A stretch of DNA of 42,337 nucleotides. Origin: Minisyncoccota bacterium. Its GTDB lineage: Bacteria > Patescibacteriota > Minisyncoccia > Phycocordibacterales > UBA12079. Positions within the stretch are counted from its first letter, which is position 1. Each line of letters starts with the position of its first letter. The DNA lies in contig JAGMBS010000003.1 in NCBI GenBank assembly GCA_023129575.1, positions 1 to 42,337 of the forward strand, in the 5' to 3' direction. Of the stretch, positions 1 through 42,337 are shown in pieces. A program made the translations under genes and the position numbers. Below the pieces are notes generated by a model. It searched no databases and had not been told where the DNA came from. It saw only the letters and a program-made list of their open reading frames with translations.

Positions 1-578
1 TAGACGAATTAGGAGAAAACCCTCTCGGGGCCGTTCTTAATATCAAAGCCGAAGAAATCGGCCAGTATGCCGGTATTGCCGACTTTTTAAAATCCGAAAC
101 GGTTCTCGTCAAAGGCAACGACAGCATTATTGAAAAAATCAATTATTATCAAAACAAAACCGCCATAAATAAACTTAATAAAATTATTAACGCCGTCAAT
201 AAATTTGGCTTGACCCTGGCGATTATTTTAATGATAATTTCCACTTTAATTACTTTCAATACCATTCGCTTGGCGATTTATATTTCCCGCGAAGAGATAA
301 AAGTGATGCGTTTGGTGGGAGCGAATAACAGTTATATCAGGGGGCCTTTTATTTTTGAAGGAGTGATTTACGGCGCGCTTTCCGCCCTTCTTACCACGAT
401 TCTTTTTTACCCTTTTCTTTTTTGGCTTAATCCTTTTATTGAAAATATGTTTTTTATAGATCTGCTCGCTTATTATTCTTCTCATCTTCTTTCAATTTTT
501 GCGACCACGCTTGTCGTCGGCATTTTTGTTGGCGTTCTTTCCTCTCTCCTCGCCGTCCGCAAATATCTTTTTGTCTAA
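1..578 (+). CDS. ftsX: Cell division protein FtsX, C-terminal part (5' truncated by window edge)
   Basis: The reading frame is already open at the window edge (first complete codon at base 3), so only the C-terminal part, about 191 residues, is visible. The extracellular part carries the family pattern ELGENPLGAVL followed by a Y-x-x-I stretch. After it come hydrophobic segments around LTLAIILMIISTL, VIYGALSALLTTILFY and IFATTLVVGIFVGVLSSLLA, and the short basic tail AVRKYLFV typical of FtsX ends. FtsX is the membrane partner of the FtsE ATPase and couples division to peptidoglycan hydrolase activation. The ftsE gene and the first transmembrane segment would lie left of the window. An internal ATG at 210 is not the real start because the homologous protein continues upstream of it. 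Confidence 0.85.
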   Translation, partial: DELGENPLGAVLNIKAEEIGQYAGIADFLKSETVLVKGNDSIIEKINYYQNKTAINKLNKIINAVNKFGLTLAIILMIISTLITFNTIRLAIYISREEIKVMRLVGANNSYIRGPFIFEGVIYGALSALLTTILFYPFLFWLNPFIENMFFIDLLAYYSSHLLSIFATTLVVGIFVGVLSSLLAVRKYLFV

Positions 579-599
579 GTTTTGCAAGAATCCAGTCAC

Positions 600-644
600 G
601 AGGTTTGACCTTTTGTAGCACCACTCATCACGAGGTCGAACCTC
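600..644. repeat. Two GAGGT-NNN-ACCTC type short palindromes
   Basis: GAGGT-TTG-ACCTT at 600-612 and GAGGT-CGA-ACCTC at 632-644, both preceded by CAC, just after ftsX. Related copies are at 14600-14612 (centre GCG) and 16243-16255 (centre TCA, inside rpiB). No T-run follows, so these are not typical terminators. Confidence 0.6.
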
Positions 645-680
645 TAAATTACTTCTCGCTGTTTTTTCTTCAAACACAAA

Positions 681-701
681 CTTGGACGTCTCACGTCCAA
701 G
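681..701. repeat. 21-nt palindromic element, CTC centre (RAYT-left copy 1)
   Basis: Arm CTTGGACGT, centre CTC, arm ACGTCCAAG; perfect 9-3-9 palindrome. It forms an inverted pair with the GAG-centred copy at 745-765, 43 nt apart, directly upstream of the RAYT gene. This is a REPIN-like arrangement. Confidence 0.9.
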
Positions 702-744
702 TCAACATTCAAGCACATGTTCAAGTATCTTATCCCCATCTAAA

Positions 745-765
745 CTTGGACGTGAGACGTCCAAG
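745..765. repeat. 21-nt palindromic element, GAG centre (RAYT-left copy 2)
   Basis: Arm CTTGGACGT, centre GAG, arm ACGTCCAAG. It ends 19 nt before the RAYT start codon and is the reverse complement of the copy at 681-701. Confidence 0.9.
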
Positions 766-784
766 TGGTAATATATAAAACATA

Positions 785-1486
785 ATGAGAAAAGTTCCAT
801 TTGTACAAGGCGAATATTATCATATTTATAATCGTGGAGTTGATAAACGAGCGATATTTGGCGACATTTTTGATGTATTAAGATTTTATCAAAGTATGGA
901 AGAATTTAATGTTATTGAACCGATTGGCAGCATTTATGAAAATCGTTTCAACAAAAAAGATAAAACTAAACTTGGACGTGAGACGTCCAAGTCAGGAAAA
1001 TTAGTAGATATTGTGGCTTATTGTCTTAACCCGAATCATTTCCATCTTATATTAATTCCTTTGGTGGAAAATGGAATTAGTGAATTTATGAAAAGATTGT
1101 CAGGTGGATACACTAAGTTTTTTAACATAAAATATAAGAGAAGCGGAGCTTTATTTCAAGGGAATTTTAAAGATGTTCACATTGATACTGATGAATATCT
1201 AATGTATGTAAGCGCCTATGTAAACTTAAATAATCGTGTTCACAAACCACTTGGACGTGAGACGTCCAAGTTTAAGTTGATGAAGTCAAGTTGGAATGAG
1301 TATATGAATACAAAAATAATTAAAGATAAAAAAGGTGACAATAAGTTATCAGGCAATCCAAATGATATTTGCCAAAAGGACATTATTTTAGAGAGATTTG
1401 ATGACATAAGAGATTATAAAAAATTTGCTGAAAGCGCATTACAAAGTATTTTAAAAAGGCGATATGAGATGGATACATTGGAATAA
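785..1486 (+). CDS. REP-associated tyrosine transposase (RAYT, Y1_Tnp family)
   Basis: A 233-residue single-stranded-DNA transposase of the Y1/HUH family (TnpA_REP). It would nick and rejoin hairpin DNA at REP palindromes. Visible family features are the N-terminal YHIYNRGVDKRAIF block, the HUH metal-binding pair H85-F86-H87 in NPNHFHLIL, and a likely catalytic Tyr145 in SAYVNLN, which corresponds to the family YIHLNPV block. The gene contains two perfect 21-nt palindromes read as LGRETSK (residues 63-69 and 156-162). Neither breaks the frame, and the motifs are intact, so it may still be active. Palindromes also lie on both sides of it (681, 745, 1524). No Shine-Dalgarno sequence is visible before the ATG. 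The codons are AT-rich compared with pyrG downstream, fitting a mobile origin. Confidence 0.88.
   Translation: MRKVPFVQGEYYHIYNRGVDKRAIFGDIFDVLRFYQSMEEFNVIEPIGSIYENRFNKKDKTKLGRETSKSGKLVDIVAYCLNPNHFHLILIPLVENGISEFMKRLSGGYTKFFNIKYKRSGALFQGNFKDVHIDTDEYLMYVSAYVNLNNRVHKPLGRETSKFKLMKSSWNEYMNTKIIKDKKGDNKLSGNPNDICQKDIILERFDDIRDYKKFAESALQSILKRRYEMDTLE
971..991. repeat. 21-nt palindromic element inside the RAYT gene (copy 1)
   Basis: Perfect CTTGGACGT/GAG/ACGTCCAAG copy, exactly codon-phased, read as LGRETSK (residues 63-69) between the N-terminal block and the HUH motif. Confidence 0.9.
1250..1270. repeat. 21-nt palindromic element inside the RAYT gene (copy 2)
   Basis: Perfect GAG-centred copy, codon-phased, read as LGRETSK (residues 156-162), just after the catalytic-tyrosine block. 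Confidence 0.9.
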
Positions 1487-1523
1487 TTTTGCTCAGGTAC
1501 TTTGTTTTCAAAATTTAGACAAA

Positions 1524-1544
1524 CTTGGACGTGAGACGTCCAAG
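1524..1544. repeat. 21-nt palindromic element, RAYT-right copy
   Basis: Perfect GAG-centred copy 37 nt after the RAYT stop and upstream of the pyrG promoter. It closes the palindrome-flanked RAYT locus on the right. Confidence 0.9.
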
Positions 1545-1597
1545 TTTGAAAGTTAGGTATTTGTGAGTTTTGAAAAGAGAAAAAAATAAGAGAAAAT

Positions 1598-1625
1598 TTG
1601 TTTTGATTTTTAAATGGGTTATAAT
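1598..1625 (+). promoter_or_regulatory. Sigma-70-type promoter of pyrG, probably leaderless
   Basis: -35 TTGTTT (1598-1603), 16-nt spacer, consensus -10 TATAAT (1620-1625). The pyrG ATG at 1634 is 8 nt after the -10 box, about where transcription should begin, so the mRNA would have almost no 5' leader. This also decides against the TTG at 1628 as start. Confidence 0.7.
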
Positions 1626-1633
1626 TATTGCCA

Positions 1634-3325
1634 ATGAAAAATCGCAAGTATATTTTTGTTGCCGGAGGAGTGATGTCCGGCATAGGCAAAGGCATTACCG
1701 TTTCTTCCGTCGGAAAAATCTTGCAATCGCGCGGTTTCAAAATCACCGCCCTCAAAGTTGACCCCTATGTGAATGTGGACGCCGGCACAATGAATCCCAC
1801 CGAGCACGGCGAAGTGGCTGTTCTGGATGACGGTTATGAAACGGACCAAGATATGCTCAACTACGAGCGTTTTTTGAATGTGACTTTGCCGAATTTAAAT
1901 TATATGACGACCGGGCGGGTGTATCGTTCCGTTATAGAGCGGGAAAGAAATCTTGGTTACAAAGGCAAATGCGTGCAAGTTGTTCCCCATATTCCCTTGG
2001 AGATAATCGGGCGGATTGAAAAAGCGGCCAAATTGGCCGAGGCCGATATTGCCATCATAGAAATTGGTGGCACCATTGGCGAGTATGAAAATATTCTTTT
2101 TTTGGAGGCGGCGCGAATGTTAAAAATAAAGTATCCAAAAGATGTTTTGTTTATTATGCTTTCTTATTTGCCGATTCCAAGCAAAATCGGCGAGATGAAA
2201 ACTAAGCCGACTCAGCACGCGGCGCGCGCCTTAAACGCTACCGGCATCCAGCCGGATATTTTGATTGCCCGCAGCGAGGTTCCCTTGGATAAAAAACGAA
2301 AAGAAAAAATAGCGTTATTTTGCAACATTAATGCCGAAGATGTGATTTCCGCGCCGGATGTTGAGAGCATTTACGATGTTCCTCTTAATTTTGAAAAAGA
2401 TAAAATTAGCGATTCAATTATCAAAAAACTCGGGCTTCAAAAGCGAGCTAAAAAAAGCAATCTCAAACGCTGGAAAAATTTTGTGAAAAAAACTCATAAT
2501 GGCGGCCGGGAAATTAATATCGCCATTATCGGAAAATATTTTGACTCGGGCGATTTCGTTTTGTCCGACGCTTACATTTCCGTCATAGAAGCGATTAAAT
2601 TTTCCGCTTACAAAATAAATTGCAAACCGAAAATTCACTGGCTTAATTCCAAAGATTTTGAGGGCGGACGGGCGGACGGGCAAGCCCGTCCGCCTGTCCG
2701 CCGGCTGGCAGCGCTTAAAAAATATGACGGCGTGATTGTGCCGGGCGGTTTTGGTTCAAGCGGGGTAGAAGGGAAGATTAAAGTTATTCAATACGCGCGC
2801 GAAAACAAAATTCCGTTTTTCGGATTGTGCTACGGAATGCAATTGGCGGTGGTGGAATTTGCGCGCAATGTTCTCGGGTGGAAAGACGCGCACACTGCTG
2901 AAATTAATCCTCGGACAACTCACCCCGTTATTGACATAATGCCGGAGCAAAAAGAAAAATTGGCGAGGGACAACTATGGCGGAACAATGCGTCTCGGCGC
3001 GTATCCGACTGTTCTTAAAAAGGGGACAATTGCCCGCGCGGCCTACGGCCGCGCGGAAATCTCCGAACGCCACCGCCATCGCTTTGAAGTCAATCCGGAA
3101 TTCATTTCGCGGCTCACGCAAGCGGGGTTGATTTTTTCCGGAACTTCGCCGGACGGGCGATTGATGGAAATTGTGGAACTTGGACATACTATGTCCAAGT
3201 TGGGGAAATTGGCGGAAACACATCCGTTTTTTGTGGCGACTCAATTTCATCCGGAGTTTTTGGCGCGCCCGCTTTCTCCCCATCCGCTTTTCACGGAATT
3301 TTTGAAAGTCTGCAAGAAAAAATAA
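1634..3325 (+). CDS. pyrG: CTP synthase
   Basis: A 563-residue enzyme that makes CTP from UTP, ATP and glutamine; cytosolic, pyrimidine synthesis. The N-terminal synthetase domain starts with the P-loop block GGVMSGIGKGI and continues through NVDAGTMNPTEHGEV. The C-terminal class I glutamine amidotransferase domain has VPGGFGSSGVEGK, nucleophile Cys399 in FFGLCYGMQ and a His-x-Glu near HPEFLARP. ATG 1634 is chosen because of the promoter at 1620 and because homologs start just before KYIFVAGG. Two palindromic sequences look inserted: a 40-nt GC-rich hairpin at 2663-2702 in the interdomain linker, and a diverged 21-nt palindrome at 3179-3199 near the C-terminus. The protein is about 20 residues longer before the active Cys than the E. 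coli enzyme (Cys379). Confidence 0.97.
   Translation: MKNRKYIFVAGGVMSGIGKGITVSSVGKILQSRGFKITALKVDPYVNVDAGTMNPTEHGEVAVLDDGYETDQDMLNYERFLNVTLPNLNYMTTGRVYRSVIERERNLGYKGKCVQVVPHIPLEIIGRIEKAAKLAEADIAIIEIGGTIGEYENILFLEAARMLKIKYPKDVLFIMLSYLPIPSKIGEMKTKPTQHAARALNATGIQPDILIARSEVPLDKKRKEKIALFCNINAEDVISAPDVESIYDVPLNFEKDKISDSIIKKLGLQKRAKKSNLKRWKNFVKKTHNGGREINIAIIGKYFDSGDFVLSDAYISVIEAIKFSAYKINCKPKIHWLNSKDFEGGRADGQARPPVRRLAALKKYDGVIVPGGFGSSGVEGKIKVIQYARENKIPFFGLCYGMQLAVVEFARNVLGWKDAHTAEINPRTTHPVIDIMPEQKEKLARDNYGGTMRLGAYPTVLKKGTIARAAYGRAEISERHRHRFEVNPEFISRLTQAGLIFSGTSPDGRLMEIVELGHTMSKLGKLAETHPFFVATQFHPEFLARPLSPHPLFTEFLKVCKKK
2663..2702. repeat. GC-rich hairpin inserted in pyrG linker
   Basis: 19-nt arms (one mismatch), loop AA, built from repeated GGCGGAC units. 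It is codon-phased and read as GGRADGQARPPVRR in the linker between the synthetase and amidotransferase domains, where homologs have a short acidic loop. A similar core (GTCCGCC/GGCGGAC) lies between dnaG and rpoD at 41092. Confidence 0.75.
3179..3199. repeat. Diverged 21-nt palindrome in pyrG
   Basis: Arm CTTGGACAT, centre ACT, arm ATGTCCAAG: same 9-3-9 layout and outer bases as the main family but with ACAT instead of ACGT. Codon-phased, read as LGHTMSK, between EIVE and LGKLAETHP. Confidence 0.75.
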
Positions 3326-3463
3326 AGCAGTTTATTTTTTATCCCCACTTTTCCACAATTTTGCTCCCGTTTTTCTTGCTTTTTGCGGTATAATATCAAT
3401 GTAAGTTGCGCCAAAAATCAGCGAGGTTTTTTGTTGTTCTGAAAAATTCCAAAAATAATAAAA

Positions 3464-3874
3464 ATGAAATTTAGAATTAATAAAAAGATAAAAAAAGATT
3501 TTGATTCTTGGAATATCCAGAAGAAAAAAATTCATGATTTTCGACAAAATAAATTATATCAAGTAAGAGATATTTGGTGGTGCAGTTTGGGTTTGAATGT
3601 TGGTTTTGAACAAGATGGAACAGGTAAAAGTAATGGAAGACCCATCTTAATCCTCAAGGGATTTAGTAAAGAAGTTTGTTTGGTAATTCCTTTGTCAACT
3701 TCACAGAAAGAGAATAAGTACTATTTAAAAGTAGGGAAAATTAAAAATAAAAAAGCCTCGGTTATACTTTCTCAAATTCGTCTTTTAGATACTAAAAGAT
3801 TAGTAAATAAATTAGGTAAATTGGAAAAGAAGAAATTTGAAGAAATCAAAAAAGCCGTCAAAAATTTAATCTGA
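3464..3874 (+). CDS. PemK/MazF-like toxin, no adjacent antitoxin
   Basis: A 136-residue protein. After a basic N-terminal extension of about 33 residues comes a PemK/MazF fold signature: VRDIWWCSLGLNVGFEQ, then GRPILILKGF, then CLVIPLSTS and a C-terminal SQIRLLDTKRL block. Members are typically mRNA interferases of type II toxin-antitoxin modules. No antitoxin-sized ORF is seen immediately upstream or downstream, so it may act alone, pair with a distant antitoxin, or have another role. A TATAAT at 3389-3394 could be the -10 of its promoter, though no good -35 is visible. The codon use is AT-rich relative to pyrG. The family call rests on motif pattern only. Confidence 0.75.
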   Translation: MKFRINKKIKKDFDSWNIQKKKIHDFRQNKLYQVRDIWWCSLGLNVGFEQDGTGKSNGRPILILKGFSKEVCLVIPLSTSQKENKYYLKVGKIKNKKASVILSQIRLLDTKRLVNKLGKLEKKKFEEIKKAVKNLI

Positions 3875-3894
3875 CGACTTTTCTGACTTTTTCT

Positions 3895-3916
3895 CCCGCC
3901 TAAGGCGGGCAAGCCC
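3895..3916. repeat. GC-rich hairpin after the PemK-like gene
   Basis: CCCGCC-TAA-GGCGGG followed by an overlapping GGGC-AA-GCCC option, 20 nt after the stop codon. It could serve as a weak terminator but lacks a T-run; the sequence resembles the GC-rich hairpin family seen at 2663 and 12427. Confidence 0.5.
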
Positions 3917-4030
3917 GAAGGCATTTGTACTCAAATAATATCAGGTGTAAAAAAAAAGTCAAGGGGAGTTTAACATACGAATATACGAACAATGCGAATG
4001 ATACGAATAACAACAAATAAAAAATAAAAA

Positions 4031-7000
4031 ATGAAAATTGAAATCAATAAAAAAATAACGGTTAAAAAGGCAGCCAAGGAACGGCTCAACAGGTTGAGCC
4101 GTTCCTTAGCCGCCTTTGTCCTTCTTTTTTCTCTGATTTTTAGTCCCTTTAATTCAGCTTTTTCGTTCGCGGAAGATAATGAAAGTTCGGGTTTTTTGAA
4201 TTTCAAAACGGGCTTGAACGCCACGGCGTTTTTTGTTTTTAAAACAATTAATTCTTGGTTTCAAATATCCGATTCCGATTCCGAGCAAAAAAAATCACAA
4301 ACTGAAGGCTCATTTTTACAATCCCAAACAGAAACTATTGCGGAGGGCGGGCGCGCGACGCCCGCCCTCCCTCTCGCCCCCGCGGATTCCTCCGCCGCTG
4401 AAACTCAAATCTCCGCGGGCCAAAAATTAATAAAAAAAATCGCCCAATTAAGTCCGCCGGCCATCTTGCCTCAAGCGCTTTCGGTTCAGAGCGCCGGCAT
4501 CAGCCAAGAGGAACTCGCGAGAGAATTAAATATTTTGGAAAATTCTTTGAAAGCGGAAATTTACCGAATGGCTTCGCAATTGGCGCCCGCCGCGCCCGCC
4601 GCTCAAACACCCGCCAGCAATTTTCAGGCCATCGCGCTTTCGCAGAGAATAGATAATTTGGATCAGGTTACCATTTCCAACGCCACCATCTCTAAATCCA
4701 CTTTTAGCGGTTCAACCGGAACAATCACCGATTTAACGGCAACTGATTTGACAGCCACCGATTTCACGACCGCCAATTTGTCCGCTTCAAATAATAGTTA
4801 TTTTACCGCTTTAAGCCAAGGATCAATCCCGTTCATCGGAGCAAGCGGACTTCTGTTGCAAGACAACACCAATCTTTTTTGGGACGATACAAATAACCGC
4901 TTGGGTTTGGGAACAATTACTCCTAATTATACGCTTGATGTCAGCGGGGACATTCGCACCAGCGCCACTCTTTACGCTTCCACTACCGAAATAACCAATC
5001 TGACAATAACTACCGCTTCCTCCACGCAATTAACTGTCTCGGATAAATCGTGGCTGGGGACTGTTCTGGGCGGAACTTGGCAGGGGACAATCATCGGCGA
5101 CGATTACATTACCAAAACAGGTGATTGGTCCGGGACTGTTTCAGGAAGTTATACAGGATTTGGCAATGATTTTTATACATATTTCAACGCGACCAGCACA
5201 AACGCTCTCGCGGAAGGCGCGAGCAATTTATATTGGACGCAAAACAGATGGGATCAAGCGATGACCGCGACCACCACTCTGCCGACAATCACAACTTTGC
5301 TTAATTTAACTAATGCTTCTACCACTCAACTCACAGTCAGCGATAAATCGTGGATAGGAACTGTGCTGGGCGGGACTTGGCAAGGGACATCCATTACCGA
5401 CACTTATATTGATGATGACATCACTTTGACGAATATCACGCAGATAACAAGTCGGGCGATTTCGGATACTTCGGGAACGCTTTTGGTCGGCCGGGGCGGC
5501 ACGGGTTTGACTACATTAACAAGCGGTTCTATTTTATACGCCGACGGAGACGATAATTTAACCGCTCTGGCAAGTTCAACGGACGGTTATGTTTTGGTTT
5601 TGGACGCGAACGGCCGGCCGTCTTGGAATGATTTTACCGGAACGGGCAAAGTGGTTTATGACACTTCGCCGACTTTCACGACCGGGATTACAGTGCCGGC
5701 GGACAGCATCAGCCACACGGAATTAAGCGAGGGGGACGCTTTCACTTGGACGGGTTCGCATAGTTTCAGCGGAGCAGGCGATATAGATTTGCCGGCTGAC
5801 AGCGTGGATGCCGGAGATGTGAATTTCAATTACGCCGCCAGCGGTTCAGAGGGCGGTTCGGCGACTTCGGGAGACAGCGCGTCAGCGTTCTTTTCAACGG
5901 GGACAATCGAGCACGAATATGGCGGCTTGCAGGCGGATGTCGGTTCTTACGCGGGTTTGCTTTCAATTACGGGCGGAGCCACCGCGCAGGTGGATAGCGT
6001 CAGCGAATTGAACGCTCTTTTATTGGGAGAGAGTGTCGCTTCCACAACGAATGTTTGGGCGGACGCTTATATTTCTTCGGCTTCAACTTGGAACGCAAAA
6101 TGGGACGCGTTGTCGGATATTTCGTTGGCTCATAAGTCAATTTTTGTTGGGGACAGTTCCGGCCATCCGGTCGCGACTTCCACGATAACTGTTTTAGATA
6201 GCGGTTTTGTCGGCATCGGAACAACGGTCATCGGCACTCCAAATCAACTCTGGTCTAGTGGAACCCCTATTGTAGAAATAGGTGGTGTTACGAGTAATAT
6301 GTATAGCCTTTTGAATCTGGCGGGGAAAGATAATGATGATGGGGCGAATGTTGCAGTAATTACTTTCAATAATATGGAGAATTCCGATGCTTCTGATGCT
6401 ACAAGCCAGAATTTAGCAGCAATCTATGCTCAAACGGAAACATCTGACAGTAATGCAGGAGATGATTCAGGCGGGCATTTAGTATTTCTGACAAAACCAG
6501 AAGCGGGAACTGCTGCAGAAAGAATGAGAATAGATAGCGACGGCAACATCGGCATCGGCACGACGACGCCCACGGCGCTGACGCACATCCTCCAAACAGG
6601 CGCGACGGACGCATTCAGAGTAGATGATGAATTGGCGGATACAAGTCCATTCGTAATCGATGACGACGGCAACGTCGGGATTGGGACGGATAGTCCGACA
6701 AGTAAATTACATTTACCATCAGAAAACGATGAAACAACTCCGACATTATCTTTTGGTGATGGGGATTCTGGATTTTATGAAAGGAACGATGATGAGCTAG
6801 CAGTTTCTCTAGGTGGGGTTGGAAAATTTTATTTTGGTAGTTCTTGGGTGAGATATTTAGGAAATGGATGGTTGCTAAAGAATTCTAACACATCTAGTAC
6901 AAATCCAGCTTTTTCGTTTGAAGGTGATGTGGACACAGGTATTGGCAGGGCAGGAGCAAATGAATTATCTTTGATTACTGGAGCGACGGAACGGATCAGG

Positions 7001-9559
7001 ATAGACAATAGCGGCAACGTCGGCATAGGGACGACGACGCCACAGGCGGCATTAGATATCCAAAAACCCGCGACGGGGGATTATCTAAACATATCAAATG
7101 ACTTGCACGGGGACATAGTTACGGTCAATAGTTCGGGAAATCTCGGCATCGGCACGACGGCACCTACAGCCAAGTTAGACATAGACGGCACATCTAAATT
7201 TGGTGGAATAATAAATACAGGTGGTAATTGGATAAGCGGAGACGGAGGTGCGGAGGGAATTAGTGTTGACAGCGATGGAAAAGTCGGCATCGGCACGACG
7301 GAGCCAGAGGCGAAGTTGCATATGAAATCAGCATCCGCAGTGATAGCCAAATTTGAAGGAACAGGATCAAATGATGCTTTTCTTTCTTTTGATGTTCCTG
7401 CTACTCGTAATGCACTTATGGAATTTAAAGAAAACGATGTTGGTAAATGGTATATTGGAAATGTAGCGGCTAATGATAGATTTGAATTTCATAATGGTAC
7501 TAGTGAAGTTTTTTCAATTTTAAGTTCGGGCAACGTCGGCATCGGGACGACGAGTCCGAGTAGATTATTTCATGTGAGTCATGCTACTACTAATGATGTT
7601 GCTCAGTTTGAAAGTTTAGACGAGAAGGCTGGAATAATTTTAGCTGACCCAACTGGGAGTGTAGCATTAGAAACTATCGGTGGTGATTTTAGGGTGGATG
7701 TTACTGGTGATGGGAATTATGAGTTTTATGTCAAAGAGGACGGCAACATCGGCATCGGCACAACGGGGCCGGATGAGAAGTTGCATGTTAAAGGCGGAGT
7801 TTGCATTACAGACAGCGATACTTGCGCCGGCTCTCCAGGCGATGGCGATATATGGATACTTGGCAATATGTCCGCTCTCTCTGTTACCGACCGCACGCCC
7901 ATTTTTGAAGGCGACGCTTTGTCTGAAATCAAAAAAATTAAGGGAAAAGACGGGAAAATTGACCACTCCACTTTGCCGGAATTTGTGCGGGCGGAGATAG
8001 AAAAACCAATTTTTGAAAAACGGGAAGTGGAAGAAGAATTTTTTGACGAGGAATTAAATAAGACAATAATTAAATTGGTTGAAAAGGATACGCAAATCGG
8101 AACCCGCGTGGCAACAGAAAGAAATCTTGGCAATATGATTTCAATGAATGTGAGGGCTATTCAGCAATTGGCGGAAAAAATGGGAAACAAGGTTTTCAAG
8201 GGCGATGTCATCAATTACAACGCCGGGCAATTGGCGTTGGAAAATGACAGCGGCGAGCCGCAAATGAAAATCGCTTTTGACGCCGAAAATTTTGCCGAGC
8301 TGCAAGTTAACGCGGTCGGGGATTTGACGATTACGACGGCCGGCGCCGATTTGAATTTGCCGAACGACAATTTGTCTGTTTGTTCGGGGGGAGCGTGTCC
8401 GGCGGCCGCGCGTCAAATGAACGGCGCCGGCAACTTAACAGTGGAGAATACCGCTTTTGTCGCCGGAGCTTTGGGTGTCGGCACCAGCAGTCCGGACCGC
8501 GTTTTTAATGTTTTTGAAACGGCCGCGCGCCCGCAGATGAAAATTTCTTATGACACCGATAATTACGCCGAGCTGCAGGTCTCGGCCGCGGGGGATTTGG
8601 CCTTGAGCGCGCGCGGAGGCGACATTCGCCTGCCGAATGAAAATTTGGCTATTTGCTCGGGCGGCGCCTGCCCTGCTTCCGCCGGCCTTCTAACAGGAGC
8701 GGGAAATTTAACGGTGGAAAATACGGTCTTTGTGGCGGGCGCCTTGGGCGTGGGAACCGCTCGACCCGGCCGCGCTTTGGATGTTTTTGAAACGCGCACC
8801 AGCCCGCAGATGAGAATTTCCTATGATGAGGATTTGTATTCCGAACTGAATGTCTCCGCCACGGGCGATCTTATAATTTCAGCCCGGGGCGGCGATGTCT
8901 CCATTTTAAACGAGAATTTTAAGATTTGTTCGGAAAACGGCTGTCCGGCGGAAGCAAACCTCTTAAACGGCGCGGGCAATCTGGTGGTGGAAAACAGCAT
9001 TTTGGCCTTGGGCGGCATCGGAATAAACACCGCCTCCCCGTCTTATACTTTGGATGTGAACGGCACCTTGCGGGCTTATGGAATTACGGACGCTTCGGAT
9101 GAGCGGTTAAAAACAAATATCCAAAATCTAAGTGAACTTGGACGTGAGACGTCCAAGTTGAATTTGAACTTGGACGTCTCACGTCCAAGTGGGTCAAGTG
9201 GATTAAACGGGACTCTGGCTAAAATCAACAATCTCCGCGGAGTAACTTTTCATTGGCGCAATGCCGACTTGGGAACTGCTCGGCAAATCGGACTGATTGC
9301 GCAAGAATTGGAAATAGAATATCCGGAACTTGTGAGCACCGATAACAAAGGTTTTAAATCAATTCAATACGGCAAATTCACGGCGGTTTTGCTGGAGGCC
9401 GTCAAAGAATTATTTAGTATGAGCCGAACAATTGAATACAGATCCGCGAATTTGGAGAACCGAACGGCGGATTTGGAAAAGCAAAACAAATTGCTCGCGG
9501 CCAAAACAGAAAAATTGGAAGAGCGTCTGCGCGCCCTTGAGCAAATACTTGTCCAATAA
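4031..9559 (+). CDS. Giant secreted repeat protein with C-terminal Peptidase_S74 chaperone domain
   Basis: An 1842-residue surface or secreted protein. The N-terminus is basic followed by a hydrophobic stretch (AAFVLLFSLIFSPFNSAFSFA), fitting a signal peptide or membrane anchor. The middle holds many GN(V/I)GIGTT-x-P beta-repeats (from about 4906 to 7790) separated by variable cassettes, two copies of a GTVLGGTWQGT module (near 5068 and 5368), and three tandem repeats of about 90 residues with PQMKI, CSGGACP and GAGNLTVEN motifs (8260-9060). The end is a Peptidase_S74 intramolecular chaperone domain, with SDERLKTNI carrying the expected catalytic Ser and then IGLIAQELE, closing with a coiled coil after residue 1790. 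In phage tail fibres and some adhesins such domains trimerise the fibre and then cleave themselves off. Two 21-nt palindromes interrupt the S74 domain. A role as a trimeric adhesin or fibre is inferred. Confidence 0.85.
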   Translation: MKIEINKKITVKKAAKERLNRLSRSLAAFVLLFSLIFSPFNSAFSFAEDNESSGFLNFKTGLNATAFFVFKTINSWFQISDSDSEQKKSQTEGSFLQSQTETIAEGGRATPALPLAPADSSAAETQISAGQKLIKKIAQLSPPAILPQALSVQSAGISQEELARELNILENSLKAEIYRMASQLAPAAPAAQTPASNFQAIALSQRIDNLDQVTISNATISKSTFSGSTGTITDLTATDLTATDFTTANLSASNNSYFTALSQGSIPFIGASGLLLQDNTNLFWDDTNNRLGLGTITPNYTLDVSGDIRTSATLYASTTEITNLTITTASSTQLTVSDKSWLGTVLGGTWQGTIIGDDYITKTGDWSGTVSGSYTGFGNDFYTYFNATSTNALAEGASNLYWTQNRWDQAMTATTTLPTITTLLNLTNASTTQLTVSDKSWIGTVLGGTWQGTSITDTYIDDDITLTNITQITSRAISDTSGTLLVGRGGTGLTTLTSGSILYADGDDNLTALASSTDGYVLVLDANGRPSWNDFTGTGKVVYDTSPTFTTGITVPADSISHTELSEGDAFTWTGSHSFSGAGDIDLPADSVDAGDVNFNYAASGSEGGSATSGDSASAFFSTGTIEHEYGGLQADVGSYAGLLSITGGATAQVDSVSELNALLLGESVASTTNVWADAYISSASTWNAKWDALSDISLAHKSIFVGDSSGHPVATSTITVLDSGFVGIGTTVIGTPNQLWSSGTPIVEIGGVTSNMYSLLNLAGKDNDDGANVAVITFNNMENSDASDATSQNLAAIYAQTETSDSNAGDDSGGHLVFLTKPEAGTAAERMRIDSDGNIGIGTTTPTALTHILQTGATDAFRVDDELADTSPFVIDDDGNVGIGTDSPTSKLHLPSENDETTPTLSFGDGDSGFYERNDDELAVSLGGVGKFYFGSSWVRYLGNGWLLKNSNTSSTNPAFSFEGDVDTGIGRAGANELSLITGATERIRIDNSGNVGIGTTTPQAALDIQKPATGDYLNISNDLHGDIVTVNSSGNLGIGTTAPTAKLDIDGTSKFGGIINTGGNWISGDGGAEGISVDSDGKVGIGTTEPEAKLHMKSASAVIAKFEGTGSNDAFLSFDVPATRNALMEFKENDVGKWYIGNVAANDRFEFHNGTSEVFSILSSGNVGIGTTSPSRLFHVSHATTNDVAQFESLDEKAGIILADPTGSVALETIGGDFRVDVTGDGNYEFYVKEDGNIGIGTTGPDEKLHVKGGVCITDSDTCAGSPGDGDIWILGNMSALSVTDRTPIFEGDALSEIKKIKGKDGKIDHSTLPEFVRAEIEKPIFEKREVEEEFFDEELNKTIIKLVEKDTQIGTRVATERNLGNMISMNVRAIQQLAEKMGNKVFKGDVINYNAGQLALENDSGEPQMKIAFDAENFAELQVNAVGDLTITTAGADLNLPNDNLSVCSGGACPAAARQMNGAGNLTVENTAFVAGALGVGTSSPDRVFNVFETAARPQMKISYDTDNYAELQVSAAGDLALSARGGDIRLPNENLAICSGGACPASAGLLTGAGNLTVENTVFVAGALGVGTARPGRALDVFETRTSPQMRISYDEDLYSELNVSATGDLIISARGGDVSILNENFKICSENGCPAEANLLNGAGNLVVENSILALGGIGINTASPSYTLDVNGTLRAYGITDASDERLKTNIQNLSELGRETSKLNLNLDVSRPSGSSGLNGTLAKINNLRGVTFHWRNADLGTARQIGLIAQELEIEYPELVSTDNKGFKSIQYGKFTAVLLEAVKELFSMSRTIEYRSANLENRTADLEKQNKLLAAKTEKLEERLRALEQILVQ
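4076..4107. repeat. Hairpin in signal-peptide region of the S74 protein
   Basis: Perfect 15-nt arms (AAGGAACGGCTCAAC) around AG, read in frame as KERLNRLSRSL just before the hydrophobic segment. A relative with core GAACGGCTCAA is in rpe at 16596-16621. Confidence 0.8.
4342..4370. repeat. GC-rich hairpin in the S74 protein
   Basis: 12-nt perfect arms GGAGGGCGGGCG and its complement around CGCGA; read in frame as GGRATPALP in a low-complexity segment. Confidence 0.7.
9137..9189. repeat. Pair of 21-nt palindromes inside the S74 domain
   Basis: GAG-centred copy 9137-9157 read as LGRETSK (residues 1703-1709), and CTC-centred copy 9169-9189 read as NLDVSRPS (residues 1713-1720). The 11-nt gap makes an inverted pair. 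They sit between SDERLKTNIQNL and LAKINNLRGVTF, a loop that is short in ordinary S74 domains. Confidence 0.9.
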
Positions 9560-9570
9560 ATTTCCAATTC

Positions 9571-9598
9571 TTGACTTCATATTTTTAACTTATATAAT
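9571..9598 (+). promoter_or_regulatory. Sigma-70-type promoter of the coiled-coil gene, leaderless
   Basis: -35 TTGACT (9571-9576), 16-nt spacer, -10 TATAAT (9593-9598). The ATG at 9605 follows after only 6 nt, so it should coincide with the transcription start. Confidence 0.75.
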
Positions 9599-9604
9599 TT
9601 AAGT

Positions 9605-9979
9605 ATGAGAAAAAATCGCGAAAAAGAAATCGTCACAAATAAATTTTTAGAAAAAACATTAAAACGCTCTTTTGACGATTTTGCCGTTATTATGGCAAAA
9701 AGTTTTACTTTTTCTGATAAGCGGTCTGATAAATTGAAAAAACATTTTCTTTCCGCAAAAATGAGTATAGAAGAAAATTTTATTTCGGTTCATCAAGAGC
9801 TTGCTCAAATTAGACAGGAAATAAATATGCTCAGTATGGAAGTTGTCAGATTAAAAAGCAAAGTAGATTTAATTTCTGAAACAGAAAAAGAAGATACGGA
9901 GGTCTTATTTAAAGATATGGAAAAATTAAAAATCCGAGTGTCTGAATTGGATAAACAAGTCCAATTTGTCAAAAATTAA
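9605..9979 (+). CDS. Hypothetical coiled-coil protein
   Basis: A 124-residue charged protein without a recognisable enzyme motif. From about residue 58 to the end it has heptad-like spacing (IRQEINMLSMEVVRLKSKV, then LKIRVSELDKQV), predicting a long coiled coil. The N-terminus is basic. It has its own strong promoter directly at the start codon and is followed by a clear hairpin terminator, so it is a monocistronic unit. No signal peptide or membrane segment is visible. Function unknown. Confidence 0.75.
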   Translation: MRKNREKEIVTNKFLEKTLKRSFDDFAVIMAKSFTFSDKRSDKLKKHFLSAKMSIEENFISVHQELAQIRQEINMLSMEVVRLKSKVDLISETEKEDTEVLFKDMEKLKIRVSELDKQVQFVKN

Positions 9980-10029
9980 ACTCCCGAATTCTTTTGAGCT
10001 CTTTGATTTATAAAAAATTCGGGAGTTTT
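9979..10029 (+). terminator. Rho-independent terminator after the coiled-coil gene
   Basis: Stem AACTCCCGAATT (9979-9990) pairs with AATTCGGGAGTT (10016-10027), followed by T residues to 10029. The loop is about 25 nt. It overlaps the stop codon. Confidence 0.7.
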
Positions 10030-10300
10030 GAGTTCCTGAACTTGGGAGATAAAACGCTTTTCACGGCTCAACAAAGCCATATAATTTTTGACATTGAACG
10101 CGGTTGTTGTTTAAAGCCATATTTTCTCCAATTCCCTTAAAATCAGCCTAATTTTATGTGAAATACCCCTTTTTACCCATTTTTTCTATCAAATTTTCAG
10201 GAGTTTTTACCAAAATTTGCCTCATTTCGCCCCAAAATTTGCCTTTCCCAAATATCCGTCCTATAATTCCCAAAAAGCGAGAGTTATTATTAGTTTAATT
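10030..10300. other. Intergenic stretch without a recognised gene
   Basis: No ORF of credible length on either strand. It contains two short direct repeats: AAAGCCATAT twice about 40 nt apart (near 10073 and 10113), and CCAAAATTTGCCT twice 22 nt apart (10210-10222 and 10232-10244). Neither forms a CRISPR-like array, and no RNA gene was recognised. Confidence 0.5.
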
Positions 10301-10302
10301 TT

Positions 10303-10571
10303 GAATTTCAAATTTTGAATTTTGATTCAATTTTGAATGATTGAATTTTTAATTTTTAAAAAATTATGAATTTTAATTTGCAAAAAAGAAATTCAGGAAA
10401 CTAAACATTGGTTAAAAATGGCAGTTGTGGCTGTTCCGAATAAAAAAATTGAAGCAAGAAAATTATGGAAAGAAGCTCAAGAATTAACTCTGATTTTTGG
10501 TAAAATTGTTTCAACATTAAATCATTAGAAATTAAATTATTCAATCAAAATTCAAAATTCGAAATTCATTT
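10303..10571. repeat. AT-rich inverted repeats bracketing a gene remnant
   Basis: The left end (about 10303-10333) and right end (about 10537-10569) are near-complementary, built on GAATTTC-(A/G)-AATTTTGAATTTTGATT. They bracket the remnant at 10382-10528, as the ends of a small non-autonomous element or cassette would. Confidence 0.55.
10382..10528 (+). pseudogene. C-terminal remnant of a 23S-intervening-sequence-type four-helix-bundle protein
   Basis: The frame opens after a stop at 10367-10369 and runs KKEIQETKHWLKMA... to ...EAQELTLIFGKIVSTL before TAG at 10526. This resembles the last two helices of four-helix-bundle (S23) proteins, with the conserved E-T-x-x-W-L turn and a final EA-E-L-x-x-I-F helix. 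The N-terminal half is missing and replaced by AT-rich inverted repeat. Only about 48 codons remain, with an ATG at 10418. Confidence 0.6.
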
Positions 10572-10575
10572 AACT

Positions 10576-11082
10576 ATGTTCAAAAAATACCAACCCAATT
10601 TTCGCTCTAAATTTTCCGCGGGCGGCCGGGGAAAACGAGGCGGTTTTCGCGTGCGCGGCCCGATTAAAAGTTTCCGCGATTTGGATGTTTATACCAAAAG
10701 CACGGCTTTGTCGGCGGAGATTTTTGCTTTGCGCGCTCCCAAGAATTTTGAATTGGACGAGGAATTGAAAATTCTAAAAGACCTTTCCAAATATATTCCC
10801 AAGATGATCGCGGAAAGTTACGGCAACCGTTTTGATAATTTTGCCGTGGCGGAACGAAAATTGGAAAAAACGGCTGAAATTATCACGGCGATTATTTCCA
10901 AACTTGATTTTATAATTTTGGTTCTCAAAGGCAAAGAAAAAATTTCTCTCGCGGAAGAAATTAAAGAATTCCAGGAAAAAATGGAACGGCTGTTAAAAGA
11001 TTATTCCACTCTCCGCGCTAAAACATTAAATCTCAAAAGGGCTTGGATTAGAATTAACGAAAATTTCAACAAAAAAACTTAG
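10576..11082 (+). CDS. Four-helix-bundle-like protein (S23/Avd-type, divergent)
   Basis: A 168-residue protein. Residues 1-32 are Gly/Arg/Lys-rich and probably nucleic-acid binding. From residue 33, SFRDLDVYTKSTALSAEIFAL resembles the first helix of the S23/Avd four-helix-bundle family, and three more amphipathic helices follow. Family members include proteins encoded in 23S rRNA intervening sequences and the accessory protein of diversity-generating retroelements, but no reverse transcriptase is present here. Its stop codon lies within a 21-nt palindrome that also contains the next gene's ATG, only 7 nt downstream, so the two are probably co-transcribed. Assignment to the family is tentative. 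Confidence 0.6.
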   Translation: MFKKYQPNFRSKFSAGGRGKRGGFRVRGPIKSFRDLDVYTKSTALSAEIFALRAPKNFELDEELKILKDLSKYIPKMIAESYGNRFDNFAVAERKLEKTAEIITAIISKLDFIILVLKGKEKISLAEEIKEFQEKMERLLKDYSTLRAKTLNLKRAWIRINENFNKKT

Positions 11083-11098
11083 GCATTAGATGCCTAAG
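11078..11098. repeat. 21-nt palindrome forming the stop/start junction of two genes
   Basis: Arm CTTAGGCAT, centre TAG, arm ATGCCTAAG. The TAG stop of the upstream gene (11080-11082) lies in the left arm and the ATG at 11090 in the right half. Same 9-3-9 architecture as the main family with a different core. Confidence 0.8.
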
Positions 11099-12181
11099 TT
11101 AATGTGTATCTGTATGAGAAAAGAAAAGGAAAAAGAAAAAAAAGAAAAAATATTGACGCATTGCCCTTATTGTCAGGGTAAAACAATCGTTAAAAGCGGA
11201 GTGAGAAAGAAAAAACATGAAGCGGTCCAGATTTATTATTGCAAAAATTGCGAGAAAAAATTTGTGTCCGGAGTAACCAAAAATTTAACCTACCCCTTGC
11301 GGGTAATTTTGGAAGCGATTACCAATTATAATTCTTTTAATTCTTTGGAGGAAGCGGCTCAAATGGCGGGGGAAAAATACGGCTTGCCGGTGAGCGCCCA
11401 GAATGTCAATAATTGGCTGAAAGGTTTTAAGGAATATCTGCCCTTTGCCCGAATGCGGGATTATATCGCGAAAAAATACGACAAGCGGGATATTTTTGTC
11501 CGGTCCAAATTATTTCACGGCCAAATTTATGATTTTATATATCACCGCGCAAAATTAAATTGTATTTTGGATGAATTTTTTAAGCATCAAAAATTCAAGC
11601 CCTTGCAAAGTTTTTTGGAAATTATTGACGCCGAATGCCCCCACCAGATTTTTCAGGAGAGCTCCAAACGGGCGTCCGAATATAAAAATGTTTTCAATTT
11701 GGACCAGGTTAAAATCACTCCCCGCCCCAATTTTGCCGTGAAAATGGCGCGGCTTGTTATCCAAACGGTGTTGAATAACAAACTTCGCCACGAGGTCCTG
11801 CAGAATTTTATGCTGGTTAATGATTCGGTAACCGTGGCGACGGAGCTGCCGATCTTGCTGGACAAGGCGGACCTTGACCATTATAAAAACACTTTGAAAT
11901 TTGTCACGCCCTTGGAATTGGCGGAGGGCGAAGTCATAACCGGCCATATTGACATAGTGCAAGTCAGAAACGGGGCGGTGCATATTTTGGATTATAAGCC
12001 GAGTGCCAAAAAAGTTAAACCGCTTGAGCAATTGACGATTTACGCTCTCGCCCTGTCCCGTTTAACCGGTTTGAAACTTTTTCATTTCAAATGCGCCTGG
12101 TTTGACGAGAATGATTATTTTGAGTTTTATCCTCTCCATGTCGTAATGAAAAAGAAGAAAAATAAAGCGGCCGTCCGATAG
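11090..12181 (+). CDS. Zinc-ribbon/HTH - PD-(D/E)XK nuclease fusion protein
   Basis: A 363-residue protein with two parts. Residues 25-60 form a zinc ribbon (C25-x2-C28, then YYCKNC) of the kind seen in IS1-type transposase InsA proteins, followed by a helix-turn-helix-like segment (SLEEAAQMAGEKYGLPVSAQ, NVNNWLKGF). The C-terminal 110 residues are a RecB/Cas4-like PD-(D/E)XK nuclease: Asp288 in GHIDIVQV, Asp301-Tyr302-Lys303 in HILDYKPS, then the Q-x3-Y helix in QLTIYALALS. It is likely a DNA-binding nuclease, target unknown. ATG 11090 lies inside a palindrome; ATG 11102 and 11114 are alternative starts. No cas genes or transposon ends are adjacent. The middle (residues 110-260) is unassigned. 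Confidence 0.7.
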   Translation: MPKLMCICMRKEKEKEKKEKILTHCPYCQGKTIVKSGVRKKKHEAVQIYYCKNCEKKFVSGVTKNLTYPLRVILEAITNYNSFNSLEEAAQMAGEKYGLPVSAQNVNNWLKGFKEYLPFARMRDYIAKKYDKRDIFVRSKLFHGQIYDFIYHRAKLNCILDEFFKHQKFKPLQSFLEIIDAECPHQIFQESSKRASEYKNVFNLDQVKITPRPNFAVKMARLVIQTVLNNKLRHEVLQNFMLVNDSVTVATELPILLDKADLDHYKNTLKFVTPLELAEGEVITGHIDIVQVRNGAVHILDYKPSAKKVKPLEQLTIYALALSRLTGLKLFHFKCAWFDENDYFEFYPLHVVMKKKKNKAAVR

Positions 12182-12222
12182 CCGGCTTGATTTTTTTGTT
12201 TTTCAATTATCCACTTGACTTG

Positions 12223-12251
12223 TTATTTAAAAACAAAAAATAGTATATAAT
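12223..12251 (+). promoter_or_regulatory. Probable promoter of the Ig-like protein gene
   Basis: -10 TATAAT (12246-12251) with a weak -35 TTATTT (12223-12228) at 17 nt. A better TTGACT at 12215 is too far (25 nt). The leader would be about 25 nt. Confidence 0.45.
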
Positions 12252-12282
12252 ATATTCACAATTCAGAATTTAATCGCGTATT

Positions 12283-14529
12283 ATGTTTGATCAAATAATT
12301 GATCTGATTAAAGAGAGTGTTACAACCGTGGTTGCTTTGGCTGTGGGCGTTTTAGGGTTGGGCGATGCGGCATTGTTTAACCCGGATGTTGTTCCGCCGG
12401 CGGAGGATATTAAGATTTCCGAAGACCTGCCCGCCGGTGAGGCGGGATTGTCGGATAACGCGGATATTTTTGAAACGCAATTGGCGAGTATCTCGCAAGC
12501 GCTGCAAGGCGATGAGGGCGGCGGCTTTGCCGCCGCCCCGACCGAGAGCGCCGACGGCGCTCTCGCGCTTGCGGAAAATACCCAAACAGCTGTTGAAAAC
12601 GAAACACAGCTTGCTCCGCTGCTCACGTCAACCGAGCCGGAAATTCGCCCGATTAATCCGATTAAATCCACCAAACAAACAAAGCCGGTGGATGTTTCGT
12701 CTCTGCTCAAAGAAGATTTTGATAAATTTGACGCTAATTTGCAAATTACGAAAATAATTGAAGACGGGGGTAATTTTTATGTTAATTATCAATTTTTGTC
12801 TTACGGAATAAAAAATAAAATTTGGACGAAAATTTTAAAGGAAAAAAAGATGCTGGTTTCCGAAACTCTTTTGGGAGAAAAAAATTTGAGCGCTTATCTT
12901 TCCGAGGAATTGGGCGAAGTGCTTGATAATGAAATTGTCTTTCTGAAAGAAGTTCAAGAAATTCAAAAAGTCAAGCAGGCCAAAACTGAAAGCGCGGCCC
13001 AAGGGGCTCAAACAATTTCATCAAAATACAGCGCCTTGATTGGTCGGGTGCTTGATGTGAATAATGAACAATTTGGCGATTATATCCCCGTTGCAACGGA
13101 AGAAAAAACAGACAATTTAATAAATGACGGCAGAGTTGATGAAGAAAAAACAGACAATTTAACAAATGACGGCCGAGTTGATAACGAAGCGCCAATTATA
13201 ATTATCCAAGGAAATAATCCGGCTTTGATTCAAATTGGTTCAAGTTATATAGATTTGGGAGCGAAAGCGGTTGATAATATCAGCAATAATTTAGATGTAA
13301 AGATTAGCGGTGATTTAGTGAATACCGAAGTTAAAGGTTCTTATTTTGTCATTTATACCGCTACTGACGAAGCCGGCAACGTCGCCACAGCGACCAGAGA
13401 AGTGATTGTTTATGATTATGGCGCCGCGCCGGAAGTGAAGCAAATTGAAAAACCGGCCGCGCCGGAACCGCTTATAGAGATTGTCACGGAAAAACCGCTT
13501 GTAAAAATTAACGCGGAACCGGCCGCGGAGGAGAAAAAGCCGGCAGCGGTTATTGAGAAAAAAGAAATAATAGCGACAACAACGGAAATTGCGGCGGACG
13601 AAACGGCCACGACAACAATAATGATGGCGGACGAAACAGCGACCACAACCGCGCCGGCGGCATCGTCGGCATCTGTGATTGAAACAATAAAGGAAGCGGC
13701 GGCAAAAACGATTGATACAACATTGGAAACATCCGGCGCTGTTGTTGAGGGAGTTGTGGAAGGCGGCAAGAAAGCGGGCCGTAAAATTGGCGAAAAAACC
13801 AAGGAAGCGGTTGAGATTATAAGCGAGACAACCGAAGCGGCCGCGGAGACAATTAGCGAGACAAGCGCCGCGGCGCTTGAACAGGTTTCCAAAGCGCTTG
13901 AAACCGTGACGGAGGAGGTTTCAGCGATGATTAAAAAAGTTCATTTTATGGAATTGCTTGGCAATATCCGTTCCGCTTTGCAATCAAGTGTCGTGGTTGC
14001 CGGCGAGGGAACCACTGAAATTTTTGAACTTATGGAACAATTTTTGCGCCCGGCGGCGGAAAATACTTATTTGATTATAAATTCGGCGGCGCGTAAAACT
14101 TATGGCGCTTTAATAAATATTTGGCAAAAAATAGGCATTAACCAAGCAATTGCTCGGATTTCAGACCGCGTCATTGCCAATATCAGCGATTATAAAAAAG
14201 AAAACGATTTGTTTGTCAAAGAAGAAAATTTTGAACCCGACGGAACCGTCGGGTTTGAACCCGACAGAACCGTCGGGTTTGAATATTCGGAATATCAAGA
14301 AAGAAATTTTACCGGTTTTGTGTTTGGTAAAACAATAGAAATAGCAATAACGGCTCTTGATAAAACAATCAATCTCGCGTCCGCGCTGACCGCGACCGTC
14401 AGAGATTTCGGCGGAATCGTCAGTTCGGATTTGAAAGATGTTGGTGCGGAAGTTGATCAAAAAATAAATGAGACGGATTTTAGCGTTAAAGCTCTGCTCA
14501 ATTTTTTCAGAAATCATCGCCCGCTCTAA
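12283..14529 (+). CDS. Ig-like (DUF5011-type) domain protein with amphipathic repeat tail
   Basis: A 748-residue protein, probably envelope-associated. The N-terminus has a short hydrophobic stretch (VTTVVALAVGVLGLG), which may be a membrane anchor but is not a classic signal peptide. Residues about 304-383 match the bacterial Ig-like DUF5011 pattern: EAPIIIIQGNNPALIQIG, YIDLGAKAVDN, then GSYFVIYTATDEAGNVA. After a Pro/Ala/Glu/Thr-rich linker, residues about 460-560 form Ala/Glu/Thr amphipathic repeats (ETTEAAAETISETSAA). Two short tandem repeats are present, 14 residues twice (13099-13182) and 8 residues twice (14234-14279). Several GC-rich hairpins lie in the N-terminal low-complexity region. 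Function unknown; a structural surface role is a guess. Confidence 0.7.
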   Translation: MFDQIIDLIKESVTTVVALAVGVLGLGDAALFNPDVVPPAEDIKISEDLPAGEAGLSDNADIFETQLASISQALQGDEGGGFAAAPTESADGALALAENTQTAVENETQLAPLLTSTEPEIRPINPIKSTKQTKPVDVSSLLKEDFDKFDANLQITKIIEDGGNFYVNYQFLSYGIKNKIWTKILKEKKMLVSETLLGEKNLSAYLSEELGEVLDNEIVFLKEVQEIQKVKQAKTESAAQGAQTISSKYSALIGRVLDVNNEQFGDYIPVATEEKTDNLINDGRVDEEKTDNLTNDGRVDNEAPIIIIQGNNPALIQIGSSYIDLGAKAVDNISNNLDVKISGDLVNTEVKGSYFVIYTATDEAGNVATATREVIVYDYGAAPEVKQIEKPAAPEPLIEIVTEKPLVKINAEPAAEEKKPAAVIEKKEIIATTTEIAADETATTTIMMADETATTTAPAASSASVIETIKEAAAKTIDTTLETSGAVVEGVVEGGKKAGRKIGEKTKEAVEIISETTEAAAETISETSAAALEQVSKALETVTEEVSAMIKKVHFMELLGNIRSALQSSVVVAGEGTTEIFELMEQFLRPAAENTYLIINSAARKTYGALINIWQKIGINQAIARISDRVIANISDYKKENDLFVKEENFEPDGTVGFEPDRTVGFEYSEYQERNFTGFVFGKTIEIAITALDKTINLASALTATVRDFGGIVSSDLKDVGAEVDQKINETDFSVKALLNFFRNHRPL
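12427..12565. repeat. Cluster of three GC-rich coding hairpins
   Basis: CCCGCC/GGCGGG near 12429-12446 (read LPAGEAG), GGGCGGCGGC-TTT-complement at 12516-12538 (read GGGFAAAP), and CGAGAGCGCC-GAC-complement at 12543-12565 (read ESADGALA). All are in frame in the low-complexity N-terminal part of the Ig-like protein. Confidence 0.6.
13099..13182 (+). repeat. 42-nt tandem repeat, two copies
   Basis: Copies at 13099-13140 and 13141-13182 differ at two bases and encode EEKTDNL(I/T)NDGRVD twice, just before the Ig-like domain. Confidence 0.85.
14234..14279. repeat. Tandem pair of 22-nt hairpins in the Ig-like protein
   Basis: AACCCGACGG-AA-CCGTCGGGTT at 14234-14255 and a copy with one arm mismatch at 14258-14279, a 24-nt period. 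Read in frame as EPDGTVGF and EPDRTVGF. Confidence 0.85.
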
Positions 14530-14571
14530 AAAGCTTTCTTGTTTTTGTGAAGAAATTTCGGAAAGAGATTG

Positions 14572-14616
14572 TTCCTCGAGGAGGAGCGAAGTGACGGAAG
14601 AGGTGCGACCTCGAGG
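14572..14616. repeat. Palindromic intergenic element upstream of gap
   Basis: Outer CCTCGAGGAG blocks near 14573 and 14609 enclose GAGGT-GCG-ACCTC (14600-14612), a member of the GAGGT-NNN-ACCTC family. No promoter was recognised in this 121-nt gap before gap. Confidence 0.5.
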
Positions 14617-14650
14617 AGAAATTTTTGAAGCAATCTAGCCGAAAGATATT

Positions 14651-15784
14651 ATGCAAACTCCAAAAAAAATCAAAGTGGCGATTAACGGTTTCGGGCGAAT
14701 TGGCAGAGCTTTTTTTAAATTGGCGATTGAAAATCCAAGAATTGAAATTGTGGCGGTTAATGATTTGGCCGATATTGAAAACCTCGCTTATCTTCTCAAA
14801 TACGACAGTCCTTATCCAACTTGGACGTCTCACGTCCAAGTGATGGATTTAAACTTGGACGTGAGACGTCCAAGTGAACCAAGTAAAAATATTTTGCAAA
14901 TTGCCGGCAAAGATATTCCGTTTTTTAGCGAGCCGGATCCGTGTTATTTGCCGTGGAAGGATTTGAAAGTGGATATTGCGGTAGAAGCGACCGGAATTTT
15001 TAATACCTATCAAAAAGCGCGGGCTCATCTTGAAGCGGGCGCGAACAGAGTTATTTTAACGGCCCCCGCCAAAGATGAAACAGAGGCGGATTGTTGTTCC
15101 GCCGCGCGGAACAACAATCCGCCTCAGCCGCTTCAAACTCCCGATTACGGCGTCATTGGCAAAACAATTTTAATGGGCATCAACGATGAGGAATTAAAAG
15201 ATTGTCAAATAAGCGCCAACGGCTCTTGCACCACCAACGCGGTTAGTCCGGTTTTACAAATTCTCAATCAAAGCATCGGCGTGGAAAAAGCGCTTCTAAA
15301 TACGATTCATTCCTATACCGCCGCCCAAAAAATAGTTGATTCCGCCGACAAAAAAGATTTTCGCCGCGGCCGCGCCGGCGCGCAAAATATTATTCCGACT
15401 ACAACCGGCGCCGCCAGCGCGACCACTTTGGCGATTAAAGAATTGGCGGGGCGCTTTGACGGACTGGCGGTTAGAGTGCCGACCGTGCTGGGTTCACTGG
15501 CCGATTTAACTTTTACGGCCAAGAGAAATACGAGCGAAAAAGAAATTAACAAGATTTTGAAACAGGCCTCCCAAGAGGAAAAATGGCGAGGGATTTTTAC
15601 AACCACCGAAAAGCCGGTTGTTTCTTCGGATATTATCGGGAACATTTACGCTTCCATCGCCGATTTATCATTGACAAAAGTTGTGGGCGGAAATCTTGCC
15701 AAAGTTCTGATTTGGTATGATAATGAAATGGGTTACGCCAACACTCTCATTAAACATATAAATAAAATAAGAGAGATTTTATAA
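14651..15784 (+). CDS. gap: Glyceraldehyde-3-phosphate dehydrogenase with palindrome-encoded insertions
   Basis: A 377-residue glycolytic enzyme converting glyceraldehyde 3-phosphate to 1,3-bisphosphoglycerate. It has the NAD-binding GFGRIGR block at the N-terminus, Asp after AVN favouring NAD, nucleophile Cys193 in NGSCTTNAV, the PTTTGAASATTLA and GLAVRVPTVLGS segments, and the C-terminal WYDNEMGY. It is about 40 residues longer than usual (E. coli about 331, Cys near 150). The excess is explained by palindromic DNA: residues 57-75 come from a pair of 21-nt elements (read TWTSHVQV and NLDVRRPS) and residues 145-159 from a 43-nt hairpin. All catalytic motifs survive, so it is probably active. 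It opens a gap-rpiB-rpe-transketolase run. Confidence 0.96.
   Translation: MQTPKKIKVAINGFGRIGRAFFKLAIENPRIEIVAVNDLADIENLAYLLKYDSPYPTWTSHVQVMDLNLDVRRPSEPSKNILQIAGKDIPFFSEPDPCYLPWKDLKVDIAVEATGIFNTYQKARAHLEAGANRVILTAPAKDETEADCCSAARNNNPPQPLQTPDYGVIGKTILMGINDEELKDCQISANGSCTTNAVSPVLQILNQSIGVEKALLNTIHSYTAAQKIVDSADKKDFRRGRAGAQNIIPTTTGAASATTLAIKELAGRFDGLAVRVPTVLGSLADLTFTAKRNTSEKEINKILKQASQEEKWRGIFTTTEKPVVSSDIIGNIYASIADLSLTKVVGGNLAKVLIWYDNEMGYANTLIKHINKIREIL
14820..14874. repeat. Inverted pair of 21-nt palindromes inside gap
   Basis: CTC-centred copy 14820-14840 read as TWTSHVQV (third frame) and GAG-centred copy 14854-14874 read as NLDVRRPS, 13 nt apart. They replace or extend the loop after LLKYDS where typical GAPDH has a GRF motif. 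Confidence 0.92.
15083..15125. repeat. 43-nt perfect hairpin inside gap
   Basis: 19-nt perfect arms (starting GAGGCGGATTG) around CCGCG. Exactly codon-phased, read as EADCCSAARNNNPPQ (residues 145-159) in the surface loop between TAPAKDET and the strand before GINDEE. Confidence 0.9.
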
Positions 15785-15797
15785 ATTATAAGATAAC

Positions 15798-16280
15798 ATG
15801 AAAATACTTATTACATCAGATCACGCGGGTTTTGAACTGAAAAACGAATTACTTTCGTATCTGATTGGTTTAGGATATGAAGTGGAGGATAAGGGACCCG
15901 CGCAATATCGTTCCGAGGATGATTACCCTGATTTTATCGCGCCGGTCGCGCGCGCGGTCTCCCAAAATCCGCGCCGGTCCAAAGCAATTGTAATTGGCGG
16001 TTCGGGGCAAGGCGAGGCGATAGTGGCAAATCGTTTTGCAAATGTCCGAGCGGTTGTTTATAACGCGCCTAATCTTAATGTTATAAAACTCTCGCGCGCG
16101 CATAATGACGCGAATATCTTGTCTCTCGGCGCGCGTTTTTTGTCGATGGACGAAGCAAAGGAAGCGGTTAAACTTTGGTTGGAAACTGAATTTTCAAATG
16201 TGGAACGCCATTTCCGCCGTATTCAAAAAATAGAATCACTTAGAGGTTCAACCTCTAACAAAATTGGGGATAACTTATAA
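15798..16280 (+). CDS. rpiB: Ribose-5-phosphate isomerase B
   Basis: A 160-residue enzyme interconverting ribose 5-phosphate and ribulose 5-phosphate. The start is MKILITSDHAGFELK; it has the anion-binding GGSGQGEAIVANR, in which a Ser-Gly-x-Gly-Glu pattern replaces the E. coli-type Cys, as in actinobacterial RpiB where Glu is the base, and the late HNDANILSLGARFL block. It lies 13 nt after gap and 21 nt before rpe, in a pentose-phosphate run. The final residues (LRGSTSNKIGDNL) are encoded by a 9-3-9 palindrome and are probably a tail added by insertion beyond the usual C-terminus. Confidence 0.95.
   Translation: MKILITSDHAGFELKNELLSYLIGLGYEVEDKGPAQYRSEDDYPDFIAPVARAVSQNPRRSKAIVIGGSGQGEAIVANRFANVRAVVYNAPNLNVIKLSRAHNDANILSLGARFLSMDEAKEAVKLWLETEFSNVERHFRRIQKIESLRGSTSNKIGDNL
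16239..16259. repeat. 21-nt palindrome at the rpiB C-terminus
   Basis: CTTAGAGGT-TCA-ACCTCTAAC, one mismatch at the outermost base. Codon-phased, read as LRGSTSN, shortly before the stop. It links the 9-3-9 family with the GAGGT-NNN-ACCTC group. Confidence 0.75.
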
Positions 16281-16301
16281 AATTTTGTAATTATTGTTAT
16301 T

Positions 16302-17078
16302 ATGAATGTGATGAAAAATATAGAAATAATACCGGCAATTTTACCAAAGGATTTTGACGAACTGGAACAAAAATTGACTCGGCTTAAAAAAGCGTTTTTG
16401 ATTTTGAACAAAAAAACAAAACCGGCCATTCAGATTGATATTTGCGACGGGCAATTTGTTTCGTCCGAAACTTGTCCTTGGACGGGCAAAGGTCAAACAA
16501 TTTCTCAATTGGCGGAATTTGCGGATAATTTTGATTTTGAACTTGATTTGATGGTTCAAAATCCAAAAGAATTGCTGGAAAATTGGCAAAATGACGAACG
16601 GCTCAACGACTTGAGCCGTTCAGGTCTTTGTAGAATAATAATGCACTTTGAAAGTTTTGAAAGCGAAAAGGACAATTTGGAAACTAATCCTCCAAATTTA
16701 TTTGGGGACTTAGTCTCCAAATTGTCCGCTTATTCAATTCAGGTTGGTATTGCGTTTAATCCCGACACGCTGGCGGAAAAAATAATTCCGTATTTGCAAA
16801 TTGCGGATTTTGTTCAATTTATGGGCATTGATAAAATTGGCTATCAAGGGCAAAATTTTAACCCAACAGTGATTTCAAAAATTCAAAAATTTCGCGCGCG
16901 AAATCCTCAGATGATAATTTCAGTAGACGGGGGAGTTAATTTGGAAAACGCGCCGAAACTTGTCAGAGCCGGCGTTAATCGTTTAGTAATCGGGTCGGCG
17001 ATTTTTGCCGACGCGGACGCGGAAATAATCGCGGAAAGAATTAAAAAATTTACCCTGTTAACCCTGTTAAAAAATTAG
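16302..17078 (+). CDS. rpe: Ribulose-phosphate 3-epimerase
   Basis: A 258-residue TIM-barrel enzyme interconverting ribulose 5-phosphate and xylulose 5-phosphate. It has IQIDICDGQFV (metal-binding His/Asp region), FELDLMVQNP, MGIDKIGYQGQ and the phosphate-binding end ISVDGGVN and RLVIGSAIF. The length exceeds the typical 220. At least two in-frame palindromes contribute: 16596-16621 (read ERLNDLSRS) and 16670-16727 (read DNLETNPPNLFGDLVSKL). ATG 16302 is used; ATG 16311 (MKNIEII) is equally plausible. The C-terminus (FTLLTLLKN) comes from a duplicated CCCTGTTAA motif. The barrel motifs are diverged from E. coli but in order. Confidence 0.88.
   Translation: MNVMKNIEIIPAILPKDFDELEQKLTRLKKAFLILNKKTKPAIQIDICDGQFVSSETCPWTGKGQTISQLAEFADNFDFELDLMVQNPKELLENWQNDERLNDLSRSGLCRIIMHFESFESEKDNLETNPPNLFGDLVSKLSAYSIQVGIAFNPDTLAEKIIPYLQIADFVQFMGIDKIGYQGQNFNPTVISKIQKFRARNPQMIISVDGGVNLENAPKLVRAGVNRLVIGSAIFADADAEIIAERIKKFTLLTLLKN
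16596..16621. repeat. Hairpin in rpe related to 4076-4107
   Basis: GAACGGCTCAA-CGAC-TTGAGCCGTTC, perfect 11-nt arms, read as ERLNDLSRS. Its core matches the hairpin in the signal region of the S74 protein. Confidence 0.8.
16670..16727. repeat. REPIN-like inverted pair inside rpe
   Basis: Two 21-nt units, 16676-16696 and 16701-16721, near-reverse-complements built on TTTGGAGAC-TAA-GTCTCCAAA, enclosed by GGACAA/TTGTCC. Read as NLETNPPN then FGDLVSK, the same frame pairing as NLDVSRPS then LGRETSK in mnmA. Confidence 0.8.
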
Positions 17079-17100
17079 TATTTAACAGAATTAAATAAAA

Positions 17101-17955
17101 ATGATAAATTGTAATAAGGAAAAAATCGAGAAATTGGAAAAAATCGCTAAAACAATTCGGCGGGAAATAATTGAAATGCTGGCGCGGGCCGGCTCCGGCC
17201 ACACGGCCGGTTCGCTTGATATGGTGGAAATTCTGGCCGCTTTATATTTTGAGATTTTGAAGCATAACCCGCAAAATCCCGCTTGGGAAAAAAGGGACCG
17301 CCTTATTTTATCGCACGGGCATACTTGCCCGGCGCTTTACGCGACGCTGGCGGAAGCCGAGTATTTTCCAAAAACGGACTTGCGAACTCTGCGAAAATTT
17401 GGTTCGTCTCTGCAAGGACATCCGCACCGCGAATGGCTCAAGGGCTTGGAAACCAGTTCCGGTCCGCTTGGCTCCGGACTTTCGCAAGCCATTGGAATGG
17501 CTCTCGCCGACCGCGTCAATAAATTTGGAGGCAAGGCCTCCAAAGATTCTGGGGATAAGTATTTTTATTGTTTGATGTCAGATGGGGAAATGCAATGCGG
17601 ACAAACCTGGGAGGCCTTAATGTTGGCGGGCAAAGAAAAATTAACAAATCTTATCGCCATTATTGATAGAAACGGTATTCAAATCAGCGGACAAACAAAA
17701 AAAGTAATGCCTTTGGAATCGCTGCGGAAAAAATTGGAGGCCTTTAATTGGCAGGTTTTGGAAATTGACGGGCATAATTTTGAACAAATTATCGAAGCGG
17801 TTGGAACCGCCAAAAAAACCGCGGCAAAACCGACAATAATTATCGCGCGAACAATTCCCGGCAAGGGCTTTGCGGAATTTGAAAATGATTATCGCTGGCA
17901 CGGCAAAGCCCCAAACACAGAACAAGTTGATAAAATTTTAAAAGATAAAAAATAA
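17101..17955 (+). CDS. Transketolase, N-terminal (thiamine-diphosphate-binding) subunit
   Basis: A 284-residue protein corresponding only to the N-terminal half of transketolase. Features are the HTAGSLDMVEILAALYF start, LSHGHTCPALYATLAE, GHPHREWLKGLETSSGPLGSGLSQAIGMA, the ThDP/Mg motif SDGEMQCGQTWEALM, DRNGIQISG and the final PGKGFAEFEN. Split transketolases work as two subunits, and the C-terminal (pyrimidine-binding) partner is not adjacent: the next gene is MazG-like. With gap, rpiB and rpe upstream it fits a non-oxidative pentose phosphate pathway. A 21-nt palindrome at 17524-17544 adds FGGKASK (residues 142-148) just before the ThDP motif strand. Confidence 0.93.
   Translation: MINCNKEKIEKLEKIAKTIRREIIEMLARAGSGHTAGSLDMVEILAALYFEILKHNPQNPAWEKRDRLILSHGHTCPALYATLAEAEYFPKTDLRTLRKFGSSLQGHPHREWLKGLETSSGPLGSGLSQAIGMALADRVNKFGGKASKDSGDKYFYCLMSDGEMQCGQTWEALMLAGKEKLTNLIAIIDRNGIQISGQTKKVMPLESLRKKLEAFNWQVLEIDGHNFEQIIEAVGTAKKTAAKPTIIIARTIPGKGFAEFENDYRWHGKAPNTEQVDKILKDKK
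17524..17544. repeat. 21-nt palindrome in the transketolase gene
   Basis: TTTGGAGGC-AAG-GCCTCCAAA, perfect 9-3-9, codon-phased, read as FGGKASK. It has the outer TTGGA/TCCAA bases of the main family with a different core. Confidence 0.8.
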
Positions 17956-17956
17956 T

Positions 17957-18286
17957 ATGAAAAAACAATCAAAACTTTTTTTAAAAAAGAATCCAACAAT
18001 GCAGAATTTTCAGCAATATGTTTTAGATATGGAAAATGAAAGAGAATTTTCAAAAGACATTCTCCATAATTGTCTTCAGATGGGAGAGGAAGTTGGGGAA
18101 TTATTTAAAGCTGTTCGCAAAGAAATTAATATTCAAATAGATAATAATTCAAAAGTTGGTTCAGTGGATGAAGAAATTGTTGATATTTTTATTTTTCTTT
18201 GCGCGATTGCAAATAAATTCAATATTGATTTAGAAAAAGCTTTTCGTGAAAAAGAAGAAATAAATAAAAATCGTATTTGGAAATAA
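17957..18286 (+). CDS. MazG-like nucleotide pyrophosphohydrolase
   Basis: A 109-residue all-alpha NTP pyrophosphatase-type protein. Metal-binding helices are visible as EEVGELFKAV and EEIVDIFIFLCAIAN, followed by a KEEIN-KNRIW end typical of MazG-like and dUTPase-like house-cleaning enzymes. It starts 1 nt after the transketolase stop and so is translationally coupled. An internal ATG at 17999 (MQNFQQYV) is closer to the usual family start, so the first 14 residues may not be translated. The codons are more AT-rich than in the carbon genes upstream. Confidence 0.82.
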   Translation: MKKQSKLFLKKNPTMQNFQQYVLDMENEREFSKDILHNCLQMGEEVGELFKAVRKEINIQIDNNSKVGSVDEEIVDIFIFLCAIANKFNIDLEKAFREKEEINKNRIWK

Positions 18287-18306
18287 TTTAAAACAATATT
18301 AATTTA

Positions 18307-18337
18307 TTGAAATATAACAAAAAATACGGTTTATAAT
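18307..18337 (+). promoter_or_regulatory. Possible promoter of the wHTH gene
   Basis: TTGAAA (18307-18312) and TATAAT (18332-18337) with a long 19-nt spacer. The AT-rich palindrome at 18350 lies just downstream, where a bound repressor could block transcription. Confidence 0.4.
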
Positions 18338-18349
18338 TAAGTAAAATAT

Positions 18350-18370
18350 ATTATATTATTATATATAATA
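18350..18370. promoter_or_regulatory. AT-rich operator-like sequence, upstream copy
   Basis: A 21-nt sequence (ATTATATTAT followed by TATATATAATA) between the wHTH promoter and its start. It is identical to 18711-18731 on the other side of the gene. Confidence 0.55.
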
Positions 18371-18407
18371 TTATAAAAATAATGTATAAATTAATTCAAA
18401 ATTTCAT

Positions 18408-18701
18408 ATGAAGTTCACAGGAAAACAGGTAAAATTGTTGGAGCTTTTTTCAAAGGCGGTAGCAAACAGAAACAGAATTAAAATTTTAGTTTTAATTAAC
18501 AAAAAACCTAAATTAAATGTTGCGGAAATTTCAGATATTTTAAAAATGAATTACCAATCTGGAGCAGTTCATATTCAAAGATTGGAAAAAGTTGGTTTTG
18601 TATATAAAAGATATAAAGGTTTGTCAGTAGAACATGTAATTACTGAAAGAGGTAAACTTTTTTTAATTTTTTTTGAAAAAATTTTGAATTTAAAATCTTA
18701 A
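18408..18701 (+). CDS. Winged-helix transcriptional regulator (ArsR/MarR-like)
   Basis: A 97-residue single-domain wHTH protein. It has LFSKAVANRNRIKILVLIN, a recognition-helix region LNVAEISDILKMNYQSGAVHIQRLEKVGFV, then a wing YKRYKGLSVEHVITERGKLFL. This matches the ArsR-type N-R-I-K-I-L start and helix spacing, but no metal-binding cysteines are present. The gene is very AT-rich. Identical 21-nt AT palindromic sequences lie just upstream (18350-18370) and just downstream (18711-18731, within a 40-nt perfect palindrome), suggesting autoregulation and perhaps control of mnmA. Confidence 0.75.
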   Translation: MKFTGKQVKLLELFSKAVANRNRIKILVLINKKPKLNVAEISDILKMNYQSGAVHIQRLEKVGFVYKRYKGLSVEHVITERGKLFLIFFEKILNLKS

Positions 18702-18704
18702 AAT

Positions 18705-18744
18705 TAATACATTATATTATTATATATAATAATATAATGTATTA
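18705..18744. promoter_or_regulatory. 40-nt perfect AT palindrome, downstream operator-like copy
   Basis: Perfect inverted repeat with 20-nt arms beginning TAATACATTATATTATTATA, ending 25 nt before mnmA. It contains the same 21-nt core as upstream of the wHTH gene. It could be an operator, a bidirectional terminator stem, or both; no T-run distinct from the stem is present. Confidence 0.6.
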
Positions 18745-18769
18745 AAGCATAGACATAAAAATAAATAAG

Positions 18770-19918
18770 ATGAAAAATAAAATAAATTATAAAAACAAAA
18801 AGGTTTTTGTGGCTTTGTCCGGCGGAGTGGATTCATCGGTGACGGCGATTTTGCTTAAGAAACAAGGTTATGCCGTGACAGGTGTTTTCATTAAAGTTTG
18901 GCAACCCGATTTTGCGGGAAGCCAATGGAAAAAAGATTGCGCCGACGCTAAACAAATTTGCGATATTTTAGATATTCCCTTTGTTGTTTTAAATTTGGGA
19001 AAAGAATATCGGCGGAGTGTTTTTGATTATATGATTACCGAATACCAAAAGGGACGGACGCCCAATCCGGATGTAATGTGCAATAAAAAATTGAAATTCG
19101 GGGCGTTTTTGGACTTTGCGTTAAAAAATGGAGCGGATTTTATTGCTACAGGACATTATGTTTATACGAGTGAAAACTTGGACGTCTCACGTCCAAGTTT
19201 AAAACTTGGACGTGAGACGTCCAAGTTTTTTAAATCTAAAGATAGGAAATTGATGGCGGGAGCGGATAAAAATAAGGATCAGTCGTATTTTCTTTGGACA
19301 TTAACGCAAAAGCAATTAAAGTATTGCCTTTTCCCGATTGGACAATACAAAAAATCTCAAGTCAGAAAATTGGCAGAGGAGTTTGGATTGCCTACTGCCC
19401 GGAAAAAAGACAGCCAGGGCCTTTGTATTATTGGAAAGGTAAAAATGAAAGAATTTTTACGGCGTTTTATTCCCCAGAAACAGGGAGATGTTTTGAATCA
19501 AGACGGAGAAATAATTGGTCGGCATAAGGGAGTGTATTTTTATACATTGGGTCAAAGGCATGGATTTGAAATTAGCAAAAAAGGCGTCCTGGACAAACCG
19601 TATTATATTTTTGCCAAAGATTTCAAAAATAACAGCTTGACTGTTTTGAATAAACCGGCCGGGGGTTTTGCTTCCAAGTATGGAAAAAACGAGATTGAGA
19701 TTAAGGACATTAATTGGATTGCCGGCGCGCCGCCCGATTTGAGCAGGAAATACAAGGCCAGAATCAGATACCGCCAGCCCTTACAAGGTTGCGGTTTACA
19801 AAACAATGCCAAGAAAATAATTGTTAAATTTGATATTCCGCAGTGGGCGGCGACTCCCGGGCAGTCGCTTGTTATTTATGACGGCGAAATATGTCTTGGA
19901 GGCGGAGTGATTGTTTGA
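18770..19918 (+). CDS. mnmA: tRNA-specific 2-thiouridylase MnmA
   Basis: A 382-residue enzyme that thiolates U34 of tRNAs for Lys, Glu and Gln. It has the PP-loop ALSGGVDSSV, GRTPNPDVMCN with catalytic Cys104, ATGHYV, DKNKDQSYFL, and SQGLCIIG with Cys219, followed by the C-terminal beta-barrel. In E. coli the cysteines are at 102 and 199; the 18-residue larger spacing here equals the insertion of two 21-nt palindromes read as NLDVSRPS and LGRETSK (residues 136-152) just after ATGHYVYT. Its stop overlaps the -10/-35 region of the next gene. Confidence 0.96.
   Translation: MKNKINYKNKKVFVALSGGVDSSVTAILLKKQGYAVTGVFIKVWQPDFAGSQWKKDCADAKQICDILDIPFVVLNLGKEYRRSVFDYMITEYQKGRTPNPDVMCNKKLKFGAFLDFALKNGADFIATGHYVYTSENLDVSRPSLKLGRETSKFFKSKDRKLMAGADKNKDQSYFLWTLTQKQLKYCLFPIGQYKKSQVRKLAEEFGLPTARKKDSQGLCIIGKVKMKEFLRRFIPQKQGDVLNQDGEIIGRHKGVYFYTLGQRHGFEISKKGVLDKPYYIFAKDFKNNSLTVLNKPAGGFASKYGKNEIEIKDINWIAGAPPDLSRKYKARIRYRQPLQGCGLQNNAKKIIVKFDIPQWAATPGQSLVIYDGEICLGGGVIV
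19177..19225. repeat. Inverted pair of 21-nt palindromes inside mnmA
   Basis: CTC-centred copy 19177-19197 (read NLDVSRPS) and GAG-centred copy 19205-19225 (read LGRETSK) with a 7-nt gap; together residues 136-152. Confidence 0.92.
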
Positions 19919-19924
19919 TATAAT
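19896..19924 (+). promoter_or_regulatory. Promoter inside the mnmA 3' end, leaderless start of the ATP-cone gene
   Basis: -35 TTGGAG (19896-19901), 17-nt spacer, -10 TATAAT (19919-19924). GTG 19932 follows after 7 nt, at the expected transcription start. Confidence 0.65.
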
Positions 19925-19931
19925 AAAAGTG

Positions 19932-20780
19932 GTGAGCAAACAAATTTACATAATTAAAGCCAACGGCGAGAAGGAATTTTTTGACAATTCTAAATTGGAG
20001 AATTCGCTTCGCAAAGCCGGAGCCGGCGCGCCGGTCATTGCGACAATCGTAAACAAAATTGAAAATGAATTGAAAGACGGGACGGAAACGATTGAAATTT
20101 ATCGGCGGGCTTTTGATTTATTGGACAAATTTGAAAGAGGAACAGCGGCGCAATATTCATTGCGTCACGCGGTGCTGGAATTAGGGCCAACCGGTTTTCC
20201 TTTTGAAAATTTTATCGGGGCGATTTTTCGGGCGAAAGGATTTGAGACAAAATTGCGGCAAAGAATCAAGGGTTTATGTATCAGTTACGAGGTTGATTTA
20301 ATGGCGCGCAACGATGAGAAATTTATAATAGGAGAAGTAAAATTTCATAACAAACGAGGCATTAAGTCCGATTTGAAAGTTGTGTTGTATGTAAAAGAAA
20401 GATTTGATGATATTGAAAAAGGCGAATTTTACGGAAATATCGACAGAAATTTGAAAAAAGAAAAATGGCTGATAACTAACACTAAATTTACGACCAGAGC
20501 GATTGATTATGGCCGCTGCTGCGCGGATTTAATGTTGGTTAGCTGGAATTATCCCAAGCAAGGCAATCTGTATCAATTGATTACGGAGGCCGGTTTGTAC
20601 CCGATTACTTGTCTGAAAACTCTCGGCCGCAATGACAAAAAATTGTTTTTGGATAGAAATATCGTTTTATGCCGCGAATTGTCGCAGGGCAGAGAGAGGT
20701 TGTTTAATTTGGTGGGAATCCCCGCCGAAAAAAGAGAAAACGCTTTGGAAGAAATTAGTAACTTAATTCCTAATACCTAA
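19932..20780 (+). CDS. ATP-cone domain - PD-(D/E)XK endonuclease-like protein
   Basis: A 282-residue protein. Residues 1-85 are an ATP-cone (YIIKANGEKEFFDNSKLENSLRKAGA), the nucleotide-sensing module of ribonucleotide reductases and NrdR. Residues about 90-190 resemble an Mrr/Holliday-resolvase-type nuclease fold with Asp122 in YEVDLMARN, Glu135 and Lys137 in IIGEVKF. The combination suggests a nuclease whose activity or oligomeric state responds to ATP/dATP; this is inference. The GTG at 19932 is preferred over TTG 19911 because it follows TATAAT by 7 nt and homologous ATP-cones begin there. It is 3 nt from frr and may be co-transcribed with it. Confidence 0.75.
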   Translation: MSKQIYIIKANGEKEFFDNSKLENSLRKAGAGAPVIATIVNKIENELKDGTETIEIYRRAFDLLDKFERGTAAQYSLRHAVLELGPTGFPFENFIGAIFRAKGFETKLRQRIKGLCISYEVDLMARNDEKFIIGEVKFHNKRGIKSDLKVVLYVKERFDDIEKGEFYGNIDRNLKKEKWLITNTKFTTRAIDYGRCCADLMLVSWNYPKQGNLYQLITEAGLYPITCLKTLGRNDKKLFLDRNIVLCRELSQGRERLFNLVGIPAEKRENALEEISNLIPNT

Positions 20781-20783
20781 ATT

Positions 20784-21335
20784 ATGATTTACGATTTTAC
20801 AAAATTAAAAGCCGGGACTAAAAATATAGAAGATTGGTTGGCGAAAGAATTTGCCAATATCAGAGCGGGAGCGATTTCCGCGACTTTATTGGATAATGTT
20901 AAGGCGGAGAATTACGGTGTTTTGGTCCCGCTTAATCAAATGGCCAGTGTTGTTACGGAGGACGCGAGGACATTGCGCGTTAATTTATGGGATGTGTCCC
21001 AGATTAAAGAGTTGGAAACGGCTATTCGCAAGGCCGATTTGGGAGCGTCATTGTCGGTGGACGGAGCGGGTTTAAGATTGTCTTTTCCTGAATTGACGGG
21101 GGAAAGACGCCAATTACTCGTGAAAATGGCGAAAAATAAATTGGAACAGGCCAAAATATCTTTGCGCGCGGAACGAGACAAGGTCTGGAATGAAATTAAA
21201 GATAAAGAAAAAATAAATGAAATCGGCCAGGATGAAAAATTCCAATTAAAAGATGAGATGCAAAAAATTGTTGATGATACAAACGCGGTTCTTGCGAAAA
21301 TTTTTGCTAAAAAAGAAAAGGAAATAATGGGATGA
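20784..21335 (+). CDS. frr: Ribosome recycling factor
   Basis: A 183-residue protein, the usual RRF length. It splits post-termination ribosomes together with EF-G. Domain I helices include FANIRAGAISATLLDNVKAENYG (the family R-x-G-R/A-A-x-P-x-L-L-D region), then PLNQMASVV and the C-terminal helix DEMQKIVDDTNAVLAKIFAKKEKEIM. It starts 3 nt after the ATP-cone gene, without a Shine-Dalgarno sequence. Confidence 0.96.
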   Translation: MIYDFTKLKAGTKNIEDWLAKEFANIRAGAISATLLDNVKAENYGVLVPLNQMASVVTEDARTLRVNLWDVSQIKELETAIRKADLGASLSVDGAGLRLSFPELTGERRQLLVKMAKNKLEQAKISLRAERDKVWNEIKDKEKINEIGQDEKFQLKDEMQKIVDDTNAVLAKIFAKKEKEIMG

Positions 21336-21339
21336 ATTA

Positions 21340-21459
21340 CAAAATCCAAATTATTCCAAATTACTCAAATTAAATCCAAATGACAAAATCCAAAATTTGT
21401 TTGACATTTGAATTTTGGATTTCATTTGGAATACTTTGGATTTTGGATTTTGAAATTTT
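21340..21459. repeat. 120-nt AT-rich intergenic repeat, copy A
   Basis: Built from AAATCCAAA, CAAATTA and their complements, internally an imperfect inverted repeat. About 85% identical by eye to 27828-27947. It fills the frr-rseP gap. Confidence 0.75.
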
Positions 21460-21468
21460 AAAAATAAT

Positions 21469-22569
21469 ATGTCAATTTTAATTTTTATAATAGTTTTAGG
21501 GATATTGATTCTGGTTCATGAACTGGGACATTTTATTGTTGCCAAAAAAACTGGAATGTTAGTGGAAGAATTCGCGATCGGTTTTCCGCCCCGTCTGTTC
21601 AGTTTTCAAAAAGGGGAGACCAAATATTCTATCGGGCTTATTCCCCTCGGCGGATTTGTGAAGATATTCGGCGAGGATTATGCCATGGCAAACGCGCTTG
21701 ATGATGACAAGCGCGTTAGATGTTTTACAAATAAGCCAAAATGGGCGCAGGCCTTGGTGCTTGTCGCCGGCGTTTTTTTTAATCTTCTTTTGGCTTGGGG
21801 GCTTATTTCGGTTGGTTTTATGTCGGGCTTGCCGGTCTCGGTTAGCCAATTTACGGGAGAAACCATTGATAATCCGGAACTTATATTGGTTGATATTTTG
21901 CCGGACTCTCCGGCGGAAAAAGCCGGGTTGCAGGCGGGAGATATTATTTTATCGCTTGGAGTTGGCAAATCGGAATCTATCCAAGATTTTAAAAATAGCG
22001 CAAGTGCGACGAATTTTATCGCTTCGCGCGGCGGCCGGGAAATAGAGGTCTTGTATAAACGAGGCCCGGAAACATCTTTGGTTCATTTAACGCCCGAACA
22101 AGGAATAATAGAAAACAAATTTGCTATCGGTGTGTCTTTAGATGTAGTCGGGACGGTCAAATTTCCAATTCACCGCGCCTTTTGGGAAGGGCTTAAGGCG
22201 ACAATTTTTTGGACAAGCGCCACGGCGGCCGGCTTGTTCGGCTTTTTGCTGAGCGCTGTCACCGGTCAAGCCGATTTGTCCCAAATTTCAGGTCCGATTG
22301 GCATTATTTCTTTGGTGGGCAACGCTTTCCAATTTGGTTTTGTCTATTTGCTTAGTTTTGTCGCCATCATTTCAATAAATTTGGCGGTTATAAATTTAAT
22401 TCCCATTCCGGCCCTGGACGGCGGACGGCTTTTATTTGTTTTAATAGAGGCCGTTAAAGGTTCGCCCATTAAACCGCGGTTGGCAAACGCGCTTAATCTG
22501 GCGGGTTTCGCTTTTCTCATTTTGCTGATGATAATTATCACCGCCAGCGATGTGTTTAAACTTTTTTAA
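21469..22569 (+). CDS. rseP: Site-2 intramembrane metalloprotease RseP
   Basis: A 366-residue membrane protease. The first transmembrane segment carries the zinc-binding HELGH (His17, Glu18, His21). A PDZ domain lies around PDSPAEKAGLQAGDIILSLG, and the C-terminal transmembrane part has NLIPIPALDGGRL with the third zinc ligand. Members cleave transmembrane anti-sigma factors or signal-peptide remnants. The lengths and motif order are normal. It is preceded by a 120-nt repeat, so its promoter is unclear. Confidence 0.95.
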   Translation: MSILIFIIVLGILILVHELGHFIVAKKTGMLVEEFAIGFPPRLFSFQKGETKYSIGLIPLGGFVKIFGEDYAMANALDDDKRVRCFTNKPKWAQALVLVAGVFFNLLLAWGLISVGFMSGLPVSVSQFTGETIDNPELILVDILPDSPAEKAGLQAGDIILSLGVGKSESIQDFKNSASATNFIASRGGREIEVLYKRGPETSLVHLTPEQGIIENKFAIGVSLDVVGTVKFPIHRAFWEGLKATIFWTSATAAGLFGFLLSAVTGQADLSQISGPIGIISLVGNAFQFGFVYLLSFVAIISINLAVINLIPIPALDGGRLLFVLIEAVKGSPIKPRLANALNLAGFAFLILLMIIITASDVFKLF

Positions 22570-22578
22570 TTAGATATT

Positions 22579-22607
22579 TTGACCTGAACGATAGAATAGG
22601 TTATCAT
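22579..22607 (+). promoter_or_regulatory. Promoter of proS, decides its start codon
   Basis: -35 TTGACC (22579-22584), 17-nt spacer, -10 TATCAT (22602-22607). ATG 22609 would be upstream of the expected transcription start, whereas ATG 22615 is 7 nt after the -10 box. Confidence 0.65.
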
Positions 22608-22614
22608 TATGGCA

Positions 22615-23847
22615 ATGAAACAGAGCCGCTTATTTACAAAAACAAGAAAAGAAGCGCCCAAAGACGAGCTGGCAAAAAACGCTCAACTTTTAATCAGGGC
22701 GGGTTTTATTCATAAGGAAATGGCGGGGGTGTATTCTTATTTGCCTTTAGGGCTGAGAGTGATAAAAAAAATTGAAGAGATTGTCAGACGGGAAATGAAC
22801 GAAATTGGCGGGGTGGAATTGCAAACAACCGCCCTGCAAAAAAAAGAAGTTTGGGAAAAAACCAATCGCTGGGACGACGCAGTGGTGGATAATTGGTTCA
22901 AAACAAAATTGAAGAACGGGACGGAATTGGGCTTGGGCTTTACGCAGGAAGAGCCCTTGACCAACTTGATGACAAATTTTATTTCTTCCTATAAAAATTT
23001 GCCTGTTTTTGTTTATGATTTTCGGACGGTTTTCAGAAACGAAGAAAGGGCAAAATCGGGTTTGATAAGAGGGCGAGAATTTTATTGGAAAGCGTTGTAT
23101 TCTTTTTCCAAAAATGAGAACGAGCATAATGTTTTTTACGCGCGCGCCCAACAGGCCTATCAAAATATTTTTGAGAAAACAGGGCTGGGAGAGATTACTT
23201 TTTTAACTTTTGCTTCGGGCGGAACTTTTTCCAAATACTCCCACGAATATCAAACCATCGCGCCGGCCGGCGAAGACACCATTTATCTTTCCAAAGAAAA
23301 ACGAATTGCCGTTAACCAAGAGGTCTATACGGACGAGGTCTTAAGCGATTTGGGGCTGGCGAAAGACGAATTGACAAAAAGCAAAGCGATTGAAGTAGGC
23401 AATATTTTTCCCCTGCATTACCGATTTTCCGAACCCTTTGGCTTGCAATACAAAGATGAAAAGGGAGAAAAAAAATTGGTTTTTATGGGCAGTTATGGCT
23501 TGGGAATTTCCCGTTTGCTGGGGACGATTGTGGAAACATTAAGCGATGAAAAAGGCATTGTTTGGCCGGCGTCCGTCGCGCCGTTTAAAATTCATCTATT
23601 GAGTTTGGGGCAAAATGAAAAAGCGGAGGAAATTTATAAAAAATTAAAGGTGGCGGGCGCGGAAGTTTTGTATGATGACCGGGATATAACGGCCGGCGAG
23701 AAATTTGCGGAGGCCGATTTAATAGGTTTGCCTTATCGGGCTGTGGTTAGCGAAAAAACTGTGGCGGCCGGCGGAGCGGAATTAAAAAGAAGAAACGCGG
23801 AAAAATCAAAAATTGTCGGTCTGGAAGAATTGATAAAATTAAAATAG
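22615..23847 (+). CDS. proS: Prolyl-tRNA synthetase, short form without editing domain
   Basis: A 410-residue class II synthetase charging tRNA-Pro. Motif 1 region is GVYSYLPLGLRVIKKIE, motif 2 is FRNEERAKSGLIRGREFYWK, and motif 3 is GSYGLGISRLLG, followed by an anticodon-binding domain (LLSLGQNEKAEEIYKKL, then DRDITAGEKFAEADLIG). E. coli ProS has about 572 residues; the roughly 180-residue INS editing domain between motifs 2 and 3 is reduced here to a short linker (GGTFSKYSHEY). Mischarged Ala-tRNA-Pro would need clearing by another factor or be tolerated. ATG 22615 chosen from the promoter and family alignment (KQSRLF start). Confidence 0.95.
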   Translation: MKQSRLFTKTRKEAPKDELAKNAQLLIRAGFIHKEMAGVYSYLPLGLRVIKKIEEIVRREMNEIGGVELQTTALQKKEVWEKTNRWDDAVVDNWFKTKLKNGTELGLGFTQEEPLTNLMTNFISSYKNLPVFVYDFRTVFRNEERAKSGLIRGREFYWKALYSFSKNENEHNVFYARAQQAYQNIFEKTGLGEITFLTFASGGTFSKYSHEYQTIAPAGEDTIYLSKEKRIAVNQEVYTDEVLSDLGLAKDELTKSKAIEVGNIFPLHYRFSEPFGLQYKDEKGEKKLVFMGSYGLGISRLLGTIVETLSDEKGIVWPASVAPFKIHLLSLGQNEKAEEIYKKLKVAGAEVLYDDRDITAGEKFAEADLIGLPYRAVVSEKTVAAGGAELKRRNAEKSKIVGLEELIKLK

Positions 23848-23875
23848 AAATAGTTTTCATTAAAATATCATTGCT

Positions 23876-24949
23876 ATGAATAAATTCATAAACAACGCAA
23901 AAAAGAAATTCAAAAATCTGTTTTCCAATGATATTGGAATTGATTTGGGGACGGCTAATACTTTGGTGTATGTGCAAGGCCGGGGAATTGTGTTGAATGA
24001 GCCCTCGGTGGTGGCTCTCAATGAAAAAACGGGGCGGGTGGTGGCGGTTGGCAGCCAGGCGCAAAAAATGATTGGCCGGACTCCCTCCCATATCACGGCC
24101 GTTCGTCCTCTGGTGGATGGGGTGATTTCCGATTTTGAAGTGACGGAAGAAATGATTGCTTATTTGATTAACAAATCGCAGGAAAACGCGAAAAAAATAA
24201 TCGGTCCGAGGGTGCTGGTAGGAGTGCCTTCCGGAATTACAAATGTTGAAACGCGCGCGGTGCGGGACGCGGTTATAAACACCGGCGCGCGGGAAGTGCG
24301 GATTGTGGAAGAGCCGATGGCGGCGGCGATTGGAAGCCGTTTGCCAATCAAAGACGCGGTGGGCAGTGTCGTAATTGATTTGGGCGGAGGAACATCCGAT
24401 ATTGCGGTTATTTCTTTGGGCGGGGTCGTCAATTCAAAAAATGTGCGGGTGGCGGGCGATAAGTTTAACGAGGACATTATTCAATATGTCAGAAATAAAT
24501 TTAAAATTTTAATCGGCGAGAAAACGGCTGAGCGACTCAAGATAGATATCGGCGCGGTTATTCCTTTGGAGGAGCCGTTGGAAACAACAATGCGGGGCAG
24601 GGACTTGGTTACCGGTTTGCCAAAAGAGGTAAAAATTAACGACGCGCATATTCGCAGGGCCATTTCTTCGTCTCTAATTATTTTATTGGACGCGATTAAA
24701 GAGGTTTTGGAAATGGCTCCGCCGGAAATAGTGTCCGATATTTTGAACAGAGGGGTTTATTTAACGGGAGGAGGGGCTTTATTAAAAAAATTGGATGTTC
24801 TTTTGAGCGATATAATAAAAGTTCCCGTTTATATTGTGGATGACCCTTTGACTTCGGTCGCGCGCGGAACGGGTATTATTTTAGCGGATTTAAACGAATT
24901 TGAAGAAATTCTTATTCAAAACGAAGATGGCGCGCCTCTTAAAGAATAA
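23876..24949 (+). CDS. mreB: Rod shape-determining actin-like protein MreB
   Basis: A 357-residue actin-fold ATPase that forms membrane-associated filaments directing side-wall peptidoglycan synthesis. It has the phosphate-1 loop IGIDLGTANTLVYV, phosphate-2 VVIDLGGGTSDIAVI and the adenosine motif GVYLTGGGALLKKLD. The N-terminus begins with a short amphipathic basic helix (NKFINNAKKKFKNLF) fitting membrane binding. It heads the mreB-mreC-mreD-pbp2 cluster; mreC starts within its last 23 nt. Confidence 0.97.
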   Translation: MNKFINNAKKKFKNLFSNDIGIDLGTANTLVYVQGRGIVLNEPSVVALNEKTGRVVAVGSQAQKMIGRTPSHITAVRPLVDGVISDFEVTEEMIAYLINKSQENAKKIIGPRVLVGVPSGITNVETRAVRDAVINTGAREVRIVEEPMAAAIGSRLPIKDAVGSVVIDLGGGTSDIAVISLGGVVNSKNVRVAGDKFNEDIIQYVRNKFKILIGEKTAERLKIDIGAVIPLEEPLETTMRGRDLVTGLPKEVKINDAHIRRAISSSLIILLDAIKEVLEMAPPEIVSDILNRGVYLTGGGALLKKLDVLLSDIIKVPVYIVDDPLTSVARGTGIILADLNEFEEILIQNEDGAPLKE

Positions 24950-25727
24950 CAGAAAAATAAAAATAGAGATAAGAAAAAAACTTTTTTTTACGGCTGTTGT
25001 ATTGTTGTTAATTTTGGCTTTTTGTTCGGGAACGATGTCTTTTTTGTCCGGACCTTTGCAGTTTGTCGGCCGCCCTATATGGAAAATTAAAAATTACTCC
25101 GTTGATTTTGTTTCCGAGCTCGGAGTTTTTTTTAAAACAAAGGAAAAATTAAGGGAAGAGAATAAAATTTTAAAAAATAAATTGGGAAAAGCCAATTTTC
25201 AATTATTTAACAGAAAAGCGCTGTTGGAAGAAAACATAAAATTAAAAGAAATATTGGGACGGAAAAACGAGGACTTTAAATTTATTTTGGCGAATGTTAT
25301 CGCCAAACCGAATTTATCGCCTTACGATTCTTTAATTTTAGACAGAGGGAGCCAAGACGGGGTTAAAAAAGGTAATAAAGTTTTGGCGGACGCCGATATT
25401 ATAATTGGTGAAATTGCAGAAATTTATAGCAAGACGTCCAAAGCCAAACTTTATTCTTTTCCGCGAGACACTTTAAATGTCGCGCTTGGCTTTGATAAAA
25501 TTTTTGCTCAAGCGGTCGGAAAAGGCGGCGGTAATTTTGAACTTAAATTGCCTCAAGGAACGCCTATCGCGTTGGGCGATTTGGTCACTTTACCGGAAAT
25601 GGGCTTGCTTGTTTTGGGGCGGGTGGAAGAAATAGATCTTCGCCCGGAAGATCCGTTCCAGACGGTTTTATTTAAAAGTCCGGTTAATATCTTTGAATTA
25701 AGATGGGTTCAAATTCTACAAGAATAA
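24927..25727 (+). CDS. mreC: Rod shape-determining protein MreC
   Basis: A 266-residue bitopic membrane protein linking MreB to the wall-synthesis machinery. One transmembrane helix (FTAVVLLLILAFCSGTMSFL), a coiled coil (KEKLREENKILKNKLGKANFQL, about residues 65-105), then a beta-rich domain with LSPYDSLILDRGSQDGVKKGNKVL, the family's most conserved stretch. ATG 24927 is preferred to 24900 because it shortens the overlap with mreB and leaves the usual short basic tail before the membrane helix. Confidence 0.93.
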   Translation: MARLLKNNRKIKIEIRKKLFFTAVVLLLILAFCSGTMSFLSGPLQFVGRPIWKIKNYSVDFVSELGVFFKTKEKLREENKILKNKLGKANFQLFNRKALLEENIKLKEILGRKNEDFKFILANVIAKPNLSPYDSLILDRGSQDGVKKGNKVLADADIIIGEIAEIYSKTSKAKLYSFPRDTLNVALGFDKIFAQAVGKGGGNFELKLPQGTPIALGDLVTLPEMGLLVLGRVEEIDLRPEDPFQTVLFKSPVNIFELRWVQILQE

Positions 25728-25972
25728 TCGCAGTTGTCTTGTTGCTTTTAAGCGTTTTTGTTTTGCCCTGGTGGTTGCTGGTTATTTTCGCTGCGGTCTT
25801 ATTTTTTTATTACGCGCCCTTTTTTGAGGGTTTGGCCATAGGATTAATCGCCGATTTGCTTTATTCCGTTCCGAGAGAAATCTTTTGGGATTTGCCGATA
25901 TTTTTTGTTTGCTTTCTTATCTGTTTTTTGTTATGTAAAATAGTCCATAAACAATTAAGAATTAGTAATTAG
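25703..25972 (+). CDS. Small membrane protein, MreD-like by position
   Basis: An 89-residue protein with three to four hydrophobic helices (IIAVVLLLLSVFVLPWWLLVIFA, FFEGLAIGLIADLLYSV, LPIFFVCFLICFLLC). It overlaps the mreC end by 25 nt and precedes pbp2, exactly where mreD sits. G-L-x-x-D-L-L-Y-S resembles the MreD GLLxDLL motif. It is shorter than classic MreD (about 160), missing the first helices, so the name is inferred mainly from context. Confidence 0.65.
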   Translation: MGSNSTRIIAVVLLLLSVFVLPWWLLVIFAAVLFFYYAPFFEGLAIGLIADLLYSVPREIFWDLPIFFVCFLICFLLCKIVHKQLRISN

Positions 25973-26006
25973 CAATTAGAGATTAGAGATTAGGTAATTA
26001 GTTTTT

Positions 26007-26037
26007 AGGAAAAAATTGGCAAAGCCAATTTTTTCCT
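26007..26037. repeat. Intergenic hairpin between mreD-like gene and pbp2
   Basis: AGGAAAAAATTGGC-AAA-complement, perfect 14-nt arms, 19 nt before pbp2. The right arm ends in TTTTTTCCT, so it could double as a terminator, but the downstream gene belongs to the same functional cluster. Confidence 0.6.
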
Positions 26038-26055
26038 CTAATCACTTAAATCATT

Positions 26056-27750
26056 ATGTTTTTTCATAAACATCACAATAAAAGAGGAGAAGAAATTGCT
26101 CCGGACGATATTTTTTTAGATTCCAGCAATCTGCCTGATTTTGACACCGACCAGTTTGAAGGACGGCTGGAAAAAACTATTTCAAGAAAAACCGTTATTT
26201 TTGTCGGTTGTTTTTTTGCTTTGCTGTTGGTTCTCTGCCTTGTTAGAGTGGGCAATTTGCAATTAAAACAAGGGGAAAATTATTTGGCGAGAAGCGAAAA
26301 TAATCGTCTGCAACATTCAATTATATTTTCGGAAAGAGGAGTGATTTATGACAGAAACGGCGAAGAACTTGCCCGGAATTCTTTTTCCAAAGAGAATCAG
26401 CGAGATTTTTTCAGAAGGGAATATTCTGAATATAGCGGATTGGCGCATATTCTTGGTTATGTCAGTTATCCTAAAAAAGACAGTTCCGGAAATTATTATC
26501 AGGATAAATATATCGGAAAAAGCGGAGTGGAAAGTTTTTTTAATGAAAAATTAAGTGGCGCGAACGGGCTAAAAATTGTTGAAAAAAACGCTTTGCTTGA
26601 GATTAAATCGGAATCAACCATCCAGCCGTCCAAAACCGGAGAGAGTGTGACGCTTTCTATTGACGCGCGCGTTCAAAATGTTTTTTACGGTTTTATTTCT
26701 GATTTGGCGCGCCGGGTCGGTTTTAACGGAGGAGCGGGAGTAATAATGGATGTCCGAAACGGCGAAATTTTAGCTTTGGTCAATTATCCGGAATACGACC
26801 TCAAAATAATCTCTGACGGGGAAAATAAAAAAGTCATTGAAAAATACATCAGAGACGAAAACAAGCCCTTTTTAAATCGGGCGACTATGGGACTTTACAC
26901 GCCCGGCTCCATTGTAAAGCCCTTTTTGGCTCTCGGGGCGCTTAATGAAAAAATTATCAGTCCGACGCAACAGATATTATCCACCGGTTCCATTGTCATC
27001 CCTAATCCGTATTTTCCGAAAGAAAAATCAATTTTTAAGGATTGGAAAGCGCATGGCTGGGTTGATCTGAAAGACGCTCTGGCTGTTTCTTCCAATGTGT
27101 ATTTTTACGAGATTGGGGGCGGTTATGAAAAACAGAAAGGATTGGGTATTAAAAATATAAACAAATATATTAAACTTTTTGGTTTTAATGAAGAGTCCGG
27201 CATAGAAGCGTTTATCGAGGAAAGAGGAATTGTCCCCAATCCCGAATGGAAAGCGAAAATGTTTAACGGAGAAATATGGCGAATCGGCGACACTTATCAT
27301 ACCGCCATCGGCCAATATGGTTTTCAGGTGACGCCTTTGCAAGTCGCGCGCGCGATGGGCGCGCTTGCCAATAATGGCCGGCTTCTCCGCCCGACTATTA
27401 TATTGGGCAGAGGTAATGCCAAGAGTTATAAAAATATCGCCATCGAAGACGAGTATTTTCAAATTGTCAAAGACGGTTTGCGGCAGGCGGTTACGGCTGG
27501 AACAGCGCAAGGATTGAATTTGCCTTTTATAAAAGTGTCGGCTAAAACGGGCACGGCGGAAAGAGGAACGGCGAAGAAAAAAGTTAATTCTTGGATAACC
27601 GGTTTTTTTCCGTCTGACGCCCCGCGTTACGCGTTTGTGGTGTTGATGGAAGAAGGGCCCCAAGAAAATCAAATTGGCGGATTGTTTGTTTTCCGCCAAC
27701 TTTTGAAATGGATGCGGATTAATACGCCGGAGTATTTAACAGGTGCGTAA
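26056..27750 (+). CDS. mrdA: Penicillin-binding protein 2, rod-shape transpeptidase
   Basis: A 564-residue class B PBP that cross-links peptidoglycan of the side wall. It has a cytoplasmic N-terminus with acidic stretch, one transmembrane helix (VIFVGCFFALLLVLCLV), the dimerisation domain block ERGVIYDRNGEELA, then the transpeptidase domain with SxxK (Ser285 in PGSIVKPF), SxN (Ser345-Ser-Asn347) and KTGT (Lys497). SIVK in place of the usual STFK is a mild deviation. It follows mreBCD-like genes, and the partner glycosyltransferase RodA is not in the window. Confidence 0.94.
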   Translation: MFFHKHHNKRGEEIAPDDIFLDSSNLPDFDTDQFEGRLEKTISRKTVIFVGCFFALLLVLCLVRVGNLQLKQGENYLARSENNRLQHSIIFSERGVIYDRNGEELARNSFSKENQRDFFRREYSEYSGLAHILGYVSYPKKDSSGNYYQDKYIGKSGVESFFNEKLSGANGLKIVEKNALLEIKSESTIQPSKTGESVTLSIDARVQNVFYGFISDLARRVGFNGGAGVIMDVRNGEILALVNYPEYDLKIISDGENKKVIEKYIRDENKPFLNRATMGLYTPGSIVKPFLALGALNEKIISPTQQILSTGSIVIPNPYFPKEKSIFKDWKAHGWVDLKDALAVSSNVYFYEIGGGYEKQKGLGIKNINKYIKLFGFNEESGIEAFIEERGIVPNPEWKAKMFNGEIWRIGDTYHTAIGQYGFQVTPLQVARAMGALANNGRLLRPTIILGRGNAKSYKNIAIEDEYFQIVKDGLRQAVTAGTAQGLNLPFIKVSAKTGTAERGTAKKKVNSWITGFFPSDAPRYAFVVLMEEGPQENQIGGLFVFRQLLKWMRINTPEYLTGA

Positions 27751-27827
27751 AGGATGTTCAAGGACAAAGTTTAAGTCTTTGATAAGAAGATTTTAATTTT
27801 GAATTTAAAATTTTTGCTTAATTATTC

Positions 27828-27947
27828 CAAAATCCAAATTATTTCAAATTACTCAAATTAAATTCAAATGACAAAATCCAAAACACAATTTGACATTTGA
27901 ACTTTGGACTTGATTTGAAACAATTTGAGTTTTGGATTTTGAAATTT
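27828..27947. repeat. 120-nt AT-rich intergenic repeat, copy B
   Basis: Second copy of the 21340-21459 repeat, same orientation, upstream of the greA promoter. Confidence 0.75.
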
Positions 27948-27957
27948 GTGCATAGGT

Positions 27958-27986
27958 TTGTCTTTTGTTCTTAGATATATTAGAAT
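27958..27986 (+). promoter_or_regulatory. Promoter of greA, leaderless
   Basis: -35 TTGTCT (27958-27963), 17-nt spacer, -10 TAGAAT (27981-27986). ATG 27994 follows after 7 nt. Confidence 0.65.
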
Positions 27987-27993
27987 AGGCGTT

Positions 27994-28461
27994 ATGGAAA
28001 TTGAAAAAGAATATTTAACAAAGAAAAAATATGAAGAACTCGGCGGGGAACTTGAATGGCTTAAAACTACTCGCCGGCAGGAATTGGCCGGCCGTTTGAA
28101 GGAAGCTTTGTCTTTGGGCGATTTGAGCGAGAACGCGGAGTATCATCAGGCGAGAGAAGACCAGGCCAATGCTGAGAAACGCATCAGGGAAATAGAAACG
28201 ATTTTAAGAAATGTGGCTATTGTTGAGGGAAGTAGTTTTGACAAAATCGCCGTCGGAGCAACCGTAACGATTCAACCAAAGGGGAAAAAAGACAAAGTCC
28301 AATATTCAATTGTTGGCAGCCAAGAAGCGGATATGGCGAAAAATAAAATTTCAGTCGCTTCGCCGTTGGTGCAGGCGATGTTGGGCAAGAAAACAGGCGA
28401 TTCATTTTTTTTCGAGTCGCCCCAGGGTATTAAAAATTATAAAATAATTGAGATTAAGTAA
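27994..28461 (+). CDS. greA: Transcription elongation factor GreA
   Basis: A 155-residue factor that enters the RNA polymerase secondary channel and rescues backtracked complexes by stimulating transcript cleavage. The N-terminal coiled coil starts KEYLTKKKYEELGGELEWLK and holds the acidic tip GDLSENAEYHQAREDQ; the C-terminal FKBP-like domain has GATVTIQ and SVASPLVQAMLGKKTGD. The start at 27994 gives the normal length; an upstream in-frame ATG at 27946 lies in repeat and promoter sequence. Confidence 0.96.
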   Translation: MEIEKEYLTKKKYEELGGELEWLKTTRRQELAGRLKEALSLGDLSENAEYHQAREDQANAEKRIREIETILRNVAIVEGSSFDKIAVGATVTIQPKGKKDKVQYSIVGSQEADMAKNKISVASPLVQAMLGKKTGDSFFFESPQGIKNYKIIEIK

Positions 28462-28488
28462 AAAATGGAGGGTGGAAAGTGGAGGGTG

Positions 28489-28525
28489 GAAAGTGAAAAA
28501 AATTTGCTCTGCGAATTTTTTCACT
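28489..28525. repeat. Imperfect hairpin between greA and lysS
   Basis: AGTGAAAAAAATTTGC-TCT-GCGAATTTTTTCACT with one mismatch, preceded by a duplicated GGAGGGTGGAAAGT. It may act as a terminator for greA on the + strand (T-run within the right arm). Confidence 0.5.
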
Positions 28526-28561
28526 ACATTCTACGCTCCACATTCTACATACTAAATTATT

Positions 28562-30007
28562 ATGGCTTCTTTAGATGAAATCCGTCAAACACGCTTGGAA
28601 AAAAAAGCGAAATTGGAAAAAAACGGCGTCAATCCGTATCCGTCCACGGTTGATTTTGATTGTCCCCTGCAAGAAGCTTTAGCGGGTTTTTCAGAAGGGC
28701 GGGAAATTAAAGTGGTCGGCCGAATAATGTCTTTGCGTTCGCAGGGCGCTTTGGTTTTTTTTGATTTGAACGACGGAACCGAAAAAATGCAGGCGCTGTT
28801 GAAAAAAGCGGCTGTCTCGGAGAAAAATTTTCAACTCTTTTCCGAAACGGTTGATATTGGCGATTTTATTTCCGTCCAAGGGAAAATGTTTCTTACCAAA
28901 AAGGGCGAAAAAACAGTGGCCGTATCCGAATGGCGAATGCTCGCTAAAAGTTTGCGGCCTTTGCCGGAAAAATGGCACGGCATTAAAGACACCGAAGAAA
29001 GATACAGAAAAAGATATTTGGATATTTTATTTAATCCTAAAGTGCGCGAAATGATAGAAAAAAAAGCGGTGTTCTGGAATGCGGTCAGGGAATTTCATAT
29101 TGGGCAAGGATTCTTGGAAGTAACTACGCCTGTTCTTGAAAACACGGTTGGAGGAGCGGACGCGCGGCCTTTTGTTACTCATCATAATGCGTTAGATATG
29201 GATGTCTATCTTCGCATTTCTGCTGGCGAACTTTGGCAAAAGCGTTTGATAATTGCTGGTTTTGAGAAAACTTTTGAAATTGGACGGATTTTCAGAAACG
29301 AAGGAATGTCAGCAGAGCATTCACAAGATTACACTCAGTGTGAGGCTTATTGGGCTTATAGTGATTATAAAGATATGTATAAATTCCTTCGTGATTGTTA
29401 TTGTTATGTAGCAGAGAAAACATTTGGCACTTTGAAGTTCGAAATCGGAAAATTTAAAGTAGATTTAGGGGGAAATTGGCCATTGCTTGATTATAAAAAG
29501 GAAGTGGAAAGACAAACCGGCATAAATATCTGGGAAGATGATTCTGAAAAAATAATTAAAAAATTAGAACAACTCAAAATAAAATTTGACACTGCTGACA
29601 AGGGAAGATTGGTTGATATTCTTTGGAAATACTGCCGGAAAAATATTGAAGGACCAGCCATTCTTGTTAATGAACCAAAAATAACATCTCCTTTGGCCAA
29701 GATTTCACCAGACAATCCAGAGACTGTAATGAGATTCCATTTTATCATTGCCGGTTCTGAGGTGGGGCAGGGTTATAGTGAACTTAACGATCCAATTGAT
29801 CAAAAAGAAAGATTTCAAATTCAACAAAATTTGCGGGATGCTGGAGATGAAGAAGCCCAAATGATGGATGAAGAGTTTGTTGAAGCGCTGGAATATGGCA
29901 TGCCGCCAACTTCTGGTCACGGATTTAGCGAGCGGCTCTTTTGGATTTTATCGGATATCTCCGCCCGCGAAGGCGCTCTTTTCCCTTTAATGAGACCTAA
30001 AGAATAG
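28562..30007 (+). CDS. lysS: Lysyl-tRNA synthetase (class II)
   Basis: A 481-residue class II synthetase. The N-terminal OB-fold anticodon-binding domain has VVGRIMSLRSQGALVFFDL. The catalytic core has motif 1 around REFHIGQGFLEVTTPVLE, motif 2 FEIGRIFRNEGMSAEHSQDYTQCE and motif 3 near GMPPTSGHGFSERLFWIL. Motif 3 has Glu-Arg where E. coli LysRS has Asp-Arg, a divergent form. Codon choice from about 29160 to 29900 looks more AT-rich than the flanks, which could reflect recombination, but this was judged by eye. Confidence 0.93.
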   Translation: MASLDEIRQTRLEKKAKLEKNGVNPYPSTVDFDCPLQEALAGFSEGREIKVVGRIMSLRSQGALVFFDLNDGTEKMQALLKKAAVSEKNFQLFSETVDIGDFISVQGKMFLTKKGEKTVAVSEWRMLAKSLRPLPEKWHGIKDTEERYRKRYLDILFNPKVREMIEKKAVFWNAVREFHIGQGFLEVTTPVLENTVGGADARPFVTHHNALDMDVYLRISAGELWQKRLIIAGFEKTFEIGRIFRNEGMSAEHSQDYTQCEAYWAYSDYKDMYKFLRDCYCYVAEKTFGTLKFEIGKFKVDLGGNWPLLDYKKEVERQTGINIWEDDSEKIIKKLEQLKIKFDTADKGRLVDILWKYCRKNIEGPAILVNEPKITSPLAKISPDNPETVMRFHFIIAGSEVGQGYSELNDPIDQKERFQIQQNLRDAGDEEAQMMDEEFVEALEYGMPPTSGHGFSERLFWILSDISAREGALFPLMRPKE

Positions 30008-30081
30008 ATTTTCAGTTATTGCTTGGACGAAGCAACCGGGATATCTTGATTTTAATTGCTGTTTTTGTTAGTATATCGTTT

Positions 30082-30531
30082 ATGTTAAAAATAAGATTGC
30101 AAAGAGTCGGCAAGAAAAATGATCCTTCCTTTAGAATTGTCTTAACCGATGTCAGACAAGGGCCCAAAAGCGGCAAATTTATAGAAAATTTGGGTTTTTA
30201 CGACGCCATCAGAAAAATTAAACAGATAAAAAAAGAACGGGTTCAATATTGGATCGCGAACGGCGCGCGGGTTTCCGGTACGGTTCATAATATCTTGGTC
30301 GGCGAAAAAATAATCGCGGGCAAAAAAATAAATGTTCTCCCTAAAAAAACTCCGTTGGAAAAGAAAATTGAAAAAACAGAAAAAAAAGCCGCCTCCTTGG
30401 CAACTCCTTTAGAAGGCGAGCAAGAAAAAACAAAAGAAAAAGAAGAGATAATTGAGAAAACAAAGGAGAAATCGCCGGAAAAGCCGCAAGAAACAAAGAA
30501 AGTTGAAGAAAATAAAGCAAAAACAGAATAG
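30082..30531 (+). CDS. rpsP: 30S ribosomal protein S16 with charged C-terminal tail
   Basis: A 149-residue protein. Residues 1-80 are a normal S16 (MLKIRLQRVGKKNDPSFRIV, then KFIENLGFYD and ERVQYWIANGARVSGTVHNIL). The last 60 or so residues are Lys/Glu-rich low complexity (KEEIIEKTKEKSPEKPQET), an extension beyond the globular domain that probably contacts rRNA or is disordered. ATG 30082 gives the family start; the frame is open upstream to 30019 but that part is hydrophobic and not S16-like. Confidence 0.95.
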   Translation: MLKIRLQRVGKKNDPSFRIVLTDVRQGPKSGKFIENLGFYDAIRKIKQIKKERVQYWIANGARVSGTVHNILVGEKIIAGKKINVLPKKTPLEKKIEKTEKKAASLATPLEGEQEKTKEKEEIIEKTKEKSPEKPQETKKVEENKAKTE

Positions 30532-30546
30532 AAATTATTAAAAGCA

Positions 30547-30575
30547 TTGACAGATTAAATAAAATGGTCTAAACT
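30547..30575 (+). promoter_or_regulatory. Strong promoter of rpoB
   Basis: Consensus -35 TTGACA (30547-30552), 17-nt spacer, -10 TAAACT (30570-30575). The transcription start is expected near 30582, giving a leader of about 190 nt. Confidence 0.7.
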
Positions 30576-30581
30576 GCATTT

Positions 30582-30773
30582 TAACTTTGATTGAGTTGCG
30601 GTTTTAAGTTTAGATTTTAGACATTAAGTTTAATATATTAATAATATATTTGTATTATTACAAAATATGCCTTCCAAAGGTGGCGCGGTGTTTTTGTTGT
30701 TTTATTCCATTTTTTAAGAATGGAAGGAATTTTTAGGGGCTTTTTTAATATTTAAGGGCGAAGATAATTTTCT
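30582..30773 (+). promoter_or_regulatory. Long structured 5' leader of rpoB
   Basis: AT-rich start with a near-palindrome TAATATATTAATAATATATT, then a conserved-looking GC-containing block (GCCTTCCAAAGGTGGCGCGG), a hairpin TTCCATT-loop-AATGGAA near 30706-30726 whose outer part can pair with the earlier CCTTCC, and a T-rich stretch GGGGCTTTTTT near 30736. This could be an attenuator or protein-binding leader; no known leader class was recognised. Confidence 0.45.
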
Positions 30774-33700
30774 ATGAGCAAATCTAAAAAATTAGAGAAG
30801 AAATATTTTAGTAAATTTAAACAATCGTTAATTAAACTCCCCAATTTGGTGGAATCTCAATTGCTGTCTTATCAACAATTCGTAAATGAGGGTATCGCGG
30901 AAGTGTTTAAAGAATTTACCCCGATTGAGGATTATTCCGGTAAAAAATTTAAACTGGAATTTCTTGATTTTGAATTTAAAAAACCCAAAGAGGACGAATT
31001 TTACGCGAAAGAAAATAAACAAACCTACCAGGCGAGTATCAAAGTCGCGGTTAAACTTACCAATAAAATTTTAAAGATAGAAAAAGAACAGGACATTTTC
31101 TTGACCGATTTTCCTTTGATGACCGAGCATGGCACTTTTATTATCAACGGCGTGGAACGGGTGGTTGTCCCGCAGCTTTCCAGATCTTTTGGCGTTTTTT
31201 TTACCGCTCAAGAATTAAAAGAAGGAAGATATTTTGGAGCCAAAATTATCCCTTACCGGGGGGCTTGGATAGAAATAGAATCTGAACCGAGCGGTTTAAT
31301 TTATGTCAAAATAGACCGAAAAAGAAAATTTCCGATTAGTTCGCTTTTGAGGGTGGTTGCTCCCGCGGGAACCGATTTGTTGTCGCTTTTCAAAGATGCG
31401 GAGACAAAAGAAATTATTCAAAAAATCATAGAAATTGACCCGGCCAAAAACACGGATGAGGCCTGTGTTGAAATCCACAAAAGATTGCGCGATGGTGAAT
31501 TGACAACCGCCAGCCACGCCAAAGTTTTTGTCGAGGGTGTTTTAGGCGAGGAAAAATACGATTTGCACAAAGTAGGGCGGTTCTATTTTAATAAAAGGTT
31601 TGGCAAATCAATGGATAAAAAAGAACTTCAAAGAAAAACAATTTCAATTGATGATTTAGTGACAACCATTGAACATATTATAAAATTGAATAATACACCC
31701 GGGGCGGAAGAAGATGATATTGATCATTTGGGTTCTCGCCGTTTGCGGTATTTTGGCGAGATGATACAACAAAAATTTAGAACCGGAATGTTTCAAATTG
31801 AAAGAAACATCCAAGACAGAATGTCTATTATGGGAGTGGATGTGAGCTTGCCGATGCAATTTATCAGTCCGCGGCCTTTGCAAGCGCGCATCAAAGAGTT
31901 TTTTACGACCAATCAACTTTCTCAATTTATGCATCAGGACAATGTTTTGTCCGAATTGGAACATTTGAGAACCGTCTCCGCTTTGGGAGCGGGCGGTTTG
32001 GTGCGGGAGCGGGCCGGTATTGACATTCGTGATGTTCATCCTTCTCATTACGGGCGGTTGTGTCCGATTCAAACCCCGGAAGGTCCGAATATCGGGCTGA
32101 TATTGCATTTGGCGAATTACGCGCGAGTTAATTCGTTTGGGATGGTGGAAACGCCTTACGCCAAAGTTAAAAAAGGGAGGATAACCGGCGAGATAGTTTA
32201 TATGAACGCGGCAGATGAAGAAAAATATAATATCTCGGACGCGGTCATCGCTTATGATGAAAAGGGCAAAATTTTGAAAGAAATGATTGAAGTGCGAATT
32301 GCCGGCGACCCGGGTTTTGTGCGGAGAGAAGAGGTAGATTTTATTGATGTTTCCACGAAACAGGCCTTTTCGGTCGCGACTTCTATGATTCCTTTCTTAA
32401 ACCATGACGACGCCAATCGGGCCTTGATGGGTTCTAATATGCAGAAACAATCGGTGTCTTGCATTATGCCGGAGATGCCGCTGGTGGCAACCGGCATTGA
32501 AGAGATAGCGGCTCGCAATACGGGGCGGCTTGCCATTGCCAAAGAAAACGGGATTGTTTCTTACGCGGACGCGCGGACAATTAGAATTAAAAATAATAAA
32601 GGAGATGAAACGGAATATAAATTGCTTAATTTTATGCGGACAAATAATTTTTCCGCACTTAGCCAAAGACCCTTGGTTGATTTAAATCAAAAAATAAAGA
32701 AAGGCGACATTTTAGCCGACGCGTCTTCTACCGCTAACGGGCAAATTGCTTTGGGACAAAATGTTTTAACGGCTTTTATGTCTTGGTATGGAGCCAATTA
32801 CGAGGATGCGATTATTATTTCCAGCCGTTTGGTAAAAGACGATAAATTTACAAGCATTCAAATTGAAGAATTTACGGAAGATGTGAGAGACACAAAATTG
32901 GGTCCGGAAATAACCACTCATGATATTCCAAATGTGGGAGAGGTTAAATTAAAAAATTTAGATGAGGATGGAATTGTGCGAATCGGGGCTGAAGTTAATC
33001 CCGGAGATATTTTGGTGGGTAAAATTACTCCCAAAGGAGAAACGCAATTAACGCCGGAAGAAAGATTATTGCGGTCTATTTTTGGAGAAAAAGCGCAGGA
33101 TGTAAAGGATACCTCGCTCAGAGTAAAAGGGGGAAAAAGAGGTTTTGTGATAAAAGTTAAAATTTTTTCCAGAGAAAAAGGAGAAATAAATGAACCGGGA
33201 GTTATCAAAAGAATATGCGTTGAAGTGGCGCAATTAAGAAATGTTTCTGTCGGCGACAAATTGGCGGGCCGACACGGCAATAAAGGAGTTATTTCAAAAA
33301 TTTTACCCCAAGAAGATATGCCTTATATGAAGGACGGAACTCCGATTGATATTATCCTTACTCCTTTAGGTGTGCCTTCCCGTATGAATTTAGGGCAAAT
33401 TTTAGAGTTGCATCTCGGAATGGCGGCCAATAGCTTAGGTTATCAAGCGATCGTGCCGCCTTTTGCCGGAGCCAGCGATAAAGAAATTAAAACGGAATTG
33501 AAAAAAGCGGGATTGAGCGAGGATGGAAAAATGGCTCTTTACGATGGTTTAACGGGGGAAACTTTTGACCAGAATATCGCGGTTGGTTATATGTATATGT
33601 TGAAATTGCACCATATGGTTGAAGATAAATTGCATATGCGTTCGGTCGGACCTTATTCGCTTATCAATCAACAGCCCTTGGGAGGCAAAGCGCAAAAAGG

Positions 33701-33929
33701 CGGACAGCGCTTCGGAGAAATGGAGGTCTGGGCCTTATTGGGCCATGGGACGGCCCATATTTTAAGAGAGGTTTTGACGATAAAGTCGGACGATATTATC
33801 GGCCGGTCGGCTGCTTTTGACGCGATTGTTAAAGGCAAAAAAATACCGGAACCGAATATTCCGGCGTCCTTTAATGTTTTATTAAACAATCTGCGCGGTT
33901 TGGCGTTGGATATAGAGTTGAAAAAGTAA
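30774..33929 (+). CDS. rpoB: DNA-directed RNA polymerase subunit beta
   Basis: A 1051-residue catalytic-core subunit, compact compared with E. coli (1342), lacking the large lineage-specific insertions. Recognisable blocks: ERVVVPQLSRSFGV, the rifampicin region (NQLSQFMHQDNVLSELEHLRTVSALGAGGL, RDVHPSHYGRLCPIQTPEGPNIGL), GQNVLTAFMSWYGANYEDAI, VGDKLAGRHGNKGVIS, and the C-terminal QPLGGKAQKGGQRFGEMEVWAL. Normally rpoC follows directly; here a 1.6-kb segment with a binding-protein gene separates them. Confidence 0.98.
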   Translation: MSKSKKLEKKYFSKFKQSLIKLPNLVESQLLSYQQFVNEGIAEVFKEFTPIEDYSGKKFKLEFLDFEFKKPKEDEFYAKENKQTYQASIKVAVKLTNKILKIEKEQDIFLTDFPLMTEHGTFIINGVERVVVPQLSRSFGVFFTAQELKEGRYFGAKIIPYRGAWIEIESEPSGLIYVKIDRKRKFPISSLLRVVAPAGTDLLSLFKDAETKEIIQKIIEIDPAKNTDEACVEIHKRLRDGELTTASHAKVFVEGVLGEEKYDLHKVGRFYFNKRFGKSMDKKELQRKTISIDDLVTTIEHIIKLNNTPGAEEDDIDHLGSRRLRYFGEMIQQKFRTGMFQIERNIQDRMSIMGVDVSLPMQFISPRPLQARIKEFFTTNQLSQFMHQDNVLSELEHLRTVSALGAGGLVRERAGIDIRDVHPSHYGRLCPIQTPEGPNIGLILHLANYARVNSFGMVETPYAKVKKGRITGEIVYMNAADEEKYNISDAVIAYDEKGKILKEMIEVRIAGDPGFVRREEVDFIDVSTKQAFSVATSMIPFLNHDDANRALMGSNMQKQSVSCIMPEMPLVATGIEEIAARNTGRLAIAKENGIVSYADARTIRIKNNKGDETEYKLLNFMRTNNFSALSQRPLVDLNQKIKKGDILADASSTANGQIALGQNVLTAFMSWYGANYEDAIIISSRLVKDDKFTSIQIEEFTEDVRDTKLGPEITTHDIPNVGEVKLKNLDEDGIVRIGAEVNPGDILVGKITPKGETQLTPEERLLRSIFGEKAQDVKDTSLRVKGGKRGFVIKVKIFSREKGEINEPGVIKRICVEVAQLRNVSVGDKLAGRHGNKGVISKILPQEDMPYMKDGTPIDIILTPLGVPSRMNLGQILELHLGMAANSLGYQAIVPPFAGASDKEIKTELKKAGLSEDGKMALYDGLTGETFDQNIAVGYMYMLKLHHMVEDKLHMRSVGPYSLINQQPLGGKAQKGGQRFGEMEVWALLGHGTAHILREVLTIKSDDIIGRSAAFDAIVKGKKIPEPNIPASFNVLLNNLRGLALDIELKK

Positions 33930-34010
33930 AAAGTAAAAGTCAAAAATTTTAAACAATTTTTAATTTTTAATTTTATAATTTTTAAATAAATCAAAATTTT
34001 TAATTTTTAA

Positions 34011-34039
34011 TGACGGATTTTGCTTCGCAAAATCCGTCA
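34011..34039. repeat. Hairpin with TTC centre after rpoB
   Basis: TGACGGATTTTGC-TTC-complement, perfect 13-nt arms. Related in form to 35494-35522 (GAA centre) and 39298-39320 (TTC centre). No T-run after it. Confidence 0.7.
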
Positions 34040-34110
34040 ACGACCCGATAAGAAGTCGGAAAAATCACGAGTTAAAATAAAACAATATGATACAAAATAA
34101 TATAATGAGA

Positions 34111-34153
34111 GACGGGACACAAAAACAAACCCCGTCAGATAAATCCGACGGGG
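34111..34153 (-). terminator. Minus-strand terminator with alternative pairing
   Basis: CCCCGTC (34130-34136) pairs with GACGGGG (34147-34153); read on the minus strand the stem is followed by TTTGTTTTTG. A further GACGGG at 34111-34116 could pair instead with the CCCGTC at 34131-34136, giving two mutually exclusive stems. Confidence 0.55.
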
Positions 34154-34164
34154 CACTGTTACTT
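34120..34164 (-). ncRNA. Candidate short minus-strand transcript
   Basis: Bounded by the minus-strand promoter at 34198-34171 and the terminator stem at 34153-34130. The expected RNA is about 45 nt, mostly the terminator hairpin. No coding potential. Whether it is a functional RNA or a transcription roadblock is unknown. Confidence 0.35.
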
Positions 34165-34170
34165 AAATCA

Positions 34171-34198
34171 ATGATAGCAAAGAGAAAATATTTGTCAA
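34171..34198 (-). promoter_or_regulatory. Minus-strand sigma-70-type promoter
   Basis: On the minus strand: -35 TTGACA (34198-34193), 16-nt spacer, -10 TATCAT (34176-34171). There is no minus-strand gene downstream; a terminator follows within 20 nt of the expected start. Confidence 0.55.
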
Positions 34199-34271
34199 CC
34201 CTGTTAAATAAGATTTGACAAAAAATCAAATCTTAATTTTATTTTGAAAAAATAAAATTATTTAACAGGGT
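34198..34271. repeat. Cruciform-like nested inverted repeat
   Basis: Outer 14-nt arms ACCCTGTTAAATAA (34198-34211) and complement (34258-34271) enclose two hairpins: AGATTTGA-loop-TCAAATCT (34211-34233) and TAATTTTATTTT-GAA-complement (34234-34260). The CCCTGTTAA motif recurs twice at the end of rpe. Confidence 0.65.
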
Positions 34272-34365
34272 CAAGCGAATGAAATTAAAAGTTAGAATAT
34301 GATTTACGATTTACGATTTAAGAATAAAAAATATTATCAATTATTATTAATTTAACAAAATTTTT

Positions 34366-35475
34366 ATGAATAAAAATATAAAAACAATTTTAGGTCTAAT
34401 CGTCGCGGTTTTGGCGGTGTGGGGGATTTATTCAATTTCGCAAAAACCGAGTGAGCCGACGGAAGGAGAGGTAATTAAAATTGGAGCGATTCTGCCATTG
34501 ACTGGGAAAATAGCTTTAACCGGCGAACAAATTCAGAGCGGAATGGAATTAGCAGTGGAAGATATCAATGCAAAATATGAAAATAAAAAAATTTCAATAT
34601 TATATGAAGATAGTAAGTTAGATCCAAAAGCAGGGGTTAGCGCTGTCAATAAATTAATAAATATTGAACATGTCAAATATATTCATACAGTTGCCACTTC
34701 AGTGATTTTGGCTGTGCAACCAATTACGGAAAAAAATAGTGTTGTAATGACTGCGGCTTCTCTTTCACCAACTATTTTAAAAGATACCAGTTATACATTG
34801 AGAATGATGTATAATCTTAACCAAGCAACAGAAAAATTAGCTGATTTTATAAACTTGCATCAATACAAAAAAATAGCTGTTTTATACCAAAATAATGATG
34901 CATGTGAAGATCAAGTGAGTCAATTGGAAAATGCAGGCATTAGTTTTTTGAAAAAAGAAAAATTTAATATTGATGAAAAAGATTTTAGAACACTTCTTTT
35001 AAAAATTAAATCAACAAATCCGGAAATAACCATGATGTTTGGTTATGGATCCATTTTTCCAATCATTTTTAAACAAATGAATGAATTGAGAATGGAAGAT
35101 ATGAATGTACTCGGGGGGCTTGATTTTTTAGAAGTGCCACCAGATACTTTATCGTTGTATAAAAATGTCAAATTTATAGTCCCAGCTTTTAACTTAAATC
35201 AGTCAAATAAATCTAGAAATTTTACAGAAAGGTATAAACAAAAATTTGGCAAAAATCCTAATCATCAAGCGGCGTATGCCTACGATACTGTTAATCTGCT
35301 ATATCTTGGAATAACAAACACAGACGGTACTCCAACAAGTGTTATGAATTATTTAAAAAATATAGGTAACTATAATGGTGTTTTAGGAAAGACAGTGTTA
35401 ATTAATGGAGATATGAAAAGTGATTTGTTGTTTGCTATGTATAAAAATAAGCAACTTATGCCGTATGAAAAATAA
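34366..35475 (+). CDS. ABC-type amino-acid/amide solute-binding protein (Peripla_BP_6, LivJ-like), between rpoB and rpoC
   Basis: A 369-residue extracytoplasmic binding protein. The N-terminal hydrophobic helix (ILGLIVAVLAVWGIYSIS) lacks a lipobox Cys, so it is probably a membrane anchor. The type I periplasmic-binding fold is shown by IKIGAILPLTGKIALTGEQIQSGMELAVEDIN, LYEDSKLDPKAGVSAVNKLI and a late HQAAYAYDTVNLL. No permease or ATPase gene is adjacent. It is more AT-rich than rpoB and rpoC and is flanked by related hairpins (34011 and 35494), suggesting acquisition into the rpoBC operon. Substrate unknown; the fold also occurs in sensor roles. Confidence 0.88.
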   Translation: MNKNIKTILGLIVAVLAVWGIYSISQKPSEPTEGEVIKIGAILPLTGKIALTGEQIQSGMELAVEDINAKYENKKISILYEDSKLDPKAGVSAVNKLINIEHVKYIHTVATSVILAVQPITEKNSVVMTAASLSPTILKDTSYTLRMMYNLNQATEKLADFINLHQYKKIAVLYQNNDACEDQVSQLENAGISFLKKEKFNIDEKDFRTLLLKIKSTNPEITMMFGYGSIFPIIFKQMNELRMEDMNVLGGLDFLEVPPDTLSLYKNVKFIVPAFNLNQSNKSRNFTERYKQKFGKNPNHQAAYAYDTVNLLYLGITNTDGTPTSVMNYLKNIGNYNGVLGKTVLINGDMKSDLLFAMYKNKQLMPYEK

Positions 35476-35493
35476 GAAAATCCAAAAAATGTG

Positions 35494-35546
35494 GACGAAA
35501 ATTTGCGAAGCAAATTTTCGTCGTTATTCATAAATCTTAAATCTTA
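35494..35546. repeat. Hairpin plus tail element upstream of rpoC
   Basis: GACGAAAATTTGC-GAA-complement (35494-35522, perfect 13-nt arms) followed by a 25-nt tail starting CGTTATTCAT (35522-35546). An inverted copy of the whole unit lies at 39274-39320. Confidence 0.75.
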
Positions 35547-35555
35547 AAAAAAATT

Positions 35556-38500
35556 ATGCAAAAAACAAATTCAAAAGAAACAGACAGAAATTTCGGCGCG
35601 GGCAAGTATGATAAAAAAATTGATGCCGCGGATTTTAATTCAATTTCTTTGAAATTGGCTTCTCCCGAAAAAATCTTGGAATGGTCTCATGGAGAAGTTA
35701 AAAAACCAGAAACTATTAATTATAGGACACAACGGAGCGAAAAAGGCGGGTTATTTGACGAAAAGATTTTTGGTCCCGACAAGGATTATGAATGCTATTG
35801 CGGGAAATATAAAGGTATCAGATATAAAGGAATTGTTTGCGAGAAATGCGGAGTGGAAATTACGAGGTCAATTGTCAGACGAGAAAGAATGGGGCATATA
35901 GAATTAGCCGTGCCGGTTTCTCATATTTGGTTTCTCAAAAGCGTGCCCTCGCGGATTAGTTTAATTTTGGACATTAAAATGGAGGATTTGAGAAAAGTAA
36001 TTTATTTCGCCGGTCATATTATTATTTCCGTTAACGAGGATGAAAGAAAAAGAATTTTAAAAGAAGTGGAAAGCGAATATCGGACAAAAGTGAAAAAATT
36101 ATTGGACGAGAAAACACGGGAAAAAATGAAGGAACTATTGTTGCGCGTTAAAAAAGAAATAAACGGTCTTCAGCTTGGAGCGGTTTTTGATGAAATAACT
36201 TACAATAAATATTCTCTTAAATACGGCATTATGTTTGAAGCGGGAATTGGCGCCGAGTCAATTTATGAAATATGCCGGCGGATAGATTTAAAAAAATTGA
36301 AAGAGGAGCTGGAAAAAGATTTGGAAACGGCCGGATCAATCAAAAAAATAAAGATTAGCAAACGATTGAACTTGGTCAAAGGCGCGCTGAAATCAGGCCT
36401 TCGTCCGGAATGGATGTTTTTAACCCGGATTCCGGTTATTCCGCCCGCTTTGCGGCCGATGGTTGTTTTATCGGCCGGGCGGCACGCCACCTCGGATGTT
36501 AACGATTTATACAGGCGAGTTATTAACCGAAATAATCGCCTTAAAAAATTACAGGAAATTAACGCGCCGGAAGTTATTTTAAGAAACGAAAAAAGAATTT
36601 TGCAAGAGGCGGTTGATTCCTTAATGGATAATTCAATCAGGTTCGGCGGGGCGGGTTCGGCTATGAGCCAAGCGCAACGACGGCCTCTTAAATCCTTGGC
36701 CGATAATTTGAAAGGGAAACAAGGTTTGTTTAGGCAAAACCTGTTGGGGAAAAGAGTGGATTATTCGGGCCGGTCGGTTATTGTGGTCGGGCCCCATTTG
36801 GAATTAAATCAATGCGGTTTGCCGAAACATATGGCGCTTGAATTGTTTCGGCCTTTTGTGATTTCAAGAATTCTAAAAGACGAATTGGCTCACAATATCA
36901 AATGGGCCGGCAAATTGATTGAAGAGGGCCCTCCGGAGGTCTGGGCTATTTTAGAGGATGTGATTAAAGACAAATATGTTTTGCTAAACCGGGCGCCCAC
37001 CTTGCATCGTTTGGGAATTCAAGCGTTTCAACCTTTATTGATAGAAGGGAAAGCGATTCAGGTTCACCCTTTGGTTTGTTCGGCTTTTAACGCGGATTTT
37101 GACGGCGATATGATGGCTGTCCATGTGCCCTTAACTCAAAAAGCTCAAGCCGAGGCCAGAGAAATAATGTCGGCGGACAAAAATATATTAAAGCCGGGAA
37201 CGGGAGATTCCATCATGGATCCTAAAATGGATATGGTCTTGGGTTGTTATTGGATGACAAAAATTGTCGCGGGGGCAAAAGGGGAAGGCAAATTTTTCTC
37301 CAATGTTAACAGCGCCATTATCGCGTTTGATTTTGGCCAACTGGATTTGAGGGCAAAAATAAAAGTTCTGCCGGTAAACAGCCCTAAATACGAGCTCTTT
37401 AATAATGAAGTGTTTGAAACAACCGTTGGGCGATTATTATTCAACAGTATTTTACCGAAAGATTATCCTTTTATAAATGAAAAAGTGGGCAAAAAAGATG
37501 TATCCGAATTAATTAACGATTTAATTGAACATTTTGGCATTAATAATATCGCGCCTATTTTAGGTAAAATAAAGGACTTTGGATTTAAATATGCGACCAA
37601 GTCGGGCATTACCTGGGGAATGGACAATGTGATGGTTCCTAAAGATAAAGATAAAATTATTGCCGACGCCCAAAGCAAATCGGCTGAAATTTGGTCTCAA
37701 TACAATAATGGATTACTCACCGAGGATGAAAGGCATAGAAAAAATATAGAGATTTGGCATTCCACTAAAGACAAATTGGAAAAACTTATTCCGGCCTCTT
37801 TAGACCGGCAGGGTTCGGCTTATAATATGTGGAGTTCCGGAGCGAGAGGGTCACTCGGACAATTTACTCAAATGGCGGGGATGAGAGGCCTGATTCAAAA
37901 TACCAAAGGCGAGACAATTGAATTTCCGGTTATTTCTTGTTTGAAGGAGGGCTTAACTCCGATTGAATATTTTACCACCACCCACGGTTCGCGAAAAGGT
38001 TTGGCTGATACCGCTCTAAATACCGCCAAAGCGGGTTATTTAACGCGGAAATTATTTGATGTCGCTCAAGATGTTGTTGTTTTGGAAGAAGATTGCGGGA
38101 CAAAAGAATATATTTCGTTGAAAAAAGAAATTTTGTCCGGCATAGAAATCTCTTTGGCCAAAAATATTGCCGGACGGGTCTTGGCTAAAGGTCTCTCAGA
38201 CAAAAAAGGAAAAATTTTATACAAAAAAGGGCATTTTATCACTAAAGAGGATGCTAAAAAGATTGAAATGTCCGATATTCAAGAAGTGGATGTTAGGTCT
38301 CCAATGACTTGTTCCTCCGCGCGCGGTGTTTGCCAAAAATGTTATGGAGCGGATTTGGGAACAAATAAAATAATTGATTTGGGCGAAGCGGTCGGAACAA
38401 TAGCAGCTCAAGCTATCGGCGAACCGGGCACGCAACTTACAATGAGAACTTTCCATTCGGGCGGAACGGCTTCCGTTGGAGGCGATATTACCCAAGGTTT

Positions 38501-39257
38501 GCCGAGAGTGGAAGAAATTTTTGAACGGAGAATACCAAAAACGCCGGCCTTGGTCAGTAAAGTTAACGGAACAATTACAAGTGTGGATGAAAACAATCAA
38601 GAAAAAATAATCATAATTATGCCGGATATTGAAAGCCGTTCCTCTCTCAAAAAAGGAAAGCAACAAATTGAATATGTTGTTCCTTACAGCCGGATGCCCT
38701 TGGTTCAAGCGGGCGACTGTGTTAAAAAAGGCGACATTTTAACGGACGGCTCGGCTGATATTGCGGAATTATTTAAGTATGCCGGGAAAAGGAATACACA
38801 GGAATATATTATCAGGGAGACAATTAAAATTTATGAATTGCAAGGGGCTTCCACTTCCCGCAAGCATATGGAAGTGATTATTAAACAAATGCTGTCGCGT
38901 CGAAAAATTAAGAATGCGGGAGAAACGAAATTTTCCGCGGAAGAAATTGTGGAAGATTCCGAGTTGCGAAAAGTAAATCGGCAGGCGGAAGAAAAAGGGC
39001 TTGAGAAAGCCAAGGCGGAACAATTGGTTTTGGGTATCACGGCGGTTTCGCTTTCTCGTGAAAGTTTTTTGTCTTCGGTTTCATTCCAAAATACAACCAG
39101 GATGTTAATTAACGCTTCTGTGCGCGGCGCCGAAGATAATTTAGTGGGCTTGAAGGAAAATATTATCGTGGGCCGTTTAATTCCTGCCGGGTCGGGCTTT
39201 AAAGGCAGTAAAAAATGGGAGATGGTTCAAGCGGTTGCCGAACCGGAGGAAGAATAA
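35556..39257 (+). CDS. rpoC: DNA-directed RNA polymerase subunit beta'
   Basis: A 1233-residue subunit. Zinc site 1 is CYCG-x-...-CEKC in the N-terminal region; the catalytic magnesium loop is NADFDGDMMAVHVPL with Asp514, Asp516 and Asp518 (Met where most have Gln); the bridge-helix/trigger-loop region runs through GARGSLGQFTQMAGMRGL and TTHGSRKGLADTALNTAKAGYLTRK; zinc site 2 is DCGT, then CSSARGVCQKC. The C-terminal end QNTTRMLINASVRGAEDNLVGL is normal. The large gammaproteobacterial insertion is absent. Start follows AT-rich sequence without Shine-Dalgarno. Confidence 0.98.
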   Translation: MQKTNSKETDRNFGAGKYDKKIDAADFNSISLKLASPEKILEWSHGEVKKPETINYRTQRSEKGGLFDEKIFGPDKDYECYCGKYKGIRYKGIVCEKCGVEITRSIVRRERMGHIELAVPVSHIWFLKSVPSRISLILDIKMEDLRKVIYFAGHIIISVNEDERKRILKEVESEYRTKVKKLLDEKTREKMKELLLRVKKEINGLQLGAVFDEITYNKYSLKYGIMFEAGIGAESIYEICRRIDLKKLKEELEKDLETAGSIKKIKISKRLNLVKGALKSGLRPEWMFLTRIPVIPPALRPMVVLSAGRHATSDVNDLYRRVINRNNRLKKLQEINAPEVILRNEKRILQEAVDSLMDNSIRFGGAGSAMSQAQRRPLKSLADNLKGKQGLFRQNLLGKRVDYSGRSVIVVGPHLELNQCGLPKHMALELFRPFVISRILKDELAHNIKWAGKLIEEGPPEVWAILEDVIKDKYVLLNRAPTLHRLGIQAFQPLLIEGKAIQVHPLVCSAFNADFDGDMMAVHVPLTQKAQAEAREIMSADKNILKPGTGDSIMDPKMDMVLGCYWMTKIVAGAKGEGKFFSNVNSAIIAFDFGQLDLRAKIKVLPVNSPKYELFNNEVFETTVGRLLFNSILPKDYPFINEKVGKKDVSELINDLIEHFGINNIAPILGKIKDFGFKYATKSGITWGMDNVMVPKDKDKIIADAQSKSAEIWSQYNNGLLTEDERHRKNIEIWHSTKDKLEKLIPASLDRQGSAYNMWSSGARGSLGQFTQMAGMRGLIQNTKGETIEFPVISCLKEGLTPIEYFTTTHGSRKGLADTALNTAKAGYLTRKLFDVAQDVVVLEEDCGTKEYISLKKEILSGIEISLAKNIAGRVLAKGLSDKKGKILYKKGHFITKEDAKKIEMSDIQEVDVRSPMTCSSARGVCQKCYGADLGTNKIIDLGEAVGTIAAQAIGEPGTQLTMRTFHSGGTASVGGDITQGLPRVEEIFERRIPKTPALVSKVNGTITSVDENNQEKIIIIMPDIESRSSLKKGKQQIEYVVPYSRMPLVQAGDCVKKGDILTDGSADIAELFKYAGKRNTQEYIIRETIKIYELQGASTSRKHMEVIIKQMLSRRKIKNAGETKFSAEEIVEDSELRKVNRQAEEKGLEKAKAEQLVLGITAVSLSRESFLSSVSFQNTTRMLINASVRGAEDNLVGLKENIIVGRLIPAGSGFKGSKKWEMVQAVAEPEEE

Positions 39258-39365
39258 AATAAGATTTAGGATTTAAGATTTAAGATGTATGAATAACGAA
39301 AATTTACTTCGTAAATTTTCTAAATTTTCTCCTAAATCCTAAATCCTAAATCTTAAATCCTAAAT
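39258..39365. repeat. Intergenic inverted repeat between rpoC and dnaG
   Basis: AAGATTTAGGATTTAAG-type units on the left and their complements (CTAAATCCTAAATCTTAAATCC) on the right bracket a central hairpin GAAAATTTAC-TTC-GTAAATTTTC (39298-39320). 39274-39298 is the reverse complement of 35522-35546 with one mismatch. Confidence 0.75.
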
Positions 39366-41081
39366 ATGAACAATGTTGAAAAAATAAAAGAAAGGTTGAA
39401 CATTGTTGATGTGGTGGAGAGCTGCGTTAAATTGGAAAAAGCCGGGTCAAATTTAAAGGCCTGTTGCCCCTTTCACAAAGAAAAAACGCCGTCTTTTTTT
39501 GTCTCGCCTGAACGGGGAACCTATAAGTGCTTCGGTTGCGGGGAAGGCGGAGATATTTTTTCGTTTGTGGAAAAATTTGAAGGGGTTGATTTTAGAGGGG
39601 CCTTAAAAATTTTGGCGGACAAAGCTGGAATAAAATTAACCGCCGAAAATCCGAAAATAACCGATGCAAAAAATAAATTATACGATATTCTGAAGCAAGC
39701 GACTGTTTTTTTTGAAGGAAATTTACGGAATAATAAATTGGCTTTGGAGTACCTGAAGAAAAGGGGCTTGACGGAAAAAACAATTCGGCGGTTCAGATTG
39801 GGTTTTGCCAAAGACGAATGGCAGGGTCTGTATAATTTTCTAAAAAAGGAAAATTATACCGATGCCGAAATAGAGAAAGCGGGACTGATAAAAAAAAGCG
39901 AGCAGGGGAAAAATTTTTATGATAGGTTCAGAAATAGAATAATTTTTCCGTTATTTGATAATTCAAATCAACCGCTTGCGTTTTCAGGACGTTTTTTTGG
40001 CAAAGACAATCAGGCCGACAAACAAGCAAAATATCTTAACAGTCCGGCCACACCGCTCTTTAACAAATCAAATGTTTTATACGGTTATAATTTCGCCAAG
40101 AACCAAATCCGAAAAAGGAATTTTTCCATTGTAGTTGAAGGTCAAATGGACTTGTTAATATGCCATCAATTTGGGTATGACAATACCGTGGCAAGTTCCG
40201 GAACCGCCCTAAGCGTTGGCCATATAAATTTGTTAAAACGCCTTTCAAATAGGGCCGTTATCGCTTTTGACGGCGACGAAGCCGGTTTTGCGTCAGCCGG
40301 TCGAGCGTCGAAAATAGCTCTGGCGGAAGGAATGGAAGTTCGCTTGCTGAAAATTCCCGCGGGTCTTGATCCGGCGGACTTTATTTTGCGAGATAAGCGG
40401 GACTGGCAAAAATCATTAAAAAATGCTAAACATATTATTGATTTTTATCTAAATAAACTGATTTTAGACATCCCGGACAGAAGAAAATTAGGGAAAAAAG
40501 CGCAAGAAAAAATCCTGCCTTTCGTGGCGGCGTTAAAGAGCGAAATTGAAAAAGCCAATTTTGTTAAAGAAATTGCCAATAAATTGGCTCTTCCCGAGAA
40601 GGCGATTTGGGCCGAATTGGATAAAATACAGGCCTCTGACGATATTACAGACGCGCAAAGCATGTCGGACGAAGAATTGTCGCCAAAAACCAACAGGAAT
40701 AAATTGAGGCATATTTCGGGTTTATATTGGTGGCAGAAAAAAAGTAAGCGGCCAATTATGGATTTGCGAAAATTTGAGAAGGAAATTTTAAAAATCATCG
40801 GGACTGATATTTTTGAAAAAATTAAAAATTTATCGGAAAAGATTAAGAATGATATTATTTGGGAGGCGGAAACTTTTTATAAAAATGTAGAGCAAAATAA
40901 AGTTGTTGATAAAATTGAAGAAGATTTAAAGAATTTAGAAATTGAATTATTAGAAAAGAAAATGGAAACAATTATGGCGGAACAGAAAAAAGAGGAAGAG
41001 AGAGGAAACGCCCAAAAAGCTTTGCAAAAATTTGAATTGTATAATGAATTGTCAAAAAAGAAAAACAGATTAACTATATAA
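39366..41081 (+). CDS. dnaG: DNA primase
   Basis: A 571-residue primase that lays RNA primers for replication. The CHC2 zinc-binding domain is at residues about 35-70 (CCPFHKEKTPSFFVSPE, YKCFGCGEGGD). The catalytic core includes FRNRIIFPLFD and FSGRFFG, then the TOPRIM domain with VVEGQMDLL and AFDGDEAG. The C-terminal helicase-binding part is short and charged. The rpoD gene follows 76 nt downstream, a remnant of the classic dnaG-rpoD macromolecular synthesis operon. Confidence 0.96.
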   Translation: MNNVEKIKERLNIVDVVESCVKLEKAGSNLKACCPFHKEKTPSFFVSPERGTYKCFGCGEGGDIFSFVEKFEGVDFRGALKILADKAGIKLTAENPKITDAKNKLYDILKQATVFFEGNLRNNKLALEYLKKRGLTEKTIRRFRLGFAKDEWQGLYNFLKKENYTDAEIEKAGLIKKSEQGKNFYDRFRNRIIFPLFDNSNQPLAFSGRFFGKDNQADKQAKYLNSPATPLFNKSNVLYGYNFAKNQIRKRNFSIVVEGQMDLLICHQFGYDNTVASSGTALSVGHINLLKRLSNRAVIAFDGDEAGFASAGRASKIALAEGMEVRLLKIPAGLDPADFILRDKRDWQKSLKNAKHIIDFYLNKLILDIPDRRKLGKKAQEKILPFVAALKSEIEKANFVKEIANKLALPEKAIWAELDKIQASDDITDAQSMSDEELSPKTNRNKLRHISGLYWWQKKSKRPIMDLRKFEKEILKIIGTDIFEKIKNLSEKIKNDIIWEAETFYKNVEQNKVVDKIEEDLKNLEIELLEKKMETIMAEQKKEEERGNAQKALQKFELYNELSKKKNRLTI

Positions 41082-41091
41082 AATATTCCCG

Positions 41092-41145
41092 CCGTCCGCC
41101 TGGGGCGGACGGACCAGCCCCGGTTAAACAAAAAGGTTTAACGGG
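41092..41145. repeat. Two hairpins between dnaG and rpoD
   Basis: CCGTCCGCC-TGG-GGCGGACGG (41092-41112, a perfect 9-3-9 palindrome of 21 nt), then GCCCCG-GTTAAAC-loop-GTTTAAC-GGGGC (about 41118-41146, one bulge). Neither has a T-run, and the second ends 12 nt before the rpoD ATG, so it may affect rpoD translation. Confidence 0.65.
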
Positions 41146-41157
41146 GCAAGCATTATT

Positions 41158-42337
41158 ATGCCAAACACAACCAAAACAAAATTGTCTCAGCGACGAAAAA
41201 TAACAGCCAAAAAACCCGCCGCGAAAAAAGGCGCTCGGAAAACCCCTGTTGTGAAAAAATTTATTTCTTCAATCGTTAATCAAAGAAGCGGAAAAAAAAT
41301 TTCAAAAAAAACTCAATTGGGCGGAACAAAAAGAACCAATAAAAAAAAGATCGCGAATTTAATGAAAAAGGGGAAAGAAAAAGGATTCATTACTTATGAT
41401 GATATTTTAAAAGCGTTTCCGTTTGTAGAAAAACAAATCTCGCTTTTGGAAGAGATATATGAGTTATTTGACAGAGCCGGTATTGATATTTTGGAAAGTG
41501 GCGGATTATTATCGTTGGAAGATGAAGAATTATTGCCTAAAATCGGCAAAGACACTCGCTCTCATGATTCTGTCCAAATGTATTTAAAAGAAATTGGACA
41601 ATATGAACTTTTAACTCAGGCCCAAGAAAGAGAGTTGGCCCAAAGGATTGAGACCGGGGACGAAGAAGCGAAAAATCTGTTGGCGAGAGCCAATTTGCGC
41701 TTGGTAGTTTCCATCGCTAAAAAATATACCGGCCGCAGTCCCGATTTAACTTTGCTTGATTTAATCCAAGAGGGCAGCCTGGGCTTATTCAAGGCGGTTG
41801 AGAAATTTGACTGGACTAAAGGTTTTAAATTTTCCACTTACGCCACTTGGTGGATTAGGCAGGCGGTGACGCGCGCCTTGGCGGACCAATCCAGAACAAT
41901 TAGAGTTCCTGTTCATATGGTGGAAACCATTGCCAAATATAAACAAGTTTTTAGAAGATTGTCTCAAGAACTGGGCCGTCCTCCTTTGTCGGAAGAGATT
42001 GCCACGGAAATGGATTTGCCGGTGGAGAAAGTATACGCCATTTTAAGAATAGACCGAAAAATTGTTTCTCTGGAAAAACCGGTCGGTGGCGAGGACAGTG
42101 ACGGCAAATCAACGTTGGAAAATTTTGTTCCCGACAATAAAATTATTTCTCCCGAGCAGAGTGCGTCTAAAAGAATTTTAAGCGATCAAATTAGAGATAT
42201 TTTGAATGATTTGTCGTCTAAAGAACGAAAAATTTTGGAAATGCGAAATGGTATAGAAGACGGCGTTTATCATACTTTGGAAGAAGTTGGAAAAGAATTT
42301 GGCGTTACTCGTGAGCGAATTCGCCAGATTGAAGCCA
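41158..42337 (+). CDS. rpoD: RNA polymerase primary sigma factor RpoD, 3' truncated by window edge
   Basis: About 393 residues are visible. The N-terminus is a Lys-rich basic tail (residues 1-75), then a region 1.1-like domain ([31 protein letters not shown]-like). Region 1.2 is [25 protein letters not shown]; region 2 has [31 protein letters not shown] and [19 protein letters not shown]; region 3 has [10 protein letters not shown]; region 4 begins at [18 protein letters not shown] and reaches the recognition helix [10 protein letters not shown] at the edge. The intact 2.4 and 4.2 parts fit TATAAT and TTGACA recognition, consistent with the promoters noted in this window. Confidence 0.97.

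Follow-up and report, generated by a model that had tools for sequence, protein, structure and literature searches.

In-frame palindrome pair in mnmA and a divergent REP/RAYT-like gene bearing the same palindrome in a Minisyncoccota genome

mnmA Gene and Its Insert

The DNA analyzed (the window) was a 42,337-nt stretch from an ultra-small bacterium with a draft genome of 654 kb in 48 contigs, designated G000; its relatives are designated G001–G010, G006 being a complete, single-contig genome. All genes and palindromes located in the window are given on its + strand. The mnmA gene, coding for tRNA 2-thiouridine(34) synthase, was found at 18770..19918 with an insert in its reading frame. Its ORF of 382 aa scored 409 bits in a profile search with the NCBIfam MnmA equivalog (cut-off of 284 bits), and the PP-loop SGGVDSS and both cysteine motifs were intact, which identifies the product as MnmA. 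The catalytic cysteines had been placed at positions 104 and 219, with a spacing of 115, by a sequence-only reading of the window; a recount on the ORF confirmed this. Directly upstream of mnmA, AT-rich 32-nt inverted repeats (18345-18376 and 18712-18743, 94% complementary) flank a 97-aa ORF (18408-18701).

The insert (51 nt, 19176-19226) consists of a 23-nt palindrome, ACTTGGACGT-CTC/GAG-ACGTCCAAGT, present twice in inverted orientation. The first unit, ACTTGGACGTCTCACGTCCAAGT, with a CTC loop (19176..19198; residues 136-143, phase 1), is followed by 5 nt and by its own exact reverse complement with a GAG loop (19204..19226; residues 145-152, phase 2); adjoining runs of A and T extend the pair to a perfect 28-base inverted repeat with a 1-base center. 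Residues 136-152 are thus palindrome-encoded, as previously read from the letters, and form the 17-residue peptide NLDVSRPSLKLGRETSK with the frame kept. The window contained 12 palindrome matches versus none in 100 shuffles, the chance expectation being zero.

The spacing of the catalytic cysteines was 92–96 in insert-free members of the family (G004, G005, G007, and G008) and 109–116 in insert-bearing members, so that the excess in MnmA amounts to 19–23 residues. The sequence-only reading had derived an excess of 18 residues from the E. coli spacing of 97: the net excess is real, but E. coli is a coarse yardstick compared with family members. The pair supplies 17 of the excess residues, and the remainder is drift of the neighboring loop; the junctions of the insert are only approximate, identity to insert-free relatives being 56–71%. 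In the alignment, the loop had a length of 38 aa versus 15–19 aa in insert-free relatives, supporting the view that this is a true net insertion into a conserved enzyme with intact motifs. The insert was placed in the loop between ATGHY and KDQ solely by alignment to solved MnmA sequences; a single-sequence structure model (pLDDT 35) was discarded for the question of a surface hairpin.

RAYT Gene of the Window

A divergent gene for a REP-associated tyrosine transposase (RAYT; Y1_Tnp) was found at 785..1486, 18 kb upstream of the insert, with the HUH pair H85/H87 (motif HFH at 85-87) and the candidate catalytic Tyr145. It is flanked by its cognate palindromes: two upstream (CTC, 680..702; GAG, 744..766) and one downstream (1523..1545). 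Two more lie inside its frame, at site A (970..992) and site B (1249..1271). The exact palindrome is common to MnmA, the RAYT flanks, and the RAYT interior. The product passes Pfam PF01797 (Y1_Tnp) with 27.1 bits versus a cut-off of 23 and stays below the curated cut-off of its sole NCBIfam family match, NF047646 (REP_Tyr_transpos), with 25 bits versus 80.

A PDB sequence search with this RAYT gave no match. In a model built from four sequences (pLDDT 51), both internal palindromes fell in low-confidence loops (49-70 and 127-169). The best fold matches of this weak model were IS200-type TnpA (E 5e-3, prob 0.96), TnpA of the IS200/IS605 group (IS608, ISDra2) being the nearest predicted structural neighbors. 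IS608 and ISDra2 are insertion sequences that are autonomous and use guide tetranucleotides; ends of IS200/IS605-type insertion sequences were not identified here.

Only two Y1_Tnp genes were present in genome G000, and several palindrome subfamilies there had no matching RAYT. The second RAYT, a distant one (L066, G000:C1:39669-40139), is surrounded by its own palindromes, TGACGGACGTCCGACGTCCGTCA.

Palindromes across the Genome

Genome G000 contained 16 exact copies of the palindrome, 1 near copy, and 5 copies of a variant in which changes in one arm are compensated in the other. With the wider pattern ACTTRGN11CYAAGT, at least 53 copies in at least 6 subfamilies were found, whereas the reversed control gave none. 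When any loop was allowed, the palindrome was also found in other Patescibacteria records. The window makes up 6.5% of the genome and bears three of the seven dispersed sites of the MnmA palindrome subfamily (p=0.008).

All 53 copies were read in context, and 36 of them lay in Pfam-supported frames. The inserted genes encode CTP synthase, MnmA, GAPDH, Fpg, a glycosyltransferase (GT4), PheT, transketolase (TK), Dus, an endo/exonuclease-phosphatase (ExoEndo), ArgRS, a thioredoxin-reductase-like protein, enolase (Eno; three), LigA, ComEC, SMC, TsaD, HolB, RsmA, Tgt, a PAP2 protein, an S74 protein, and RAYT itself; IleRS was also inserted, with two stretches both matching one G006 gene. Codon phases of the 36 in-frame copies were distributed 17/17/2, the Trp-coding phase being avoided (p=0.002). 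Inverted pairs, the arrangement expected of REPINs, were found in MnmA, GAPDH, GT4, PheT, S74, SMC, and TsaD; single copies were common too.

Within the window, the variant palindrome ACTTGGACATACTATGTCCAAGT lies in frame in CTP synthase (3178..3200), where 11 aa are absent in G004, and the 1842-aa Peptidase_S74 protein carries in frame a GAG palindrome (9136..9158) with its CTC partner (9168..9190). GAPDH contains in-frame CTC (14819..14841) and GAG (14853..14875) palindromes; the excess left over was about 12 to 13 aa versus 19 aa for the pair, and the empty-site junctions were not clean. A palindrome of another subfamily, ACTTAGGCATTAGATGCCTAAGT, lies at a gene boundary (11077..11099). The sequence-only reading had singled out MnmA as the clearest case, but a singular status is not supported, since numerous other genes contain members of the family of the MnmA palindrome and elements have landed repeatedly in the MnmA loop.

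The mostly intragenic position distinguishes these palindromes from canonical GTAG REPs, which are predominantly extragenic, and the GTRG tetranucleotide was found at the hairpin foot of only 2 of the 53 copies. Together with the NCBIfam score of the RAYT below its cut-off, this means that the name should be a divergent REP/RAYT-like system and not a canonical member. Protein-coding palindromes of the Rickettsia type (RPE, CGTC-tagged), spreading with no dedicated transposase, were considered as well: short in-frame palindromes, frequently dimers, occur in many housekeeping proteins of R. conorii and O. terrae according to PMC3733652, as they do here. This reading is nevertheless improbable: the ends are ACTT/AAGT in place of terminal CGTC, most subfamilies lack CGTC entirely, and a RAYT bears the same palindrome, which proved to be the rule at RAYT loci.

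MnmA Loop in Relatives

A tree of ten family members joins G003 and G004 as sisters, with G002 beside them, and G000 with G001. The ATGHY-KDQ loop contains a palindrome pair in G000, G001, G002, and G003, with all stems different and the phase order always 1 then 2; it is short and without a pair in G004, G005, G007, and G008; and a hairpin of another kind was found in G006 and G010. The sequence-only reading had held that loops of the same length and unrelated sequence in close relatives would speak against an insertion. Loops of similar length and different sequence do occur in G001, G002, and G003, but these are also palindrome pairs with the same order of codon phases. An adaptive peptide in MnmA, the palindrome being incidental, would agree with the intact ORF and the in-frame position; it is very improbable, because unrelated genes and the RAYT locus carry identical DNA, and relatives lack the peptide or have other ones.

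On the family tree, at least four changes in the occupancy of the MnmA loop are required, and even the sister pair G003/G004 differs. Among 36 MnmAs of the order, hairpin DNA was present in 12 of the 20 long loops and in none of the 16 short ones, and it was of several unrelated kinds; the loop is therefore hit recurrently, by palindromes of unrelated types as well. Both results favor repeated independent insertion, in which the same few loops are hit because they are the sole tolerant ones or are preferred targets of the RAYT, and in-place replacement is unneeded. We rate this reading somewhat below an even chance; the constant phase and pair order at the MnmA site of G000, G001, G002, and G003 speak against it. 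The MnmA loops of L250, L236, and L244, which belong to other families, contain unrelated palindromes, CCCG..CGGG or CCCCCTCTTAA...

Orthologous Sites in G004 and G006

We compared the inserted genes of G000 with their orthologs in G004 and G006. Another hairpin was present at 8 of 30 orthologous sites, versus a background of 0.9% (p=3e-10): MnmA, Fpg (both), ExoEndo, ArgRS, Eno, LigA, and TsaD. A looser hairpin criterion gave 10/30 against a background of about 10% and included doubtful cases (Dus, TK), and the stricter count is preferred. The G006 palindrome GACTGGGTCNGACCCAGTC has six copies: three at one RAYT (two in the flanks and one inside) and three dispersed ones, all in frame (Fpg, LigA, TruB). 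The copies in Fpg and LigA sit exactly at the element sites of G000.

Codon phase was preserved at the Eno, ExoEndo, and ArgRS sites and in the G004 Fpg copy and the first G004 TsaD copy; in TsaD of G004, a decayed copy of the G000 subfamily adjoins the palindrome of G004's own RAYT. Both facts count against independent insertion. An assembly artefact or a decayed gene, which the draft state of the 48-contig genome might suggest, is scarcely credible, as the pattern recurs, in frame, in many separate genomes including a single-contig one.

RAYT Loci across the Order

RAYT relatives were found in 177 of 297 sampled genomes of the order; of 50 relatives, all have the HUH motif and 49 the Y-N motif. 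A cognate palindrome was present within the RAYT frame at 43 of 50 loci, versus 8.9% when flanks were swapped between loci; a few of the internal matches (L057 site B, L065 site A, and L091 aa43) are weak. The internal copies occupy two sites, at approximately residues 50–68 and 145–163, in one codon phase in 58 of 61 copies. Their mean similarity was 0.94 to their own flanks and 0.66 to the same-site copy of the nearest RAYT (56/59, p=6e-11), and palindrome similarity correlated with RAYT identity (Mantel 0.38, 0/1000). Position and phase within RAYT genes are thus constant while the sequence tracks the flanks, which also argues against independent insertion.

Probable Origin and Turnover of the Insert

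The insert in MnmA is very probably a miniature REPIN that was most likely spread by the RAYT 18 kb upstream, is tolerated as a coding insertion, and undergoes sequence turnover at fixed sites. It would consist of two oppositely oriented REP-like hairpins, 23 + 5 + 23 = 51 nt or 17 codons, stop-free in tolerated frames, and such a pair would leave the reading frame unbroken. By analogy with TnpAREP, the RAYT would recognize the GAG/CTC hairpin (its own palindrome is ACTTGGACGTGAGACGTCCAAGT) and move single-stranded units. Its survival would be due to a unit that preserves the frame and to its position in a permissive MnmA loop.

Given the repeated gain, loss, or rewriting of elements in the MnmA loop among related species, the elements appear to turn over at fixed sites, the RAYT interior included. 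That positions stay constant while sequences vary from locus to locus points to replacement in place, by the RAYT or by conversion, and not only to fresh insertion. More tentatively, and just short of an even chance in our estimation, the current RAYT may direct this overwriting, swapping old hairpins in its own gene and in housekeeping genes for its own; coding palindromes would then be rewritten at fixed sites as RAYT specificity shifts. Copies inside the transposase gene may hold it in linkage with its own substrate.

Comparison with Known Systems

REPINs and the co-evolution of RAYT and REP are already known, as described in PMC2817692 and PMC3116915. The system analyzed here resembles them in having a Y1 HUH transposase gene with flanking palindromes, dispersed inverted pairs, and co-variation of palindrome and transposase. 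It differs in that the palindromes lack the GTRG head of studied RAYTs, are mostly intragenic, and have a low copy number. It also differs in that copies lie in the transposase frame at two fixed sites: E. coli rayT, checked for an internal cognate palindrome, has none, and the available portions of the RAYT papers contain no mention of one. Single-stranded REP hairpins are both bound and cleaved by the TnpAREP enzymes investigated, and the perfect 23-nt REP of Stenotrophomonas depends critically on its 3-nt loop (PMC8266576); the perfect stem and asymmetric 3-nt loop are shared by the palindromes found here.

PMC3733652 already describes in-frame REPs and their dimers from Rickettsia, Opitutus, and others, and the likeness extends to in-frame palindromes in functional proteins, often as dimers. 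The same source describes the Rickettsia CGTC repeats as having no dedicated transposase, whereas a transposase is present here, and its available text contains no mention, for CGTC elements, of the same-site sequence turnover between genera found in our analysis.

Literature searches on REP/RAYT yielded no paper dealing with Patescibacteria, and a REP/RAYT-like system in this group is new as far as the literature searched shows. The same holds for a palindrome at fixed sites inside the RAYT frame, for protein-coding palindromes tied to a RAYT of the same sequence, and for same-site turnover between genera. With a candidate transposase whose own gene bears coding palindromes at two conserved positions, and this in numerous genera of a small-genome bacterial order, it becomes possible to test how in-frame palindromic inserts arise. 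The system also adds a rare case of non-allelic sequences changing together at fixed sites and explains many odd insertions in the housekeeping proteins encoded by these genomes.

Other Repeats and Insertions

Two tRNA synthetase frames contained domains unexpected in such enzymes: a histidine-phosphatase domain (PF00300) in the IleRS-like frame L023:2-2041 and an NlpC/P60 domain (PF00877) between B3/4 and B5 in the PheT frame L022:1284-2999. In the window, a second kind of in-frame palindrome, AACCCGACGGAACCGTCGGGTT, forms a tandem pair in a 748-aa protein (14230-14280), these two being the only close copies genome-wide. A CCCGCC/GGCGGG hairpin (12424-12447) encodes DLPAGEAG, and the same peptide was found at the G004 transketolase site, which suggests yet another family of coding palindromes. 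Near-identical intergenic repeats rich in AAATCCAAA/TTTGGATTT were found at 21336-21458 and 27824-27947, and similar repeats, AATTTCCAATTTCC, were present in coding loops of MnmA and TsaD of G006.
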